64,000 bases of DNA from contig NZ_LT960614.1 of NCBI RefSeq assembly GCF_900231165.1, forward strand, positions 2,788,550-2,852,549, written 5' to 3'. The notes beneath the pieces were generated by a model. The model was not told the origin of the DNA. It ran no database searches and was given only the letters and a program-made list of their open reading frames with translations. Position numbers and translations under genes: made by a program. Positions 1-64,000 of this stretch are shown here, in pieces (position 1 is the stretch's first letter; each line of letters opens with the position of its first letter). The stretch is from Hartmannibacter diazotrophicus. Lineage in GTDB: Bacteria; Pseudomonadota; Alphaproteobacteria; Rhizobiales; Pleomorphomonadaceae.

Positions 1-40
1 AAGATGTTTGGGGGCTTCGTCTCGCGGCCTGATAAGAATC

Positions 41-439
41 TTATCTTGGCAGGCGCCAATCTTTTCGGTTTTCCATCGCATCGTTGCCGAGCCCCAGACC
101 TTTGCCCGCGTGCGTCTCACCGGTCGATCCGCCAAGATCGAAGCCGGGCCGGTCAAAGTCTTCAGAAGTCGGCGTCGGCGCTGACTTTTTTGTCTTGGGC
201 GATGGCTCCTTCAGCGTTTCGGCAACTGGCTCGATACCGCCTTTGACGCCAGAATCGCCAGCTGGTCTACGATTGGCCGGGTTGTCCTTGTATTCATCAA
301 CCTGGACACCTTTACCGTCCAGGCTTTGCCCAGGCAGTCTTTGCGCCTTGTCGCGATTGCTGAGAATGTCGTTCTTCCTCACCTTTTCATCGTCGAATTC
401 AGTTGTCGCGCCGGTACCACTGCTTTGTCCTGCTGACAT
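41..439 (-). CDS. small hydrophilic hypothetical protein (132 aa)
   Basis: I do not recognise a family. The 132-aa product is almost entirely polar, rich in Gly, Asp, Lys, Ser and Pro, with no membrane segment or signal peptide, so it is probably an intrinsically disordered cytoplasmic protein. The ATG at 439 is preceded by GGAG about 9 bases upstream. The strongest support is a perfect EcfG-type promoter on the same strand at 490..514, about 50 bases upstream, which suggests induction in the general stress response. A longer open frame on the opposite strand overlaps it but has no matching signals. Function is unknown; hydrophilic disordered proteins are common among stress-regulon members, which is inference here. 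Confidence 0.6.
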   Translation of the reverse strand: MSAGQSSGTGATTEFDDEKVRKNDILSNRDKAQRLPGQSLDGKGVQVDEYKDNPANRRPAGDSGVKGGIEPVAETLKEPSPKTKKSAPTPTSEDFDRPGFDLGGSTGETHAGKGLGLGNDAMENRKDWRLPR

Positions 440-489
440 CTTACCTACTCCGAATAGCTCCGCATGGATTGCGGTGCTTAACAGAGGTA

Positions 490-514
490 AACGCTCAACT
501 TCGACGAAGGTTCC
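490..514 (-). promoter_or_regulatory. EcfG (general stress sigma) promoter
   Basis: Read on the minus strand this is GGAAC, 16 bases, CGTT, an exact match to the alphaproteobacterial EcfG consensus GGAAC-N16/17-CGTT. It faces the 132-aa hydrophilic protein, with the -10 element about 50 bases from the start codon. The sigma factor itself is encoded at 9630..10193. Confidence 0.75.
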
Positions 515-542
515 GATATCGCGCGCACTGCAAACGGCCGGT

Positions 543-560
543 CATCGCGATATCGCGATG
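543..560. repeat. 18-bp perfect palindrome
   Basis: The sequence CATCGCGATATCGCGATG reads the same on both strands. It lies about 30 bases upstream of the EcfG-type promoter of the 132-aa protein. It could be an operator for a dimeric regulator, or chance in GC-rich DNA. Confidence 0.4.
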
Positions 561-811
561 GCTATTACCCCCCGATTGCGCCGAGTGGAGTTGGAGCTTC
601 GCAGGGTACGGGTCCCAATTATCGGCATGAAAAGCACACCCTTTCACAAACGGGAGAGTGTCCATCAAACTGCGGGAAATCCGGATGACGAGGCGCTGGA
701 ATGGGTGCGCAACGCACGTTCCGCCAGACGTTTGACATGCTTGCGGAAACGATCACTGGTTCCAGCGAAGAACTTTTCGCCTGGAATGATTCTGCGCTCA
801 CTTTGAAAAAC

Positions 812-886
812 TGGCTCCCCGGGCAGGATTCGAACCTGCGACAACTCGATTAACAGTCGAGGGCTCTACCGCTGAGCTACCGAGGA
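812..886 (-). tRNA. tRNA-Asn (GTT)
   Basis: Read on the minus strand the 75-base gene starts TCCTCGG and ends CCGGGGA-G-CCA, giving a seven-pair acceptor stem with CCA encoded. The anticodon loop CTGTTAA gives anticodon GTT, and the T loop has the usual GGTTCGAATCC. Confidence 0.97.
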
Positions 887-1048
887 ATGCCGTGGGCGAG
901 CGTATAGCAACGGGACGAACGCTTGCCAAGCCCCTTTGAAGTAGAATTTCAGGCCACCGGAACCCTGGCCGTGAAACGGCCTTATGATCATGGCGTTTAG
1001 GGCCTGAGACCACTGTCGGCCCTGACCCGGCGAAGTGAAAGAACCAAC

Positions 1049-1312
1049 GTGAGAAAGACCATCCGCATAGCCGGACGACGCATCGCCCTGCCCCATTCCC
1101 CCTTGCTGCGGCGGGGCCTCGGTGCTGCGATGATTGCCGGCGGGGCGCTCGGCTTCCTGCCCGTCCTGGGCTTCTGGATGATTCCCGTCGGGCTGGCGAT
1201 CCTCTCGATCGATTCACCGAGGGCGCGACGGATGCGGCGCCGGCTGGAGGTTGGCGTGGTCCGGCGCTACCGCCGTTTCCAGGCCGGACGCGAACGCGAT
1301 CGCAAGCAGTGA
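1049..1312 (+). CDS. small membrane protein, PGPGW-like
   Basis: This 87-aa protein starts at GTG. It has a basic N terminus (about 20 residues), one or two closely spaced hydrophobic segments around residues 24-54 with the motif LGFLPVLGFWMIPVGLAIL, then a strongly Arg-rich tail. The pattern matches short inner-membrane proteins of the PGPGW type, common in alphaproteobacteria and of unknown function. It stands alone between tRNA-Asn and tRNA-Cys. An EcfG-like sequence at 959 (GGAAC-N16-CCTT) has a mismatch in the -10 and is not counted. Family assignment is from pattern memory. Confidence 0.65.
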   Translation: MRKTIRIAGRRIALPHSPLLRRGLGAAMIAGGALGFLPVLGFWMIPVGLAILSIDSPRARRMRRRLEVGVVRRYRRFQAGRERDRKQ

Positions 1313-1529
1313 CCGGGTGCGACCTGCCCGCCCGGCCTCGAACACGGCCCGATTGCAGCGCCGGCAACCCATCGCTGCACGAAAGTCGCCTGGCACGAAC
1401 GAAGTTCAGGAAATCTAAAACAGTTTGGGGCAACATCACGGTCGCCTGATCTTGGGTGTTGAGCGAGGGAATGCACTCTGCTATTGGATGCGCGCCGCTC
1501 GCAGCAACGTCTTCGGCGGACATGAATGG

Positions 1530-1603
1530 GGCCACGTGGCGGAGTGGTTACGCAGCGGATTGCAAATCCGTCTACGGGGGTTCGATTCCCTCCGTGGCCT
1601 CCA
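1530..1603 (+). tRNA. tRNA-Cys (GCA)
   Basis: The 74-base gene starts GGCCACG and ends CGTGGCC-T-CCA with CCA encoded. The anticodon loop TTGCAAA gives GCA, and the T arm is GGGGGTTCGATTCCC. Acceptor, anticodon and T stems all pair. Confidence 0.97.
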
Positions 1604-1658
1604 TTTCCTTCTTCAAAATATCCCTGTCCCCCGGTGGCAATGTGCCGTGGCCGGCGCG

Positions 1659-1683
1659 GGAACTTTCCTCGAAAATCCGCGTT
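1659..1683 (+). promoter_or_regulatory. EcfG (general stress sigma) promoter
   Basis: GGAAC at 1659, 16 bases, then CGTT at 1680 is an exact EcfG-type promoter. It points at the DUF883-DUF1469 gene pair, whose first start is about 200 bases downstream, implying a long leader. Both protein families occur repeatedly in general stress regulons. Confidence 0.75.
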
Positions 1684-1884
1684 CTCAATTCAAGGTCATC
1701 GTGGCGGCGTCGCGACCATGTCGCAGCCTGGGCAGTTGGGCAGTTCCCCAATTCCAGGCGAAAGCGCCGGATGCGTTGAATCAATGACACCCGTGAGCAT
1801 TCGCGGTGAAGATGCGCGCCACCGACATCAAATGGTCTGGTGACGCCAACCGGCATCATTTCAATGACGGAAAAGGAGAACGGG

Positions 1885-2220
1885 ATGGCCACGACCACAC
1901 AGCAGACCGGAAAGAACGGAACCGCGGCTGCCAGCGCCGAGGATATCGAGGCGCAGATCACCCAGCTTCGCGAGGATATTGCCGCACTGACCCGTTCGGT
2001 CGGGAATTTCGGTGCCGCCAAGGCCGATGGATACAAGGCGAAGGTCAACTCGGCCGCAAGCGACGCCATGGCCGCCTCGCAGACGGCGGTCAATGCCCTT
2101 CGTGCGGAACTCGAAGGCGCGGAGAAAACCGTGATCGACCAGGTGCGCGCCAAGCCGCTCCAGGCCATCGGCATAGCGGCCGCCGCCGGTTTCCTGCTCG
2201 CCGTCCTGTCGCGGCGGTGA
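1885..2220 (+). CDS. DUF883 / ElaB-YqjD family membrane protein
   Basis: This 111-aa protein starts at ATG 1885, chosen because AAGGAG lies seven bases upstream; an in-frame ATG at 1840 has no such site. It has an Ala/Glu/Gln-rich amphipathic helical body with heptad-like spacing, then a C-terminal hydrophobic segment (AIGIAAAAGFLLAVLSRR) ending in arginines. This is the layout of the ElaB/YqjD/DUF883 family, whose E. coli members are C-tail-anchored inner-membrane proteins that bind ribosomes in stationary phase. It shares a transcription unit with the DUF1469 gene four bases downstream, behind the EcfG-type promoter at 1659, so stress induction is likely. Confidence 0.85.
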   Translation: MATTTQQTGKNGTAAASAEDIEAQITQLREDIAALTRSVGNFGAAKADGYKAKVNSAASDAMAASQTAVNALRAELEGAEKTVIDQVRAKPLQAIGIAAAAGFLLAVLSRR

Positions 2221-2224
2221 ACCG

Positions 2225-2674
2225 GTGATATCGCGATTGGTACCGCTTGTTGCCGCGCTTCTGACAACGGACGTGGGCGCGGTCAAACGCCGGGTCGAGC
2301 GCAAGACGGTGGTCTATGCGCTCGTCGCGGTGCTGCTGCTCACCGCCTATGCTGCCGCGGTGACGGGCGGCGCTATCCTGCTGGCCGCGGACTATGGCGC
2401 AGTGGCCGCCGCCTTTCTGGTGGCGATCGCCGCGCTGGTCCTAGCCATGCTGCTGATCGCGGTCAACATGATGATCGATCGCCGCGACCGCAGGCTAATG
2501 CTTCAGAGGCAGGCCCAGGCGCAGCCGATTCTCGCCAGCGCGATGGCTTCACTCCTGCCGTCCGTGATGAAGTCGCCGCTTCTCAGCATCGTCGTCTTCG
2601 TCGGCGCGGCGGCCTTCTTCATGGCCAACAGCAGCTCCGGCAAGGACGGCGACAGCGGCGACGGCCAGGCCTGA
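2225..2674 (+). CDS. DUF1469 / holin-like membrane protein
   Basis: This 149-aa protein starts at GTG, four bases after the DUF883 stop. Residues about 31-55 and 57-83 form a pair of membrane helices, followed by a charged loop (DRRDRR), and a third hydrophobic stretch lies near residues 118-136. The tail is Gly/Asp/Ser-rich. It resembles the DUF1469 / 'phage holin family' proteins that commonly follow DUF883 genes in alphaproteobacteria; these are envelope proteins, not phage holins. Co-transcription from the EcfG-type promoter at 1659 is inferred from spacing. Confidence 0.75.
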   Translation: MISRLVPLVAALLTTDVGAVKRRVERKTVVYALVAVLLLTAYAAAVTGGAILLAADYGAVAAAFLVAIAALVLAMLLIAVNMMIDRRDRRLMLQRQAQAQPILASAMASLLPSVMKSPLLSIVVFVGAAAFFMANSSSGKDGDSGDGQA

Positions 2675-2698
2675 GGACATAGACGCCGGGGCTTCCTG

Positions 2699-3757
2699 CT
2701 ACAGCGGGAATTCCACGACGACATGAGTTCCGACATCCACCGGCTCGCGGCCGACGGTGGCTTGCATGTTCACCGCCATCGCATCGACGATCTTGCTGCC
2801 GATGCCGGTGCCCCGCACGACGGTCTGCTCCGTATACCCGATACCGTCGTCTTCGACAGAGACCCTTGCCCTCTGGTCGTCGACGGCCGATAGCCGGACA
2901 CGGATATCGCCGTCCTCGCCCTCGCGATAGGCATACTTGAACGCATTCGTCACCAGTTCGGAGACGATCACGCCGAGCGAGACGGCCTTGTCGGTCGAAA
3001 TGGAAAGGCCGCCGGGCAGATAGACGATCGGATGGGACTTGTGCTGGCCTTCCAGTGAGGCCTGCAACTCGCCGAGAAGATTCTTCAGATAGTCGTCAAG
3101 CTCGACGGAGCCCACGTTGCCCGAGGTATAGAGCCGGCGATGCACGCCGCCGACGGCCGAAATGCGCGCCTGGGTCTCGCGCAGCGCCTCGACCGCGCCG
3201 GGGTCCTTCAGTGTCGCGGCCTGCATGCGCACCATCGCCGCCACCAGCCCCAGGCTGTTGGCTACCCGGTGATTGACCTCGCGCAGCAGGATTTCCGCCC
3301 GGTCGCGGGCCTCGCGGATCGCCCGCTCGTTTTCCCGCTGCATACGCCTCAGCCGGGCCCGCTCGACCGATTGGGAGATCGCCGCGTCGAGAAGATCATA
3401 AAAATCCTCCGAAAGATCCTTGATCACATAGTCGTCCGCGCCAGACTTGAGGGCGAGGACCGCGACCCGCACATCCGAATGACCCGTGACATAAATGACC
3501 GGCGGGCGTTCCGACCTCGGGCCGAGACGCTGAAGAATATCGAAGCCGGTCTCGCCGGGCATCTCGTGATCGAGCGCGATCACATCGAAGATCGCATCGC
3601 CGAGAAGGGCCAGACCTTCGTCGCCGCTGACCGCATGCACGACCGACCGCCCCCGGCGTTGCAAGGTCTTTTCGACCAGCCGTCCGAAGGCACTGTCATC
3701 GTCGATATAGAGAACACGGACCGTCTCCGGGGCGTCATCCCCGCCGTTCTGCTCCAC
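2699..3757 (-). CDS. receiver-HisKA_2 histidine kinase
   Basis: This 352-aa protein is a response regulator fused in front of a kinase. Residues about 13-130 form a CheY-like receiver with the acidic pair in IDDD and phospho-acceptor D63 (ALDHEMPG). A linking helix leads to a HisKA_2-type dimerisation domain with H163 in LREVNHRVANSL, then an HATPase domain (SELVTNAFKYAY, EDDGIGY, GTGIGSKIV). Kinases of this subfamily often phosphorylate PhyR or single-domain regulators. It is the last gene of a three-gene unit, two bases after the CheY-like gene. It has no membrane segment, so it should be cytoplasmic and phosphorylated through its receiver. Confidence 0.9.
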   Translation of the reverse strand: MEQNGGDDAPETVRVLYIDDDSAFGRLVEKTLQRRGRSVVHAVSGDEGLALLGDAIFDVIALDHEMPGETGFDILQRLGPRSERPPVIYVTGHSDVRVAVLALKSGADDYVIKDLSEDFYDLLDAAISQSVERARLRRMQRENERAIREARDRAEILLREVNHRVANSLGLVAAMVRMQAATLKDPGAVEALRETQARISAVGGVHRRLYTSGNVGSVELDDYLKNLLGELQASLEGQHKSHPIVYLPGGLSISTDKAVSLGVIVSELVTNAFKYAYREGEDGDIRVRLSAVDDQRARVSVEDDGIGYTEQTVVRGTGIGSKIVDAMAVNMQATVGREPVDVGTHVVVEFPL

Positions 3758-3759
3758 GG

Positions 3760-4206
3760 TTACTCCACCTCCGGCAACTTGATCACGGAGAGGAACAGGC
3801 CGAGTTGCCGAATGGCGTTGGCGAAACTCTCGTAGTTGAGCGGCTTTGTGATGTAGACGTTGGCGCCGAGATCGTAGCAGCGTTCGATTTCGCGCTGGTC
3901 ATCGGTCGTGGTCAGCACGATGACCGGCGAGCGGCGGGTGTGCTCGTTGCTTTTCAGGCGTTCCAGGATCACGATCCCGGTCATATCCGGCAGGTTGAGG
4001 TCGAGCAGCACCAGACAGGACGTGCCGACGATGGTGCGTCCGCTGCCATCCGGGCCGAAGAGGTAGCTCATTGCATCCGTGCCGTTCTTGAACGCAACGA
4101 TTTCGTTGTTGACGCCGGCTCGCCGGATGTTCTTCTCGATTAGCCGGGCATGCCCTTCATCGTCTTCCACCATGACGATGGTGACCGGCGTTGGAATCCT
4201 GTTCAA
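3760..4206 (-). CDS. CheY-like single-domain response regulator
   Basis: This 148-aa protein is a lone receiver domain with acidic residues in VEDDEGH, phospho-acceptor D69 in LLDLNLPD, Thr in VLTTTDD and Lys in ITKPLN. The insertion after helix 2 (GPDGSGRTIV) is typical of Rcp1-type regulators paired with phytochrome-like or CHASE3 kinases. Its ATG overlaps the stop of the upstream CHASE3 kinase by four bases, and the receiver-kinase gene follows two bases later, so it probably shuttles phosphate between the two kinases. There is no output domain. Confidence 0.92.
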   Translation of the reverse strand: MNRIPTPVTIVMVEDDEGHARLIEKNIRRAGVNNEIVAFKNGTDAMSYLFGPDGSGRTIVGTSCLVLLDLNLPDMTGIVILERLKSNEHTRRSPVIVLTTTDDQREIERCYDLGANVYITKPLNYESFANAIRQLGLFLSVIKLPEVE

Positions 4207-5780
4207 CCGTTCTGCTCCTGTGTCTCCGGACGGAGGCGGCGTGCAATCTCTATTTTGAACTTAGTACCGCTACGCCCGTCGGAATCCAGAGAAATATCAC
4301 CACCGAGACGACGGACGAGCGAGCGCACGTGCGCAAGGCCGATCCCTTCGCCCGGTTTGTTCTGAACGCCCGAGCGGCGGAAAAGTTCGAAGACCCGCTC
4401 CCGGTCGTCGGGCGAGATGCCGCGCCCATTGTCCTCGACTTCGAAAAACGCTCGCGTCCCCCTGGCAAAGCCACGGACGACGATCTGGCCCGGCCGAGAA
4501 TCGTCGAGGTATTTGAGCGCATTGTCGAGAAGATTGGCAAAAATCTGCTGCAAGGCCAACCGGTCGGAAATGACGTCCGGCAGCTTGCCCTCGACCCTGA
4601 TTTCCGCCCCGATTTCGCTGAGCTGGTGACTGATCGTCAGGATGCATTCCCCCACCAGATCGCCCATGGCGATCGCCTCCGGCTTGAGCTGCCGCCGGCC
4701 GAGGCGCGACAGTTTCAGGATCTCGTTGATCAGGCTGTCCATGCGCGTCATCGACGCCCGGATGAACCCGATCGCTTCCGGCAGGTCCTCATCGATGGCA
4801 AGCTGGAGATCGGGGCCGACCGGATCGCTCGTGTCGACCGGATGGCGCTCGATATACTCGCGGATGACGCCGGACGCCGTCTCGATCTCGCCGGTAAAGC
4901 CCATGATGTTGACCAGCGGCGCCCTCAGATCGTGGCTGACGATATAGGCATAGCGCTGGACCTCGTCATTGGCCCGCCGCAGATCCTTCGTTTTCTCGTC
5001 GACCCGGAGCTCCAGCTCGGTGTTGAAGGTTTCAAGCGCGGTATTGGCATCCGCGACGGCTCGTCGTGCCCCTTCCAGCTCGCGCGTGTGTCGCAGGACA
5101 AGCATCAGCGAGCCGCTGAGAAGGATCAGCAACATGATCGCGCCCGAAATCGTCAGGAGAATGAGCACCTCGATGCTCCGCCCCATGGCATAGGCTCTGG
5201 CGGTATGGAAGGTGGCGACGCGCACGCGGAACTGTTCCACCCAGTCGCGCGACCGCTCCATCAGCTTCTGCCCGACGTCGGTATTGAGAACGGACATTGC
5301 CTCGTCGAAGCGTCCCGATTGAGCAAGATCGAGCGTCCTGTCGAGTTCGCCGAATTTCTTTTCCGCGATGATGTTGAGCTCGCCGACATTGGGAATGCCG
5401 GAATCGTCGGGCAGGAGGCCCACTTCGGCGGAAAGTGCCTTGTAGACCGACTGATAGCGCGCCTTGGCGTCCTTGTAGGGTTCCAGATAGGAGGCTTCGC
5501 GCGTCAGGAGGTAGCCCCGCTGGCCCGTCTCGGCATCCACCAGAATTGTCAGCAGCACCTGAACCTGGCGGCTGATCTCGTCAGCCAGAAAGGCGTCCTT
5601 GGCCAGTTTCTGGGTCCGGTCGGTATAGTAGAACGTGGCAATGACAATGGCCGTCAGAACCGCGCCGGCAACCAGCATTGCCGACGACACCACACGCAGG
5701 AAACGCTTGTCGATCGTTTTCAAATTCTCGGTTCCACTCTCATCCGGCTCGCCGAGGTCCGGATCGCCAGCCTCCGTCAT
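4203..5780 (-). CDS. CHASE3-domain sensor histidine kinase
   Basis: Starting at the ATG at 5780 this is a 525-aa inner-membrane kinase; a longer frame to 5951 overlaps the end of the upstream transporter gene and adds a Cys/Arg-rich N terminus of unlikely origin. Order: membrane helix about 27-51; periplasmic CHASE3 domain with the typical ETGQRGYLLT motif; second helix about 202-230; coiled coil; HisKA with H283 in VSHDLRAPL; HATPase with LLDNALKYL, EDNGRGIS and GEGIGLAHVRSL. CHASE3 ligands are generally unknown. It is the first gene of the cassette with the CheY-like regulator and the receiver-kinase. Confidence 0.92.
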   Translation of the reverse strand: MTEAGDPDLGEPDESGTENLKTIDKRFLRVVSSAMLVAGAVLTAIVIATFYYTDRTQKLAKDAFLADEISRQVQVLLTILVDAETGQRGYLLTREASYLEPYKDAKARYQSVYKALSAEVGLLPDDSGIPNVGELNIIAEKKFGELDRTLDLAQSGRFDEAMSVLNTDVGQKLMERSRDWVEQFRVRVATFHTARAYAMGRSIEVLILLTISGAIMLLILLSGSLMLVLRHTRELEGARRAVADANTALETFNTELELRVDEKTKDLRRANDEVQRYAYIVSHDLRAPLVNIMGFTGEIETASGVIREYIERHPVDTSDPVGPDLQLAIDEDLPEAIGFIRASMTRMDSLINEILKLSRLGRRQLKPEAIAMGDLVGECILTISHQLSEIGAEIRVEGKLPDVISDRLALQQIFANLLDNALKYLDDSRPGQIVVRGFARGTRAFFEVEDNGRGISPDDRERVFELFRRSGVQNKPGEGIGLAHVRSLVRRLGGDISLDSDGRSGTKFKIEIARRLRPETQEQNG

Positions 5781-5847
5781 GTCTTGTCGCTGCCGGCAAG
5801 GCGAACAATTGCAGGCACTTCGCGCCAACTCAAGGGCTTGCGGGGCA

Positions 5848-7020
5848 TCATGGCAGACCCGTTGGAGCGATCTGGAGCTGCTGTCCGGTTGCAGAGGCCT
5901 GCGATGGCCGCCCTTCCCCGTTTCGCGGCAGCGAGTGCTGCAGGATGACATGCAGGATCAGCAGCGAGGGAATCGCCACGAAACCGCCAAGCGGCCCCCA
6001 GAGCCAGAGCCAGAACACGATCGACAGGAAGATCATGAACGGATTGATCGTCATGGTCAGGCCGAGGACATGGGGCGTGACGAACTGCGTCTCGATAAAG
6101 TGCAGACCGAGATAGACGGCCGCCGGCAGCAGCGGCGCCGCGGCAAGCTCGGGCGAGACAAGGCCGACCCCGATCAGCACGACCGCCATGACGGCCGGGC
6201 CGAGGTAGAAGATGTAGTTCAGGATACCGGCCAGAAGCCCCCAGAGCAGCGGCGCCGGCACGCCCAGGAGCCACATCGCAGCCGCCGTCGCGGCGCCGAG
6301 GCCGATGTTGATCACCGTGATCGAGAGCAGGTAGCGCGAGACGAGAAACTCGACATCGCGGAAGATGCGCGCCACCCGCCAGCGCACCCGGCGGGAGAAA
6401 CAGAGCGACAGGACAGCCGTGCGGAACCGCGAGCGCGTCGCGAGATAGAAATAGAGGCCGGCGACGAAGATCAGCGCTTGCGACAGGATCGCCGGCGCGG
6501 CCGTGGCAACCGTCGTCACCGCCGTGGAGTCCTCGACCTTGACGGCGAGCACCTTCGAGCTTCCGACGATTTCCTGAATCTGCTGCTGCAGCCCCGACAA
6601 GGAGCTGAAAAGGCTCTTCCACGAGGCGAGATACACCTGCAGGCGCGTCCAGGCATCGGGCAACCGGTCGACCCATTCCGACAACGGAACGGCAAAGCCG
6701 GTGGCGACGACCGTGACGAGGCCAATCAGGAGCAGAACGACGACAAGGGCGGACAACCACGTCGGAACGCCAAACCGTTCCAGCCGGTCGGCGATCGGAC
6801 CGAGCATCAGCCCGAAGACGATGGCGAGAAAGATCGGCGCCAGGATCATCTTTGCCAGGCTGAGGGCAATGACCACGACCACCAGCCCGACGACCGCATT
6901 GGAAAACCGCGAGGCATAGACCGAGGCTGCGTCGAGGTTGGATCGCGGCGCCAGCCGAAGCGCGGGCATCCGAAGCGCGCGCGACGACCAGTCGGCCTTT
7001 GCCGTCACGGGTCGGTTCAT
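5848..7020 (-). CDS. AI-2E family transporter (PerM/TqsA-like)
   Basis: This 390-aa polytopic membrane protein has paired hydrophobic segments near residues 40-90, a central segment and a C-terminal cluster of about four helices. It carries the family-type motif GxxxGILNYIFYLGP and the C-terminal ITPHVLGLTMTINPF-like stretch (here VTPHVLGL). The AI-2E family exports small molecules or ions; substrates differ and autoinducer-2 cannot be assumed. Its ATG overlaps the stop of a 48-codon membrane peptide gene by one base, so translation is likely coupled. Both lie behind a perfect EcfG-type promoter at 7224, pointing to stress induction. Confidence 0.88.
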   Translation of the reverse strand: MNRPVTAKADWSSRALRMPALRLAPRSNLDAASVYASRFSNAVVGLVVVVIALSLAKMILAPIFLAIVFGLMLGPIADRLERFGVPTWLSALVVVLLLIGLVTVVATGFAVPLSEWVDRLPDAWTRLQVYLASWKSLFSSLSGLQQQIQEIVGSSKVLAVKVEDSTAVTTVATAAPAILSQALIFVAGLYFYLATRSRFRTAVLSLCFSRRVRWRVARIFRDVEFLVSRYLLSITVINIGLGAATAAAMWLLGVPAPLLWGLLAGILNYIFYLGPAVMAVVLIGVGLVSPELAAAPLLPAAVYLGLHFIETQFVTPHVLGLTMTINPFMIFLSIVFWLWLWGPLGGFVAIPSLLILHVILQHSLPRNGEGRPSQASATGQQLQIAPTGLP

Positions 7021-7166
7021 CAGTTCTGCTCGATGGAAACGCCGTCGCGCCCGACGGAAATCGAGACGCCATCGGGCTGCTTGTTATCGCGGTAGACCTG
7101 ATATCCGAGGGCACCGATGCCAAGAGCCAAGCAGACGATAACACCCAACAGGATCTGGCGGTTCAT
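7020..7166 (-). CDS. 48-aa single-span membrane protein
   Basis: This short gene starts at ATG 7166 with a strong GGGGGAG site seven bases upstream and stops in a TGATG overlap with the AI-2E transporter gene. The protein has one N-terminal hydrophobic helix (ILLGVIVCLALGIGALGY), then a polar tail rich in Val, Ser, Gly and Asp (DGVSISVGRDGVSIEQN). Short proteins of this shape occur in related bacteria with no known function. It may be a transporter subunit or regulator. The EcfG-type promoter at 7224..7248 lies about 58 bases upstream. Confidence 0.8.
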   Translation of the reverse strand: MNRQILLGVIVCLALGIGALGYQVYRDNKQPDGVSISVGRDGVSIEQN

Positions 7167-7223
7167 GCTTTGCTCCCCCTCTTTCATCGCGGTCTATGAC
7201 CGCCGTTCAGAATATGGGACATC

Positions 7224-7248
7224 AACGCCGGCCCGGCCGACCGGTTCC
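7224..7248 (-). promoter_or_regulatory. EcfG (general stress sigma) promoter
   Basis: On the minus strand this reads GGAAC, 16 bases, CGTT, an exact EcfG-type promoter. It faces the small-membrane-protein / AI-2E transporter operon. Confidence 0.75.
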
Positions 7249-7357
7249 ACGATCGGATGAACAATCATCCGATCCGGCGAGCGCATGTGAGCGCCAGTGG
7301 GTCGTATTCTGGATTGCCGATGGCTGTCACGCGCGGAGCGGGCCGAGGAATGGGCTG

Positions 7358-8350
7358 TCAGACAGGGATGTCCAGAAAGTAGCGGACGCCCAGCGCATTC
7401 ACTTCGTAACGGGCTGTTCCGTTGACCGACGCCGGCACGACTTTGCTGAGAACGACGCTGCCAAAGCGAGACGCCTCCATCGCGGACGCGGGAGGGTTGT
7501 CGGCGATGTCCTCGACCGGCATTTCAATCCACTCGATCTGCAAATGGGACTGGCCGTTCGTCTTGACCAACTGCGAGGAAAGACTGATCCGGCGCATGCC
7601 CTCACGGACGTTGCCATGATCGATGGCATTCATCGTAAGTTCGTGCAGCGCCAGGCCGACGTGGAGAGCCGCGACGGGGTTCAGCAGGACATCGTCGCCA
7701 CTCAGCGATGCCACCTCCAGGCTGGTGGGCAGATACTGCATCACCTGCGTGTTGACGAGATCGGAGAACATCGCCCCCTGCCAACTGCGCTCGGTGACGA
7801 GATCCTGGGAATGGGACAGCGAATAGAGACGCCCGCGGAACTTGCGCAGGAAGTTATCGACCCCGACCTCGTTCCGCGCTGTTTGCGCCGCGATGCTGTG
7901 CACGACCGCCAGAAGATTCTTGGACCGATGACTGACTTCGAGCAGGAGATCGGCCAGCGCCCGCTCCTTGCGCCGATCCTCGGTGAGTTCGCGAATGGTC
8001 GTCACGGTCTGCGTGCCTGCGGTCGGCGTGCTCAGGGCCTGCACACGGAACTCGAAAATGCGCCCGCCCCGCGTTTCGGCTTCCATCGACGCGGTCTGCT
8101 CCTGCCCGTCCCTGACCGTCAGCTTGAGCGCCTTGAGACGCGACGCAATGTCTTCGCCGAAGATGGACGGATCGCTTGGCTGGTCTCCCGCGGCGATCGT
8201 CCAGGCGTCAGGCAGGTTCGAGATGAAAATAAAATCAAGGGATTCGTCCTGCAGCATCACACTCGCGCCAGACGCGATCAGCGCCAGCATGAAGTAATCC
8301 TGCAGCTTGTCCTTGCTGAGATTGTCGCGATGCCACGTCAGCCGGTGCAC
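7358..8350 (-). CDS. HWE-type histidine kinase next to phyR
   Basis: This 330-aa cytoplasmic kinase starts at GTG 8350 with GGAG about nine bases upstream. Residues 15-125 form a PAS-like sensor domain with no membrane helix. The dimerisation domain has H141 in LLLEVSHRSKNLLAVV, followed by a catalytic domain with HELTMNAIDHG and the Trp-x-Glu feature (EWIEM) that gives HWE kinases their name. Kinases of this group phosphorylate PhyR in several Rhizobiales. Being the gene directly downstream of phyR on the same strand, it is the best candidate here for a PhyK-type activating kinase, though sensing must be cytosolic. Confidence 0.85.
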   Translation of the reverse strand: MHRLTWHRDNLSKDKLQDYFMLALIASGASVMLQDESLDFIFISNLPDAWTIAAGDQPSDPSIFGEDIASRLKALKLTVRDGQEQTASMEAETRGGRIFEFRVQALSTPTAGTQTVTTIRELTEDRRKERALADLLLEVSHRSKNLLAVVHSIAAQTARNEVGVDNFLRKFRGRLYSLSHSQDLVTERSWQGAMFSDLVNTQVMQYLPTSLEVASLSGDDVLLNPVAALHVGLALHELTMNAIDHGNVREGMRRISLSSQLVKTNGQSHLQIEWIEMPVEDIADNPPASAMEASRFGSVVLSKVVPASVNGTARYEVNALGVRYFLDIPV

Positions 8351-8457
8351 GTCGCCGTACTCCAGTATCTACTTGCGCATTCAGCCGGCGGCTCGATCAC
8401 CAGAAGTTCAGCCCAAGTCTGCCCAGCCTCAAGAGAATGCCCTGTTCCGGGAATTGA

Positions 8458-9252
8458 TCAGGCCGCCGCGGCGGCCTGATCGTTGAAGAAGAGAGCCTGA
8501 CTGATCAGAGCCTTCACCATGTCGGGGTTGAAGGGCTTGGTCACCAGGAAGGTCGGTTCCGGCCGCTCGCCGGTGAGCAGCCGCTCGGGAAACGCCGTGA
8601 TGAAGATCACCGGCAGGCTTTCGACCGCCAGGATTTCGTTCATCGCGTCGATGCCGGAACTGCCGTCCGCCAACTGAATGTCGGCCAGGATCATGCCGGG
8701 GCGCGTGCGCTTGAAGAGCTCCGTCGCCTCGGCATGGGTCCGGGCAATGCCGGTCACCCGATGACCGAGATCGAGCACCATCTGCTCGATGTCCATGGCG
8801 ATAAGCGGTTCGTCCTCGACGATCATGATGTCTGTGGAGACCTGCCGGGAGATTTCATGCGCGGCTGCGTCGAGCAGCTGCCCGAACTCCGCTTCCGTCG
8901 CTTCCAGGATCTCCGCGGCTTCCAGCGGAGAGAACCCCTCGACGGCAATCAGCAGGAAGGCCTGGCGGCTGCGGCTGGAAAGCTGGGCCAGGTTGGCGAC
9001 CGCCCTGCGCTCCCAGGCATAGGGCGAGGCGCTCGGATCGACCTCGATCGCGGCGGAGCCGAAGATCTTGCAGAAGAGCTTGTAGACGGCGATCCGGTCG
9101 TTGGACGATGCCGGAAAGATCGACACGTCCGCGATGAGTGCCTCCAGCATTGCCGCCACATGGGCGTCGCCCGACGTCTGGGACCCGGTTACCGCGCGAG
9201 CAAAGCGCCGCAGCAACGGCAGATGCGTTACAATTCTGGCGGACAACGACAT
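8458..9252 (-). CDS. phyR: PhyR anti-anti-sigma response regulator
   Basis: This 264-aa protein has an N-terminal sigma-like domain (residues about 1-130) mimicking an ECF sigma factor, then a receiver domain with acidic cluster VEDE, phospho-acceptor D191 (ILADIQLADG) and K239 (VTKPF). This sigma-receiver fusion is diagnostic of PhyR. On phosphorylation the sigma-like part binds NepR and frees EcfG. The ATG at 9252 follows AAGGTGAGG. It is divergent from nepR-ecfG across a 144-base control region containing a large hairpin. No perfect EcfG box is visible upstream of it, unlike many homologues. Confidence 0.96.
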   Translation of the reverse strand: MSLSARIVTHLPLLRRFARAVTGSQTSGDAHVAAMLEALIADVSIFPASSNDRIAVYKLFCKIFGSAAIEVDPSASPYAWERRAVANLAQLSSRSRQAFLLIAVEGFSPLEAAEILEATEAEFGQLLDAAAHEISRQVSTDIMIVEDEPLIAMDIEQMVLDLGHRVTGIARTHAEATELFKRTRPGMILADIQLADGSSGIDAMNEILAVESLPVIFITAFPERLLTGERPEPTFLVTKPFNPDMVKALISQALFFNDQAAAAA

Positions 9253-9315
9253 TCGATACCCTCACCTTTCGGAAAGGCGCACGGAAGATGCGCCGGAAAC
9301 AGAAATCCGAGGGGA

Positions 9316-9375
9316 AAATGCGCCAGCGCAAAAAAAGTTGCACCCCCTCCGAACTTTTTTTGCGCTGGCGCATTT
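9316..9375. repeat. 24-bp perfect inverted repeat in the phyR-nepR control region
   Basis: The arms 9316..9339 and 9352..9375 are perfect reverse complements: AAATGCGCCAGCG, then CA7 and GTT, against the mirrored right arm. They are separated by a 12-base loop GCACCCCCTCCG. The stem would form in the nepR-ecfG leader or in phyR's leader, depending on where transcripts start. A/T runs lie next to the loop, not after the stem, so this is not a standard terminator. Confidence 0.85.
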
Positions 9376-9396
9376 CAGGCCGGAGACTTTGATTTC

Positions 9397-9633
9397 ATGG
9401 CAAGCAGGTTTGGATCAATGACAGACACTTCGCAGGCAGCCGGGCAAGTCGCCGGCTCGGAAGCAAGGCCAAAGGATGCCCCCGGTTCGGCCGAGACCAA
9501 CGGGGCAATTTCGCGCAAGCTGCGCGAACTTTACCAGACCGTTCAGGACGAGGGCGTACCCGACCGCTTTCTCGATCTCCTCGACAAACTCGACGCGGCC
9601 GAACGTCTCGCAGACAGGGAGCGGCAGAAATGA
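9397..9633 (+). CDS. nepR: NepR anti-sigma factor
   Basis: This short acidic protein (78 aa from ATG 9397, or 71 aa from ATG 9418) contains the NepR helix signature LRELYQTVQDEGVPDRFLD followed by LLDKLD. NepR binds EcfG and holds it inactive until phosphorylated PhyR captures NepR. The first start has GGAG about 11 bases upstream; the second lacks a clear site, so the choice is uncertain. The stop overlaps the ecfG start by four bases (ATGA), giving coupled synthesis of sigma and anti-sigma. Confidence 0.93.
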   Translation: MASRFGSMTDTSQAAGQVAGSEARPKDAPGSAETNGAISRKLRELYQTVQDEGVPDRFLDLLDKLDAAERLADRERQK

Positions 9634-10193
9634 GTGAAACTGTCAGCGATCCCCACGCCTTCAAGCGCGAACTGCTTGCGGCCATCCCCGGCATCCGCGC
9701 CTTCGCCGTCTCTCTGGCCGGCAGCTATGACCGGGCCGACGACCTCGTTCAGGACACGATCCTGAAAGCCTGGGACAAGCAGGCGAGCTTCACGCTCGGC
9801 ACCAACATGAAGGCGTGGCTCATCACCATCCTGCGCAACGACTTCTACAGCAAGATGCGCAAGCGCGGACGCGAGGTGCAGGACAGCGACGGAGTCTTCA
9901 CGGAGCGCCTGGCCGTTCACCCCGCCCAGCACGGCTCGCTCGACCTCGACGACTTCCGCACGGCTCTTGCCGAGCTTCCTGAGGATCAGCGCGAGGCCCT
10001 GCTCCTCGTCGGCGCCTCCGGCTTTTCCTATGAAGAAACAGCTGAAATCTGCGGCTGCGCTGTCGGCACGATCAAGAGCCGCATCAACCGGGCCCGCACC
10101 CGTCTGCAGGAACGCCTCGGCATCGAGGCGGAAAGCGACTACGGGCCGGATGCCTATACGGCTGCCATCACCCTGACAGGAGCGATAGGCTGA
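9630..10193 (+). CDS. ecfG: EcfG-type general stress sigma factor
   Basis: This 187-aa ECF sigma factor has region 2 (YDRADDLVQDTILKAW, MKAWLITILRNDF) and region 4 (LAELPEDQREALLLVGASG, YEETAEICGCAVGTIKSR), the standard EcfG (ECF15) arrangement. With NepR and PhyR it forms the partner-switching module for general stress. Three exact GGAAC-N16-CGTT promoters lie within 9 kb on the left. It converges with a degenerate receiver gene seven bases downstream, with no clear terminator between them. Confidence 0.95.
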   Translation: MSETVSDPHAFKRELLAAIPGIRAFAVSLAGSYDRADDLVQDTILKAWDKQASFTLGTNMKAWLITILRNDFYSKMRKRGREVQDSDGVFTERLAVHPAQHGSLDLDDFRTALAELPEDQREALLLVGASGFSYEETAEICGCAVGTIKSRINRARTRLQERLGIEAESDYGPDAYTAAITLTGAIG

Positions 10194-10199
10194 CCGCCC

Positions 10200-10586
10200 T
10201 CAGCCCGGTTTCAGGCGTCGCCTCACCGCGTCCTCGATCGCCCCCCGCATTTCTTCCATTTCGTAAGGTCGCCCGATCACCGGCACGTCGCCGATGATCG
10301 CGGTGCCGCTCGGCCACTCTCCGAAGGTCGTGGCGATGATGACGGTGTGATTGTCGGCAATCAGTTGCTCGATCGCCTCCAGAACTGTCCCTGCCGTCAG
10401 CCCCAATCCCACGAGAATGAGATCGAACGAGCGGACGCAGGCCGACAGAAGTGTATCGAGCGGACGGATCTCGACCGAGCACGTCAGAAGCTGATCGAGA
10501 ATATACTGCGCCTCGAGGGCGACCAGATAATCGTCGTCCGCGACGAGACACCGGAACGGGCTGCTTCGCATGAGGGGACCTTCCAC
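10200..10586 (-). CDS. degenerate (pseudo-)receiver protein
   Basis: This 128-aa protein has the fold pattern of a CheY-like receiver: the acidic cluster is kept (VADDDYL) and a Thr follows strand 4 (IATTFGE). The phospho-acceptor position after strand 3 reads LVGLGL, without Asp, and the invariant Lys is replaced by Arg (VIGRPYE). It therefore probably cannot be phosphorylated normally and may work as a binding module. It may start at the internal ATG (MRSSPF). It converges with ecfG and diverges from the Crp/Fnr gene, so a role in stress control is possible but unproven. Confidence 0.75.
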   Translation of the reverse strand: MEGPLMRSSPFRCLVADDDYLVALEAQYILDQLLTCSVEIRPLDTLLSACVRSFDLILVGLGLTAGTVLEAIEQLIADNHTVIIATTFGEWPSGTAIIGDVPVIGRPYEMEEMRGAIEDAVRRRLKPG

Positions 10587-10673
10587 CGAAACAGCATAAA
10601 CACGCCTTCTCGACCGGCATTGTCATTTAACAATGACATGCCTGTCGTTCTTTATGGGCATGGGGAATGGAAA

Positions 10674-11441
10674 ATGACCGTCGTGAATGGAAATCACTGC
10701 ACGATCCGCACATCCTGCACCGATTGCCCCCTGCACGCCCTGGAAGGGTTTCGCCCGTTCACGCCCGACCAGCTGTCCTTCATCTCGCACTTCAAGGTCG
10801 GCGAATTCACCGCCAATGCCGGAGCGACGATCCTGGTCGAGGGCGCGCACAGCGCCCATCTCTTCACCGTGCTTGAAGGTTGGGGCTTTCGGCACAAGGT
10901 TCTGGACGACGGCCGGCGCCAGATTCTCAACTACGTGCTTCCGGGCAGTCTCGTCGGCCTGCAGGGCAGCCTTCTTGGCGAAATGCAGCATTCCGTCGAG
11001 GCACTGACGCCGATGACGCTCTGCGTTTTCGAGCGCGACCGGATCGACGAGCTCTTCCGCAATCATCCGGCACTCGCCTATGACGTCACATGGATCGCGG
11101 CGCGCGAGGAACGAATTCTCGACGAGCATCTCCTCAGCATCGGCCGGCGCTCCGCCCTGGAGCGCTCCGCCTATCTGCTTGCCGCCCTTGCCGAACGCTC
11201 TCGCGTGACCGGCCAGTCGAAGACCAAGAACGGCGACCCGGTGCATCTTCCCATCACCCAGGTCCACGTCGCCGACACGCTCGGCCTGTCGGTCGTCCAC
11301 ACCAACAAGACCTTGCGCAAGCTGGCCGATCGCAACCTCATCCGCTGGCTCGACCGGGGCTGCGAGGTGCGCAATGTCACAACCCTCGCCGAGGTTGCCG
11401 GTTGGGAACTGCCGGAGGAATTCGGCCGCCCATTCCTCTAG
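10674..11441 (+). CDS. Crp/Fnr family transcription regulator
   Basis: From ATG 10674 (GGGGA site upstream) the protein has 255 aa; an earlier in-frame ATG at 10638 lacks a ribosome site. Residues about 30-150 form a cyclic-nucleotide-binding-type beta barrel, then a dimer helix and a C-terminal helix-turn-helix (LPITQVHVADTLGLSVVHTN). Cysteines at 9, 15 and 18 plus C117 resemble the FNR iron-sulphur ligands, but the position matching FNR C29 is Glu. Oxygen or NO sensing is thus possible but doubtful. Its targets are unknown; no TTGAT-N4-ATCAA site was seen nearby. Confidence 0.85.
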   Translation: MTVVNGNHCTIRTSCTDCPLHALEGFRPFTPDQLSFISHFKVGEFTANAGATILVEGAHSAHLFTVLEGWGFRHKVLDDGRRQILNYVLPGSLVGLQGSLLGEMQHSVEALTPMTLCVFERDRIDELFRNHPALAYDVTWIAAREERILDEHLLSIGRRSALERSAYLLAALAERSRVTGQSKTKNGDPVHLPITQVHVADTLGLSVVHTNKTLRKLADRNLIRWLDRGCEVRNVTTLAEVAGWELPEEFGRPFL

Positions 11442-11738
11442 GCTCTGTCGAAAATCCGATCGATCTCTCGCGTCCAGTCGCGGCGGCGTCCAACGCCGAT
11501 CAGCGTTCATTTATGCATTTCACGCAATTCTGAAATCTGAGTCATGTCGATAACGCATGGGGATGTGGATTTCGGGGCACATTTTTTCATCGTGCCCGTC
11601 TTGAGGCATTTGCGCAAAACGAACACGCTGGACTTGGGCTCCGATGCAGCGCTAGCTAGGCGTCTGTGACAACGTCAAGAGCACCGACTCTGCATCCTTC
11701 GTACCGGGGACATGCGGCGGGCCGATCGGGGGACATTG

Positions 11739-14174
11739 ATGGATACCAACGCAATGAAGAACTGGGACGACCGTGGAACGACGGCCGAGGCCATCCGCGC
11801 GGGCATGATCGACAAGCTGGTCTATTCGGTCGGCAAGGACCCCGAACACGCCACTCTGCAGGATTGGTCCACCGCCCTCGGCCTCGTTGTCCGCGACCAT
11901 GTCGTCGATCATTGGTTCCGCGCCTCGCACCGCTCGCACGAGGAAAAGAAGAAGCGCGTCTACTATCTCTCGATGGAGTTTCTGATCGGCCGGCTCTTCA
12001 ACGACGCGATCGCCAATCTCCAGATCGAACCGGCCGTGCAGGAAGCGCTCAGCACCTATGGCCTTGAGCTGCGCGATCTGCTGGATCAGGAAAGCGACGC
12101 GGCGCTCGGCAACGGCGGCCTCGGACGCCTCGCCGCCTGTTTCCTCGATTCCATGTCACGGCTCGAAATCCCCGCCTTCGGCTACGGCATCCGCTACGAG
12201 CACGGCCTTTTCCGCCAGCGCTTCCACGACGGCTGGCAGATCGAGGAAGCCGAGGACTGGCTGGTCTCGGGCCACGTCTGGGAATTCGAGCGCCTGGAAG
12301 CCCGCTACACCATCAAGTTCGGCGGACACATTTCCTTCGACGGCCAGGGCAACACGAAATGGCATGCCGAAGAGACGGTCTTTGCCATGGCCTACGATAC
12401 GCCGATCACCGGCTGGCAGGGCAAGCACGTCAACACGCTGCGTCTGTGGTCCTCGCGTCCGACGGAAATCCTCGACCTGCGGCGTTTCAACAGCGGCGAC
12501 TACCTCAACGCCGCCGAGAAGATGATCCGCGCCGAGACCATTTCGCGCGTGCTCTACCCGGACGACACCACGCCGGAAGGCAAGGAACTGCGGCTGAAGC
12601 AGGAGTATTTCTTCACCTCGGCCTCGCTGCAGGATCTCATCCGCCGCTATCTCACCGAACATGACGATATCCGCCACCTGCCGGATTTCGTCTCGATCCA
12701 GATGAACGACACCCACCCGGCGATCGCGGTGGCCGAACTGATGCGCCTTCTGACCGACGAGCATCGCCTGTCCTTCGTCGATGCCTTCGACATCGTCCAG
12801 AAGACCCTCTCCTACACCAACCACACCCTGCTGCCGGAAGCCCTCGAGCGCTGGCACGTCGGCCTCTTCCGCAAGGTGCTGCCGCGCCACATGCAGATCA
12901 TTGAGTGGATCGACTTCCATCACCTCGCCGAGGTCCAGTCCCGCAATCTCGCCGTTTCGCTGGAGGATGTGCGCATCATCGGCCACGGCTCCGAGGTCCG
13001 GATGGGCAACCTCGCCTTCATCGGGTCGAAGAAGGTGAACGGCGTCTCCGCCCTTCACACCGAACTCATGAAGCAGACCGTCTTCGCCGAGTTCCACCGC
13101 CTCTATCCGGATCGCATCGTCAACGAGACCAACGGCATCACCCCGCGCCGCTGGCTCTATGAATGCAATCCGCCGCTGCGCAAGCTCCTGATGGAGACGA
13201 TCGGCACCGACTGGATCGCCAACCTCGAAAAGATCGACGCGGCCGCCGCCTTTGCGACCGATGCCTCCTTCAAGGAGAAGTTCGCCGCCGCCAAGCATGC
13301 CAACAAGATCCGCCTCGCCGGCGTGATCGAGAAGAAGCTCGGCCTGAGGGTCGATCCGACCGCGCTCTTCGACGTGCAAATCAAGCGCATTCACGAATAC
13401 AAGCGCCAGTTCCTCAACATCCTGGAGACGATCGCGCTCTATCAGGCGATCCGCCGTTCGCCCGCCAACGACTGGACGCCACGCGTCAAGATCTTCGGCG
13501 GCAAGGCCGCGCCCGGCTATCATGTGGCCAAGCAGATCATCAAGCTCGCCAACGACGTCGCCAAGATCGTCAACTCCGATCCCGTCGTCGGCGACCGGCT
13601 GAAGGTCGCTTTCCTGCCGAACTACAACGTCTCCCTGGCCGAGGTGATCATCCCGGCCGCCGATCTGTCCGAGCAGATTTCGACGGCCGGCATGGAGGCA
13701 TCGGGCACCGGCAACATGAAGCTGGCGCTCAACGGCGCGCTCACGATCGGCACGCTCGACGGCGCCAATGTCGAAATCGGCGAGCGCGTCGGCCCGGAAA
13801 ACATCTACATCTTTGGCCTGACATCGGAAGACGTCGCGGAAATCCGGGTCAAGGGCTACGACTCGCGCGCGACGATCGAGGGCGATCCGGTTCTCTCCGA
13901 CGTGCTGCGCGCCATCGCCGAGGGCGATTTCTCGCCGGACGATCCGTCCCGCTACCACGACCTGACCGACATCCTCTACAACAGCGACTATTTCCTGGTG
14001 ACGGCGGACTTCCAGTCCTATTTCCAGCGCCAGCGCGATGTCGACCACGGCTTCCGCGACACGTCCCGCTGGACGGAACGGGCGATCCTCAACACCGCCA
14101 ATGTCGGCTGGTTCTCGTCCGACCGCACGATTCGCGGCTATGCGGCCGACATCTGGAACGTGCCATCCGTCTGA
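11739..14174 (+). CDS. glgP: glycogen/maltodextrin phosphorylase
   Basis: This 811-aa enzyme releases glucose-1-phosphate from alpha-1,4-glucans in the cytoplasm. Start ATG 11739 follows GGGGGA six bases upstream; an in-frame ATG at 11712 is weaker. Family motifs run throughout, including LGNGGLGRLAACFLDS, and the pyridoxal-phosphate motif EASGTGNMKLALNGAL with the cofactor lysine at about K661. Length fits bacterial GlgP. It is alone, not with glgBCAX, and ends in a strong terminator, so it is a single-gene unit. Glycogen turnover under stress fits the neighbouring block, which is inference. Confidence 0.97.
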   Translation: MDTNAMKNWDDRGTTAEAIRAGMIDKLVYSVGKDPEHATLQDWSTALGLVVRDHVVDHWFRASHRSHEEKKKRVYYLSMEFLIGRLFNDAIANLQIEPAVQEALSTYGLELRDLLDQESDAALGNGGLGRLAACFLDSMSRLEIPAFGYGIRYEHGLFRQRFHDGWQIEEAEDWLVSGHVWEFERLEARYTIKFGGHISFDGQGNTKWHAEETVFAMAYDTPITGWQGKHVNTLRLWSSRPTEILDLRRFNSGDYLNAAEKMIRAETISRVLYPDDTTPEGKELRLKQEYFFTSASLQDLIRRYLTEHDDIRHLPDFVSIQMNDTHPAIAVAELMRLLTDEHRLSFVDAFDIVQKTLSYTNHTLLPEALERWHVGLFRKVLPRHMQIIEWIDFHHLAEVQSRNLAVSLEDVRIIGHGSEVRMGNLAFIGSKKVNGVSALHTELMKQTVFAEFHRLYPDRIVNETNGITPRRWLYECNPPLRKLLMETIGTDWIANLEKIDAAAAFATDASFKEKFAAAKHANKIRLAGVIEKKLGLRVDPTALFDVQIKRIHEYKRQFLNILETIALYQAIRRSPANDWTPRVKIFGGKAAPGYHVAKQIIKLANDVAKIVNSDPVVGDRLKVAFLPNYNVSLAEVIIPAADLSEQISTAGMEASGTGNMKLALNGALTIGTLDGANVEIGERVGPENIYIFGLTSEDVAEIRVKGYDSRATIEGDPVLSDVLRAIAEGDFSPDDPSRYHDLTDILYNSDYFLVTADFQSYFQRQRDVDHGFRDTSRWTERAILNTANVGWFSSDRTIRGYAADIWNVPSV

Positions 14175-14220
14175 GAGCCCACCCGGCTTTGCGACAGGCG
14201 AATCGGACTTCTAACGAATG

Positions 14221-14262
14221 GCTGCGCCGGCGGTGGGAATCACCGCCGGCGCAGCTTTTTTT
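14221..14262 (+). terminator. rho-independent terminator of glgP
   Basis: A perfect 15-bp stem (GCTGCGCCGGCGGTG and its complement) with a 5-base loop is followed by seven T. It lies 46 bases after the glgP stop. Confidence 0.93.
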
Positions 14263-14314
14263 CAACAACGGCAAGGGCGTCGCGGGAATCGCGCTCGCCG
14301 CGCGGCGGAGGATC

Positions 14315-14342
14315 GGCAAAAACTCCTGCTGGAGTTTTTGCC
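14315..14342. repeat. 12-bp hairpin
   Basis: GGCAAAAACTCC, loop TGCT, GGAGTTTTTGCC is a perfect inverted repeat without a following T run. It may be a secondary stop or processing site downstream of glgP. Confidence 0.5.
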
Positions 14343-14574
14343 GTCAGTCCTTTCGCAGATAACTAAAAGCCGGGTTTGAGACGCCCTTCATGGACAATCA
14401 GCCGTCGAACAGCCAATAGCTCATATAAAGACGCGAAATTTGTCTTTGATGCATACTAATAGTTGTATTATTCTCTTGACGCTTTAATGATGAATTAACG
14501 GCCCTATTGCCGGTTAATCTCTTGTTTGCTAATTTCCCAATAGTTCGCGTAATGCATTTTTAGGAGGTTTTTTT

Positions 14575-14838
14575 ATGCGAAAGATCCTTATGGCCGCAGC
14601 AGCAGCGGCAATTTTGGGGCTTACGACTGCACCGAGCTATGCGATTGAAGTCAACATCGACAAGCTCGTGAACGGGGTGTTCAACTGCTTCTTCGACGAT
14701 CCGCGAGGACCGGCCTGCTTCTTCTACTCCCCGATCGGTGAAACCGGCCCGAACGGCGCCCCGCTTCCGGTGGCCGCTCTCGGCCTGCCGATCGCCGGCG
14801 GCCTGATGGCCTACGCGCTTCGCAAGAACCGCCGCTGA
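14575..14838 (+). CDS. small secreted, C-terminally anchored protein
   Basis: This 87-aa protein has an N-terminal signal peptide (about 23 residues, ending TTAPSYA), a short mature part with two cysteines (FNCFFDDPRGPACFF), a Gly/Pro linker and a C-terminal hydrophobic helix followed by basic residues (LRKNRR). The tail layout recalls sorting tails (Pro motif, helix, Arg), but no known sortase or exosortase motif is exact. I do not recognise a family. AGGAGG lies eight bases before the ATG and the leader is AT-rich, so it may be strongly expressed. It stands alone between glgP and recG. Confidence 0.75.
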   Translation: MRKILMAAAAAAILGLTTAPSYAIEVNIDKLVNGVFNCFFDDPRGPACFFYSPIGETGPNGAPLPVAALGLPIAGGLMAYALRKNRR

Positions 14839-14845
14839 GGACGCA

Positions 14846-14907
14846 ATCCGTCCAGGACGGATAGTCCAATGATCTTCGTCGAGGCCGCTTCCGCAAGGAT
14901 GCGGCCT
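14846..14907 (+). terminator. tandem hairpins downstream of the small secreted protein
   Basis: Two inverted repeats follow the stop codon: ATCCGTCC-A-GGACGGAT at 14846..14862, and AGGCCGC / GCGGCCT at 14882..14907 with a 12-base loop. The sequence after the second is only moderately T-rich (TGATTGATTCTT). Termination before recG is plausible but not certain. Confidence 0.4.
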
Positions 14908-14974
14908 TGATTGATTCTTGGCCCTGCTTTTCCTTCTTGCCCCGTTCATGCGTTCGGGGCTCTATCCTGTTCGT

Positions 14975-17089
14975 ATGCGTCCGACGATTCTCGATCCGCT
15001 CTTCAGGCCGCTGGAAACGCTCGCCGGCATTGGACCGCGCGCGGCGCCGCGTCTGGCCAAGCTCGTCGGGCCCACCGGAGAAACCGCCCGCGAGGCGGTC
15101 GTCGCCGACCTCCTCTTCCATCTGCCGACAAGCATCATCGATCGCCGTCGCCGCGGCCAGATCGCGACCACACCGGATGGCGTAATGACGACCCTCACGG
15201 TGCGCGTCGACCGCATCAAGCCCGGCAATTCCTATGGCAAGCGCACGCCGACGCGCGTCTACGTCCACGACGAGTCGGGCGAGATGGCTCTCGTCTATTT
15301 CCATGCACAGGCAAACTGGCTTGAGAAGCTGTTCCCCATCGGCGAGATCCGATGGATCAGCGGCACGATGGAGTGGTTCAACGGCGCGCCGCAGATGGTG
15401 CATCCCGATCATGTGGTCGCCGAGGACGATCTCGCCAGCCTGCCGCTGCTGGAGCCTGTCTATCCGCTGACAGAGGGCATCGGCCTGAAGCAGTTGAGGA
15501 AGGCGATCGAGTCGGCGCTTGGCCAGGTGCCGGACCTGCCGGAATGGCTCGATGCCGGTATCCGGGATCGCCAGCACTGGCCGTCCTTTGCCGAGGCGCT
15601 GCACAGCTTGCACGATCCGGACGATGCGCCCGATGTCGCTCCGGAAGGCCCCGCCTGGTCGCGCCTTGCCTATGACGAACTGCTGGCAGGACAGTTAGCA
15701 CTCGCTCTCGTGCGCGCGTCGCTGCGCAAGTCGACCGGCCGCCCGCGTGTCGCCAGTGGCCTCCTCGCCGGGAAGATAAGGGCCGCCCTGCCCTTCGCCC
15801 TCACCGGTGCCCAGAACCGTTCCATCGACGAAATCAACGCCGATCTCGCCCAGCCGGAACGCATGATCCGCCTCGTCCAGGGCGACGTCGGCTCGGGCAA
15901 GACGCTGGTTGGCCTCTTTGCCGCCGCCACCGTGATCGAGACCGGCGGTCAGGCCGCCTTCATGGCGCCGACGGAACTGCTGGCCCGCCAGCATGCCCGC
16001 TCCATGGCCCCGCTTTGCGAGGCGGCAGGCATCCGCCTTGCGGTGCTGACCGGACGCGACAAGGGCCGTGAGCGCGACCGCATCCTTCAGGACCTTGCAA
16101 GCGGCGACATCGACCTCATCGTCGGCACCCATGCGGTTTTCCAGAGCGACGTCGCGTTTCACGATCTCGGCCTTGCCATCATCGACGAACAGCACCGCTT
16201 CGGCGTTCACCAGCGCCTCGCCCTCTCGGCCAAGGGCGCGGGCACGGACCTGCTCGTGATGACCGCGACCCCGATCCCGCGCACCCTGTTGCTGAGCTAT
16301 TTCGGCGACATGGACGTCTCGCGGCTCGACGAAAAGCCGGCGGGCCGCCAGCCGATCGCCACCCGCTCCGTCAGCCTCGATCGCATCGGCGAGGTCGTGG
16401 ACCGCATTGGCGCGGCGGTCAGAAGCGAAGACGCCAAGGTCTACTGGGTCTGCCCATTGGTGGAGGAAAGCGAGGTCTCCGATCTTGCCGCCGCCACGGA
16501 GCGCTTTGAGGATCTCGCGCACCTCTACGGCTCCGCCGTCGAACTCGTCCATGGCCGCATGAAGGCGGCGGAGAAGGACGAGGCCATGCGGCGCTTCCAG
16601 TCGGGCGATGCGCGCATTCTCGTCTCCACCACGGTGATCGAGGTCGGCGTCGACGTGCCGGACGCAACGATCATCGTCATCGAGCATGCCGAACGCTTCG
16701 GCCTCGCCCAGCTTCACCAGCTTCGCGGCCGCGTCGGGCGCGGCGACAAGCCCTCGACCTGCCTGTTGCTCTTCAAGGGACCGCTCGGCGAGACAGCCAA
16801 GGCTCGCCTCAATGTCATGCGCGAGACCGAGGACGGTTTCCGCATCGCCGAGGAAGATCTGAAGCTACGTGGTGGCGGTGAGTTGCTCGGCACGCGTCAG
16901 AGCGGCATGCCGGGCTTCAGCATCGCCCGGCCGGAAGTCCATAACGAACTCGTCGAACTGGCGCGCGACGACGCCGCACTCTTCCTCAGGAACGACCCGG
17001 ACCTAAAGTCGGACCGGGGTCAGGCGCTGCGCGTGCTGCTCTATCTCTTCGGACGCGACGAAGCGGTGAGATTGCTGAGGGCCGGATAA
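14975..17089 (+). CDS. recG: ATP-dependent DNA helicase RecG
   Basis: This 704-aa helicase reverses stalled replication forks and branch-migrates Holliday junctions. The N-terminal wedge domain (OB fold) is followed by superfamily 2 motifs: GDVGSGKT (Walker A), IDEQHRFGV (DEXH-type box), TATPIPRTL, and the C-terminal helicase motifs STTVIEVGVDVPDAT and QLHQLRGRVGRG. Length matches the family. ATG 14975 gives the usual N terminus; longer frames to 14918 add a non-homologous hydrophobic stretch. It is transcribed alone. A small hairpin (GGGTGC / GCACCC, 17113..17131) lies downstream without a T run. Confidence 0.97.
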   Translation: MRPTILDPLFRPLETLAGIGPRAAPRLAKLVGPTGETAREAVVADLLFHLPTSIIDRRRRGQIATTPDGVMTTLTVRVDRIKPGNSYGKRTPTRVYVHDESGEMALVYFHAQANWLEKLFPIGEIRWISGTMEWFNGAPQMVHPDHVVAEDDLASLPLLEPVYPLTEGIGLKQLRKAIESALGQVPDLPEWLDAGIRDRQHWPSFAEALHSLHDPDDAPDVAPEGPAWSRLAYDELLAGQLALALVRASLRKSTGRPRVASGLLAGKIRAALPFALTGAQNRSIDEINADLAQPERMIRLVQGDVGSGKTLVGLFAAATVIETGGQAAFMAPTELLARQHARSMAPLCEAAGIRLAVLTGRDKGRERDRILQDLASGDIDLIVGTHAVFQSDVAFHDLGLAIIDEQHRFGVHQRLALSAKGAGTDLLVMTATPIPRTLLLSYFGDMDVSRLDEKPAGRQPIATRSVSLDRIGEVVDRIGAAVRSEDAKVYWVCPLVEESEVSDLAAATERFEDLAHLYGSAVELVHGRMKAAEKDEAMRRFQSGDARILVSTTVIEVGVDVPDATIIVIEHAERFGLAQLHQLRGRVGRGDKPSTCLLLFKGPLGETAKARLNVMRETEDGFRIAEEDLKLRGGGELLGTRQSGMPGFSIARPEVHNELVELARDDAALFLRNDPDLKSDRGQALRVLLYLFGRDEAVRLLRAG

Positions 17090-17193
17090 CCAAGTCGATA
17101 CGGACTGCGACTGGGTGCCTGTTATGCACCCAATGATTGTGGCATACTGAAAAAGTCGCGTCTTTCAGCCACGATACGCAAGTGAGAGCCGAT

Positions 17194-17367
17194 ATGCCGA
17201 CATGGGAAGCAGTTCTGATTGGTGTCATCCTTGGAGTCGTCTTGATTGGGGGAGGTCTTTACATTTTGATTCTCCCGGAACTACTCGGAAGAAAATCACG
17301 ACTTCCCAAGCCCACCGACAGCGTCGATGCGATCCATCGAGACACCAACATTACTTACATGGGCTAG
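17194..17367 (+). CDS. possible 57-aa membrane protein
   Basis: From ATG 17194 the product has one strong hydrophobic helix (residues about 6-30: AVLIGVILGVVLIGGGLYIL) followed by a polar, Asp/Thr-containing tail. No family is recognised. The ribosome site is weak (GTGAGAG), but the membrane-span composition is convincing and the surrounding DNA lacks another gene. It lies between recG and the convergent xoxF. Confidence 0.4.
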   Translation: MPTWEAVLIGVILGVVLIGGGLYILILPELLGRKSRLPKPTDSVDAIHRDTNITYMG

Positions 17368-17460
17368 CAGCTTTCGGTTGATGGATACTCCTCAACGCAA
17401 CATTTGCCACCTGCTGCGCAGCCGCTCTCAAGTCGCTATTTATCCAATCTCCAATTCGGC

Positions 17461-19284
17461 CTACGGCAGTTCGAACACCGTCAGCACGCCGCCGGTCGCG
17501 GTGTATTTCGCAAGGCTCTCATAGGCCCCGACAGCACCGGAGCCATCCGCCGGGTCGGTGAGACCCGCCGCAAGGCCGATACCGGCCCAGCCGCCGATGC
17601 CGGAGAGCACGGCGACATACTGCTTGCCACCGTGCATGTATGTCGTCACGTTGCCGACGATACCCGAGGCCGTCTTGAACGTGAAAAGCTCCTTGCCGGT
17701 CGTCGCGTCGACCGCTTTCAGGTAGCCCTCCAGCGTGCCGTAGAAAACGACATCGCCCGCCGTTGCCAGAACGCCCGACCAGACGGAGAAGCGCTCGGGA
17801 AGCGCCCAGACGATCTTGCCGCTCGCTCCATCCCAGGCGGTGAGGGAACCCATGATGTTCTCTTCGTCGAAGCCCTCTCCCACCGGCGCCGGATAAAGCC
17901 TCAGCGTCGCGCCGACATAGGCCTGACCGACGGCGTATTTCACCCGGAAGGGTTCATAGTCCATGCAGACATGGTTGGTCGGCACATAGAAGAGATTGGT
18001 CTTCGGCGAATAGGCAGAGGGCTGCTCGTTCTTGGAACCGAGAGCGCCGGGGCAGATGCCGCTTGTCTCCATGTCCTCGCCCGTCCCGTCCTGGTCGGTC
18101 GAATAATCGGGATCGCGGATCGGCCGACCGTAACTCTCGCTCGCCGGATCCATGTCGATGCCCTTGGCCCAGTTGACGGCTGGATCGAACTTTTCGGCGA
18201 CCAGCAGTTCGCCGGTCTCGCGATCTAGCGTGTAACCGAAGCCGTTGCGGTCGAAATGGGTCAGCACCTTGCGCGGCTTGCCGTCGATGACCTGGGTCGT
18301 CAGCACCATCTCGTTGACCCCGTCGTAGTCCCACTCGTCATGCGGCGTCATCTGGTAGACCCAGCGCGCAACGCCGGTGTCGAGATCGCGGGCGATGATG
18401 CTGTCGGACCATCGGTTGTCGCCGGGCCGCTGCACGGGGTTCCAGGTCGAGGGGTTGCCGCTGCCGTAGTAGACGAGGTTGAGGTCCGGATCGTAGGAGA
18501 ACCAGCCCCAGGCGCAGGCCCCGCCGATCTGCCACTGGTCGCCTTCCCATGTCGAAAGGCTGGAGTCCTTGCCGACCGGCCTGCCGAGTTCGGTCGTCTT
18601 CTCCGGATCGATCAGCATGTCCTCGTCGGGCCCGGTGGCATAGGCGCGCCAGAGCAGCTTGCCCGTCTTCTCGTCATAGGCAGTGAGATGGCAGCGCGCG
18701 CCGAATTCGCCGCCCGCATGGCCGACGATGAGCTTGCCCTTGGCCGGCAAAACGGTCGCCGTGTTGGTCTCGCCCTTGGACGGATCGCCATTCTTGACCG
18801 ACCACTTCACCGCGCCGGTCTTCGCGTCGAGCGCCACGACGGTCGTGTCCGCCTGATGCAGGAAGACCATGCCGTCGTCATAGGCAAGGCCGCGGTAGAC
18901 CGTGTCGCAGCACATCACCTCGATCGCCTGGGTGTCCTGTTTCGGTTCGTATTTCCAGAGGATCGCGCCGTCGTCGTTGAGGTCGAGCGCATAGACGATG
19001 TTGGGAAAGGGCGTGTGGACATACATGACGTCGCCGACGATCAGCGGTCCGCCCTCATGCCCGCGCAGCACCCCCGTCGAGAAGGTCCATGCCACCTTCA
19101 GCCGGCCGACGTTGCCCGCGTTGATCTGGTCGAGTTCCGAATAACGCGTGTTGGCGTAGTCGCCCGTCTGGATCGGCCACTGGCCGAGATCGTCGATCAG
19201 CGTCTGGAGGCTCGGCTCCGCCGCATGGGTGACGGCAGGCAGGGACAGAACGAAAAGGACGAGGGCGATGAGGCGCTGGAGCAT
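17461..19284 (-). CDS. xoxF: PQQ-dependent methanol dehydrogenase, lanthanide (XoxF) type
   Basis: From ATG 19284 this is a 607-aa periplasmic quinoprotein with a signal peptide (about 21 residues, ending VTHAA). It has the eight-bladed propeller tryptophan motifs, the vicinal disulphide CC at residues 125-126, metal/PQQ ligands near E193 and N277, and the active site [11 protein letters not shown]. The second Asp (D321) two residues after catalytic D319 is the mark of lanthanide-dependent XoxF; calcium-type MxaF has Ala there. An earlier TTG start at 19308 is possible. No cytochrome xoxG, xoxJ or PQQ genes are next to it, so partners must be elsewhere. Confidence 0.92.
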
Positions 19285-19389
19285 GGGCGTCGATCCGGCA
19301 ATGGGCAAGATCAGGCCGGTCTAGCAAACCTTGCCCAGGAAGGCGACCCGACAGTCTGTCCGCCTTCCGATCAATATCGCCACCCGCCG

Positions 19390-20169
19390 TCAGCCGGCCC
19401 GCTTGCCGCCTTCATGCCAGCGAATGTCCCACATCAGCCCGGCGGAAATCGTGTCGAACACCGGCCAGACTGCCATGCCGGCCGCATTCAGCAGCCGCCC
19501 GGTGAAGTGGTTGCAGGTGTCGAGAAGGCTGTAGGTCCCCATCGCCCTGTAGAAGGCGCTGTCGCCATAAAGCCCCTTGCCGAGATCGACCGGTGCTCCG
19601 GATGTATTCCTCGCGAAAGCCTCGTTGAGCCGCGCCGCGAGCACGCGAAAACCCGGCTCCGAAAGTGCGATCTCCTCGACGTCGGCGCGCGCAAAGGCCC
19701 GGCGCGGCTCGTTGTCGAGACCGACAAGATGGAAGACGGTCGAGCGCTCGCCGCCGATCAGGGCGCCGACCGCAGTCGGGATTGCTGAAAGGGAGAGGAC
19801 CGGCGTGTTGCGGTAGAAATCCTCGTCGCCCCAGCCGATCTCGAGATAGCGATGCGGCAAAAAACGCTCCGAGATGTCGATGAGGGCCGAAAGATTATCC
19901 TGATAGGCGACCTGCCGCAGCCGGTCCGTCGGCACGATCAACCCCGCGTGCCAGCCATGATTGGCGATGGCCACCTCGATCGTCGCCGCCCCCGCACGTG
20001 GCGGGTAGAGCAACGGACTGCCAGGCCGCGCCGTCCACCAGATCGCCCCGGCGAAGACAGCGACAAAAGCCGCGAGAACAATGGCGACACGCTTCAGCCC
20101 GGTGAAAGGCCGCGCCTTCGTCCTTTTCTTCCGCGTGCCGGGTTTCCGCTTCGTCGCCGCTTTCGCCAC
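19390..20169 (-). CDS. DUF2459 (TIGR02117 family) protein
   Basis: This 259-aa protein has a basic, lysine-rich N terminus, one membrane helix at about 27-47 and a long exported domain with conserved-looking motifs NHGWHAGLIVP, EIGWGDEDFYRN and DTCNHFTGRLL. The set matches the DUF2459/TIGR02117 family, seen near urease genes in other bacteria but of unknown activity; its Cys and His resemble papain-like (NlpC) folds. It lies upstream of xoxF on the same strand, about 105 bases away, so the two could be co-transcribed. No urease genes are in the window. Confidence 0.8.
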   Translation of the reverse strand: MAKAATKRKPGTRKKRTKARPFTGLKRVAIVLAAFVAVFAGAIWWTARPGSPLLYPPRAGAATIEVAIANHGWHAGLIVPTDRLRQVAYQDNLSALIDISERFLPHRYLEIGWGDEDFYRNTPVLSLSAIPTAVGALIGGERSTVFHLVGLDNEPRRAFARADVEEIALSEPGFRVLAARLNEAFARNTSGAPVDLGKGLYGDSAFYRAMGTYSLLDTCNHFTGRLLNAAGMAVWPVFDTISAGLMWDIRWHEGGKRAG

Positions 20170-20356
20170 TGTCGTTGCCTCACCGAATGCGCCCGATGCC
20201 GATCAGACAGCGATTCGGTGAAGAAAGTGGGACGATGGTCCGCGCCGTCTCCGGTCATGGAATCCTGCCTTGCAACCGCGCGTCGAAAGGTCAAGTCTCC
20301 CGCCAGCCGGCGAGCCCGGCGACCACCCCCACTCAGCAGACCATAGGGAGACAACA

Positions 20357-20899
20357 ATGCGCTGGCGCGGTGTCCACCACGTCGAATTTTCAGTCCTCGA
20401 CTATGAGGCGTCGGTCGCCTTCTACGACAGGATGTTCGGCTGGCTCGGCTACAAGAGTTTCTGGACGCTCGATATCGGCTACCATTCGACCTACTACATG
20501 GCCCGTTTTCCGGTCCCGCACAGCTATATCGGCATCCAGCCGGCGAAAAGTGGCGAAAAACTGCGGCACGAGGATCGCTCGGTCGGCATCCACCATATCG
20601 CGCTCTGGGCCAGAAGCCGGCGCGAGGTCGACGACTTTTATTCGGATTTTCTGCTGAAGAACGGCCTCGACGTCACCGATCCGCCTCGGGAATATGCGGT
20701 CTACGCACCCGGCTATTACGCGGTCTTTTTCGATGATCCGATCAACGGCATCCACTGGGAACTGGCGCATACGCCGCGCCTGCCCTCGCCTTTCGCGCTT
20801 CGTCGCTGGATGAAGGCAATGAAGGAGGCAACGGCCGGCCATCCCGAATGGAACGGCTCCCCGGCCGCCGCAGCCATGCGGCAGCTGCCAAAGCGCTGA
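20357..20899 (+). CDS. VOC (glyoxalase/dioxygenase-fold) family protein
   Basis: This 180-aa protein starts at ATG 20357 with GGGAG about seven bases upstream. It shows the beta-alpha-beta modules of the vicinal-oxygen-chelate fold: HHVEFSVLDYEASVAFYDRMF at the front and VGIHHIALWARSR later, ending each with a metal-ligand-type Glu (HWELAHTP). The His and Glu positions fit metal binding. The C terminus adds a helical tail. The substrate is unknown; the gene is single between DUF2459 and valS. Confidence 0.8.
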   Translation: MRWRGVHHVEFSVLDYEASVAFYDRMFGWLGYKSFWTLDIGYHSTYYMARFPVPHSYIGIQPAKSGEKLRHEDRSVGIHHIALWARSRREVDDFYSDFLLKNGLDVTDPPREYAVYAPGYYAVFFDDPINGIHWELAHTPRLPSPFALRRWMKAMKEATAGHPEWNGSPAAAAMRQLPKR

Positions 20900-20929
20900 T
20901 CCAGGCAGCAGGCGCCCAAAGACGGCGGA

Positions 20930-23779
20930 TTACTCCGCCGCCAGCCGGGCCAGAGCCTCGGCGACCTTCACCCGCCGCTCGGCATAGCCGTCGCGCTTAT
21001 CGCGTTCCGCCTCGACCACGTCTTCCGGCGCCCGCGCGACGAAAGCCTCGTTCGAGAGCTTCTTGTCGATGCGGCCGATCTCGTCGTCGAGCTTGTTCAA
21101 TTCCTTGGAAAGGCGCGCATTCTCGGCCGCAAGGTCGACGACGCCGGCAAGCGGCAGGCAGGCCGTCGCCTCGCCGATGACGATCTGGGCCGACTGTCCC
21201 GGCGCAGCCTCGGAGGTCGAGACGTCGGAGACGCGCGCCAGCCGCTTGATCGCCGCCTCGTGCGTCGCAAGCCATGCCTTCGTCGTCTCGCTGGCTCCCA
21301 CCATCACCAGCGGCACGAGGGTTGCCGGCGTAACGTTCATCTCCGCGCGGACCGAACGGATCTCGGTGATGAGGTTGATCAGCCAGTTGATCTCGTCGGC
21401 GGCCTGGGAGGTCGTCACCGCGTGCTCGGGCCAGCGGGCAAGCGCCAGCATGCCCTCGCGCGCCGGTCCCGCCTTGCCGGTCTCGGCCCAGAGTTCTTCC
21501 GTGATGAACGGCATGAAGGGGTGAAGGACTTTCAGAATCTTGTCGATGACCCAGGCGGTCGTCGCCTGCGTCTCCACCTTGGCGGCTTCGTCGTCGCCCG
21601 AAAGGATCGGCTTGGCAAGTTCCAGATACCAGTCGCAGAAGCCGTTCCAGACGAAGGTATAGGCCGCCATGGCCGCATCGTTGAAGCGGTAGCTGTCGAG
21701 CGCCTCGCTGACGGCGGACGTCGCCCGTGCCAGGTCCGCGATGATCCAGCGGTTGATCGTCTCGCTGACGAGGGATGGCTCGAAAGCCGCCACGCGCTCG
21801 CAGCCGTTCATCTGCGAAAAGCGCACGGCGTTCCAGAGCTTGGTGCCGAAGTTGCGATAGCCGGCAACGCGCGAGGTCGCGAGCTTGATGTCGCGTCCCT
21901 GCGCCGCCATCGCCGCCAGCGTGAAGCGCAGCGCGTCGGCGCCGTATTCCTCGATGAGGTTGAGCGGATCGATGACGTTGCCCTTCGACTTCGACATCTT
22001 CGCGCCCTTCTCGTCGCGGACGAGGGCGTGGATGTAGACGGTATGGAAGGGCTCGATCGACGACCCGTGCTCGTCCTTCATGAAATGAAGGCCCATCATC
22101 ATCATCCGGGCGACCCAGAAGAAGATGATGTCGAAGCCGGTGATCAGCACGTCGGTCTGGTAATAGTGCTTCAGTTCCGCCGTCTCGTCCGGCCAGCCGA
22201 GCGTCGAAAAGGGCCAGAGCGCGGAGGAGAACCAGGTGTCGAGAACATCCTCGTCCCGCGTGATGAAGCCGGCCCGTTTGTCGGCGTCCGAGGCCATCGC
22301 CGCCGCTTCTTCCTCGGCGATCGTGCCGTTAAGGACATAGTGGGCGAGCGCATCGCCGACCGCTTCCTCTTCCGATTCCGCAACGAAGACGCTGCCATCC
22401 GGTCCGTACCACGCCGGGATCTGGTGTCCCCACCAGAGTTGGCGCGAGATGCACCACGGCTGGATGTTCTCCATCCAGTCGAAATAGGTCTTTTCCCAGT
22501 TCTTCGGCACGAAGCTCGTGCGCCCCTCGCGCACGGCGGCAATCGCCGGGCGGGCCAGAGCCTCGGCGTTCACATACCACTGGTCGGTCAGGAAGGGCTC
22601 GATCGGCACGCCGCCGCGGTCGCCATGCGGAACCATGTGCGGATGCGGCTCGATGGTGTCGAGCAGGCCGCTTTCCTCGAAGATCCTGACGATCAGCTTG
22701 CGCGCCTCGAACCGGTCGAGCCCTTCAAGCTGGTCCCAGAGGCCCCTCTGCGCATCGGTCGGCTCCAGGCCATCGAGAAAATCCTCGTTGTCCTTGAGCG
22801 TGATCCGCGCCTCCACATCCATGATGCTGATCTTCGGCAGATTGTGCCGGTTGCCGACCTCGAAGTCGTTGAAGTCATGCGCGGGCGTGATCTTCACCGC
22901 GCCCGTGCCCTTGGTGGGGTCGGAGTAGGTGTCCGCGACAATCGGAATGCGGCGCCCAACGATCGGCAGCACGACCTTGGCACCGGCGGCGACCAGTTCC
23001 TTGTAACGCTCGTCGTCCGGATGAACCGCAACGGCGGTGTCGCCCAGCATCGTCTCCGGGCGAGTCGTGGCGACGACGATATAGTCGCGCGTCTCGTATT
23101 CGGTCGGATGACCCTCGTCGTCCCAGGCAATCGGCGCCGAATAGGTCGCGCCATCGGCCAGCGGATAGCGGAAGTGCCAGAGGTTGCCCTTGACCTCGGT
23201 CTGCACGACCTCCAGGTCCGAGATCGCCGTCAGCAACTTCGGGTCCCAGTTGACGAGGCGCTTGTCCTTGTAGATCAGGCCGTCGCGGTAAAGCTGCACG
23301 AAGACCTTGAGCACGGCCTTCGACAGGCCTTCGTCCATGGTGAAGCGCTCGCGCGACCAGTCGCAGGAGGCGCCGAGGCGCTTCAACTGGTTGACGATGG
23401 TGCCGCCGGATTCGGCCTTCCAGGTCCAGACCGTCTCGATGAAGGCCGAACGGCCGATGTCGCGCCGGCCGGGAAGCTGGCGCTCCATGAGCTGCCGCTC
23501 GACGACCATCTGCGTCGCGATGCCGGCATGGTCGAGGCCCGGCTGCCAGAGCACGTCGCGCCCGCGCATCCGCATCAGGCGGATCAGGATGTCCTGCAGC
23601 GTGTTGTTGAGCGCGTGGCCCATGTGCAGCGAGCCGGTGACATTCGGCGGCGGGATCACGATCGTGAAGGGCTTGGCGCCCTCCACGGCCCCGGCGCCGG
23701 CCTTGAAGGCCCCCGCGCTTTCCCAGGTCTCGTAGATTCGGGGCTCGACCGTTGCGGCGTCGAATGTCTTTTCCAGCAT
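20930..23779 (-). CDS. valS: valyl-tRNA synthetase
   Basis: This 949-aa class I synthetase charges tRNA-Val. It has the HIGH motif as HMGH ([13 protein letters not shown]), a CP1 editing domain ([13 protein letters not shown]), the KMSKS loop ([10 protein letters not shown]), an anticodon-binding domain and a C-terminal coiled coil. The start at ATG 23779 (MLEKTFDA) gives the usual N terminus; the frame is open to 23872. It is the last of the tolC-popZ-valS series on this strand, an order usual in Rhizobiales. Confidence 0.98.
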
Positions 23780-24019
23780 CGAAGGTTCTGTCTTGGCTGC
23801 TGGCCGCCCGAAAATACAGCGCGGCCAAAGAGATAGAGCATCATGGCGCGACTTGGCGGCCGTGACCGCCAAAGACGCGATGCTTTACAAAGCCGAGCAG
23901 GCCCGCGAAGTCAACCGCAAGAGCGGCGCGCAGTCACATGGAGCCATAAAGGCACCGTGTACGCCGCCCGAACCCGTTGAGCTTGGTGGGGCCTGTCAGC
24001 CGTCATTCAGGGGGATTGG

Positions 24020-24820
24020 TTAGCGCTTGCGGGAAATCCGCTCGATTTCCGCCCGCACCAGACGCTCGACCATGGTCGGGAGATTTTCGTCGAGCCAACT
24101 CTTGAGCATCGGCCGCAGGAGATCCGACACAAGATCTTCCAGAGTGCGGGCATTGTTCGTCAGCACCGTGTGCGCAAGCGACCCGAAGGCCGCATTCACC
24201 GAGGCATTCGCTTCCGCCGAGATCAGCGTGCTCGCATCGAAGGAACTGCCGAACTCGTAGCCGCCGGTCGCAAATCCCGCCGATGGCCGCTCCATGGCAG
24301 CCTCGGCCCTCGACATCTGGGCCTTGTCGAGATCGTCCATGACGGAGGCCGCGACGTCTTCCACCTCGAACCCGGGCTCCAGTTCGGAACCGCCTGCCGA
24401 CTCGCTGCCGTCTACGAAGGCGAGATCGTCCTCTTCCGGCGAAAGCCCCTGCACCAGTTCGAAGGGGTCGACGCCCGCCGAAGTCTCCGGACCTTCCTCA
24501 AGGCCCATCTCGTTCGTCAGATCAAGGACATCGTCCTCCCCGGCGGCCTCTTCTTCGGCAACCTCGTCGAGGTCGAGGATATCCTCGACCTCGGTCTCCG
24601 GTTCGGCATCGACGTCAGCCGTGTCGGCTTCGGCGGCAAAGAGCTTGTCGAGGTCGTCCTCGGAAATCGTCTCGGAGGGGTCTTCGAACGAAGGTTCGGG
24701 CTCCGGCTCGGGCTCGGCCTTCTGCGGAGGCGCAGACGTCGTCTCGTCGGAAATGATCCGCCGGATCGACGCGAGGATTTCCTCCATTGATGGTTCCTGG
24801 GAGGTACTCGCTTTCGCCAT
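24020..24820 (-). CDS. popZ: polar organising protein PopZ
   Basis: This 266-aa acidic protein has the N-terminal PopZ helix (SMEEILASIRRIISDE), a long Glu/Asp/Pro-rich disordered middle and a conserved C-terminal oligomerisation region (RTLEDLVSDLLRPMLKSWLDENLP, followed by VERLVRAEIERI). PopZ forms polymeric hubs at cell poles, anchors ParB-parS and recruits cell-cycle regulators, and marks the growing pole in polar-growing Rhizobiales. Length is in the upper range because of the acidic linker. It sits between tolC and valS, as in related genomes. Confidence 0.94.
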   Translation of the reverse strand: MAKASTSQEPSMEEILASIRRIISDETTSAPPQKAEPEPEPEPSFEDPSETISEDDLDKLFAAEADTADVDAEPETEVEDILDLDEVAEEEAAGEDDVLDLTNEMGLEEGPETSAGVDPFELVQGLSPEEDDLAFVDGSESAGGSELEPGFEVEDVAASVMDDLDKAQMSRAEAAMERPSAGFATGGYEFGSSFDASTLISAEANASVNAAFGSLAHTVLTNNARTLEDLVSDLLRPMLKSWLDENLPTMVERLVRAEIERISRKR

Positions 24821-25155
24821 CTACCAAACGCCCCCGGCAAGTCCTGATCGTTCCGCCGCTCCCAGTGACGGGCGGCCATTTTGCCTCGGTGAAATTGATT
24901 CGCCGAGGTATTTAGACGTCAGTATAGGACCGCAGCGGCCCGCCGCGAACGGGCACCATTCCCGAAATCCGGCTTTTCCCCGAATGATATGATCAGCGAC
25001 CGCTTCCAGGTCGCCCCGGAGGCCGCCGCAGCCCGTCTTCCGGTTGACGCCCGGTCTCGCTCAGGCCACCGGCCCAAACGATTTGCGCCCGCCGAGGCAT
25101 CTTTTCGATGCTCCAGCGGGCGCAGACCGGCACCCAGCAAAGTCTTTGGGACGGC
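24821..25155. other. intergenic region between popZ and tolC
   Basis: This presumably contains the popZ promoter. It holds a long stem (25084..25124) at the tolC end. I see no gene; short frames here have GC-driven composition. Confidence 0.4.
25084..25124 (-). terminator. stem-loop downstream of tolC
   Basis: TGCGCCCGC (25084..25092) pairs with GCGGGCGCA (25116..25124); an inner stem GGCATC/GATGC around TTTT extends it. On the minus strand it is followed by AAATCGTTTG, so the T run is poor. It lies 31 bases after the tolC stop. Confidence 0.45.
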
Positions 25156-26541
25156 TCAGCGGCCGTCGGGGGTCCGCAGCCCGCCCCACTTGTCGCGCAC
25201 CTTCGTGTAGTGCACTTCCGGCTTGTAGGACGTCACCTTCAGCGAAAGGTCTTCGGAAGACAGCTTGCCGATCGAGGACAGGACCGCGTAGCTGGCGACC
25301 ACCGCGTCACGCTCGGCCTGCACGCGGCTCACCTGAGCGTCAACCAGATCGGTCTGCGCGTTCAGGACGTCCAGCGTGGTGCGCTGTCCGACGCGATGCT
25401 CTTCGATGACACCGTCAAGAGCGAGCCTTGCGGCATCGACCTGCGAGCGGGCCGCAGTGATCTGCGCTTCAGCGGCTTCCAGCGTTCCCCAAGCGGCGAT
25501 GAGCTGCGCCTGCACCTGATCGCGGGTCGAATCGACCTGCAGCTGGGCCTGACCGTACTGCTCCTTGGCCTGGCGGACGCGCGCATAGACCGCGCCGCCC
25601 TGATAGAGCGGAATGTTGATGTCGCCGGTCACGGAGAAGGCCGTCCCGGTGTTCGTGCTCGTCTGGCCGCTGGCCCAGGTCCGCCCAACGGACGTGCTCA
25701 GGGACACCGTCGGAAGCAGCTCGCCTTCGATGATCTTGACATTCAGCGCGGCAACATCCGAATTGAAGACCGCGGCGCTGATCGCCGGATGGTTCTGACG
25801 CGCCTGACTGAGAGCGGAGTCGTAGGACTTCGGCAGCAGCTGGAGCACCGCACGCGCGCTCGACAGACCCTTCGGATCGTGGCCGACCACCTGGCGATAG
25901 GTGCCCTCGTCCGCCTTGACCGTGGCTTCGGCAAGGCTGAGAGCCGAAGACGCCGAAGCAAACGCGGCCTTGGCCTGGGCGACGTCGGTCCGCGTGCCTT
26001 CACCGACCGAGAAACGATCGTTGGCCGCGCGAACCTGCTCGCTGAGGAAGGTCATGTTGCTCTTGCGCAGATCGACGATGGCCCGGTCCTGCACAAGGTT
26101 CATGTAGGCGGTGACGGCATCGAGCAGGACGGTCTGCTCGGTGTTGCGCAGCGCCGCGCGGCTCGCCTTCACCGCCGCCTCGGCCGACTTCACGGAGTTT
26201 TCGGTCCGAAAGCCCCGGAAGATTGGCTGGGTCAGGGTGAGCGCGATCTGTCCGATCCGCGATTCCAGCGTTCGGCTGCTTTGAAAGGTCGCGGTCGCAC
26301 CGGCGCTGACCGTTGGGCGGTAGCCGGCAATCGCGGCGGGCACGCCCTCGTCCGTCGCCCGGGTACCAGCCCGGGCGGCGTTCAACGTTGGATTGTTGGC
26401 ATAGGCCGCAGCAAGAGCTTCGGTCAGGGTCTCTGCGTGTGCCAGGCCGGATCCAAGTCCCAGCACCAGAATGGCCGCTGCGCTCGTTCCAGAAATGAAC
26501 CGTCTCAGTTGCACGTCAAACCTCGCCGTAATCTGCCGCAT
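25156..26541 (-). CDS. tolC: TolC family outer-membrane channel protein
   Basis: This 461-aa protein (ATG 26541) has a signal peptide ending LAHA-ETLTEAL, then two tandem OEP repeats of long alpha-helical barrel segments, with the usual SNNPTL-like start (YANNPTLNAAR), PIFRGFRTE and PLYQGG turns, and DVLNAQTDLVDAQV in the second repeat. TolC proteins form trimeric channels joined to type I secretion or RND pumps. It is not beside pump genes. In Rhizobiales it sits between pcm and popZ, as here. Confidence 0.94.
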   Translation of the reverse strand: MRQITARFDVQLRRFISGTSAAAILVLGLGSGLAHAETLTEALAAAYANNPTLNAARAGTRATDEGVPAAIAGYRPTVSAGATATFQSSRTLESRIGQIALTLTQPIFRGFRTENSVKSAEAAVKASRAALRNTEQTVLLDAVTAYMNLVQDRAIVDLRKSNMTFLSEQVRAANDRFSVGEGTRTDVAQAKAAFASASSALSLAEATVKADEGTYRQVVGHDPKGLSSARAVLQLLPKSYDSALSQARQNHPAISAAVFNSDVAALNVKIIEGELLPTVSLSTSVGRTWASGQTSTNTGTAFSVTGDINIPLYQGGAVYARVRQAKEQYGQAQLQVDSTRDQVQAQLIAAWGTLEAAEAQITAARSQVDAARLALDGVIEEHRVGQRTTLDVLNAQTDLVDAQVSRVQAERDAVVASYAVLSSIGKLSSEDLSLKVTSYKPEVHYTKVRDKWGGLRTPDGR

Positions 26542-26900
26542 CGATGGTTTCCAAGTCCGACAACAGAAGCCGATTATGGTTTCCATCCAATTAATAAGTC
26601 GTATGACCCGATTCTCCCGATAGGGCGACACCGAGCAGTCGTCGCACTGTAAACGGTTCGGGGACTCTGCAAAGGACCAACCGGGCGTTTATGGCCAAAA
26701 AGCTGTCATGTGCGGCAGGAAGGTCACAGATTGGCCGCAAGCTCGGCAAAACCTGCCGGGCCGCCCAGGTCAGAATATCAAAGCACGACGAAAGGCAGGC
26801 AAAATAGTCCTGGCACGGATGCCGGACCTTACGCCGTCAGTCCATCACTAGCGCAGGCTGATCTGCGAAGTAGGCAAGTTAAAGAATCGAATCGGCAACG
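26542..26900. other. intergenic region between pcm and tolC
   Basis: This moderately AT-rich region should hold the tolC promoter on the minus strand. No terminator, tRNA or plausible small gene was seen. Confidence 0.4.
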
Positions 26901-27557
26901 TCAGAAGACGAATTCTTCCTCTTTGGCAAAGCCGGGAAGAAGAGGAGCCGCAGCATTCATCACGATTCGTCCGCTGACATCATCGCCGCTGCGAACATAA
27001 AGCATGGCCCGGGCCGAAAGCCCTCGCCCTTCGATCACGAGAAGGCGTCCGCCATCCTTTAACTGATCGGTAATAGTGTCGGGCAGGATTTCGACCGCGC
27101 CCTCGACGATGATGACGTCATAAGGCCCTTCGGCCTCGTATCCGGCTGCAAGAGGCCCTTCGACGACGGCCGCGTTGTCGATGCCGAGGTCCTGCAGGGC
27201 GGAGGTTGCGAATGCCGCCAGCGCGGCGTCCTCCTCAAGCGCCACGACGGAACTCGCCAGACGTGCAATGACGGCGGTCGAGTAGCCCGTTCCGCAGCCA
27301 AGATCGAGGACGACATCGCCCGGCAGGATGTCCGCCGCCTGGATCATCATCGCAAGCACGCGCGGCATCAGCATGGCACGCCCGCTGGCGCCAAGGCTGA
27401 TCGGCAGATCGGAATAGGCCAGCGCGCGCTGAGCCGAGGGGACGAATTCTTCCCGGGGAATGTCCAGCATGGCGTCGATGATGCGATAGTCGGTCACGTC
27501 GCTCGGACGGACCTGTCCATCGACCATTTTCGTGCGGGCAAGATCGCTGTCGGCCAT
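26901..27557 (-). CDS. pcm: protein-L-isoaspartate O-methyltransferase family protein
   Basis: From ATG 27557 (AGAGG just upstream) this is a 218-aa methyltransferase of the PCMT family. The N-terminal motif MVDGQVRPSDVTD, the substrate region and the SAM-binding motif VLDLGCGTGYSTAVIARL (residues about 80-97) are clear. It repairs isoaspartyl damage in classical members; this alphaproteobacterial subgroup upstream of tolC is diverged, and repair activity is unproven. A longer frame to 27893 is proline/arginine-rich and not coding. Confidence 0.88.
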   Translation of the reverse strand: MADSDLARTKMVDGQVRPSDVTDYRIIDAMLDIPREEFVPSAQRALAYSDLPISLGASGRAMLMPRVLAMMIQAADILPGDVVLDLGCGTGYSTAVIARLASSVVALEEDAALAAFATSALQDLGIDNAAVVEGPLAAGYEAEGPYDVIIVEGAVEILPDTITDQLKDGGRLLVIEGRGLSARAMLYVRSGDDVSGRIVMNAAAPLLPGFAKEEEFVF

Positions 27558-27922
27558 CCTCTGGAATCCCTTGCTGAAATCGCGAGGCCCGCGCTCAGGG
27601 GGCGCCGGCTGTCCAGACCTTCCAATATCCGCGATGTCCGGCACTGACAAGCCCGCTGCGGGCGACAGCCGGCATGATCCGGTAACGGACCGTCGGGAGC
27701 GAGGACATGAAACCGCGCCAACCGCCCGCAACGGGTCCGATATGGCCACGGGCGGATCAGAAGATGGGCAAAAACGGAAAAGAAGGAATGTTGGACGCGG
27801 CGGCCGGCGCAACATGAAGGCCGTTTCGCCCCTCGCCCGACCGAAGGCCTGGACGGTGGCTGGCGTTGCCTCTCTGCGGAAAATTCCGCTCATCTTTCAA
27901 AGCGATGAAGATCGCTCGAAGA
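27558..27922. other. intergenic region between pcm and tRNA-Pro
   Basis: This is GC-rich, with no gene-like frame on either strand and no clear terminator. It should contain the pcm promoter reading left. Confidence 0.4.
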
Positions 27923-27999
<77 letters not shown>

Positions 28000-28151
28000 A
28001 CGCCGCAAAGCCCTATATTTTCCGGCCATCCGATGCAAGCAGGAATTTCGGCCACCGACCGACAAAGTGGAAAGCCCGGCATCCGCGCCATTTTTCGGCG
28101 CGGAAGTTCACACGGATGGCCCCTGCCCGTGCACGTCCTTTAGGACGAAAA

Positions 28152-28961
28152 TCAGCGCGTCTGATCCAGCAGGCGCTTGCATTCCAGCAATTCGAACAGC
28201 GTCGACTGCAGGCGCCTGATGTCATCGCGGGAAAGCGATCCGCCCGGGCCCTGCGCCGCCTCCCCGGCATGCGCCCCGCCCCTGAGCCTGTCCATGAAGC
28301 GGAAGCCGCTTCTTGGCTGCGCCTCCTCCGGCAAGATGCCGGCGGGAAGCGGTTCGTCCGGCAGCACCTCGGCGATAGCCCCGCCAGCGGGACGCGGCGA
28401 GTAGGCCTCCGGCGCCGGCGCCGCATGGCCGGACTCGCGGGAGCCGGCGTCGATCTGCGGATAGTCGTCGCGAGAAGACGGTTCGTAGGACGCAACGTCC
28501 GCCGGGCGGGCCGCATGCGGGCCGGAAAGGTCGACCGGCCTCACGGCTTCCCGTCCACGCTCGGGTGGCGCCTCATAGTCCTCGTCACCATCGCCGTCGT
28601 CATGTGGATACGGGCTCATTGGACCCTGTCCCTGCAACGGAGCGGCACTGGTGGCCTGCAGGACCACCTCGGGAGGAGATCGCCAGATCTCCATGACATA
28701 GTGCACGCCCTGTTCCTTCAGGATGCGCTGAACGCCCTTGATCGTAAAGCCCTGCCCGTAAAGGAGATGACGAATGCCCCGCAGCAGGTCGAGGTCGTCC
28801 GGGCGGTAATAGCGTCGCCCGCCGCCGCGCTTCAGCGGCTTGATCTGCGAAAAGCGTGTTTCCCAGAACCGCAGCACATGCTGAGGAAGATCGAGTTCCT
28901 CGGCAACTTCGCTGATGGTCCGAAAGGCATCGGGTCGCTTCTCCAGGGTCATCTCACGCAT
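28152..28961 (-). CDS. MerR-like transcriptional regulator
   Basis: This 269-aa protein has an N-terminal MerR-type winged helix (residues about 14-85: [20 protein letters not shown], then [20 protein letters not shown]). The long middle is Pro/Asp/Glu-rich and disordered, and a short conserved helix ends the protein ([17 protein letters not shown]). It has no ligand cysteines like classical MerR metal sensors. A MerR-like gene next to ihfA and tRNA-Pro is a standard Rhizobiales arrangement; its function is unknown. It may be co-transcribed with ihfA, though two hairpins lie between them. Confidence 0.9.
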
Positions 28962-29291
28962 CCGTCAACATCGGCGACGCCTGCAGGGGCCAGACAGCAA
29001 TACCCGTCCCGCCAGAAGGCCATGAGCCGGCACGAATCATCTCACGCTCCACCATCTTGTTAAACGTGGATTATCTATTGAGCGCAATGGGTTAAACAGG
29101 AGTTCTACGCCAAACGGCGTCATAGACAATGCCCGCAACGCGGCCATTCATCAAGCGTCTGGCGAGCAAAACTGCAAATTCCCCGGCTTGACATGGAGAA
29201 TGGCGCCTGGAGATGCAGGCGCGGGACGGCTATCGCCGTCCCGGACGTCGTCAGGATCAGCCTGCGAGCCGTCTGTCATAGGAATCGATCG
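28962..29291. other. intergenic region between ihfA and the MerR-like gene
   Basis: This holds two tandem hairpins (29203..29242) just after ihfA, an AT-rich patch near 29060-29110 that may be the promoter of the MerR-like gene, and no gene. A TTAA-N7-TTAT at about 29064 is one base from a CtrA box. Confidence 0.45.
29203..29242 (-). terminator. tandem hairpins after ihfA
   Basis: Two perfect stems adjoin: GCGCCTG / CAGGCGC (29203..29222, 6-base loop) and GGGACGGC / GCCGTCCC (29223..29242, loop TATC). They lie about 50 bases after the ihfA stop; there is no T run, so termination would be weak or rho-assisted. Confidence 0.45.
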
Positions 29292-29615
29292 TCAGTCCTC
29301 GGCAGCACCATTGGTGGGCACACCGTTGACGTGGTCCTTCAGGACGTTGCTCGGCTTGAACACAAGCACCCGCCGGGGAAGGATCGGAACCTCCTCGCCG
29401 GTTTTTGGATTCCTACCGATCCGCTCCGTCTTCGAGCGCACGTTGAATGTGCCGAACGACGACAGCTTGACCGACTCACCCGTGACGAGACAGTCCGAAA
29501 TCTCCCTGAGCACCGCTTCCACCAATTCGGCGGACTCGGTACGCGACAATCCGACGTTCTGATAAACAGCCTCGCAAAGATCGGCTCGTGTGACGGTCTT
29601 GCCCCCCATTGGCAT
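29292..29615 (-). CDS. ihfA: integration host factor subunit alpha
   Basis: This HU/IHF-fold protein (107 aa from ATG 29615; an ATG at 29609 is also possible) has the DNA-binding family signatures [28 protein letters not shown] and [12 protein letters not shown] with the intercalating proline in the arm. IHF bends DNA at specific sites, shaping promoters and recombination. It lies between fabH and the MerR-like gene, the usual Rhizobiales order. Confidence 0.96.
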
Positions 29616-29791
29616 CACTCTCTTCTTGTTTAAGACACCGTCCGAAGTCAGGATTTAGACTGGGAACGGTATGCCGACATGCCTTTGCGGTCAATATCGT
29701 CAAGGAGATAAGTGCCGAAAACCGACTAACTTTCCGCGCTATCCACCGCTCCCGGCCATCAGCCGGACGCAGCGGTGGACGCCGGTCGGTT

Positions 29792-30760
29792 TTACATGCG
29801 CACGATCACCGCGCCCCAGGTGAAGCCACCACCCATGGCTTCAAGGAGAACGACGTCGCCTTTCTTGATCCGTCCGTCACGCACAGCCGTGTCGAGAGCG
29901 AGCGGAATGGAGGCGGCGGACGTGTTGCCGTGGCTGTCGACCGTCAGGATCGTCTTGTCTTCGGCAATGCCGAGTTTCTTCGCCGAGGCCTCGATAATGC
30001 GGCGGTTTGCCTGGTGGGGAACGAACCAGTCGATGCTCTCGGCGGTTTCCCCGCTCGCCTCGAAGGCATGCTCGATGACATCCGTCACCGCGGCTACCGC
30101 GAACTTGTAGACCTCCCGGCCCTCCATCCTGAGATGGCCGACCGTGCCGGTGGATGACGGACCGCCGTCCACATAGAGCTTGTCGCCGTGGCGCCCGTCG
30201 GCCCGCAGCTGACAGGTGACGACACCCCGCGTGCCGGCATCGTCCTGCGCCTCCATGACGACCGCACCCGCGCCGTCGCCGAAGAGCACGCACGTTGTGC
30301 GGTCGTTCCAGTCGAGGATGCGCGAAAATGTCTCGGCACCGATGACGAGCGCGCGCTTGGCAATGCCGGTCCGCAGCATCGAATCCGCGGTCGTCACGGC
30401 ATAGACGAAGCCGGAGCAGACGGCCTGCAGATCGAAGGCCGCTCCCTTGGCGATCCCGAGGCGGGCCTGAACCTTGGTTGCCGTCGCCGGAAAGGTGTTG
30501 TCCGGCGTCGACGTGGCAAGGATCACCAGATCGATGTCCTCGGCGGCGACACCGGCGGCCTCAAGGGCTTTCAGCGCGGCCTCGACGGCAAGATCGGCGG
30601 TCGTCTGTCCGTCCGCAGCCATATGCCGTTCACGAATGCCCGTCCTTTGGACGATCCATTCGTCTGACGTATCGACCATTTTGGACAGGTCGTCGTTGGT
30701 GAGCACCCGCTCGGGCAGATAGCTGCCCGTGCCCAGGATCACGGATCTGACCACGCTCAA
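29792..30760 (-). CDS. fabH: 3-oxoacyl-ACP synthase III
   Basis: This 322-aa enzyme condenses acetyl-CoA with malonyl-ACP to begin fatty acid synthesis. The catalytic triad is visible: Cys in [10 protein letters not shown], His in [11 protein letters not shown] and Asn in [14 protein letters not shown]. Its ATG overlaps the plsX stop by four bases, so plsX-fabH is coupled, and ihfA follows. Length is normal. Confidence 0.97.
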
Positions 30761-31821
30761 GACATCCTTTCCTGTTCGGGCTCAAGGCCGCCGAACCTGC
30801 CGCGGTGATATTCCTCGAGGCCCTCGCGGATCTTTGCCTGCAGGTCGTTGCGGACCATGTCGTAGGCAAGGTCCAGCGCGCTGGCAAAACCTTCCGCATC
30901 GGTACCGCCATGGCTCTTGATGACGATGCCGTTGAGACCGAGGAACACCCCGCCGTTGAGTTTGCGTGGATCGAGCTTCTCGCGCAGCCTGTTGAAGGCA
31001 CTGCGCGCGAAGAGATAACCGATCCGCGCCATGATGGTCCGGCTCATGGCCGCCCTGAGATAGGAGCCCACCTGCTTGGCGGTGCCCTCGGCCGTCTTGA
31101 GCGCGATATTGCCGGCGAAGCCTTCCGTGACCACCACATCGACCTTGCCCTGGCCGATGTCGTCGCCTTCGACGAAGCCGCCATAGGCGATCATCGGCAG
31201 GTTGGCCTCGCGCAACATGGCGCCGGCGGTGCGAACCTCGTCGAGGCCCTTCACCTCCTCGACGCCGATGTTGAGCAGACCCACGGTCGGCTTGTCGAGA
31301 TGGAACAGCGCCCGTGCCATCGCCCCGCCCATGACGGCGAAATCGACCAGTTGCTGCGCGTCGGCGCCGATCGTCGCCCCGACGTCGAGAACGACCGACT
31401 CGCCCTTCATGGTCGGCCAGAGCGCCGCGATCGCCGGACGTTCGATGGCGGCCAGCGTACGCAGGCAGAACTTCGACATCGCCATCAGCGCGCCGGTGTT
31501 GCCGGCCGAAACGGCGACGGAAGCCTCGCCCGTCTTCACCGCCTCGACACTGCGCCACATGCTGGACTTGCCACGCCCCGAGCGCAGCGCCTGGCTCGGC
31601 TTGTCGTCCATGGCGATCGCCACGGCGCAGTGAATGACCGTCGACGACTTGGAAAGCCGGGGCAGGTTCTTCAGCACCTCGGCGATCTTTGCCTCGTCAC
31701 CGTAGAGCAGGAAGTGAATGTCCGGCCGTCGTGCCAGGATCAGTTCGCAGCCGCCCAGAATGACCGACGGCCCATGGTCGCCGCCCATCGCATCGACGGA
31801 AATCTTCATCGGTTGCGCCAT
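30757..31821 (-). CDS. plsX: phosphate acyltransferase PlsX
   Basis: This 354-aa enzyme makes acyl-phosphate from acyl-ACP for phospholipid synthesis. It carries the family start [14 protein letters not shown], the motif GNTGALMA and [19 protein letters not shown]. It is followed by fabH with a four-base overlap. The upstream gene is DUF177 (308 bases away), the common bacterial neighbourhood. Confidence 0.97.
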
Positions 31822-32129
31822 GCCGTGCCGTTACCCAGATCCTCAATACGCCTGAACCGACGAGCCCGGCAGAGTCCGCTCCGTCCGTCCTGCTCCGTTC
31901 CGCGGGCCGAAACGGCGGGACGTCGCGTCCGCCGCCCGGGCTCGGAGAGCCAAGCCTCGCGAGGCGCCGCGAACATACCCGCTTCCATCCAGGAAACAAT
32001 AGGCTTGCTGCGGTTCAACTCTTTCGGCTGGCCGGAAAGTGAGCAAAACCGGCAAACCATCGCCGGAGCACGCCCTGCCGCTCAATTCGCCGCGCACACC
32101 GGCCTCCCGGCCGGCAGCGGCCGGCGCCT
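31822..32129. other. intergenic region between DUF177 and plsX
   Basis: This is very GC-rich with short CCGG-type inverted repeats near 32099..32129 just after the DUF177 stop (possible weak terminator). It presumably contains the plsX promoter. No gene was seen; an ORF crossing it on the plus strand is arginine/proline-rich. Confidence 0.4.
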
Positions 32130-32687
32130 TCATTCGCCCTGCCCCTCGCCCTTCAGGGCCCGGAGCTTGGCAAAGGGCGACTCAGGCTCCTCGTCGCCGG
32201 CGTCCTCGATCCGCGGATCGAAGGTTGCCCCCGGCGCCCGCGGATAGGGATCGAGCCCGAGAGCCAGGTGCTCGGCCACGATCTGCCCGACATCGAGATC
32301 GCCGGTCTCCAGCGGCTCCGGCGGATCTTCCGTTTCGGGGTCGACCTCGATTTCCTCGCTGACCGTCTCGATCTCGTCAGCGGGCAGAAACCGGATGTCG
32401 ATCGCCTCGTCCACGGTCTCCTCGACCGGTTCGAGCGTGACGACGCAGGACTGCGTCACCTTGGCGCGAACGCGGCCGGCCACACGCACACCGGTCTTGC
32501 AAAACGGTGAGAGAAGCAGTTCGGCCGACAGCGAGTGCACCGCCGGCAGATCGAGATCGCGTGCCAGTGCGGCGCATTCCTCGTCGTTGGCCACAATGTT
32601 GACCGCCGTTCCGCGCGCGGGCAGTGCCTGCACATCCACCCTTCGGGAAAACGGAAACCTCTCGCTGCTTGTCATGGCTACCTGCAT
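32130..32687 (-). CDS. DUF177 (YceD-like) protein
   Basis: This 185-aa acidic protein has the DUF177 layout: beta-rich N-terminal part, the motif KTGVRVAGRVRAKVTQSCVV containing the conserved Cys, then EPVEETVDEAIDIRFLP and a Glu/Asp-rich tail with LALGLDPYPRAPG. YceD-family proteins are linked to 23S rRNA processing and 50S assembly in plants and E. coli. It follows the bc1 chaperone gene at a 19-base gap. Confidence 0.92.
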   Translation of the reverse strand: MQVAMTSSERFPFSRRVDVQALPARGTAVNIVANDEECAALARDLDLPAVHSLSAELLLSPFCKTGVRVAGRVRAKVTQSCVVTLEPVEETVDEAIDIRFLPADEIETVSEEIEVDPETEDPPEPLETGDLDVGQIVAEHLALGLDPYPRAPGATFDPRIEDAGDEEPESPFAKLRALKGEGQGE

Positions 32688-32706
32688 TCGTTTCCTTGAT
32701 TGGCGA

Positions 32707-33246
32707 TCAGACCGAGACCTTGACCGGCAGGCTGCCTGAGAGCGCCGAAAGGTCCGGTATCGTCATGTCGTCCAGCGCCTTGGCCTGCTTGAGGACATGA
32801 CCCGCAAGCCGCTGCGCCGCTTCGGCGCGCTCGTCGAGCGCATCGTAGATATTGCGTTGAAGCGCCTCTGCCAGACCCTCACGATCCTTTGCATTGATGG
32901 CCTGATCGTAGACGGTATACCGGCCGAAGAAGGCCTGGGAGATCTTCTTCATGCGCTTTGGGACCGACAGATCGCCGATTCCCATTTCACGGATCGTGCG
33001 ATCCATGTCGGCGAAAAAGGCTTCCGTCAGGGTCTGCGCCATTGCCTTGTCGCCATCCCCTTCGCGCTGGAGACGGCGAACCACCAGAACGACATGCAGC
33101 ATCAGCAGGTCAAATCGTCCTTCCACCGTATCGGCCACGGCGAAGTCGGTGTAATAGGCGGGATCGCGGCTTGTGGCCATCACCGCGCCATAGAGACGGT
33201 CAACCGTCCCGGACGTGCGTCGGCGGCGCAGCAGTTGAAGAATCAT
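32707..33246 (-). CDS. ubiquinol-cytochrome c reductase chaperone (CBP3-like)
   Basis: This 179-aa all-helical protein matches the Ubiq_cyt_C_chap family by motifs YTDFAVADTVEGRFDLLMLH, then VVRRLQREG and MGIGDLSVPKRMKKISQAFFGR. The family assists cytochrome b insertion and bc1 assembly in mitochondria and alphaproteobacteria. It is followed by DUF177 on the same strand, and divergent from bamE. Confidence 0.92.
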   Translation of the reverse strand: MILQLLRRRRTSGTVDRLYGAVMATSRDPAYYTDFAVADTVEGRFDLLMLHVVLVVRRLQREGDGDKAMAQTLTEAFFADMDRTIREMGIGDLSVPKRMKKISQAFFGRYTVYDQAINAKDREGLAEALQRNIYDALDERAEAAQRLAGHVLKQAKALDDMTIPDLSALSGSLPVKVSV

Positions 33247-33390
33247 GACCCCTGTCCGATCGATCGAGAGCGGCTTGGAATGGTTGACGATTGCTTTGTG
33301 ACGTAGCGCAGGCTAGGCAAGTTGCCAAGCAGCGATCCAACAACGGCGCGGTGGAATGAATATCGCGCCCGATCGACGGGCAGGAGACAG

Positions 33391-33855
33391 ATGAAGATGA
33401 CGTGTGCCTTGCGCTCGACCAGCATCAAGACATCGATCCGGACGGGCGCATTAGTCCTGGGACTGACACTGGCGCTTGGCGCCTGCGGCGCTCCGCCGCT
33501 TCAGCATGGTTTCGTCATGCCGGAGAACGGTCTGGAGCAGGTGCCGGTTGGCTCCAGTGAGGAGCAGGTCCTTCTCGTGTTCGGCACGCCCACCACGCAG
33601 TCGAGCCTCAACGGCAAGACCTACTACTACATCACCCAGGTGATCGACGAGAATCCGCTGATGGGCCGCTCGATCACGGACCAGCGGGTGCTTGCCATTT
33701 ATTTCAACGACGACAACACCGTCAGCAGGATCGGGGAATACGGGCTGAAGGACGGCCGCGTGTTCGACTTCATCACCCGCAAGACGCCGACGACCGGCAC
33801 GGACCTGAACCTCATCAGCCAGATCCTGAACTCCAAGCCCGCGATGCCCTTCTGA
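33391..33855 (+). CDS. bamE: outer-membrane protein assembly factor BamE
   Basis: This 154-aa lipoprotein starts at ATG 33391 with AGGAG about five bases upstream. A signal peptide ends in the lipobox LALGAC, with Cys as the lipidation site. The mature part has the SmpA/OmlA fold: EQVPVGSSEEQVLLVFGTP, then TYYYITQ, and a C-terminal beta region. BamE is a small subunit of the BAM complex. It is divergent from the bc1 chaperone gene and ends in a strong terminator. Confidence 0.94.
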   Translation: MKMTCALRSTSIKTSIRTGALVLGLTLALGACGAPPLQHGFVMPENGLEQVPVGSSEEQVLLVFGTPTTQSSLNGKTYYYITQVIDENPLMGRSITDQRVLAIYFNDDNTVSRIGEYGLKDGRVFDFITRKTPTTGTDLNLISQILNSKPAMPF

Positions 33856-33880
33856 TCGCGGCGGGTCTTCAAACAAAAAC

Positions 33881-33910
33881 GGCGGCCGGTTTGCCCGGCC
33901 GCCTTTTTTT
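33881..33910. terminator. bidirectional terminator (bamE / bolA)
   Basis: GGCGGCCGG and CCGGCCGCC form a 9-bp stem with a 5-base loop, followed by seven T on the plus strand and GTTTTTGTTT on the minus strand. It serves the convergent bamE and bolA-like genes. Confidence 0.92.
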
Positions 33911-33930
33911 GTTGAGAAAGTGTCTTTCCC

Positions 33931-34164
33931 TCAATCGGGCGCGCTGGTCTGCAGCGCGAGCGCGTGCAGCACGCCGCCCATGTTGCCCTTGAGGGCATTG
34001 TAGACGAGCTGGTGCTGCTGAACGCGGGTCTTGCCGCGGAAACTCTCCGAGACCACGATCGCTGAGTAGTGGTCGCCATCACCGGCCAGATCGCGGATTT
34101 CGATCTTGGCGTCCGGAAGAGCAGCCTTGATCAGCTCTTCGATCTCGCGTGCCTGCATCGCCAT
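33931..34164 (-). CDS. BolA/IbaG family protein
   Basis: This 77-aa protein has the BolA fold: an N-terminal helix (AREIEELIKAALPDAK), DGDHYSAIVVSESFRGK and the conserved HQLVYNAL, with a C-terminal His (LHALAL) able to co-bind an iron-sulphur cluster with a monothiol glutaredoxin. It follows purL at a 59-base gap, the usual alphaproteobacterial position. The expected glutaredoxin gene (grxD) is not next to it; it would be left of here, where bamE lies instead. Confidence 0.92.
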   Translation of the reverse strand: MAMQAREIEELIKAALPDAKIEIRDLAGDGDHYSAIVVSESFRGKTRVQQHQLVYNALKGNMGGVLHALALQTSAPD

Positions 34165-34223
34165 ATCGTCATCCTCCCGACCACTCGATCACTGGCACCG
34201 ACGGTACCAACTCCTCACAGAGA

Positions 34224-36422
34224 TTAACCCGCCATGAAGCGGGGAAACCAGTCCTCATGCGCTTCGATCATCGATTTCACTGATATGGCGATGTTCTCGC
34301 CAACCAACAAGGAATCGCCGCCGGTGGTGCCGATGGCCTCGGCCGCAACGCCGGCCGCTTCTGCCCGTGCCAGCACCGCTTCGGCCTTGTCGGACGGCAC
34401 CGACAGCAGATAGCGGCCCTGATCCTCGGCAAAGAGCGTCACATGCGGCGCACCCTCCGGCAATGCGACCTTCGCACCGACACCGCGCGCCATCGCCATT
34501 TCGGCAAGCGCAATGCCGAGACCGCCGTCGGACAGGTCGTGGCAGGCGCTCACGGTGCCGTCCTGAATGAGGCCGCGCACCAGATCGCCGTTGCGGCGCT
34601 CGACGGCCAGATCGACATGCGGCGCCGTTCCGTCCTCACGGCCGAGCACGTCGCGCAGATAGGCGCTCTGGCCCATGTGCCGGCCGTGGCCGCCGATCAG
34701 AATCACCGTCTCGCCGGCATTGTGGAAGGCGATGCCGACCCGCTTGGTGACATCCTTCAGGAGGCCGATGCCGGCAATCGCCGGCGTCGGCAGGATCGCC
34801 TGGCCGAGGGTCTCGTTGTAGAGCGAGACGTTGCCCGAGACGACCGGGAAGTCGAGCGCCTTGCAGGCCTCGCCGATGCCTTTGATGGCCATCACGAACT
34901 GGCCCATGATCTCCGGCTTTTCCGGGTTGCCGAAGTTGAGGTTGTCGGTGATCGCAAGCGGCGTCGCGCCGACGGCGGTGATGTTGCGCCAGCATTCGGC
35001 CACGGCCTGCTTGCCGCCCTCGAACGGGTCGGCCTCGCAATAGCGCGGCGAGACGTCCGCCGAGAGCGCAAGACCCTTGTTGCTGTCGTCGACCCGGATC
35101 ACGCCGGCGTCGCCGCCGGGGATCGTCGCCGAGTTGCCCTGAACGAGCGTATCGTATTGCTCGTAGACCCAGCGGCGCGACGACATGTCCGGGCTGCCGA
35201 GGATCGTCAGGAAGGCTCCGGCAAGATCGTTCGGAGCCGGAACATCCTCGGGCGCGACTACCGCAGGTATCTTCGGCTCCACCCACGGACGGTCGTACTC
35301 GGGAGCCTGATCGCCGAGATCCTTGATCGGCAGGTCCGCGACGACATCGCCCTGATGCTTGATCCGGAAGCGCAGGTCGTCCGTCGTCACGCCGACGATG
35401 GCAAAATCGAGCTCCCACTTGCGGAAGATCGCCTCGGCCTCTTCCTCCTTTTCTGGGCTGAGCACCATGAGCATCCGCTCCTGGCTCTCCGACAGCATCA
35501 TCTCGTAGGCGCTCATCCGCTCCTCGCGGCAGGGCACCTTGTCGAGATCGAGCTCGATGCCAAGGTCGCCCTTGGCGCCCATCTCCACCGCCGAACAGGT
35601 CAGGCCCGCGGCGCCCATGTCCTGGATGGCAATGACCGCGCCGGTCGTCATCAGTTCAAGGCAGGCTTCCAGGAGGCGCTTCTCGGTGAAGGGATCGCCG
35701 ACCTGCACGGTCGGGCGCTTTTCCTCGATCGTCTCGTCGAATTCGGCCGAGGCCATGGTCGCGCCGCCGACGCCGTCGCGGCCCGTCTTCGCCCCGAGAT
35801 AGACCACCGGCAGGCCGACACCCTTTGCCTGCGACAGGAAGATGCCGTCCGCCTTGGCGAGGCCTAGCGCGAAGGCGTTGACGAGGCAGTTGCCATTATA
35901 GCGCGGGTGGAAATTGACCTCGCCGCCAACCGTCGGCACGCCGAAGGAATTGCCGTAGCCGCCGACACCGGCGACAACGCCGGAGACCACATGGCGGGTC
36001 TTCGGATGGTCAGGCTCGCCGAAGCGCAGCGCGTTCATCGCCGCGACCGGCCGGGCACCCATCGTGAAGACGTCGCGCAGGATGCCGCCGACGCCCGTCG
36101 CCGCGCCCTGGTAGGGCTCGATATAGGACGGGTGGTTGTGGCTCTCCATCTTGAAGACCGCAACATCGCCGTCGCCGATGTCGACGACGCCCGCGTTCTC
36201 GCCCGGTCCGTGCACCACCTGCGGGCCCGTCGTCGGCAGCGTCTTCAACCACTTCTTGGACGACTTGTAGGAGCAGTGCTCGTTCCACATGGCCGAAAAG
36301 ATGCCGAGTTCGGTCAGCGTCGGTTCGCGTCCGATGAGGTCGAGAATGCGCTCATATTCGTCGGGCTTCAGGCCATGGCTCTTGACGAGGTCGGGCGTGA
36401 TCGGCGTGTCGTTGGGGATCAT
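34224..36422 (-). CDS. purL: phosphoribosylformylglycinamidine synthase PurL
   Basis: This 732-aa enzyme makes FGAM in purine synthesis. ATG 36422 gives the usual N terminus; the frame extends to 36461. Motifs include [41 protein letters not shown] and [16 protein letters not shown]. It is the medium-length PurL that needs PurQ and PurS, which are not in the window. bolA follows, as is typical. Confidence 0.97.
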
Positions 36423-36519
36423 GATCGGGTCCGGGCTGGCGCGGGCTTCAAATGTCGGCACTCAGATAAGGGGGATTGACGCGAAATGCGACAGTTTATT
36501 GCCGCCACCCAAAGAAGAT

Positions 36520-37314
36520 TCAGATGACGAAAGGCTCCTGGCCGGCAAATCCAAACCGCTGCACAAGCCCGTCCGGCGGCAGACGGCCCGTCGCATGGAA
36601 GATGTCCTCGCCCTGCCCGCCCCCTTCGACGGCAACCGTCTCGGTAACCCGCATGATCTGCCGCGCGATCGCCGGCGCCGGATCGATCCATTCGACCGGC
36701 CACGGGGCGAGCGCCTTGAGACGGTCGAGCACCAGAGGATAATGGGTGCAGGCCAGCACCACGGTGTCGGTGCGCCGGTCGCCGTCGTCGACGAAGCAGG
36801 ACATGACCTCGCTGCCGAAGTCGTCATCGGAGATCGTCTCGCCGGCAAATTCCGCCTCCACCAGCGAGGCGAGCCTCTGCGAGCCGACAAGCGTGAAACG
36901 GCAGTCCTGTCCGTGGGTTTCGATCAGCTGGCGCGTATAATCCCGCTTCACCGTGCCGGGCGTTGCCAGCACCGAGGCCATCCGGCTGCGGCTTCTCTCC
37001 GCCGCCGGTTTCACCGCCGGGACCGTGCCGACAATCGGGATCGTGAAACGGGCCCGAAGGTCGGGCAGCACCAGCGTCGAGGCCGTATTGCAGGCAATGA
37101 CGATCGCCTGGGGCGCGAACCGCGGCACCGCGACCGTCATCAGTTCGGCGACACGGGCGACGATATCCGCTTCCGGCAGATGGCCGTAGGGAAAGACGGC
37201 CGTGTCCGCGAGATAGGTGAGCGCGGCATCCGGCATCGCCTTGCGGATCTCGGCAACGACGGAAAGCCCGCCGAAACCCGAATCGAACACAAGAACCCGG
37301 CTGCGCTCCGCCAT
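36520..37314 (-). CDS. murI: glutamate racemase
   Basis: This 264-aa enzyme supplies D-glutamate for peptidoglycan. ATG 37314 was chosen over a longer frame to 37419 because it matches the family start (VLVFDSGFGGLSV) and lies four bases after the trmJ-like stop. Both catalytic cysteines are visible: IACNTAST and LACTHYPLVL. It is probably co-transcribed with the RNA methyltransferase upstream. Confidence 0.96.
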   Translation of the reverse strand: MAERSRVLVFDSGFGGLSVVAEIRKAMPDAALTYLADTAVFPYGHLPEADIVARVAELMTVAVPRFAPQAIVIACNTASTLVLPDLRARFTIPIVGTVPAVKPAAERSRSRMASVLATPGTVKRDYTRQLIETHGQDCRFTLVGSQRLASLVEAEFAGETISDDDFGSEVMSCFVDDGDRRTDTVVLACTHYPLVLDRLKALAPWPVEWIDPAPAIARQIMRVTETVAVEGGGQGEDIFHATGRLPPDGLVQRFGFAGQEPFVI

Positions 37315-37318
37315 TGAC

Positions 37319-38173
37319 TCAGTCCTGCTTTTCGCTGTCACCCTTGGGTGCGGACGCGGGCTTGTTGCCCTTCTCGTCGCGCGGTCGAAGATGCCTGCGC
37401 TCCAGCGCCGAGATGACACCGCGCAGCGTGCGCACCTCCTGCGCGTTGAGCTCCGCCTTCTGCAGGATCGCGCGCAGGTTCCGCACCATGGTCGGCCGCT
37501 TTTCCGGCGGCCGGAAGAAGGTCACGTCGTCAAGCGCACCTTCCAGATGCTCGAAGAGCCCCACCAGTTCGTCCTTGGTGGCCGGCAGGGAACGCTCCGG
37601 CGTCTGGAAGGGAATTCCGCCGTCGGCCTCCGAAAAACCGGCCTTGCGCCACTCGTAGGAAATCACCAGCACCGCTTGCGCGATGTTGAGCGAGGCGAAC
37701 TCCGGATCGACAGGCAGCGTCAGGATCTCGTCGGCCAGCGAGATTTCCTCGTTGTTGAGACCCCAGCGCTCGCGTCCGAACAGAATGCCGACGCGCCCGC
37801 CCTGCCCCTCGAACTGGCGCATGGTGGCCGCCGCCTGAACCGGACCGCAGACGCGCTTGGAAAGATCCCGGTCGCGTGCCGTTGTCGCATAGATGAAGGA
37901 CAGGTCCTTCACGGCCGAGGCGAGGTCGTCATAGACCCGCACCGCGTCGATGACATGATCGGCCCTGCTCGCCGCCGCGCGGGCCTTCTCGTTCGGCCAT
38001 CCGTCGCGCGGCGTCACGAGGCGCAGGTCGCACAGCCCGAAATTGGCCATCGCCCGGGCAGCCGTGCCGATATTCTCGCCAAGTTGCGGCTCCACGAGAA
38101 TGATGGCTGGCCGCAGGTCCGCCGCTGCGTCTCCGGCGGTATGCTTTTCTGTTGCTTCGAAATCCTCTGGCAC
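37319..38173 (-). CDS. TrmJ-like RNA methyltransferase (SPOUT)
   Basis: This 284-aa protein is a TrmH-family SPOUT methyltransferase with motifs NIGTAARAMANFGL, RVGILFGRERWGLNNEEI and SLNIAQAVLVISYEW, matching the TrmJ group that 2'-O-methylates tRNA position 32. The C-terminal helical extension is typical of TrmJ. It begins a murI operon. The assignment between tRNA and rRNA target is from family resemblance only. Confidence 0.9.
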   Translation of the reverse strand: MPEDFEATEKHTAGDAAADLRPAIILVEPQLGENIGTAARAMANFGLCDLRLVTPRDGWPNEKARAAASRADHVIDAVRVYDDLASAVKDLSFIYATTARDRDLSKRVCGPVQAAATMRQFEGQGGRVGILFGRERWGLNNEEISLADEILTLPVDPEFASLNIAQAVLVISYEWRKAGFSEADGGIPFQTPERSLPATKDELVGLFEHLEGALDDVTFFRPPEKRPTMVRNLRAILQKAELNAQEVRTLRGVISALERRHLRPRDEKGNKPASAPKGDSEKQD

Positions 38174-38483
38174 GTGTCCTGCTTTCCTCTGGGCACTGTC
38201 CGGCCGCTGCCGGCGCGAACGATCCGCCGGCTACACGTTGCCTCCGCTATATATCGAAGTTGCCGGCGCGGAAATCGGCCCGGCAAGCGAAAAGGAGGAT
38301 TTCCGTCACGCATCGCGGGTGATATGAAGCGGCATGACCAAGCTTGGCGAGTTTCCGCTTACGTAAACGGAAATATCGATCGATCAATCATGATCGCCGG
38401 TGGCTTCATACCATGAGGCGCTTGAGAACGGATCAGTCGTCGGGCCTGGGCTTTCGTGCACGACCTTTAACGGGGACCAATTT
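38174..38483. other. divergent promoter region of trmJ-like and icd
   Basis: This region holds divergent promoters and a near-perfect 22-bp palindrome at 38352..38373. No gene was found. Confidence 0.4.
38352..38373. promoter_or_regulatory. 22-bp palindrome upstream of icd
   Basis: The sequence is TTTCCG-C-TTACGTAA-A-CGGAAA, symmetric except for one base pair on each side of the TTACGTAA core. It lies about 110 bases before the icd start, and could be an operator for a dimeric regulator. The binder is unknown. Confidence 0.35.
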
Positions 38484-39704
38484 ATGACCAAGATCAAGGT
38501 GGCAAACCCGGTCGTCGAACTCGACGGCGACGAGATGACCCGGATCATCTGGCAGTTCATCAAGGACAAGCTGATCCATCCCTATCTCGACATCGACCTG
38601 GAGTATTACGACCTGAGCGTCGAGAACCGCGACGCCACCGACGACCAGGTCACGATCGACGCCGCCAACGCCATCAAGCGCGTCGGTGTCGGCGTCAAGT
38701 GCGCCACGATCACGCCCGACGAGGCGCGCGTCGAGGAATTCAATCTGAAGAAGATGTGGCGTTCGCCGAACGGCACCATCCGCAACATCCTCGGCGGCGT
38801 CATCTTCCGTGAGCCGATCATTGCCAAGAACGTGCCGCGCCTCGTGCCGGGCTGGACGCAGCCGATCATCGTCGGCCGTCATGCCTTCGGCGACCAGTAT
38901 CGCGCGACCGATTTCAAGGTGCCCGGCAAGGGCAAGCTGACGATCAAGTTCGTCGGCGAGGACGGCACGACCATCGAGCACGAGGTCTATGACTTCCCCG
39001 GCGCCGGCGTCGCCATGGCGATGTACAACCTTGACGATTCGATCCGCGAATTCGCCCGCGCCTCGCTGAACTACGGCCTGATGCGCAACTATCCGGTCTA
39101 TCTGTCGACCAAGAACACGATCCTCAAGGCCTATGACGGCCGCTTCAAGGATCTCTTCCAGGAAGTCTACGACACCGAGTTCAAGGCAGAGTTCGAGAAG
39201 CGCAAGCTGACCTACGAGCACCGCCTGATCGACGACATGGTCGCCTCGGCGCTGAAGTGGTCCGGCGGCTATGTCTGGGCCTGCAAGAACTACGACGGCG
39301 ACGTGCAGTCGGACATCGTCGCCCAGGGCTTCGGCTCGCTCGGCCTGATGACCTCGGTGCTGATGACGCCGGACGGCAAGACGGTGGAGGCGGAAGCCGC
39401 CCACGGCACCGTCACCCGCCACTACCGCATGCACCAGCAGGGCAAGGAGACCTCGACCAACTCCATCGCCTCGATCTTCGCCTGGACGCGCGGTCTTGCC
39501 CATCGCGCCAAGCTCGACGACAACGCCGAACTCGCGCGTTTCGCCGACACGCTGGAGAAGGTCTGCGTCGACACGGTCGAGGCCGGCTTCATGACCAAGG
39601 ATCTGGCGCTCCTCGTCGGCGCTGATCAGGGCTGGCTGTCGACCGCGGGCTTCCTGGAGAAGATCGCCTCCAACCTCGAAACCGCCATGGGCGAGTGGAA
39701 GTAA
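38484..39704 (+). CDS. icd: NADP-dependent isocitrate dehydrogenase
   Basis: This 406-aa enzyme converts isocitrate to 2-oxoglutarate in the TCA cycle. ATG 38484 has GGGGACC upstream; a longer frame lacks homology. It belongs to the eukaryote-like dimeric NADP type: [16 protein letters not shown] start, [13 protein letters not shown], and the metal/substrate motif [20 protein letters not shown], then [10 protein letters not shown] for the coenzyme. It is a single-gene unit with a terminator. Confidence 0.97.
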
Positions 39705-39745
39705 GGCAATCGGTGCTCCCTCATTGAGGGCAGCCAGAGCATCGC

Positions 39746-39777
39746 AAAGCGGCGGAAGCAATTCCGCCGCTTTTTTT
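39746..39777 (+). terminator. rho-independent terminator of icd
   Basis: AAAGCGGCGGAA, loop GCAA, TTCCGCCGCTTT is a perfect 12-bp stem leading into seven T, about 40 bases after the stop. Confidence 0.93.
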
Positions 39778-39812
39778 GTTTGGACGAGCGAGAGGACAAG
39801 CGACCAGCGGGC

Positions 39813-40208
39813 CTAAGAACGCCGCTCCGGGTCATTCTCCAGAACGATCGGCCGGCCGTGCGGCGTCGCTTCGGCGGCGCGCTGCCAACTTTTCTGCAGG
39901 TCCAGGATGCCGGCCTCGGCGGCGATGTCCTTGGCGCCCAGCAAATCACACAGTGCCTGGACCCAGGCATCAAAATAGTCAGACCCGTCCTCCGCCCGGC
40001 CCTCCTCATGCAGCCGCGCCGAAAGCGCCGCCGCCCATTCGCCCCAGGAAAAGAGCCCCGTTTCGTGAAGTTGCACGGCGAGCGCGAAGGCATGCGCCTG
40101 CCATGGCTCGGCAAAAGCCGGATCGCCTTCGGCCGACTTCGGCAGGCCGGGAGACGCGGCAAGCGGCGCACGCGCCTCACACCGGCTCAAGATAGCTCTC
40201 CCAGGCAT
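39813..40208 (-). CDS. nitrile hydratase accessory protein
   Basis: This 131-aa protein resembles the small nitrile hydratase activators: FAEPWQAHAFALAVQLHETG, then LFSWGEWAAALSARL and YFDAWVQALCDLL. Such proteins, related to the beta-subunit N terminus, act as metallochaperones for Co or Fe insertion. Its start lies 32 bases inside the beta-subunit gene, so it is the third coupled gene of the operon. Confidence 0.88.
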   Translation of the reverse strand: MPGRAILSRCEARAPLAASPGLPKSAEGDPAFAEPWQAHAFALAVQLHETGLFSWGEWAAALSARLHEEGRAEDGSDYFDAWVQALCDLLGAKDIAAEAGILDLQKSWQRAAEATPHGRPIVLENDPERRS

Positions 40209-40836
40209 CGATGGAGATCATGAGCGAGGGATCGGCCCCCTCGCCCCAGATTTCCGCCCCCGTGAAGGTGACAAGATAGACCCATTGCGGGTCCTCGCCG
40301 CGTCCGTGGGCATTGTCGTCGGGGAAAACGAAGGAGCCCTGCACGGCTTCGACCACACCAACGCGGCCGCGGGCATAGCGCGGCAGCCGGGTATGGCCGG
40401 TGGGGTGAAAATTGCGCGCGCGAACCCGGTCGCCGACAGAAAACCTGGGCATCGTTTCTGCGGGCCGGTCGCATGGTCCGCCCTTCGCGAGAACGGTCGC
40501 GACCTGATCGGCTGTCAGCACGCGCGCCGGGCGAGCGCCTGCCTGCCGGCTATGTCCGTCGGCCAGTTCTTCGGCCGTGACAAAGCCGTGCCGCTCGAGC
40601 AGCACCTCAAGGGCACGGATCCAGATCTCATAATAGCTTGCGGACAGATAGGCCACTGGCGGAATGCACTCACGCGCATGCCGGCTCTCGTCGATGGTCC
40701 ATGCGCCCATGGCCCCGCCGGAAAGCGTCAGCCCCAGCGCCCGTTTTTCCCAGTCGGCATGGAAAGAGGGCTCGTCCGGTTCCGGTGCGACCGGGCCAAA
40801 CCCCATCTGGCCACCGAGGTCATGGGGGCCATTCAC
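40177..40836 (-). CDS. nitrile hydratase subunit beta
   Basis: This 219-aa subunit has the characteristic start [16 protein letters not shown], the [11 protein letters not shown] segment, [14 protein letters not shown], and a C-terminal SH3-like domain ([32 protein letters not shown]). It forms the heterodimer with alpha; together they hydrate nitriles to amides. Its ATG overlaps the alpha stop by four bases. Confidence 0.95.
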
Positions 40837-41480
40837 GACCGATCCTCCGGGGCCAGAGCAAGGCCCGTCCCGATCATCGAGTCGCGCGTGACGAGATCGG
40901 CAAGGGCGTCCTCGTCAAAGCCAGCCGTACCTACCGGACGCTCCGGCACGACGAGATAGCGCAGTTCCGCCGTTGAATCGAGCACGCGGATCGTCTTGTC
41001 AGCGGGCAGCTCCACGCCAAATTCCACCAGCACGCCGCGCGGATCGATCACGGCGCGCGAGCGATAGGCCGGCGCCTTGTACCAGACCGGAGGCAAGCCA
41101 AGCACGGCCCAAGGATAGCAGGAGCACAGCGTGCAGACGACGAGATGGTGGGTGTCGGGCGTGTTGAACACCGCCCGCATATGCTCGCCCTGCCGGCCGG
41201 TATAGCCGAGACTTGCGATCGCGGCAGTCGCGTCCTGCTTGAGCCATTCGGCAAATTCGGGATCGGCCCACGCCTTGGCAACGACCCGCGCGCCGTTTCG
41301 CGGGCCGACCCGGGTCTCATACGTCTCGACGATCGCATCGAGGGCCGCCGGATCGACCAGGTCTTTTTCCGTCAGCAGAGTTTCAAGGGCGCGAACACGC
41401 GCTTCCATGTCGGAATAGCGGTTGTCGTGATGATGCCCATGATCGTGCATGTGCTCATGCTCGCGATGATCGTCCGGCAT
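40833..41480 (-). CDS. nitrile hydratase subunit alpha, cobalt type
   Basis: This 215-aa catalytic subunit starts at ATG 41480 (GAGGGC upstream; frame open to 41549). The metal claw [10 protein letters not shown] has C116, C119 and C121; Thr after the first Cys marks the cobalt type, whereas iron enzymes have Ser. The first 20 residues are strikingly His-rich ([15 protein letters not shown]), perhaps a cobalt-loading tail. It is the first gene of the alpha-beta-accessory operon. No amidase, aldoxime dehydratase or cobalt transporter is next to it. Confidence 0.93.
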
Positions 41481-41680
41481 CACGCCCTCTTTGCAGGTAT
41501 GTCGTTCCGGCGCCGCCATCACGCCGGAACCGGAAACCGGCAGCAGCAACGCACCGGGATGGCAGACGAGCCTAGGAGTTCGAGAGCCGCGGCATCCGGA
41601 GGCTGAACCGCGTCATGCCTCCGAAACCGCGACCACAAACCGTGATCGAGCCGCCATTGCTCGCCCGGTGGAACGCCCCG

Positions 41681-44347
<2,667 letters not shown>

Positions 44348-44559
44348 GGCAGACTTCACCCATAACCAGAAAAAAGGTCGGGCGCAGGGACTGTGCCACG
44401 ACGAAGAGTTCATGGGTTTTAAACGGGCAACCGCTCACCTGTCCACAAGAGCAGTCACGGAAACGCAACGATCCGCAAAAGACGCTGAACGCCGATGGCG
44501 GCGACGGGCAAATTCAAGAGACCAAGCCCGCCGCAGCCGCCGCACGATCGACCGGAGGC

Positions 44560-45636
<1,077 letters not shown>

Positions 45637-45687
45637 TGAATGGGCTCCTTATTTCACGGGCGATCATGCGTTGCAATTGCCGTTAAT

Positions 45688-45702
45688 GTACATGTTTTGT
45701 TC
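45688..45702 (-). promoter_or_regulatory. possible LexA box upstream of recA
   Basis: On the minus strand this reads GAAC, seven bases, GTAC, one base from the alphaproteobacterial SOS box GAAC-N7-GAAC. A second one-mismatch site (AAAC-N7-GAAC) is at 45756..45770. The location 50-135 bases before the recA start is right, but neither is exact. Confidence 0.4.
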
Positions 45703-45775
45703 CATATAACAAGAGCCCAACCAACAAAATGGAATCATTAAGGGAATTTTGCTGTGTTCCATATTTGTTTCGGGC

Positions 45776-45809
45776 GACCTACACCGGATGTATCCCGTTG
45801 AGACATGTA
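45776..45809. repeat. left direct repeat plus left terminal inverted repeat
   Basis: GACCTACACC followed by the 24-bp left terminal repeat beginning GGATGTATCCCGTTG. The composite recurs at 49026..49057 as a direct repeat with one difference in the first 32 bases. Confidence 0.85.
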
Positions 45810-45937
45810 AGGGCGTGAATTTTGCGAATCAAATAGGAAAATCAATGGCTTCCAATCTTGAGTACCGCAAAGCATTGGCCGGAATACGCTGGAGTGCGCA
45901 TTCCGGCCTGAGTGGATTCAGGAATATGGATCCACAG

Positions 45938-46378
45938 TTAGCTGGTGACGGCGCCCGGATCGCTCTGGAAGCCATCCTTCGGGTACTGGATAAGGTCGAC
46001 CGAGGCGAGGACCTCGGTGGCGTCAGTAAGCCCGCTCAGGTCGAACCCCCAGTTCGGGAAGAACCCGTCGTTCTCCTCTTTGACGGCGTGCATGGTCGCG
46101 ACGTTGATGTTCTGGGGCATGAAGCTGGCAACACCCAAGACATCGGAGAAGATGACGACAGCGTTGAGGATCGTCCCGCTTGCTGACGTAAAGAGAGCGT
46201 AAGGCTCAAGAACGGTATCACTCCCGTTGATCTTCGCGGACAGGCGGTGCCTGCTGGCGATGGCGGACGTGATGATGTTGATGTTGTGCTGGAGGTTATT
46301 CGCGGTAGGTGCGCGACGCTGGGTGTTGAATCCGAGCTTGCCGAACTCAAGGCGTCCAAAGCTTCCCAATCCTGGCAT
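45938..46378 (-). CDS. hypothetical cargo protein, possibly WYL-like
   Basis: From ATG 46378 (AAGGA about ten bases upstream) the product has 146 aa; the frame extends to 46423. Residues about 28-120 show an alternating strand pattern with AIASRHRLSAKINGSDTV, LEPYALFTSASGTILNAVV and a following strand and helix, resembling a lone WYL-like ligand-binding domain; no DNA-binding helix-turn-helix is evident. WYL proteins often regulate defence genes. This reading is tentative, and the family is not recognised with certainty. It is divergent from the RexA-like gene. Confidence 0.45.
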   Translation of the reverse strand: MPGLGSFGRLEFGKLGFNTQRRAPTANNLQHNINIITSAIASRHRLSAKINGSDTVLEPYALFTSASGTILNAVVIFSDVLGVASFMPQNINVATMHAVKEENDGFFPNWGFDLSGLTDATEVLASVDLIQYPKDGFQSDPGAVTS

Positions 46379-46550
46379 GCGGTATCGTCCTTCAGGCCGA
46401 GCCGCAAAGCCAATGAAGTTCATATCGTCGGCGACGGCTCACCCTGACAGGTCGCTGACGCAGCGACGGCGGTTGTCAACGAATCGCCGTCGCAACCATT
46501 ATACGCCTCCATGGTCGCTGAGTCGACCCACGGCACAACATGTCGTATTG

Positions 46551-46594
46551 TTCCTAATTTGTCCTAGGTATTCCTCAATATATTGTGTGTTCCT
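46551..46594. promoter_or_regulatory. helically phased TTCCT/GTCCT repeats
   Basis: TTCCT, GTCCT and TTCCT begin at 46551, 46561 and 46571, exactly 10 bp apart, and TCCT recurs at 46591. They lie just upstream of the RexA-like gene in AT-rich DNA, as for an operator array on one face of the helix. No regulator is known. Confidence 0.4.
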
Positions 46595-46657
46595 GAAACC
46601 GCATGATTGATTGATAATGCCTTGAATTTCTTCCCTACGGTTTGGAATCGTGCTTCG

Positions 46658-47536
46658 ATGCACGTCAAACTGGTCTGGGAGGGGATGGTGGAGAAAAAAA
46701 CGTCTTTTCGGTTTTTCAACGTTGACCGACTAGCGGCCAATCATCCGACGTTCGTTGAATCGATCAGAAGAATTTCAGATATTGAGCCAGCGTCACGCAG
46801 AGAGAGAAAACTCGCGCAAGACTACGATGTGCGGCTGGAAGTTATGGAAGATGACGGTCAGCATTGCATATGCGGAGAATTAACTAGAATACAGCGCATA
46901 AACATGCCGTCAGAAGTAATTGAAAACGGTATATCTGCATTAACAACGATAAATCCACTCGGACATTCGATCGTATTTCGATACAATTCCGAGAGAGGAA
47001 TTTTGGGAATACAGAATAACAGCAGGATAATTAGCCCTTCAAGATTTGGTCAGTACATCAGCGAGCATAATGGGGCAGAATTTTATAAATTCGTCCCAAT
47101 TCTCACAAGAGATGCTTGGGAACGATTTTTGAACGGCGGTGTAAGAAGGTTGTGCGTCTCTGTTGCTGGTGCAGAAAATCTAGCGAACCTTCCACAAGAG
47201 GAAGCCGCATCGATTGCTATATCAAGGTTGAGCGAGGCGTATGACGCTCCGAGGATCACCATTGAAATGTCTATGGGACATGGCAAGGGCGGCTTGGCCG
47301 ATGATATTAAGGGGTTCGTTCGAAGTATGATGAACAAGATTGAAGAAGATGATCTTCATGTTGAATCAATGCAGGCCATATCTGACGATAAATCTATAAA
47401 TGAAGGGAAAATTGATTTTCTTGATGACGTTCTATCCCAAACAAGAATAATTGATTACCACGAACGGGACCCAGAGATAAATTACAACATAAGAAAAATT
47501 GTTCTCCGAGAACTCATGAGAGATATGAATGCCTAA
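46658..47536 (+). CDS. RexA-like cytosolic cargo protein
   Basis: This protein has 292 aa from ATG 46658; a TTG at 46607 and ATG at 46685 are alternatives. It lacks a signal peptide and membrane spans. The N-terminal half is beta-rich (FRFFNVDRLA, ELTRIQRINMPSEVIENG), the core has GHSIVFRYNSERGILGIQNN and SRFGQYISE, and the C terminus is helical and charged. I do not recognise a named family with confidence; the segment order and size recall lambda RexA (279 aa) and uncharacterised proteins of similar layout. It overlaps the downstream four-span membrane gene by eight bases, supporting a coupled two-gene system. Base composition is AT-rich, foreign to the host. Confidence 0.75.
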   Translation: MHVKLVWEGMVEKKTSFRFFNVDRLAANHPTFVESIRRISDIEPASRRERKLAQDYDVRLEVMEDDGQHCICGELTRIQRINMPSEVIENGISALTTINPLGHSIVFRYNSERGILGIQNNSRIISPSRFGQYISEHNGAEFYKFVPILTRDAWERFLNGGVRRLCVSVAGAENLANLPQEEAASIAISRLSEAYDAPRITIEMSMGHGKGGLADDIKGFVRSMMNKIEEDDLHVESMQAISDDKSINEGKIDFLDDVLSQTRIIDYHERDPEINYNIRKIVLRELMRDMNA

Positions 47537-48017
47537 CAAATTGACATTGAAGGTTGAGCAGTATGGACCTGTTTTCTCAGGTAGTGCGACCTTTATTGTC
47601 TTGTGCGTGTTCAAGGATGCTACTCTGTCGCATTTTGTTGAACACGATCTGTCGATTGAAGCGTTATATAGCGCAGTATTCGATTGGGCTTCTATTCAGA
47701 CGGGCTTTTTGTTTGGAATATTTGGGTTTATAGCAAGTAAAGGAGATGGTTTTATAGGCGAGATAAGAAACAGTATGCCTATGAAACATTTCATAAAATA
47801 CACGAAGTGGGCGATTTATATAGGGTTCATTCTGACGATCACATCAATGCCGCTTATAGTGCTGGATAAAAAGGCAGCGGATATTGATGATACATGGTTC
47901 TATATAATCGCGCTTTGGTTCTCTATGTTTGTATGGGCGTTCTTGGCCTTTGCTAGAACAGCATATATTTTCGGCGTTCTCGTCGCCGTCGAAGATAGGC
48001 ATCGGATAAAGGGCTAG
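47529..48017 (+). CDS. RexB-like four-span membrane protein
   Basis: This 162-aa protein has four hydrophobic segments, near residues 15-35, 48-70, 88-112 and 122-150, with short loops, one charged loop (SKGDGFIGEIRNSMPMKH) and few periplasmic residues. Lambda RexB is a 144-aa four-span channel that depolarises the membrane when RexA is triggered, so the size, topology and pairing with a RexA-sized partner match. No sequence identity is claimed. Its ATG lies inside the upstream gene's last codons (8-base overlap). AT-rich codon use suggests recent transfer. Confidence 0.75.
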   Translation: MPNKLTLKVEQYGPVFSGSATFIVLCVFKDATLSHFVEHDLSIEALYSAVFDWASIQTGFLFGIFGFIASKGDGFIGEIRNSMPMKHFIKYTKWAIYIGFILTITSMPLIVLDKKAADIDDTWFYIIALWFSMFVWAFLAFARTAYIFGVLVAVEDRHRIKG

Positions 48018-48019
48018 AA

Positions 48020-48220
48020 ATGGTAGTGTCGCCTGAAGTGAAGAAAAACGCTGATGCTGGGAAACGATTTGACCAGCTTCTCAACGCGATGGTCACTTTG
48101 CCTCCGGCCTCGGGAACGCCTGCAAAAGAAGCTCTAGCATCAGGTGCGGGTTCTTCCGAAGGTTCTGCCGGAACTCAAACTCGTGCAGGTAAGTCTGGAG
48201 CCACTTCTGAGAAACGGTGA
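48020..48220 (+). CDS. possible third ORF of the cargo operon
   Basis: Starting two bases after the RexB-like stop, this frame encodes 66 aa: a charged N-terminal part (RFDQLLNAMVTLPP) then a Gly/Ser/Ala-rich tail. The second half overlaps the 3' end of the transposase gene on the other strand, so the tail is probably dictated by that sequence. Short proteins with a RFxxLLxAMV-like motif often follow other genes in mobile DNA, but I cannot name a family. No strong ribosome site is present; coupling is possible. Confidence 0.35.
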   Translation: MVVSPEVKKNADAGKRFDQLLNAMVTLPPASGTPAKEALASGAGSSEGSAGTQTRAGKSGATSEKR

Positions 48221-48977
48221 TGTAGGTTCCCGCGATTGAGCGTTTGACGTTACCCCAGAACGCCTCAATCGAGTTGGTATGAACCTCTCCGTTCACGTAC
48301 TGCCCGTCACGGTGGCTGACCCTGCCGTGCTTGTATCCCTCGTCAGAGAGACCAATGAACGCCTTGGCTTCGTCAGTAGCGATACGGGAGCCGGGGCGAA
48401 CCCATTTCATGATGTGCGGCAGGACATGCTTTGCCGCCTTTGACTCGATAACCCGCGTGATCGTCTCGCCACCGCGTTCGGTGATCCCGAGCACGACGGT
48501 CTTGTCGTCTTGTCCGAGCTTGTCCTTGCCGCCGATGAAAGCCTTGTCCACTTCGACAATGCCGGAACCGGAGCCGCCGACCATACCGTCGCCGTCGACA
48601 TAACCCATGTACTGACGGATCAGGTTGCACATGCGCCAAGCGGTCTTGTACGTCACGCCGATGGTGCGCTGGACTTCCTTGGCGGACACGCCGTTACGGG
48701 AAGCGCAGAACATGAACATGACGGTGAACCAATCGCGCAGGGACGTACGCGTGTTCTCAAACGGCGTGCCAGCGGTCGGATAGACCTGATGGCCGCAATA
48801 TTCGCATTCGTAGGAACGACGAGACTTGACGCGATAGTAGCGGGCATCCCTGCCACACTTCGCGCAGGCATGACGTTCGCCGTAGCGGGTCCGCATCAGA
48901 TGATCCAAGCAGGTGTCATCGTCAGGGAAACGCTCAAGGAAGTCACGAATCGTCGGGAGTGGGGGTGTCTTGCTCAT
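48093..48977 (-). CDS. IS1595 family (ISXO2-like) transposase
   Basis: From ATG 48977 this is a 294-aa transposase. The N-terminal zinc ribbon is clear (CAKCGRDARYY, CEYCGHQVYPTAGTPF), then a helix-turn-helix-like VSAKEVQRTIGVTYKTAWRM, and the ISXO2-type catalytic domain with acidic residues in VEVDKAFIGG and IATDEAKAF and NSIEAFWGNVKRSIAGTY. Length and motif order are intact, so it may still be active. It lies 24 bases inside the right terminal repeat and reads inward. Confidence 0.95.
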   Translation of the reverse strand: MSKTPPLPTIRDFLERFPDDDTCLDHLMRTRYGERHACAKCGRDARYYRVKSRRSYECEYCGHQVYPTAGTPFENTRTSLRDWFTVMFMFCASRNGVSAKEVQRTIGVTYKTAWRMCNLIRQYMGYVDGDGMVGGSGSGIVEVDKAFIGGKDKLGQDDKTVVLGITERGGETITRVIESKAAKHVLPHIMKWVRPGSRIATDEAKAFIGLSDEGYKHGRVSHRDGQYVNGEVHTNSIEAFWGNVKRSIAGTYITVSQKWLQTYLHEFEFRQNLRKNPHLMLELLLQAFPRPEAK

Positions 48978-49001
48978 GTCCGATTTTATAGCACATCTGC
49001 C

Positions 49002-49057
49002 TACATGTCGCAACGGGATACATCCGACCTACACCGGGTGTATCCCGTTGAGACATG
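49002..49057. repeat. right terminal inverted repeat, direct repeat and an extra IR copy
   Basis: The right terminal repeat (49002..49025, inverted) is followed by GACCTACACC and then by another left-type terminal repeat, GGGTGTATCCCGTTGAGACATG (49036..49057), in the same orientation as the left end. The extra copy implies a second element, now lost or deleted, or insertion into an existing terminal repeat. Confidence 0.8.
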
Positions 49058-49129
49058 GCCGAAAAAGGAATCGCCACGGACCAGGGTGATCGGCAGTCCG
49101 GACAGTCGCCGCCCGCTCATCCGATCCTG

Positions 49130-50359
49130 CTACCACGCGACGTCGATCCGCTCGGCGCCATGAAAATGATAGGCGTCGCGATATCGCGGACGCTCGCGGA
49201 GCCTGAGGCGCGGCAGGCGGCGGAAGAGCACCTCCAGCGCGACCTGTAATTCAAGCCGCGCCAGCGGCGCGCCAACACAGAAGTGAATGCCGGCGCCAAA
49301 GGCGACATGCCCGGCGTCGGAGCGCGCCGGATCGATCCGGTCCGGATCGGGGAAGCGTCCGGGGTCGCGGTTCGCCGCGCCAAGCAGCAGGCCCACCTTG
49401 TCGCCCTTCCTGAAGGAGACGCCCTTGTAGTCAAGGTCCTCCAGCGCATAGCGCGTGAACATGTGCAGCGGTGGGTCGAACCGCAGCAGTTCCTCGGCAA
49501 GGGCGCCAAATCCTCCGGGCCGCGCCGTTGTACCGGCGACATCGACGTCATGGAGCAGGATGGCCGAGACAGCGTTGCCGATGGCATGCACCGTCGCCTC
49601 ATGCCCGGCGTTGAGCAGGAGAATACAGGTGGTCACGAGTTCGTCGGTGGAAAGCGTCTCGCCCGCCTCTTCCGCCGCGATCAGGCGGCTGATGAGATCG
49701 TCCCCGGGGGCCGACCGTCGCTCGTCGACATAGGCCCGGATGAAGGCCGCAAACGCCTGGCTCGCCTGAACCGCGGCGTCCTCGTCGGCCCGCGTGCGGC
49801 CGAACTGGTACATCGCCACCATCCTGTGCGACCAGTCGAGCAGCCGATCCGCCTCGCGCGCGGGCACGCCGAGCAGTTCGCAGATGACGACGACCGGAAT
49901 GGGCGTCGCATAGGCGGTGATCAACTCCGCCTCTCCTTTCGCCTCGAAGCCGTCGATGAGATCGTTGGCGAGCGCCTCGATGCGCGGACGCAACCGCTCC
50001 ACCTGACGCGAGACGAAGGCCCGGTTGACGAGGCCGCGCAGGCGCATATGCACCGGCGGTTCGCGCTCCAGCAGCGAGTGTGCCTCGATGTCGTAGAAGG
50101 GCTGGAGCCGGTCCGGGATCGGTTCCCAGCCAAGCTCCTCGCGGCTGGCGACATGGGTCACCTCCCGCCCGAAACGCCGGTCCCTCAGAAGGGCCGAGAC
50201 GTCGTCGAAGCCGGCGCAGCACCAGTGGCCATAGTCCTCCCAGAAGAAGATCGGAGAAACGGAGCGAACCGCGGCATAGATCGGATAGGGATTCTGGACG
50301 AAAACCTGATCGGTCGGGGACTGGCGCAAAATGCGGGTGTGACGGTCGAAGTCGATCAA
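49130..50359 (-). CDS. cytochrome P450
   Basis: This 409-aa soluble bacterial P450 starts at TTG 50359 (no in-frame ATG fits; the ribosome site is weak). Motifs: I-helix LLNAGHEATVHAIGN with an Ala-Gly-His-Glu-Ala-Thr active-site run, the ExxR in EELLRF, and heme-binding FGAGIHFCVGAPLARLE with Cys as axial ligand. It should oxidise a small organic substrate with electrons from a ferredoxin system that is not nearby. GC is host-like, so it may not belong to the transposon, but it is part of the accessory block between recA and cckA. Confidence 0.93.
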   Translation of the reverse strand: MIDFDRHTRILRQSPTDQVFVQNPYPIYAAVRSVSPIFFWEDYGHWCCAGFDDVSALLRDRRFGREVTHVASREELGWEPIPDRLQPFYDIEAHSLLEREPPVHMRLRGLVNRAFVSRQVERLRPRIEALANDLIDGFEAKGEAELITAYATPIPVVVICELLGVPAREADRLLDWSHRMVAMYQFGRTRADEDAAVQASQAFAAFIRAYVDERRSAPGDDLISRLIAAEEAGETLSTDELVTTCILLLNAGHEATVHAIGNAVSAILLHDVDVAGTTARPGGFGALAEELLRFDPPLHMFTRYALEDLDYKGVSFRKGDKVGLLLGAANRDPGRFPDPDRIDPARSDAGHVAFGAGIHFCVGAPLARLELQVALEVLFRRLPRLRLRERPRYRDAYHFHGAERIDVAW

Positions 50360-50513
50360 GGCAGAAACTTTTCAATCGACCATCTAATGCTCAAATGAGC
50401 CAATTGGCCTGTTACCTGTTTCGAATAGACATTCATGCTGCGATGGAAACTGCTCGCAATTGACATCGAAGTCCCCACGATGCCCGTCGCCAAGATAACT
50501 TCTGATCACACGA
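50360..50513. other. intergenic AT-rich spacer between P450 and the winged-helix gene
   Basis: This short spacer has lower GC than the surrounding core genome and presumably contains the P450 promoter. A frame crossing it (to 50695) has no good start. Confidence 0.35.
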
Positions 50514-50759
50514 CTATGTACTTCGCCCGGTGAATCGTCTCTTCCATCTGGTGTGAGGCTCAATCCCAGGCTGCCCGTCGCGGCTAGCCCAAAACGCTCC
50601 CAACACTGGATCATGCCAAACGAAATCGCCATGTTTACGTAGACTGTCGATGCAATTCCGAGCGATTTTCGTTTCGCAGTCAAGCCAACCTGCAAGCTGC
50701 TCTGCCGACATTGGGTTCTCAGCCAACAACAATTGGTATGCGCGTTGCTCTAAAGCCAT
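50514..50759 (-). CDS. 81-aa winged-helix-like protein
   Basis: The ATG at 50759 is preceded by AAGGAGGTGAT, an almost ideal ribosome site with eight-base spacing. The protein begins with a helix-turn-helix pattern (QRAYQLLLAENPMSAEQLAGW, then LDCETKIARNCIDSLRKHGD and FVWHDPVLGAFWA as a wing). It lacks a known effector domain, so it may be a small regulator. The C-terminal 25 residues look non-conserved (IEPHTRWKRRFTGRST), so a frameshifted longer gene is possible. It is the gene between P450 and cckA. Confidence 0.65.
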   Translation of the reverse strand: MALEQRAYQLLLAENPMSAEQLAGWLDCETKIARNCIDSLRKHGDFVWHDPVLGAFWASRDGQPGIEPHTRWKRRFTGRST

Positions 50760-50903
50760 GGCATCACCTCCTTCTCAGAAAGAGAATTGTTCTTTGGCAG
50801 TATTTACGCGTCAAGTGAGCAATATCCTCATGCAGTTCGCCAAACTCAAAATAACTCAGGCGGATCATTGTCTTTGGCAACTGACAAGGCTTTTAAGCCT
50901 TGG

Positions 50904-53453
50904 CTACTCGCTCAGCGTTTCCTTCACCGTCGTCGCAAGCTGCTTGAGGCTGAAGGGCTTCGGCAGGAAATTGAATTTCTCGTTTTCCGGCAGGTTCTTC
51001 TTGAAGGCATCCTCGGCATAGCCGGAGACGAAGATAATTTTCAGATCCGGCCGGGTCTTGCGCAACTCGCGCAGCAGGGACGGTCCGTCCATTTCCGGCA
51101 TCACCACGTCGGAAACGACGAGGTCGATCGAACCGCCGGTCTCCTCCATCACCTCCAGCGCCTCGGCGCCAGTGCTGGCCTCGTGCACGGTATAGCCGCG
51201 CGAGGCGAGCGCGCGGGCGGCGAAGGCACGCACCGCCTCTTCGTCCTCCACCAGCAGGATCGTCGCCGTTCCGGTCAGGTCGCTGAGCGCCGTCTGCTCG
51301 ACGGGCTTCTTCGGCGCGTCCTCGACGGCCGGAATATGCCGGGGCAGGAAGATGCGGAAGATCGTGCCCTTGCCGAGCTCGCTTTCCGGGTAGATGTAGC
51401 CGCCGGTCTGCTTGACGATGCCGTAGACGGTGGAAAGGCCGAGACCCGTTCCCTTGCCGACTTCCTTGGTCGAGAAGAAGGGCTCGAAGATCTTCTCCAT
51501 CACCTCTTCCGGCATGCCGGTGCCGGTGTCGGAGACCTCGATCAGCACATAGTCCGCAGGCACGAAGCCCTGATAGTCGTATTGTCCGACGTCGTTCACC
51601 CCCACGTTGCGGGTGACGATGGAGAGCGTCCCGCCGCGCGGCATGGCATCGCGGGCATTGACCGCAAGGTTGATGACGACCTGCTCGAACTGGTTGAGAT
51701 CGGCCATCACCGGCCACAGATCGCGCCCATGGGTGACCTTGAGCTCGACTTTCTCGCCAAGCAGCCGGTCGAGCAGGATCGTCAGATCCGCGATCACGTC
51801 GGCGAGCAGAAGCACCTGCGGGCGCAGCGTCTGGCGGCGCGAGAAAGCCAGAAGCTGGCGCACGAGCCCGGCGGCGCGATTGGCGTTCTGCTTGATATTC
51901 ATGATGTCCTGGAAGGACGGGTCGGTCGGCCGGTGATTGGCCAGCAGAAGGTCGGAAAAGCCGATGATGGCGGTCAGCACATTGTTGAAGTCGTGCGCCA
52001 CGCCGCCCGCAAGCTGGCCGACGGCCTGCATCTTCTGGCCTTGGCTGAACTGCGCCTCCAGCGCCCGCTGCTCCGTCGTTTCCAGCGCATAGACGACGGC
52101 AACCTCGCCATCACCCGCCCCTTCCTCGACGGAGGAAATGAAGAAGCGGGCGCTCCGGTTCCTGTCGCCCGGCAGCGCGGCGTCGATCGGCGGGATCTGC
52201 CCCTGCCCGGTCGCGGCCACGGCGAGAGCATCGGCCAGTGCCTGACGGTCCCGCTCCGCGACCACGTCGACGAGACGGCCCATCCCGGAGCGGGGATCGG
52301 ACTTCACGAAATCAGCGAAAAGCCGCATGAAGGGCGCGTTGGTGCGCCCGATCCGGCCTTCCTTGTCGACACCGGCGATCGCGATCGGCGTGTTGTTGAA
52401 GAAGCGGGCAAAGCGCACTTCCGCCGCGCGCAGGGATTCGGACACGTCCTCGCCCGGCGAGCGGTTGATCACCAGCGTCCGGCTGTCGCCAATGCCGCCG
52501 TCGGCGCCCACAGGCACCCGGTGGATGAGGCGCACGGGCAGGCTCTGGCCGTTGTGCTTGATGAGGTCGATGTCGATGATGCCGGTCTTCACCTCGCCCG
52601 GCGCGCCATGCACGCCTTCAAGCAGCGCCGCGCCATCTCCCTGCACGATGTCGGACAGGCGCACCGCACCGTCCTCGACATCGGCGAGATCGAAGCCGAG
52701 CCAGTCGGCCAGCGTCGCGTTCATGTAGACGATCTGGCCGAGTGGTCCGGCGGAGAAGAAACCCGCCGGAGCGTGATCGAGGAAGGTCACCGCCCGCTGC
52801 AGCGCCTGGAAGTTGTTCTCCTGCGCATCACGGTCCTTGGTGATGTCGGCGACCTGCCAGACGGTCATCGTCCGTTCGCGCCCGACGCCCGACAGCGGAC
52901 GCACCCGGATGCGGTACCAGCGCACCGGCCCGTCGCTGCGTCCAAGCGGATGGGCACGGCGCAGTTCCTCCTCCGCCTTCATGCCGGACCGCGCGGCCTG
53001 GGCAAGACGGAAGATGACATCGGCCGCGTCGGGGTCTGACGAAAACACCCGCTCGACCGTCCGGACCTCGCTCGAGGTCTCCGCCCGGATCAGCTTGGCA
53101 TAGGCGCCGTTGGCATAGACGATGCGCCCGTCGAGGTCGGTGACGCACAGACCGTCGGACATCGTATCGAGAAAGCGCCGCGCGAAGCCCTGCCCCTCGG
53201 CCGCCTGACCGAAGCGGATCAGCCCGATAGCGCCGGCAAAGAGCGAGAAGACGCCGACAACCGCCAGAAGCCCGAGAAGGCCCATGACATAGGGCTCGGC
53301 CGACGACCGGTCGAGAACGGCAAAGATGCCGGCGGCGGTGACGAGCGCGACGGCAAGCAGCACCAGAAGGCCGACGTTGCCGGACTTGCCGGCCCGGTCG
53401 ACCATCGCCGGCTCGACGGCCGGACTGTTCTCGCTCTCGCTTGTTTCCGCCAT
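50904..53453 (-). CDS. cckA: hybrid sensor histidine kinase CckA
   Basis: This 849-aa kinase controls the cell-cycle regulator CtrA through ChpT. Order: two membrane helices (about 25-80), tandem PAS domains, HisKA with H487 in [16 protein letters not shown], HATPase ([41 protein letters not shown]) and a C-terminal receiver with D782 in [12 protein letters not shown] and Lys in LPKPF. Start at ATG 53453 (MAETSESEN) drops an unlikely N-terminal extension. Adjacent flagellar genes, with a CtrA box, may be its own pathway's targets. Confidence 0.95.
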
Positions 53454-53804
53454 CGGACCCAGTCTTCCCCACATTCCGCGCAAGCCCATGCCGCCGGGAC
53501 CGCCCCCCGGACAGCCGGACGATCAGCCCCGGACAAATCTCGATCAGGCAGCCACCTTATGGACGCACCGCAAGGCCGCGTCGAGAGCCGCAACCAGCCC
53601 GTTCGCCATCAAATGCGCCAGCGACACCCACTAACTCTCCGCGTCCCCGGAAAGGGAACCGGAGCGCCCATGCCCCTCTCCACGTCCGAATCAGTCTCGC
53701 GCCCGTTTGCACGAATACTAGCGCAGCGGCGGTCAATTCGCCCGCCGAACTCGCCCGGGGCCGAATGATCAACCGGATTTTTTCACGAAAAAGACGCGCC
53801 GGGC
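53454..53804. other. intergenic region between flhB and cckA
   Basis: This should hold the cckA promoter reading left. No gene was found; open frames are Arg/Pro-rich. A small T-rich inverted repeat (about 53779..53792) lies just after the flhB stop. Confidence 0.4.
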
Positions 53805-54875
53805 TCAGGTGTCCGCATTGCGGTTCTTGAGCCGCATCACGAAGCCGATGACCTCGGCGACCGCCTTGTAGTGCTCCTCCGGGATCATCTGGTCTAGATC
53901 GACGGAGGCATAGAGCGCACGGGCGAGCGGCGGATTCTCCACGATCGGCACTTCCTTGGAGGTGGCGAGTTCGCGGATCCGCAACGCCACCTGGTCGACG
54001 CCCTTGGCAACGCAGACCGGGGCCGGCATGCCGGTCTCGTATTTGAGCGCCACGGCATAGTGCGTCGGGTTGGTGATGACGACCGAGGCCGAGGGCACCG
54101 CCGCCATCATGCGCTTGCGCGACCGTTCCAGGCGGATCTGGCGGATCTTGGCCTTGATCGTGGGATCGCCTTCCGCCTGCTTGTGCTCTTCCTTGACCTC
54201 CTGGACCGACATCCGCTGCTTCTGGGTCCAGCGATGCCGCTGCCACATAAGGTCGCCGATCGCGATCAGGGCGAGGATCGCGAGCACCGCCTTCAGCATC
54301 TGCATCGACAGGTCTTGGGTGAACGCAAGCAGTTCGGCAAGGTCCATCGAGACCATCGGCGCCATGTATCGCCGTTGCGGCCACATGATCAGGAACAGAA
54401 CCGCCCCGACCAGGCTCATCTTCAGGAGCCCCTTGGCGAAGTTGACCAGCGCCTCCGCCGAGAACAGGCGCTTGAGGCCTGCAAGCGGCGAGACCTTGGA
54501 AAACTTCGGCTTGAGCCCCTCGCCCGACAGGACCGGGCGATGCTGGATCATATGTCCGCCGACGCCGGCAATCATCACGAAGAGAAACGGAATGAGCAGC
54601 GCCGTGAAGATGTAGTCGCCGACGTTGTACCAGAGGTGCAGGAGCCCTCCCCCGTCGAGACGAAGATCTCCGGAATGTTCCAGCATGGCGGTCAGAGGCC
54701 CGGACAGACTGTGCGTGACGCTGCTCGCGCCGAAGGCGACGATCAATGTCACCGCGCCCATCGTGAAGAACGTCACCACTTCCTGACTTTTCGGAACGTC
54801 GCCCTGTTCGTGCGCCTTTTCCAGTTTTCGGTGGGTTGGTTCTTCTGTCTTTTCGCTGTCGTCGCCTTCGGCCAT
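53805..54875 (-). CDS. flhB: flagellar export protein FlhB
   Basis: This 356-aa inner-membrane protein of the flagellar type III export gate has four helices in its N-terminal half and a cytosolic C-terminal domain with the autocleavage site NPTH (SVVITNPTHYAVALKYE). It switches export specificity from rod/hook to filament. The start is MAEGDDSEKTEEPTHRKLE, the typical FlhB N terminus. It follows fliR at a 192-base gap on the same strand. Confidence 0.96.
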   Translation of the reverse strand: MAEGDDSEKTEEPTHRKLEKAHEQGDVPKSQEVVTFFTMGAVTLIVAFGASSVTHSLSGPLTAMLEHSGDLRLDGGGLLHLWYNVGDYIFTALLIPFLFVMIAGVGGHMIQHRPVLSGEGLKPKFSKVSPLAGLKRLFSAEALVNFAKGLLKMSLVGAVLFLIMWPQRRYMAPMVSMDLAELLAFTQDLSMQMLKAVLAILALIAIGDLMWQRHRWTQKQRMSVQEVKEEHKQAEGDPTIKAKIRQIRLERSRKRMMAAVPSASVVITNPTHYAVALKYETGMPAPVCVAKGVDQVALRIRELATSKEVPIVENPPLARALYASVDLDQMIPEEHYKAVAEVIGFVMRLKNRNADT

Positions 54876-55067
54876 CGTCCGGCACCGCCCGACATCCCGT
54901 CGCGGCGGCGTCCCTTCTCAATAGAACCGCGTGCAGTCATGGGCCTTCACATGAGTGCCCGCCACGCAGCCCTACATCATTGAATCTAGCGCATAATGAT
55001 CTCGTTCATGCGCCTTCGCCCGAACGCATCGTGCTCTGGTTTCGCAGCGGCCGTCCTATGCTGCCCG

Positions 55068-55832
55068 TCACTGCGGCACCAGCCGCATCAGCCCCGATTC
55101 GATATGGCCAACATAGGCCATCACCATCGGCACCATCAACAAGGCGAAGAGCATCAGCCCGACGAAGATCGTGACCGGCATCGCCAGGAAATAGACCTGC
55201 AGCTGCGGCATCAGCTTGGCGAGAATGCCAAGGGCAAAGGAGAAGACGAGCCCGAAGACGATGAACGGCGCCGATATCTGGCAGGCGACCTCGAAAACGC
55301 CGGCGATCGTGTCTGTCGCGACCTCAGCCATGTCGCCGACGGGAAAATCCCCGCCGGGCGGAAAAATCTTGTAGCTGCCGGCAAGGCCGGCGATCGCGAC
55401 ATGATGGAGGTCCGTGACGAAGATCATCGTCACACCGACCATGCCGAGAAAGCTGCCGAGGATCGCACCCTGCTGCCCCATGGTCGGATCGACGGTCTGG
55501 GCAAAGCTCAGCCCCATGTTCTGGGCGATGATGGCGCCGGCAGTCTGGGACAGCGAGACGAGGATGCGCATCAGGAGCCCGAGCGCCAGGCCGATCAGCG
55601 CCTCGCGCACCAGCGCCGTGATCATTTGCGGCGCATTGTTTTCCAGTCCGGTCGGCAGGCTTGTCACGGTGATCGGATAGAGCACCAGCGTCAGGACCAA
55701 CGCCATGGCAAGGCGAATGTTGACGGGAATGGTCTGCTCGCCGAGGGCCGGCATCAGCATCACGAGCGAGCCGATGCGTGCGAAAAGCAGAAAGAAGAGA
55801 ACCGTCACGCCGGGAAGAATTTGAATGGTCAC
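55068..55832 (-). CDS. fliR: flagellar export protein FliR
   Basis: This 254-aa polytopic protein has six hydrophobic segments and the typical FliR start (LFFLLFARIGSLVMLMPALG), the AQNMGLSFAQTVDP motif and the end VYFLAMPVTIFVGLMLFALL. With FliP and FliQ it builds the export gate core. It is 60 bases after fliQ. Confidence 0.95.
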   Translation of the reverse strand: MTIQILPGVTVLFFLLFARIGSLVMLMPALGEQTIPVNIRLAMALVLTLVLYPITVTSLPTGLENNAPQMITALVREALIGLALGLLMRILVSLSQTAGAIIAQNMGLSFAQTVDPTMGQQGAILGSFLGMVGVTMIFVTDLHHVAIAGLAGSYKIFPPGGDFPVGDMAEVATDTIAGVFEVACQISAPFIVFGLVFSFALGILAKLMPQLQVYFLAMPVTIFVGLMLFALLMVPMVMAYVGHIESGLMRLVPQ

Positions 55833-55892
55833 GGCTTGTCCGTCCCGACCATTGGCCGCCTTTCACGCCGCCGCAGCGCCACAAGGCCGGGC

Positions 55893-56159
55893 TCAGCCGG
55901 CAATGATCCGCTCGCTGACGATCACCATGAAGCTACTGAGCGCGTCGCTCATGAACGGCAGCGCGATCAGCAAAGTGATGAAGATCGCCAGGATCTTCGG
56001 CACGAACACCAGTGTCATTTCCTGAACCTGCGTCAGCGCCTGGACCAGCGCGATGACAACGCCGACCACAAGGCCGACGATCATTACCGGTGCGGCCACT
56101 TCCACGGTGACCCAGATCGACTCTCTCGCCAGATCAAGCGCTTCGGCACCCGTCATCGT
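55893..56159 (-). CDS. fliQ: flagellar export protein FliQ
   Basis: This 88-aa two-helix membrane protein has the FliQ pattern: ALDLARESIWVTVEVAAPV, then LVVGVVIALVQALTQVQEMT and a second helix LAIFITLLIALPFM. ATG 56159 is preferred over 56171. Four copies join FliP and FliR in the export gate. Confidence 0.95.
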   Translation of the reverse strand, partial: TMTGAEALDLARESIWVTVEVAAPVMIVGLVVGVVIALVQALTQVQEMTLVFVPKILAIFITLLIALPFMSDALSSFMVIVSERIIAG

Positions 56160-56315
56160 CCCGGCTTTCACTTCTCGTCAGGTCCGGCCGCCAATCCCCA
56201 TCGGCGCCGACCATCCACTTCTCATGGCCTCAAGAACGGCCGAACGCGAATTCACATCATCTAAAACGACCGCACCTTTCCGGAACGGCCCTGCCGCAGC
56301 TCCCCGCAAATGTCG

Positions 56316-56639
56316 TCAGATCGGCATCCGCATGATTTCCTCGTAGGCCGAGATCACCTTGTCGCGGACGGACACCATCGTCCCGAGCGCGACTTCCGTT
56401 TCGGCAACCGCCGTCACCACGTCGACGACGTCCGCCTTGCCCTGAACGAGCGCCACTTCCTTGGCCTCGCTCGCCTTGCCGCCGTCGATGACGCCCTGGA
56501 CCTGATTCTTCAGGAGATCGGCAAACCCGCCGCCCTGATCGGCCTTGATGGGCGAAGTCTGCGCCTCGCCGCCGCGATTCGCCAGTCGCGAAACCGCCTG
56601 ATAGGCATTGGCCGCGCCGATGGGAGTGGTGAGCGCCAT
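56316..56639 (-). CDS. fliE: flagellar MS-ring/rod junction protein FliE
   Basis: This 107-aa exported protein has the FliE C-terminal signature VDVVTAVAETEVALGTMVSVRD followed by KVISAYEEIMRMPI. FliE connects the MS ring to the rod and is the first exported substrate. It lies between flgC and fliQ on the minus strand. Confidence 0.95.
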   Translation of the reverse strand: MALTTPIGAANAYQAVSRLANRGGEAQTSPIKADQGGGFADLLKNQVQGVIDGGKASEAKEVALVQGKADVVDVVTAVAETEVALGTMVSVRDKVISAYEEIMRMPI

Positions 56640-56719
56640 CTTGAACTGTCCTCTCTCGGTGCCTTAGCTTGTTCCTCCATGTCCTTGCGGCACATGGATT
56701 TTATGTGGCGAAAGGGCCC

Positions 56720-57130
56720 TCACCCCTTCAGGATGTCGATCGTCCGCTGCAGCATCTGCCGTGCACTGGTGATCGCATTGAGGTTGGCCTCGTAGGTCCG
56801 CTGCGCCGTCTGCATGTCGACGACCTCGATCAGCGGCTGAACATTCGGATACTTGACGTAGCCGTCCTTGTCGGCGGCCGGACTGCCGGGTTCGTAGCGC
56901 TTGAGGAAATCGCTGCGGTCCTTGGAGACGCGGCCGAGCCTGACGAGTTCCACCCCGAGTTCATGGTCGAACTGGGTGTCCACGGTCGGTATCTTGCGCC
57001 GGTACGGGTCCTTGTCGGGCGAACGGGCCGCCGAATCAGCGTTCGCAAGGTTTTCCGCGATGATCCGCATCCGGCCCGACTGCACCTTGAGGCCGGCGGC
57101 GGAGATCATCAGCGATTTCTGGAAGTCCAT
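56720..57130 (-). CDS. flgC: flagellar proximal rod protein FlgC
   Basis: This 136-aa rod protein has the N-terminal motif SLMISAAGLKVQSGRMRI-IAENLANADS and the C-terminal TAQRTYEANLNAITSARQML, both coiled-coil-forming ends typical of FlgC. It follows flgB by 22 bases. Confidence 0.96.
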   Translation of the reverse strand: MDFQKSLMISAAGLKVQSGRMRIIAENLANADSAARSPDKDPYRRKIPTVDTQFDHELGVELVRLGRVSKDRSDFLKRYEPGSPAADKDGYVKYPNVQPLIEVVDMQTAQRTYEANLNAITSARQMLQRTIDILKG

Positions 57131-57152
57131 CGATCAACCCCTTCAGTCTGTG

Positions 57153-57569
57153 TCAGCCGCGGCCGATTGCGGTTTTCAGGATACCGAGGCTGCGCTGGTA
57201 AAGAGACGCGGCCATCTGGTAGTCCATCTGGTTGTTGGTGACCTTCATCATCTGCTCTTCGAGCACGACGCCGTTGCCGTCGGGCGTCACCTCGTAGCCC
57301 TCGACGGTCTTCTTGCGGAACTCGCCGTCGCCGCCGATTGACGCCGACGAGATGTGCCGTTCGGATGTCACGGTCGGCCGGAGGCTGCCTTCCGACATGT
57401 TCGCGGAGGACGCGACCATCCTGAAAAAGTCCGGCTGATCAATATCTTCCGCCTGATAGCCGGGCGTTGCAGCATTGGCGATATTCTCCGAGAGCACCTG
57501 CTGGCGCGCCTCGTGGAACATCATTTTCTCTCGCATCGCGCGGAAAAGGGGCAGGTCATTAAACGCCAT
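57153..57569 (-). CDS. flgB: flagellar proximal rod protein FlgB
   Basis: This 138-aa rod protein (ATG 57569 after GAGGAG) has RQQVLSENIANAATPGYQAED and a C-terminal KVTNNQMDYQMAASLYQRSL, the FlgB pattern. It is the first gene of the flgB-flgC-fliE-fliQ-fliR-flhB minus-strand unit. A perfect CtrA box lies about 155 bases upstream. Confidence 0.96.
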   Translation of the reverse strand: MAFNDLPLFRAMREKMMFHEARQQVLSENIANAATPGYQAEDIDQPDFFRMVASSANMSEGSLRPTVTSERHISSASIGGDGEFRKKTVEGYEVTPDGNGVVLEEQMMKVTNNQMDYQMAASLYQRSLGILKTAIGRG

Positions 57570-57958
57570 TTGCAACACTCCTCATACGAACGACCGCACG
57601 AACCGCACAGTCGCGTCCGCACCTCTGCATGCCCCCATTCGGCCGACTCGGTGATGTGGGAAAAACTTGCCCACAACGCCGTTCAGCCGGCATTCAGTAG
57701 GCAATAACTGCCGCCCGCTTGGTTAACGTCAGGTTAACGATTGGAACTCGTTGGCGGCCGGACTATGCTGCATCGCGAGGGATCAACTGGCTTTTCAACA
57801 GGAAAGCCATACTATGCGCTTGTCAGACTGCACGATGACCCGGCAGACTTTGCCGCGTGGCAGAGAATGCGTCACGAATGACATCCAGGCCATTTGCCGG
57901 CCAAACGGCAGAATCACCGTTCTCGCCGGCCGCCTGGAAACAGTAACGGAATAAACGC
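57570..57958. other. divergent control region flgB / fliO
   Basis: This contains a perfect CtrA box (57723..57738) between the two flagellar transcription units. A 46-codon frame (ATG 57814 to 57954) ends four bases before the fliO-like start, but it has no ribosome site or recognised family and was not called. Confidence 0.6.
57723..57738. promoter_or_regulatory. CtrA box
   Basis: TTAA at 57723, seven bases, TTAAC ending at 57738 is an exact match to the CtrA site TTAA-N7-TTAAC. It lies between divergent flgB and fliO-like genes, typical of CtrA-controlled early flagellar promoters. Confidence 0.8.
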
Positions 57959-59752
57959 GTGAATCTGTTCAGTTTGGAAGGCGCAAACGCCACGAACTTC
58001 ATCATTGCGCTCGTCGTCGTCTCGATTCTGATCATCCTCGGATCGTGGCTTCTGCATCGCTATGCCGGCGGCAACATCCTCACGGGGGTGCGCGGCAAGC
58101 AGAAGCGAATCTTCGTCGTCGAAGCCGCGATGGTCGACGCCCGGCGCAAGCTCGTTCTCGTCAAGCGCGACAGCGTCGAGCATCTTGTGCTGATCGGCGG
58201 GCCGAACGACATCGTCATCGAGCCCAACATCGGCAAGATCCAGGTGCGCCGCGGCTCCCTGCCCACCGGCGACGGCGAACCGACGCCGCCCGCCCCGCAG
58301 CGGCGCCAACCGCCGGCGCCCCGCGTCGACAGCGACCAGCGCACCACGCCTTACGCGTCCGCTCAGGATGCCATGGTCGCGGCCTCCGAAGCCGCTTTGG
58401 CCGTTTCGGTCGCCGTGCGGGCGGATACGGATCTGGAACCCGTGCCATCCGTTTCCGCCGTCGAGCCGCTGCGGCCGATGTCGCGCGCAACGCCTGTGGC
58501 CCCGCAGCAGCCGGCCGACATCGCCATGCCTCCCGAGGTCGCGAGACCGGTGGACTTTTCCGCCCGCGACATTCGCATGGGCGACGAGACAGCCGCCGAG
58601 TACGCCTATGTGCCGCCGGCGGCCGTCGTACCCGATCGGGCGCCCGAACCCGTCAGCACCGCGCCGATCTACCCGGCCGAGCCGCTGGAGCAGGCAGAGG
58701 AGTTTCAGCCTGCCCCTGCACCGGCGACACGCAGCCAGGCCTCGGTCGACGATCTGGCGCTCCGGCTCGACGAGGCCTTGCAGATCGATCTGCAGGAGCC
58801 GGAAGCAGAGCCGGCCCCTGCCCCCCAGCCCGCGGCCCAACGCGGCTCCCCGCAACGCGGTCCGCTGTCGTGGATCAGGCCGTCGCGAGGCCCCGCCGCC
58901 CAGGCGGTCCCGCCAGCCGCCGATGATATCGTTGAGCCAGCCGCAACGCCCGCGCCGGAGCCGGAATCAGAACCTGAACCGTCTTCGGCCTCGACCCGGA
59001 GCCACGACGAAATCAGCAAGGCCGCCGACGATCTCTGGGCAAGCTTTGCCGCCAAGACGCCTGAACGGCCCGCTCAGAGGTCCATGCGCGAGCAGGCCCC
59101 GGAGCCATTTGCCGAACCGGAACCCGTAGCGTCTGCCGCTCCGGCCGAGCCTGAGCCCGCCTCCGCCGAACAGCAGGCCGACCTGTCCGACCTGTTCGAG
59201 GAGTCTGACGGAGCCGCCTTCGCCAGGCCGGCAGAGGTCGACGTTGAAGAACACCCGACCGAGCCGGAGGCTGAGACATCGGAGATTCCGCCCGCCGCCG
59301 AGGAACTGCCGGACCGGACCATTGTCGCCCCGGAACCGGTCAGCGCGCCGGCCGCCGAACAGCCGACCGCCGAGGCGGCGCCTTCGCGCACCCGCAATCC
59401 CTATCTCGCCGATATCGAGAAGTATCTGCGCCGCTCCCCTCCGCCCGCCGCCGCGGAAGCAAAGCCGGCGGAACCTCCCGCTGCAGCGCCGGAGCCAGAG
59501 CCGGAGCCGGCCATCGCGCAAACGGCCCCTCTTGAGGAAATGCCTCCGCCAGCGCCCCCAGCCGAGAGTGAGGAACCTGTCGAGTTCACACCCGAGCTGC
59601 CGGCGGCTGAGCCGGCATCGGCAGATGTTCCGGCCGCAAAGCCCGTGACCGAACCGGGCAAGTCGCCTCCGACCGAAAGCGAATCGCTGGAAGATGAAAT
59701 GAACCGGCTGCTGGAAGAACTGACCGGCGGTTCGAAGCCCACACGGCCATGA
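57959..59752 (+). CDS. fliO: FliO-like flagellar protein with long disordered tail
   Basis: This 597-aa protein starts at GTG with weak GGA upstream. A membrane helix lies at about 13-33 and a FliO-type cytosolic domain follows (KQKRIFVVEAAMVDARRKLVL, DSVEHLVLIGG, DIVIEPNIGKI). From about residue 95 to the end it is Pro/Ala/Glu-rich and disordered, about five times the usual FliO length, with a basic SRGP/RPSRG patch and repeated RSRNPYL-like motif (RTRNPYLADIEKYLRR) near residue 480. FliO aids FliP assembly. The stop overlaps fliP by four bases. The tail may serve regulation or be clade-specific. Confidence 0.85.
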   Translation: MNLFSLEGANATNFIIALVVVSILIILGSWLLHRYAGGNILTGVRGKQKRIFVVEAAMVDARRKLVLVKRDSVEHLVLIGGPNDIVIEPNIGKIQVRRGSLPTGDGEPTPPAPQRRQPPAPRVDSDQRTTPYASAQDAMVAASEAALAVSVAVRADTDLEPVPSVSAVEPLRPMSRATPVAPQQPADIAMPPEVARPVDFSARDIRMGDETAAEYAYVPPAAVVPDRAPEPVSTAPIYPAEPLEQAEEFQPAPAPATRSQASVDDLALRLDEALQIDLQEPEAEPAPAPQPAAQRGSPQRGPLSWIRPSRGPAAQAVPPAADDIVEPAATPAPEPESEPEPSSASTRSHDEISKAADDLWASFAAKTPERPAQRSMREQAPEPFAEPEPVASAAPAEPEPASAEQQADLSDLFEESDGAAFARPAEVDVEEHPTEPEAETSEIPPAAEELPDRTIVAPEPVSAPAAEQPTAEAAPSRTRNPYLADIEKYLRRSPPPAAAEAKPAEPPAAAPEPEPEPAIAQTAPLEEMPPPAPPAESEEPVEFTPELPAAEPASADVPAAKPVTEPGKSPPTESESLEDEMNRLLEELTGGSKPTRP

Positions 59753-60543
59753 CCACCGAACTCGCACGACGGCGCCCCTCCCGGCGTCCGTCGTCGTGCC
59801 TTGCACGCTCGACGGTGCGTGCAACGGCCGTTCTTCTTGTTGCGCTCGCCACGTTGTTCGCGACCTCCGCCAGTGCCCAGGACGTCTCCATCTCCCTTGG
59901 CGAGGGGACGACGCTGACGGAACGCGCCGTCCAGCTCATCGGCCTCATCACCGTCCTGAGCCTCGCGCCGTCGATCCTGGTGATGGTGACGTCCTTCACG
60001 CGGATCGTCGTCGTCTTGTCACTGCTGCGAACGGCCATCGGCCTGCAGACGGCGCCGCCCAACGCCGTCATGGTGTCTCTGGCGCTGTTCCTGACGTCGT
60101 TCATCATGTTGCCGACCTTTCAGCAGGCCTATGACGAAGGCGTCGTGCCGGTGATCAACGGCGACATGGAACTGATGGAGGGCTTCACGGTCGCATCGGA
60201 ACCCTTTCGCCAGTTCATGCTCAAACAGGTCCGCGAAGAGGATCTGCAGCTCTTCGTCGACCTGTCCAATGCACCTGCGCCGGACACGCCGGAAGACCTC
60301 AGCCTCAGGATCCTCATTCCCGCGTTCATGATCTCCGAGCTTCGGCGGGCCTTCGAGATCGGATTCCTGATCTACCTGCCCTTCGTCATCATCGACATGG
60401 TGGTCGCCTCGATCCTGATGGCGATGGGCATGATGATGCTGCCGCCGGTCATCATCTCCCTGCCCTTCAAGCTCATTTTCTTCGTGCTGGTCGATGGTTG
60501 GCAGCTCATCGCGGGCAGTCTCGTACGAAGTTTCAACGGATAG
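59749..60543 (+). CDS. fliP: flagellar export protein FliP
   Basis: This 264-aa protein of the export gate core has a basic leader and signal peptide ending ATSASA-QD, then a central periplasmic part and four hydrophobic segments with family motifs LAPSILVMVTSFTRIVVVLS, PPNAVMVSLALFLT and AFEIGFLIYLPFVIIDMVVA. Its start overlaps the fliO-like stop (ATGA). Length matches FliP. Confidence 0.95.
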   Translation: MTTELARRRPSRRPSSCLARSTVRATAVLLVALATLFATSASAQDVSISLGEGTTLTERAVQLIGLITVLSLAPSILVMVTSFTRIVVVLSLLRTAIGLQTAPPNAVMVSLALFLTSFIMLPTFQQAYDEGVVPVINGDMELMEGFTVASEPFRQFMLKQVREEDLQLFVDLSNAPAPDTPEDLSLRILIPAFMISELRRAFEIGFLIYLPFVIIDMVVASILMAMGMMMLPPVIISLPFKLIFFVLVDGWQLIAGSLVRSFNG

Positions 60544-60581
60544 CCCGATCTGCCCCCGGCAGAACGCCAATTGTAATCGTT

Positions 60582-60599
60582 CTGTCACACGGCTTTCAC
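60582..60599 (+). promoter_or_regulatory. Pho box
   Basis: CTGTCAC, four bases (ACGG), CTTTCAC fits the PhoB consensus CTGTCAT-N4-CTGTCAT with 11 of 14 consensus bases. It lies 55 bases before the secreted phytase-esterase-like gene and is on the same strand. Confidence 0.65.
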
Positions 60600-60654
60600 G
60601 GAACTGGCGCAAGCAGAGCCCTCGTTATCGATCTACGATCACGGGGGAGTTCTT

Positions 60655-62853
60655 ATGAGGAAACCAGCCATTTCGCTGCCGCTCGCGGCGACCCTGCTCT
60701 GCGCCAGCGCTCTTGCGAGCCACGCCGATCCGGTCTTCAACCGCATCGCGACCTTCCCGGTCACAAGCAACCTGCCTGCGGACAAGCAGGAGAACGAGGC
60801 GGTCTCGGAAATCATTTCCGCCAGCGAAGACGGCATGCTGCTCGCCTACACCGACAGCCCCGGCGAGGGCCTCGGTCTCATCGACATCACCGACCCGAAG
60901 GCGCCGAAGCCCGCGGGCTATATCGACCTCGGCGGCGAGCCCACCTCCGTGAAGATCATCGGCGACAAGGCTTTCGTCGGCATCGTCACGTCGAAGAGCT
61001 ACACCGAGCCGTCGGGTCATATCGCGGTCGTCGATCTTGCCGAGAAGAAGATCGTCGCGACCTGCGACCTCGGCGGCCAGCCCGATTCGGTCGGCGCCAC
61101 CAAGGACGGTGCGTTCCTGGCGGTCGCCATCGAGAACGAGCGCGACGAGGAAGCCGGTGACGGTGGCCTGCCGCAGATGCCGGCCGGCTATGTCACCATC
61201 CTGCCCGTGAAGGACGGCATGGCCGACTGCGCCGGCATGAAGAAGGTCGACGTGACGGGGCTTGCCGAAGTTGCCCCCGAAGACCCCGAGCCCGAGTTCG
61301 TGTCGATCAACGCCGACGGCAAGATCGTTCTCACCATGCAGGAGAACAACCACCTCGTCATCATCGATGCGGCGACCGGCAAGGTCGAGAACCATTTCTC
61401 GGCCGGCAGCGTCGATCTCGACGGCATCGACACCAAGAAGGACGGCAAGATCGAGCTGACCGGCTCGCTCAAGGGCGTTGTCCGCGAGCCCGATGGCGTC
61501 GCCTGGATCGACAACGACCGCTTCGTGACCGCCAACGAGGGCGACTGGAAGGGCGGCAGCCGTTCCTTCACCATCTTCAACAAGGATGGGTCGGTCGCCT
61601 ATGAATCCGGTCCCTCCTTCGAGCGCGAAATCGTCTCGCTTGGCCACTACCCCGACAAGCGCAACAAGAAGGGCGCCGAACTCGAAGGCGTCGATGCCGC
61701 CAAATTCGGCGACGACACGCTGATCTTCGTCGGTTCCGAGCGTGCCTCCGTCGTCGGGATTTACAAGGACACCGGCGCCGAGCCCGAATACCTGCAGACC
61801 GTCCCCTCGGGCATCGGCCCGGAAGGCATCCTCGCGATCCCCTCGCGCAACCTGCTCGTCACCGCCAACGAAACCGACCTTGTCGAGGATGGCGGCGTGC
61901 GCGCCCACGTCATGATCTTCGAGCGCGCCGAGGGAACGCCGGCCTACCCGACGATCCGCTCTGCCAACAACGGCACGGACGCTCCGATCGCCTGGGGCGC
62001 CCTTTCCGGTCTTGCCGCCGACAAGGCCGAGGCCGGCAAGCTCTACGCAGTCACCGACAGCTTCTACTCCGCCGCCCCGCGCGTCCTGACCATCGACGCG
62101 AACACGTCGCCGGCCATGATCACCGCGGCCACGCTGGTGACCCGTGACGGCAAGGCCGCCGAGAACCTTGACCTCGAAGGCATCGCCATGGCGGAAGACG
62201 GCGGCTTCTGGCTCGCGTCGGAAGGCCGCACCGACAAGGACGTCCCGCACGCCCTTCTGCGCACCGATGCCAATGGCGCGATCGTGGAGGAAATCTCCTT
62301 CCCCGAGGCCCTGCTCCAGAACGAAATCCGCTACGGCATGGAAGGCGTGACGGTTGTCGGGTCCGGCGATGACGCCACCGTCTGGGTCGCGATCCAGCGC
62401 GAGTGGAAGGACGATCCGAAGGGCATGGTCAAGCTCCTCGGCTACAAGCCGTCGACCAAGGCCTGGAGCGCGGCCCACTACCCGCTCGAAAAGTCCGAGA
62501 AGGGCTGGGTCGGCCTTTCCGAGATCACCTCGGTCGGCAACGGCAAGGTCATCGTGATCGAACGCGACAACCTGATCGGCTCGGCTGCGAAGATCAAGAA
62601 GCTCTACAGCGTCGACCTTGCCTCGGTCACGCCGGCGGAAATCGGCGGCGAACTGCCGGTCGTGCAGAAGACCGAGGTCCGCGACCTGATCCCCGATCTG
62701 AAGGCAACCAACGGCTTTGTGGTCGACAAGGTGGAAGGCTTCACCGTGGATGCGGCCGGCAACGGCTACTTCGTCACCGACAACGACGGTGTCGACGACT
62801 CCTCCGGCGAGACGATCTTCGGCTCGATCGGACCGATGACCGTCAGCGACTGA
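60655..62853 (+). CDS. secreted phytase-esterase-like beta-propeller protein
   Basis: This 732-aa protein starts at ATG 60655 behind GGGGGAG. A signal peptide ends ALASHA-DPV. The N-terminal half is a beta-propeller with repeated GxPDSVGATKDG / EFVSINADGKIVLTM-type blades. The C-terminal half has the esterase-like phytase pattern: NLDLEGIAMAEDGGFWLASEG, AAGNGYFVTDNDG and YGMEGVTVVG. It should act in the periplasm or outside. The Pho box upstream suggests phosphate-starvation induction, in keeping with phosphate-ester hydrolysis. Confidence 0.85.
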   Translation: MRKPAISLPLAATLLCASALASHADPVFNRIATFPVTSNLPADKQENEAVSEIISASEDGMLLAYTDSPGEGLGLIDITDPKAPKPAGYIDLGGEPTSVKIIGDKAFVGIVTSKSYTEPSGHIAVVDLAEKKIVATCDLGGQPDSVGATKDGAFLAVAIENERDEEAGDGGLPQMPAGYVTILPVKDGMADCAGMKKVDVTGLAEVAPEDPEPEFVSINADGKIVLTMQENNHLVIIDAATGKVENHFSAGSVDLDGIDTKKDGKIELTGSLKGVVREPDGVAWIDNDRFVTANEGDWKGGSRSFTIFNKDGSVAYESGPSFEREIVSLGHYPDKRNKKGAELEGVDAAKFGDDTLIFVGSERASVVGIYKDTGAEPEYLQTVPSGIGPEGILAIPSRNLLVTANETDLVEDGGVRAHVMIFERAEGTPAYPTIRSANNGTDAPIAWGALSGLAADKAEAGKLYAVTDSFYSAAPRVLTIDANTSPAMITAATLVTRDGKAAENLDLEGIAMAEDGGFWLASEGRTDKDVPHALLRTDANGAIVEEISFPEALLQNEIRYGMEGVTVVGSGDDATVWVAIQREWKDDPKGMVKLLGYKPSTKAWSAAHYPLEKSEKGWVGLSEITSVGNGKVIVIERDNLIGSAAKIKKLYSVDLASVTPAEIGGELPVVQKTEVRDLIPDLKATNGFVVDKVEGFTVDAAGNGYFVTDNDGVDDSSGETIFGSIGPMTVSD

Positions 62854-62888
62854 TCCCTTTCAGATCAGACGTAGCAGACCGAAACGAG

Positions 62889-62923
62889 CACCGCCGGCAA
62901 CTCTGCCGGCGGTGTTTGTTTTT
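62889..62923 (+). terminator. rho-independent terminator
   Basis: CACCGCCGGCA, loop ACTC, TGCCGGCGGTG forms an 11-bp stem leading into TTTGTTTTT. It lies about 35 bases after the phytase-like stop. Confidence 0.92.
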
Positions 62924-62951
62924 GCGATGTAGCCTGCCTTTGGGAGAAGCC

Positions 62952-64000
62952 TCAGCCCGCCTTTTGGCCCGCGCTGGCGCCGGGCACATCGGCGGCGGCG
63001 GACGGTCCGGCTGCACCATCGGTCACCGCCGGGTCGGCCCCGTTCGTATTGGCCGCCGACGGCGTGTCGTTGCCAGGTGCGTTCCGGCTTTCCGGTGAGA
63101 TGACCGGCACCGCATTGTCGCTGCCGCTGTCGACATACTGGCTGCGATAGTCGGCCAGGAACGTCTTCATGGTGTCGATGCCGGCAATGTTGCTGGCGAT
63201 CACACCGAACTCATGCCCGCTGGTATCGATTGGGCCGGTCACGAGGTCGAAAATCCCGGCCTTCGGCGAGCCGGCCATCTTCGTCCCGTACTTGTCCCGA
63301 AGACGGCCAAGACCGATCTTGTCCTGCGACAGGGCATAGGAGATCGCCGCCTTCAGCACCTCGACCTGTTCGATGTCGGTGAGCGGCACCGTATCGCTCC
63401 AGCGCGCACCGAGAACCCGTTCATAGGCTTCGCCCGCCTCCTGATGGCGTTCGGTCTGCCAAAGGGTTTCAGCGGTCAGCCGGTCGGCATCGATGCCCGA
63501 CAGCGACGAGAGCATTTCGAGGGCAAGGTCGGTCTTGCCCGACATCGCCAGCGCCTTTGCCTCGACGATCCGCCGCTGCCGCTCCACCGTTGCCGGCAGA
63601 CGCGCCTGGCGGGTGCGCGAGAGCGTCAGCATCGCCCGGTCCGCGCGATGGTCGAGCAACTGCACCATCGCGAGATCGGCCGCGACCTGGGCCCGCGCCA
63701 CGCCCTTCAGGCGATTTTCCACCTGGTGGTTGAGCAGTTCGGCCGCCTGCTTCAACAGGTCGACGTCGACCAACCGGTTGGCGAGCTTGCGCACCATTTC
63801 GTCGCCCCGCCGCCCGATCGGGGTCAGTTCCTTGAAGTCGTAGTAGAGCGCCAGCGCCTTCAGCGGCTCCATCTTGTCGGCTTCGCCATCGAGATAGAGC
63901 GAGGCGAAGGCCGCGCTCATCGCAGCATTCATCTGCCGCGTGGTATCGGAGTCGGGATCGACCAGATTGGCTGTCCGCAAGGCTTCGAAGCCGCGCCGGT
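62952..64000 (-). CDS. tetratricopeptide-like protein, partial (C-terminal part)
   Basis: The frame is open to the window edge, so this is the C-terminal part (at least 349 aa) of a larger protein on the minus strand. The visible part is helical with TPR/Sel1-like repeats (LADLAMVQLLDHRADRAMLTLSR, AKALAMSGKTDLALEML, ETLWQTERHQEAGEAYERVL) and a Gly/Ala/Asp-rich C-terminal tail. No catalytic motif is seen. Large proteins of this kind near flagellar clusters in Rhizobiales are sometimes motility-associated, but I cannot name this one. It converges on the phytase-like gene across the terminator. Confidence 0.6.
   Translation of the reverse strand, partial: RRGFEALRTANLVDPDSDTTRQMNAAMSAAFASLYLDGEADKMEPLKALALYYDFKELTPIGRRGDEMVRKLANRLVDVDLLKQAAELLNHQVENRLKGVARAQVAADLAMVQLLDHRADRAMLTLSRTRQARLPATVERQRRIVEAKALAMSGKTDLALEMLSSLSGIDADRLTAETLWQTERHQEAGEAYERVLGARWSDTVPLTDIEQVEVLKAAISYALSQDKIGLGRLRDKYGTKMAGSPKAGIFDLVTGPIDTSGHEFGVIASNIAGIDTMKTFLADYRSQYVDSGSDNAVPVISPESRNAPGNDTPSAANTNGADPAVTDGAAGPSAAADVPGASAGQKAG

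Follow-up and report, generated by a model that had tools for sequence, protein, structure and literature searches.

The 64,000-nucleotide stretch of the Hartmannibacter diazotrophicus genome analyzed here (hereafter referred to as the window) carries two overlapping genes, A and B, proposed in the original prediction to be a distant analogue or homologue of the lambda RexA-RexB phage-defense pair. The questions raised by this locus are whether these genes do encode such a system and on what kind of element they are carried. Our analysis makes it likely that they form an abortive-infection pair of the RexAB type, in which A is the sensor activating the membrane effector B, and shows that this pair is the cargo of an IS1595-family transposon. 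The anatomy of the genes, their pairing, the predicted fold, the weak profile homology and the transposon ends on which this assessment draws were all computed here.

Gene A had been read as encoding a protein of 292 aa, and the corresponding frame does exist from the ATG at 46658, but in the homologues the protein starts at the following ATG in the frame (46685), making a product of 283 aa the likelier one. The 8-base overlap described between the genes is real (A ends at 47536 and B begins at 47529), and the four spans ascribed to the 162-aa product of B correspond to hydrophobic segments at residues 15-33, 50-68, 94-112 and 124-142; its AF2 model displays long helices. Protein A exceeded the curated cut-off (27) of the DUF6731 family (PF20505), with 31.1 bits and an E value of 2.2e-7, and matched phrog_10865, which is grouped here, like phrog_7651, with DUF6731; protein B matched phrog_17119 (E 1.2e-5). 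NCBIfam and PDB sequence searches with the two proteins returned nothing informative, and PADLOC gave no match for either. The possibility that A and B are chance ORFs was rejected because the pair is conserved, with an identical gene order in 17/17 loci, down to 13-18% identity. A transporter reading, the sole trace of which was a weak ABC2 match (E 0.096), was also rejected; neither protein matched a metabolic or transport family above the cut-off, homology of this kind being one of the outcomes that had been set against the Rex proposal. A plain toxin-antitoxin reading was considered and rejected.

The surroundings had been described as an AT-rich mobile element, and composition agrees: GC content is 42.4% in gene A and 41.5% in gene B, versus 62.7% for the window, and GC3 is 0.41 and 0.46, respectively, versus 0.83 for recA. 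Repeat analysis and the transposase families delimit a complete IS1595-family transposon of 3,242 bp (45785-49026), with a DDE_Tnp_IS1595 and Zn-ribbon transposase, inverted ends and an 8-bp duplication (Table 1). These limits, and the status of the pair as cargo, follow from the 25-bp inverted ends and the exact 8-bp direct repeat ACCTACAC. The element, present as a single copy in the 5.45-Mb genome, is flanked by recA (44560-45636) on one side and a cytochrome P450 gene (49130-50359) on the other. The solo left end abuts the right target duplication, such that duplication and end together constitute a 33-bp direct repeat with 45775-45807; it may be what is left of an earlier insertion there. 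The 161-aa ORF, located in the left third of the transposon, had no significant Pfam or NCBIfam match and no relative in the fetched loci. The 66-aa ORF, which had no match in Pfam, resembles by eye a 77-aa ORF occupying the same place (1434-1667) in another IS1595 element (L009, 592-2417), and could be a genuine small gene belonging to the IS group shared with that element. The L009 transposase is 68% identical to that of the window, and this element has two other, uncharacterized passengers (119 aa and 150 aa), hydrophobic segments being present in one of them.

Table 1. Features of the IS1595-family transposon and its edges (window positions).
Feature	Position	Strand	Basis or remark
Left target-site duplication ACCTACAC	45777-45784		8 bp, identical at both ends
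Left terminal inverted repeat	45785-45809	+	25 bp, 96% complementary to 49002-49026
161-aa ORF, putative gene	45938-46423	-	GC3 0.765, transposase-like
Gene A, DUF6731, RexA-like, 283 aa (292 aa from ATG 46658)	46685-47536	+	PF20505, Foldseek, profiles
Gene B, RexB-like membrane protein with four spans, 162 aa	47529-48017	+	phrog_17119, four segments, profiles
66-aa ORF, in part antisense to the end of the transposase gene	48020-48220	+	Reading frame list
IS1595-family transposase, 306 aa	48093-49013	-	PF12762 (9e-37), PF12760; NCBIfam transpos_IS1595 (1.4e-51, over cut-off)
Right terminal inverted repeat	49002-49026	-	Repeat analysis
Right target-site duplication ACCTACAC	49027-49034		Exact 8-bp direct repeat
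Solo extra copy of the left end, outside the element	49035-49057	+	97% direct repeat of 45775-45807

The pairing of the two genes extends well beyond the window. A four-span B-type gene lies directly downstream of the DUF6731 gene in all 17 loci (window included), usually overlapping it, and every B protein has four hydrophobic segments with matching spacing. The window and its 16 homologous loci share the broad hallmark of RexAB-type systems, a gene for a soluble protein next to one for a membrane protein with four spans. Family PF20505 and a whole-genome search led to these relatives; direct tblastn with the window proteins had no hits among viral contigs or in the collections of phages and plasmids. 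The family was present in 5 of the 397 genomes examined from the order; the only positive among the 385 genomes drawn from the class was the source genome itself, and 6 of the 398 drawn from the phylum were positive by PF20505. The DUF6731 pair family is rare and patchily distributed, and our literature search retrieved no paper on DUF6731.

The proposed relationship to RexA and RexB was examined by structure and profile-profile comparisons. The AlphaFold2 model of protein A, obtained with 14 sequences, is of middling confidence (pLDDT 70, pTM 0.65). Foldseek comparison of this model with the PDB returned lambda RexA (8TWQ; E 8e-5 and 9e-5, probability 1.00), the only other matches with E ≤0.001 being yeast Iml3 or Iml3-containing complexes; RdgC (E 2e-3) and CENP-N came next. 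RdgC, IML3 and CHL4 are among the structural relatives named in the RexA structure paper (PMC11077077). Whole-chain comparison with 8TWQ gave a TM-score of just 0.34 (rmsd 17), so the match to RexA rests on local, sequential 3Di similarity rather than overall superposition, and a PDB search with a sequence profile of A failed to recover 8TWQ. Protein A is predicted, with moderate model confidence, to have a RexA/RdgC-like fold, and not the unrelated fold that would have spoken against the original prediction.

Profile-profile comparison pointed in the same direction for both partners. The A family (17 proteins) matched RexA (4 proteins) with a score of 31.5 (E 0.001) in a colinear alignment spanning 150 columns, and the B family matched RexB with a score of 26.4 (E 0.00098) over 45 columns. 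None of 120 shuffled controls reached either score (maxima 22.4 and 24.3), the column shuffles including shuffling within 10-column blocks, which preserves membrane-segment composition, and the crossed controls (A with RexB, B with RexA) gave no link. The profile evidence alone would be weak, because the probability returned by hhalign itself for the RexA and RexB matches was about 21% and significance was lost with smaller alignments: neither the eight close A proteins nor the phage A proteins alone gave a significant match to RexA, the link requiring the broad family alignment. Lambda RexB weakly matched phrog_17119, the family matched by window B (E 0.034). The Pfam models for RexA (PF15969) and RexB (PF15968) did not match the window proteins at E values up to 10, with strong matches for the lambda proteins, and we therefore keep the pair out of these narrow families. 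The RexA-like predicted fold and the above-control similarity of both partners support the distant relationship first suggested, the profile similarity, albeit weak, favoring homology over mere analogy.

The phage members of the family provide a further point of comparison. In Pseudomonas phage AUS531phi, an annotated CI-family repressor gene is followed by a DUF6731 gene and the gene for a four-span protein (the deposited start of which is later than that of the reading frame used here); the order is cI, rexA, rexB in lambda and repressor, gp44, gp43 in CarolAnn. Sequence inspection identified a repressor-like ORF upstream of the pair in viral contigs L037, L038 and L039, with one further small gene in between in L037, and DUF6731 pairs lie in prophage-like surroundings in L030 and L032-L036. 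The phage pairs have no IS1595 transposase nearby. Window-type and phage A proteins clearly belong, on the basis of their profiles (E 3.8e-23), to one family, the link between the corresponding B proteins being weaker (E 0.00087); in the A tree, the phage proteins lie on a separate side (support 100/99). Among viral structures, a single phage, ctylc9, provided the top match for both A (E 5e-15) and B (E 0.03), and no viral match to the B model fell below E 0.03. A position next to a CI-type repressor or in a prophage is found only in these phage relatives: the window pair lies in a 3.2-kb transposon, with no adjacent CI-type repressor, and is not a prophage-borne rex operon.

The closest relatives share the transposon setting in part. 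Of the eight closest loci (the window and its seven closest relatives), four have an IS1595 transposase next to the pair: the window, Methylobacterium haplocladii (L020; transposase decayed), a Pseudolabrys MAG (L023) and genome G169 (L025). The element in L025 (7721-12047) is the second one found to be complete; its 25-bp ends are perfect, an 8-bp duplication (TATTTTTC) is present, and its contents are A, B, a DUF6471 gene, the transposase, a KilA-N gene and a further gene. The left ends of L020 and L023 resemble that of L025; right ends were sought without success in L020, with its decayed transposase, and in L023, where the contig ends. The pair-linked transposases belong to different subgroups, that of the window being only about 25-28% identical to the other three, with different ends and an orientation opposite to the cargo. 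Each of the three genomes with any IS1595 transposase has only 2 to 3, making chance adjacency to the pair unlikely; we infer a value of about 0.3% per genome, considering a few kilobases. In the A tree, members with and without an IS1595 link are intermingled, a pattern that fits repeated capture or repeated loss. Phages and a mobile element both carry the pair, an association whose absence would have weighed against the original prediction.

Other IS1595-type copies were encountered in the same genomes. In Methylobacterium haplocladii (L051, G272 contig 5), a second IS1595-type transposase (2602-3570) lies beside an anti-phage dCTP deaminase gene (626-2254; PADLOC dCTPase, 2.9e-158), and at 1983-3035 of L049 (G169 contig 46) an IS1595-type transposase overlaps a RhuM-type gene, the defense candidate PDC-S05 (3.1e-105). 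Complete ends were sought and not found for the copies in L047, L049 and L051. L050 (G169 contig 15, 2214-4388) is an IS1595 element with ends matching at 16/18 positions and an 8-bp duplication (TATAGAAT), the cargo of which is a 167-aa gene without any family match. Passenger genes are known in IS1595-family insertion sequences; the literature searched contained no report of RexAB-like cargo in such elements.

For the mode of action, the precedents are lambda RexAB (PMC11077077), P. putida RexABpp (PMC12894663), Sbash (PMC6426596) and CarolAnn (PMC6426606), and it is by analogy with such relatives that DNA binding, activation of B, membrane damage and phage defense may be attributed to the window pair. 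Protein A, with its RexA/RdgC-like fold, would be a cytoplasmic, dimeric DNA-binding sensor, triggered by the DNA-protein intermediates of replication or recombination of an infecting phage, or by a specific phage protein. Once triggered, A would activate B, a four-helix membrane protein, which would then open, depolarizing or permeabilizing the inner membrane; growth would stop and the infection would be aborted.

The roles could conceivably be reversed, as reported for the Butters gp30/gp31 pair (PMC7542560; discussed in PMC12894663), with A the growth-inhibiting effector and B restraining it until infection. The Butters layout is similar (A of 403 aa, B of 187 aa, overlapping genes), and activator and effector are indistinguishable from sequence; however, Butters gp30 has no DUF6731 match in Pfam, and the membrane protein is the effector in the lambda, Sbash, CarolAnn and P. 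putida systems (PMC12894663), so we consider this arrangement improbable. Much the same low probability attaches to a pair serving the element itself, through an RdgC-like A affecting recombination or transposition, or as a toxin-antitoxin-like stabilizer of the transposon. The relationship of the A fold to RdgC and the location of the pair inside a transposon in the two complete cases (window and L025) speak for such a role, but half of the eight close relatives have no IS1595 transposase next to them, the related IS1595 elements L009 and L050 lack the pair, and phages carry it with no such transposase in the vicinity.

It seems more improbable still that the pair is a passenger whose function in the cell, such as membrane stress sensing, has nothing to do with phages. 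The family is rare and uncharacterized, and PADLOC gave it no defense annotation, but its distribution is patchy (5/397 in the order, 1/385 in the class draw), many loci have mobile or phage-like settings, and in phages the pair occupies the immunity region. The RexAB-type reading, with A activating B, remains the one we prefer. We see roughly even chances that the alphaproteobacterial DUF6731 lineage of this type is IS1595 cargo, in at least two subgroups, rather than just a prophage trait, and that IS1595 transposons ferry defense genes generally.

A classic prophage defense type seems also to travel in simple transposons, and the small transposon would be a vehicle for defense genes outside prophages and large defense islands. 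Tying DUF6731 and its four-span partners to RexA-RexB yields a searchable family, the pairs of which offer new experimental models for the question of the RexAB trigger. DUF6731 (PF20505) is listed as being of unknown function, and its linkage to RexA is a proposal of the present analysis.

The lambda proteins are of the sizes originally cited (RexA 279 aa, RexB 144 aa), and the window pair resembles them in gene order, sizes, the four-span B, the predicted RexA fold of A and weak profile similarity of both partners. It differs in lacking Pfam RexA or RexB matches, in being transposon-borne and not beside a repressor, and in its overlapping genes, the lambda rex genes being separated by a short gap. 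RexABpp (PP_5643-5644) likewise combines a cytosolic RexA-fold protein with a four-span membrane protein and is detectable just by profile or fold comparison (PMC12894663), but is prophage-borne. Sbash gp30/31, CarolAnn gp44/43 and Butters gp30/31, for which phage defense has been demonstrated (PMC6426596, PMC6426606, PMC7542560), have the same two-gene layout and four-span partner, with overlapping genes in CarolAnn and Butters, as in the window; they are prophage-borne, their A proteins are larger (370-403 aa), and the CarolAnn and Butters proteins have no DUF6731 match. The element shares its transposase domains, inverted ends and 8-bp duplication with IS1595-family insertion sequences, from which it differs in its RexAB-like cargo. 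The best reading is of a known kind of system, the RexAB type, in an unfamiliar lineage (DUF6731) and on an unfamiliar vehicle, an IS1595 transposon.
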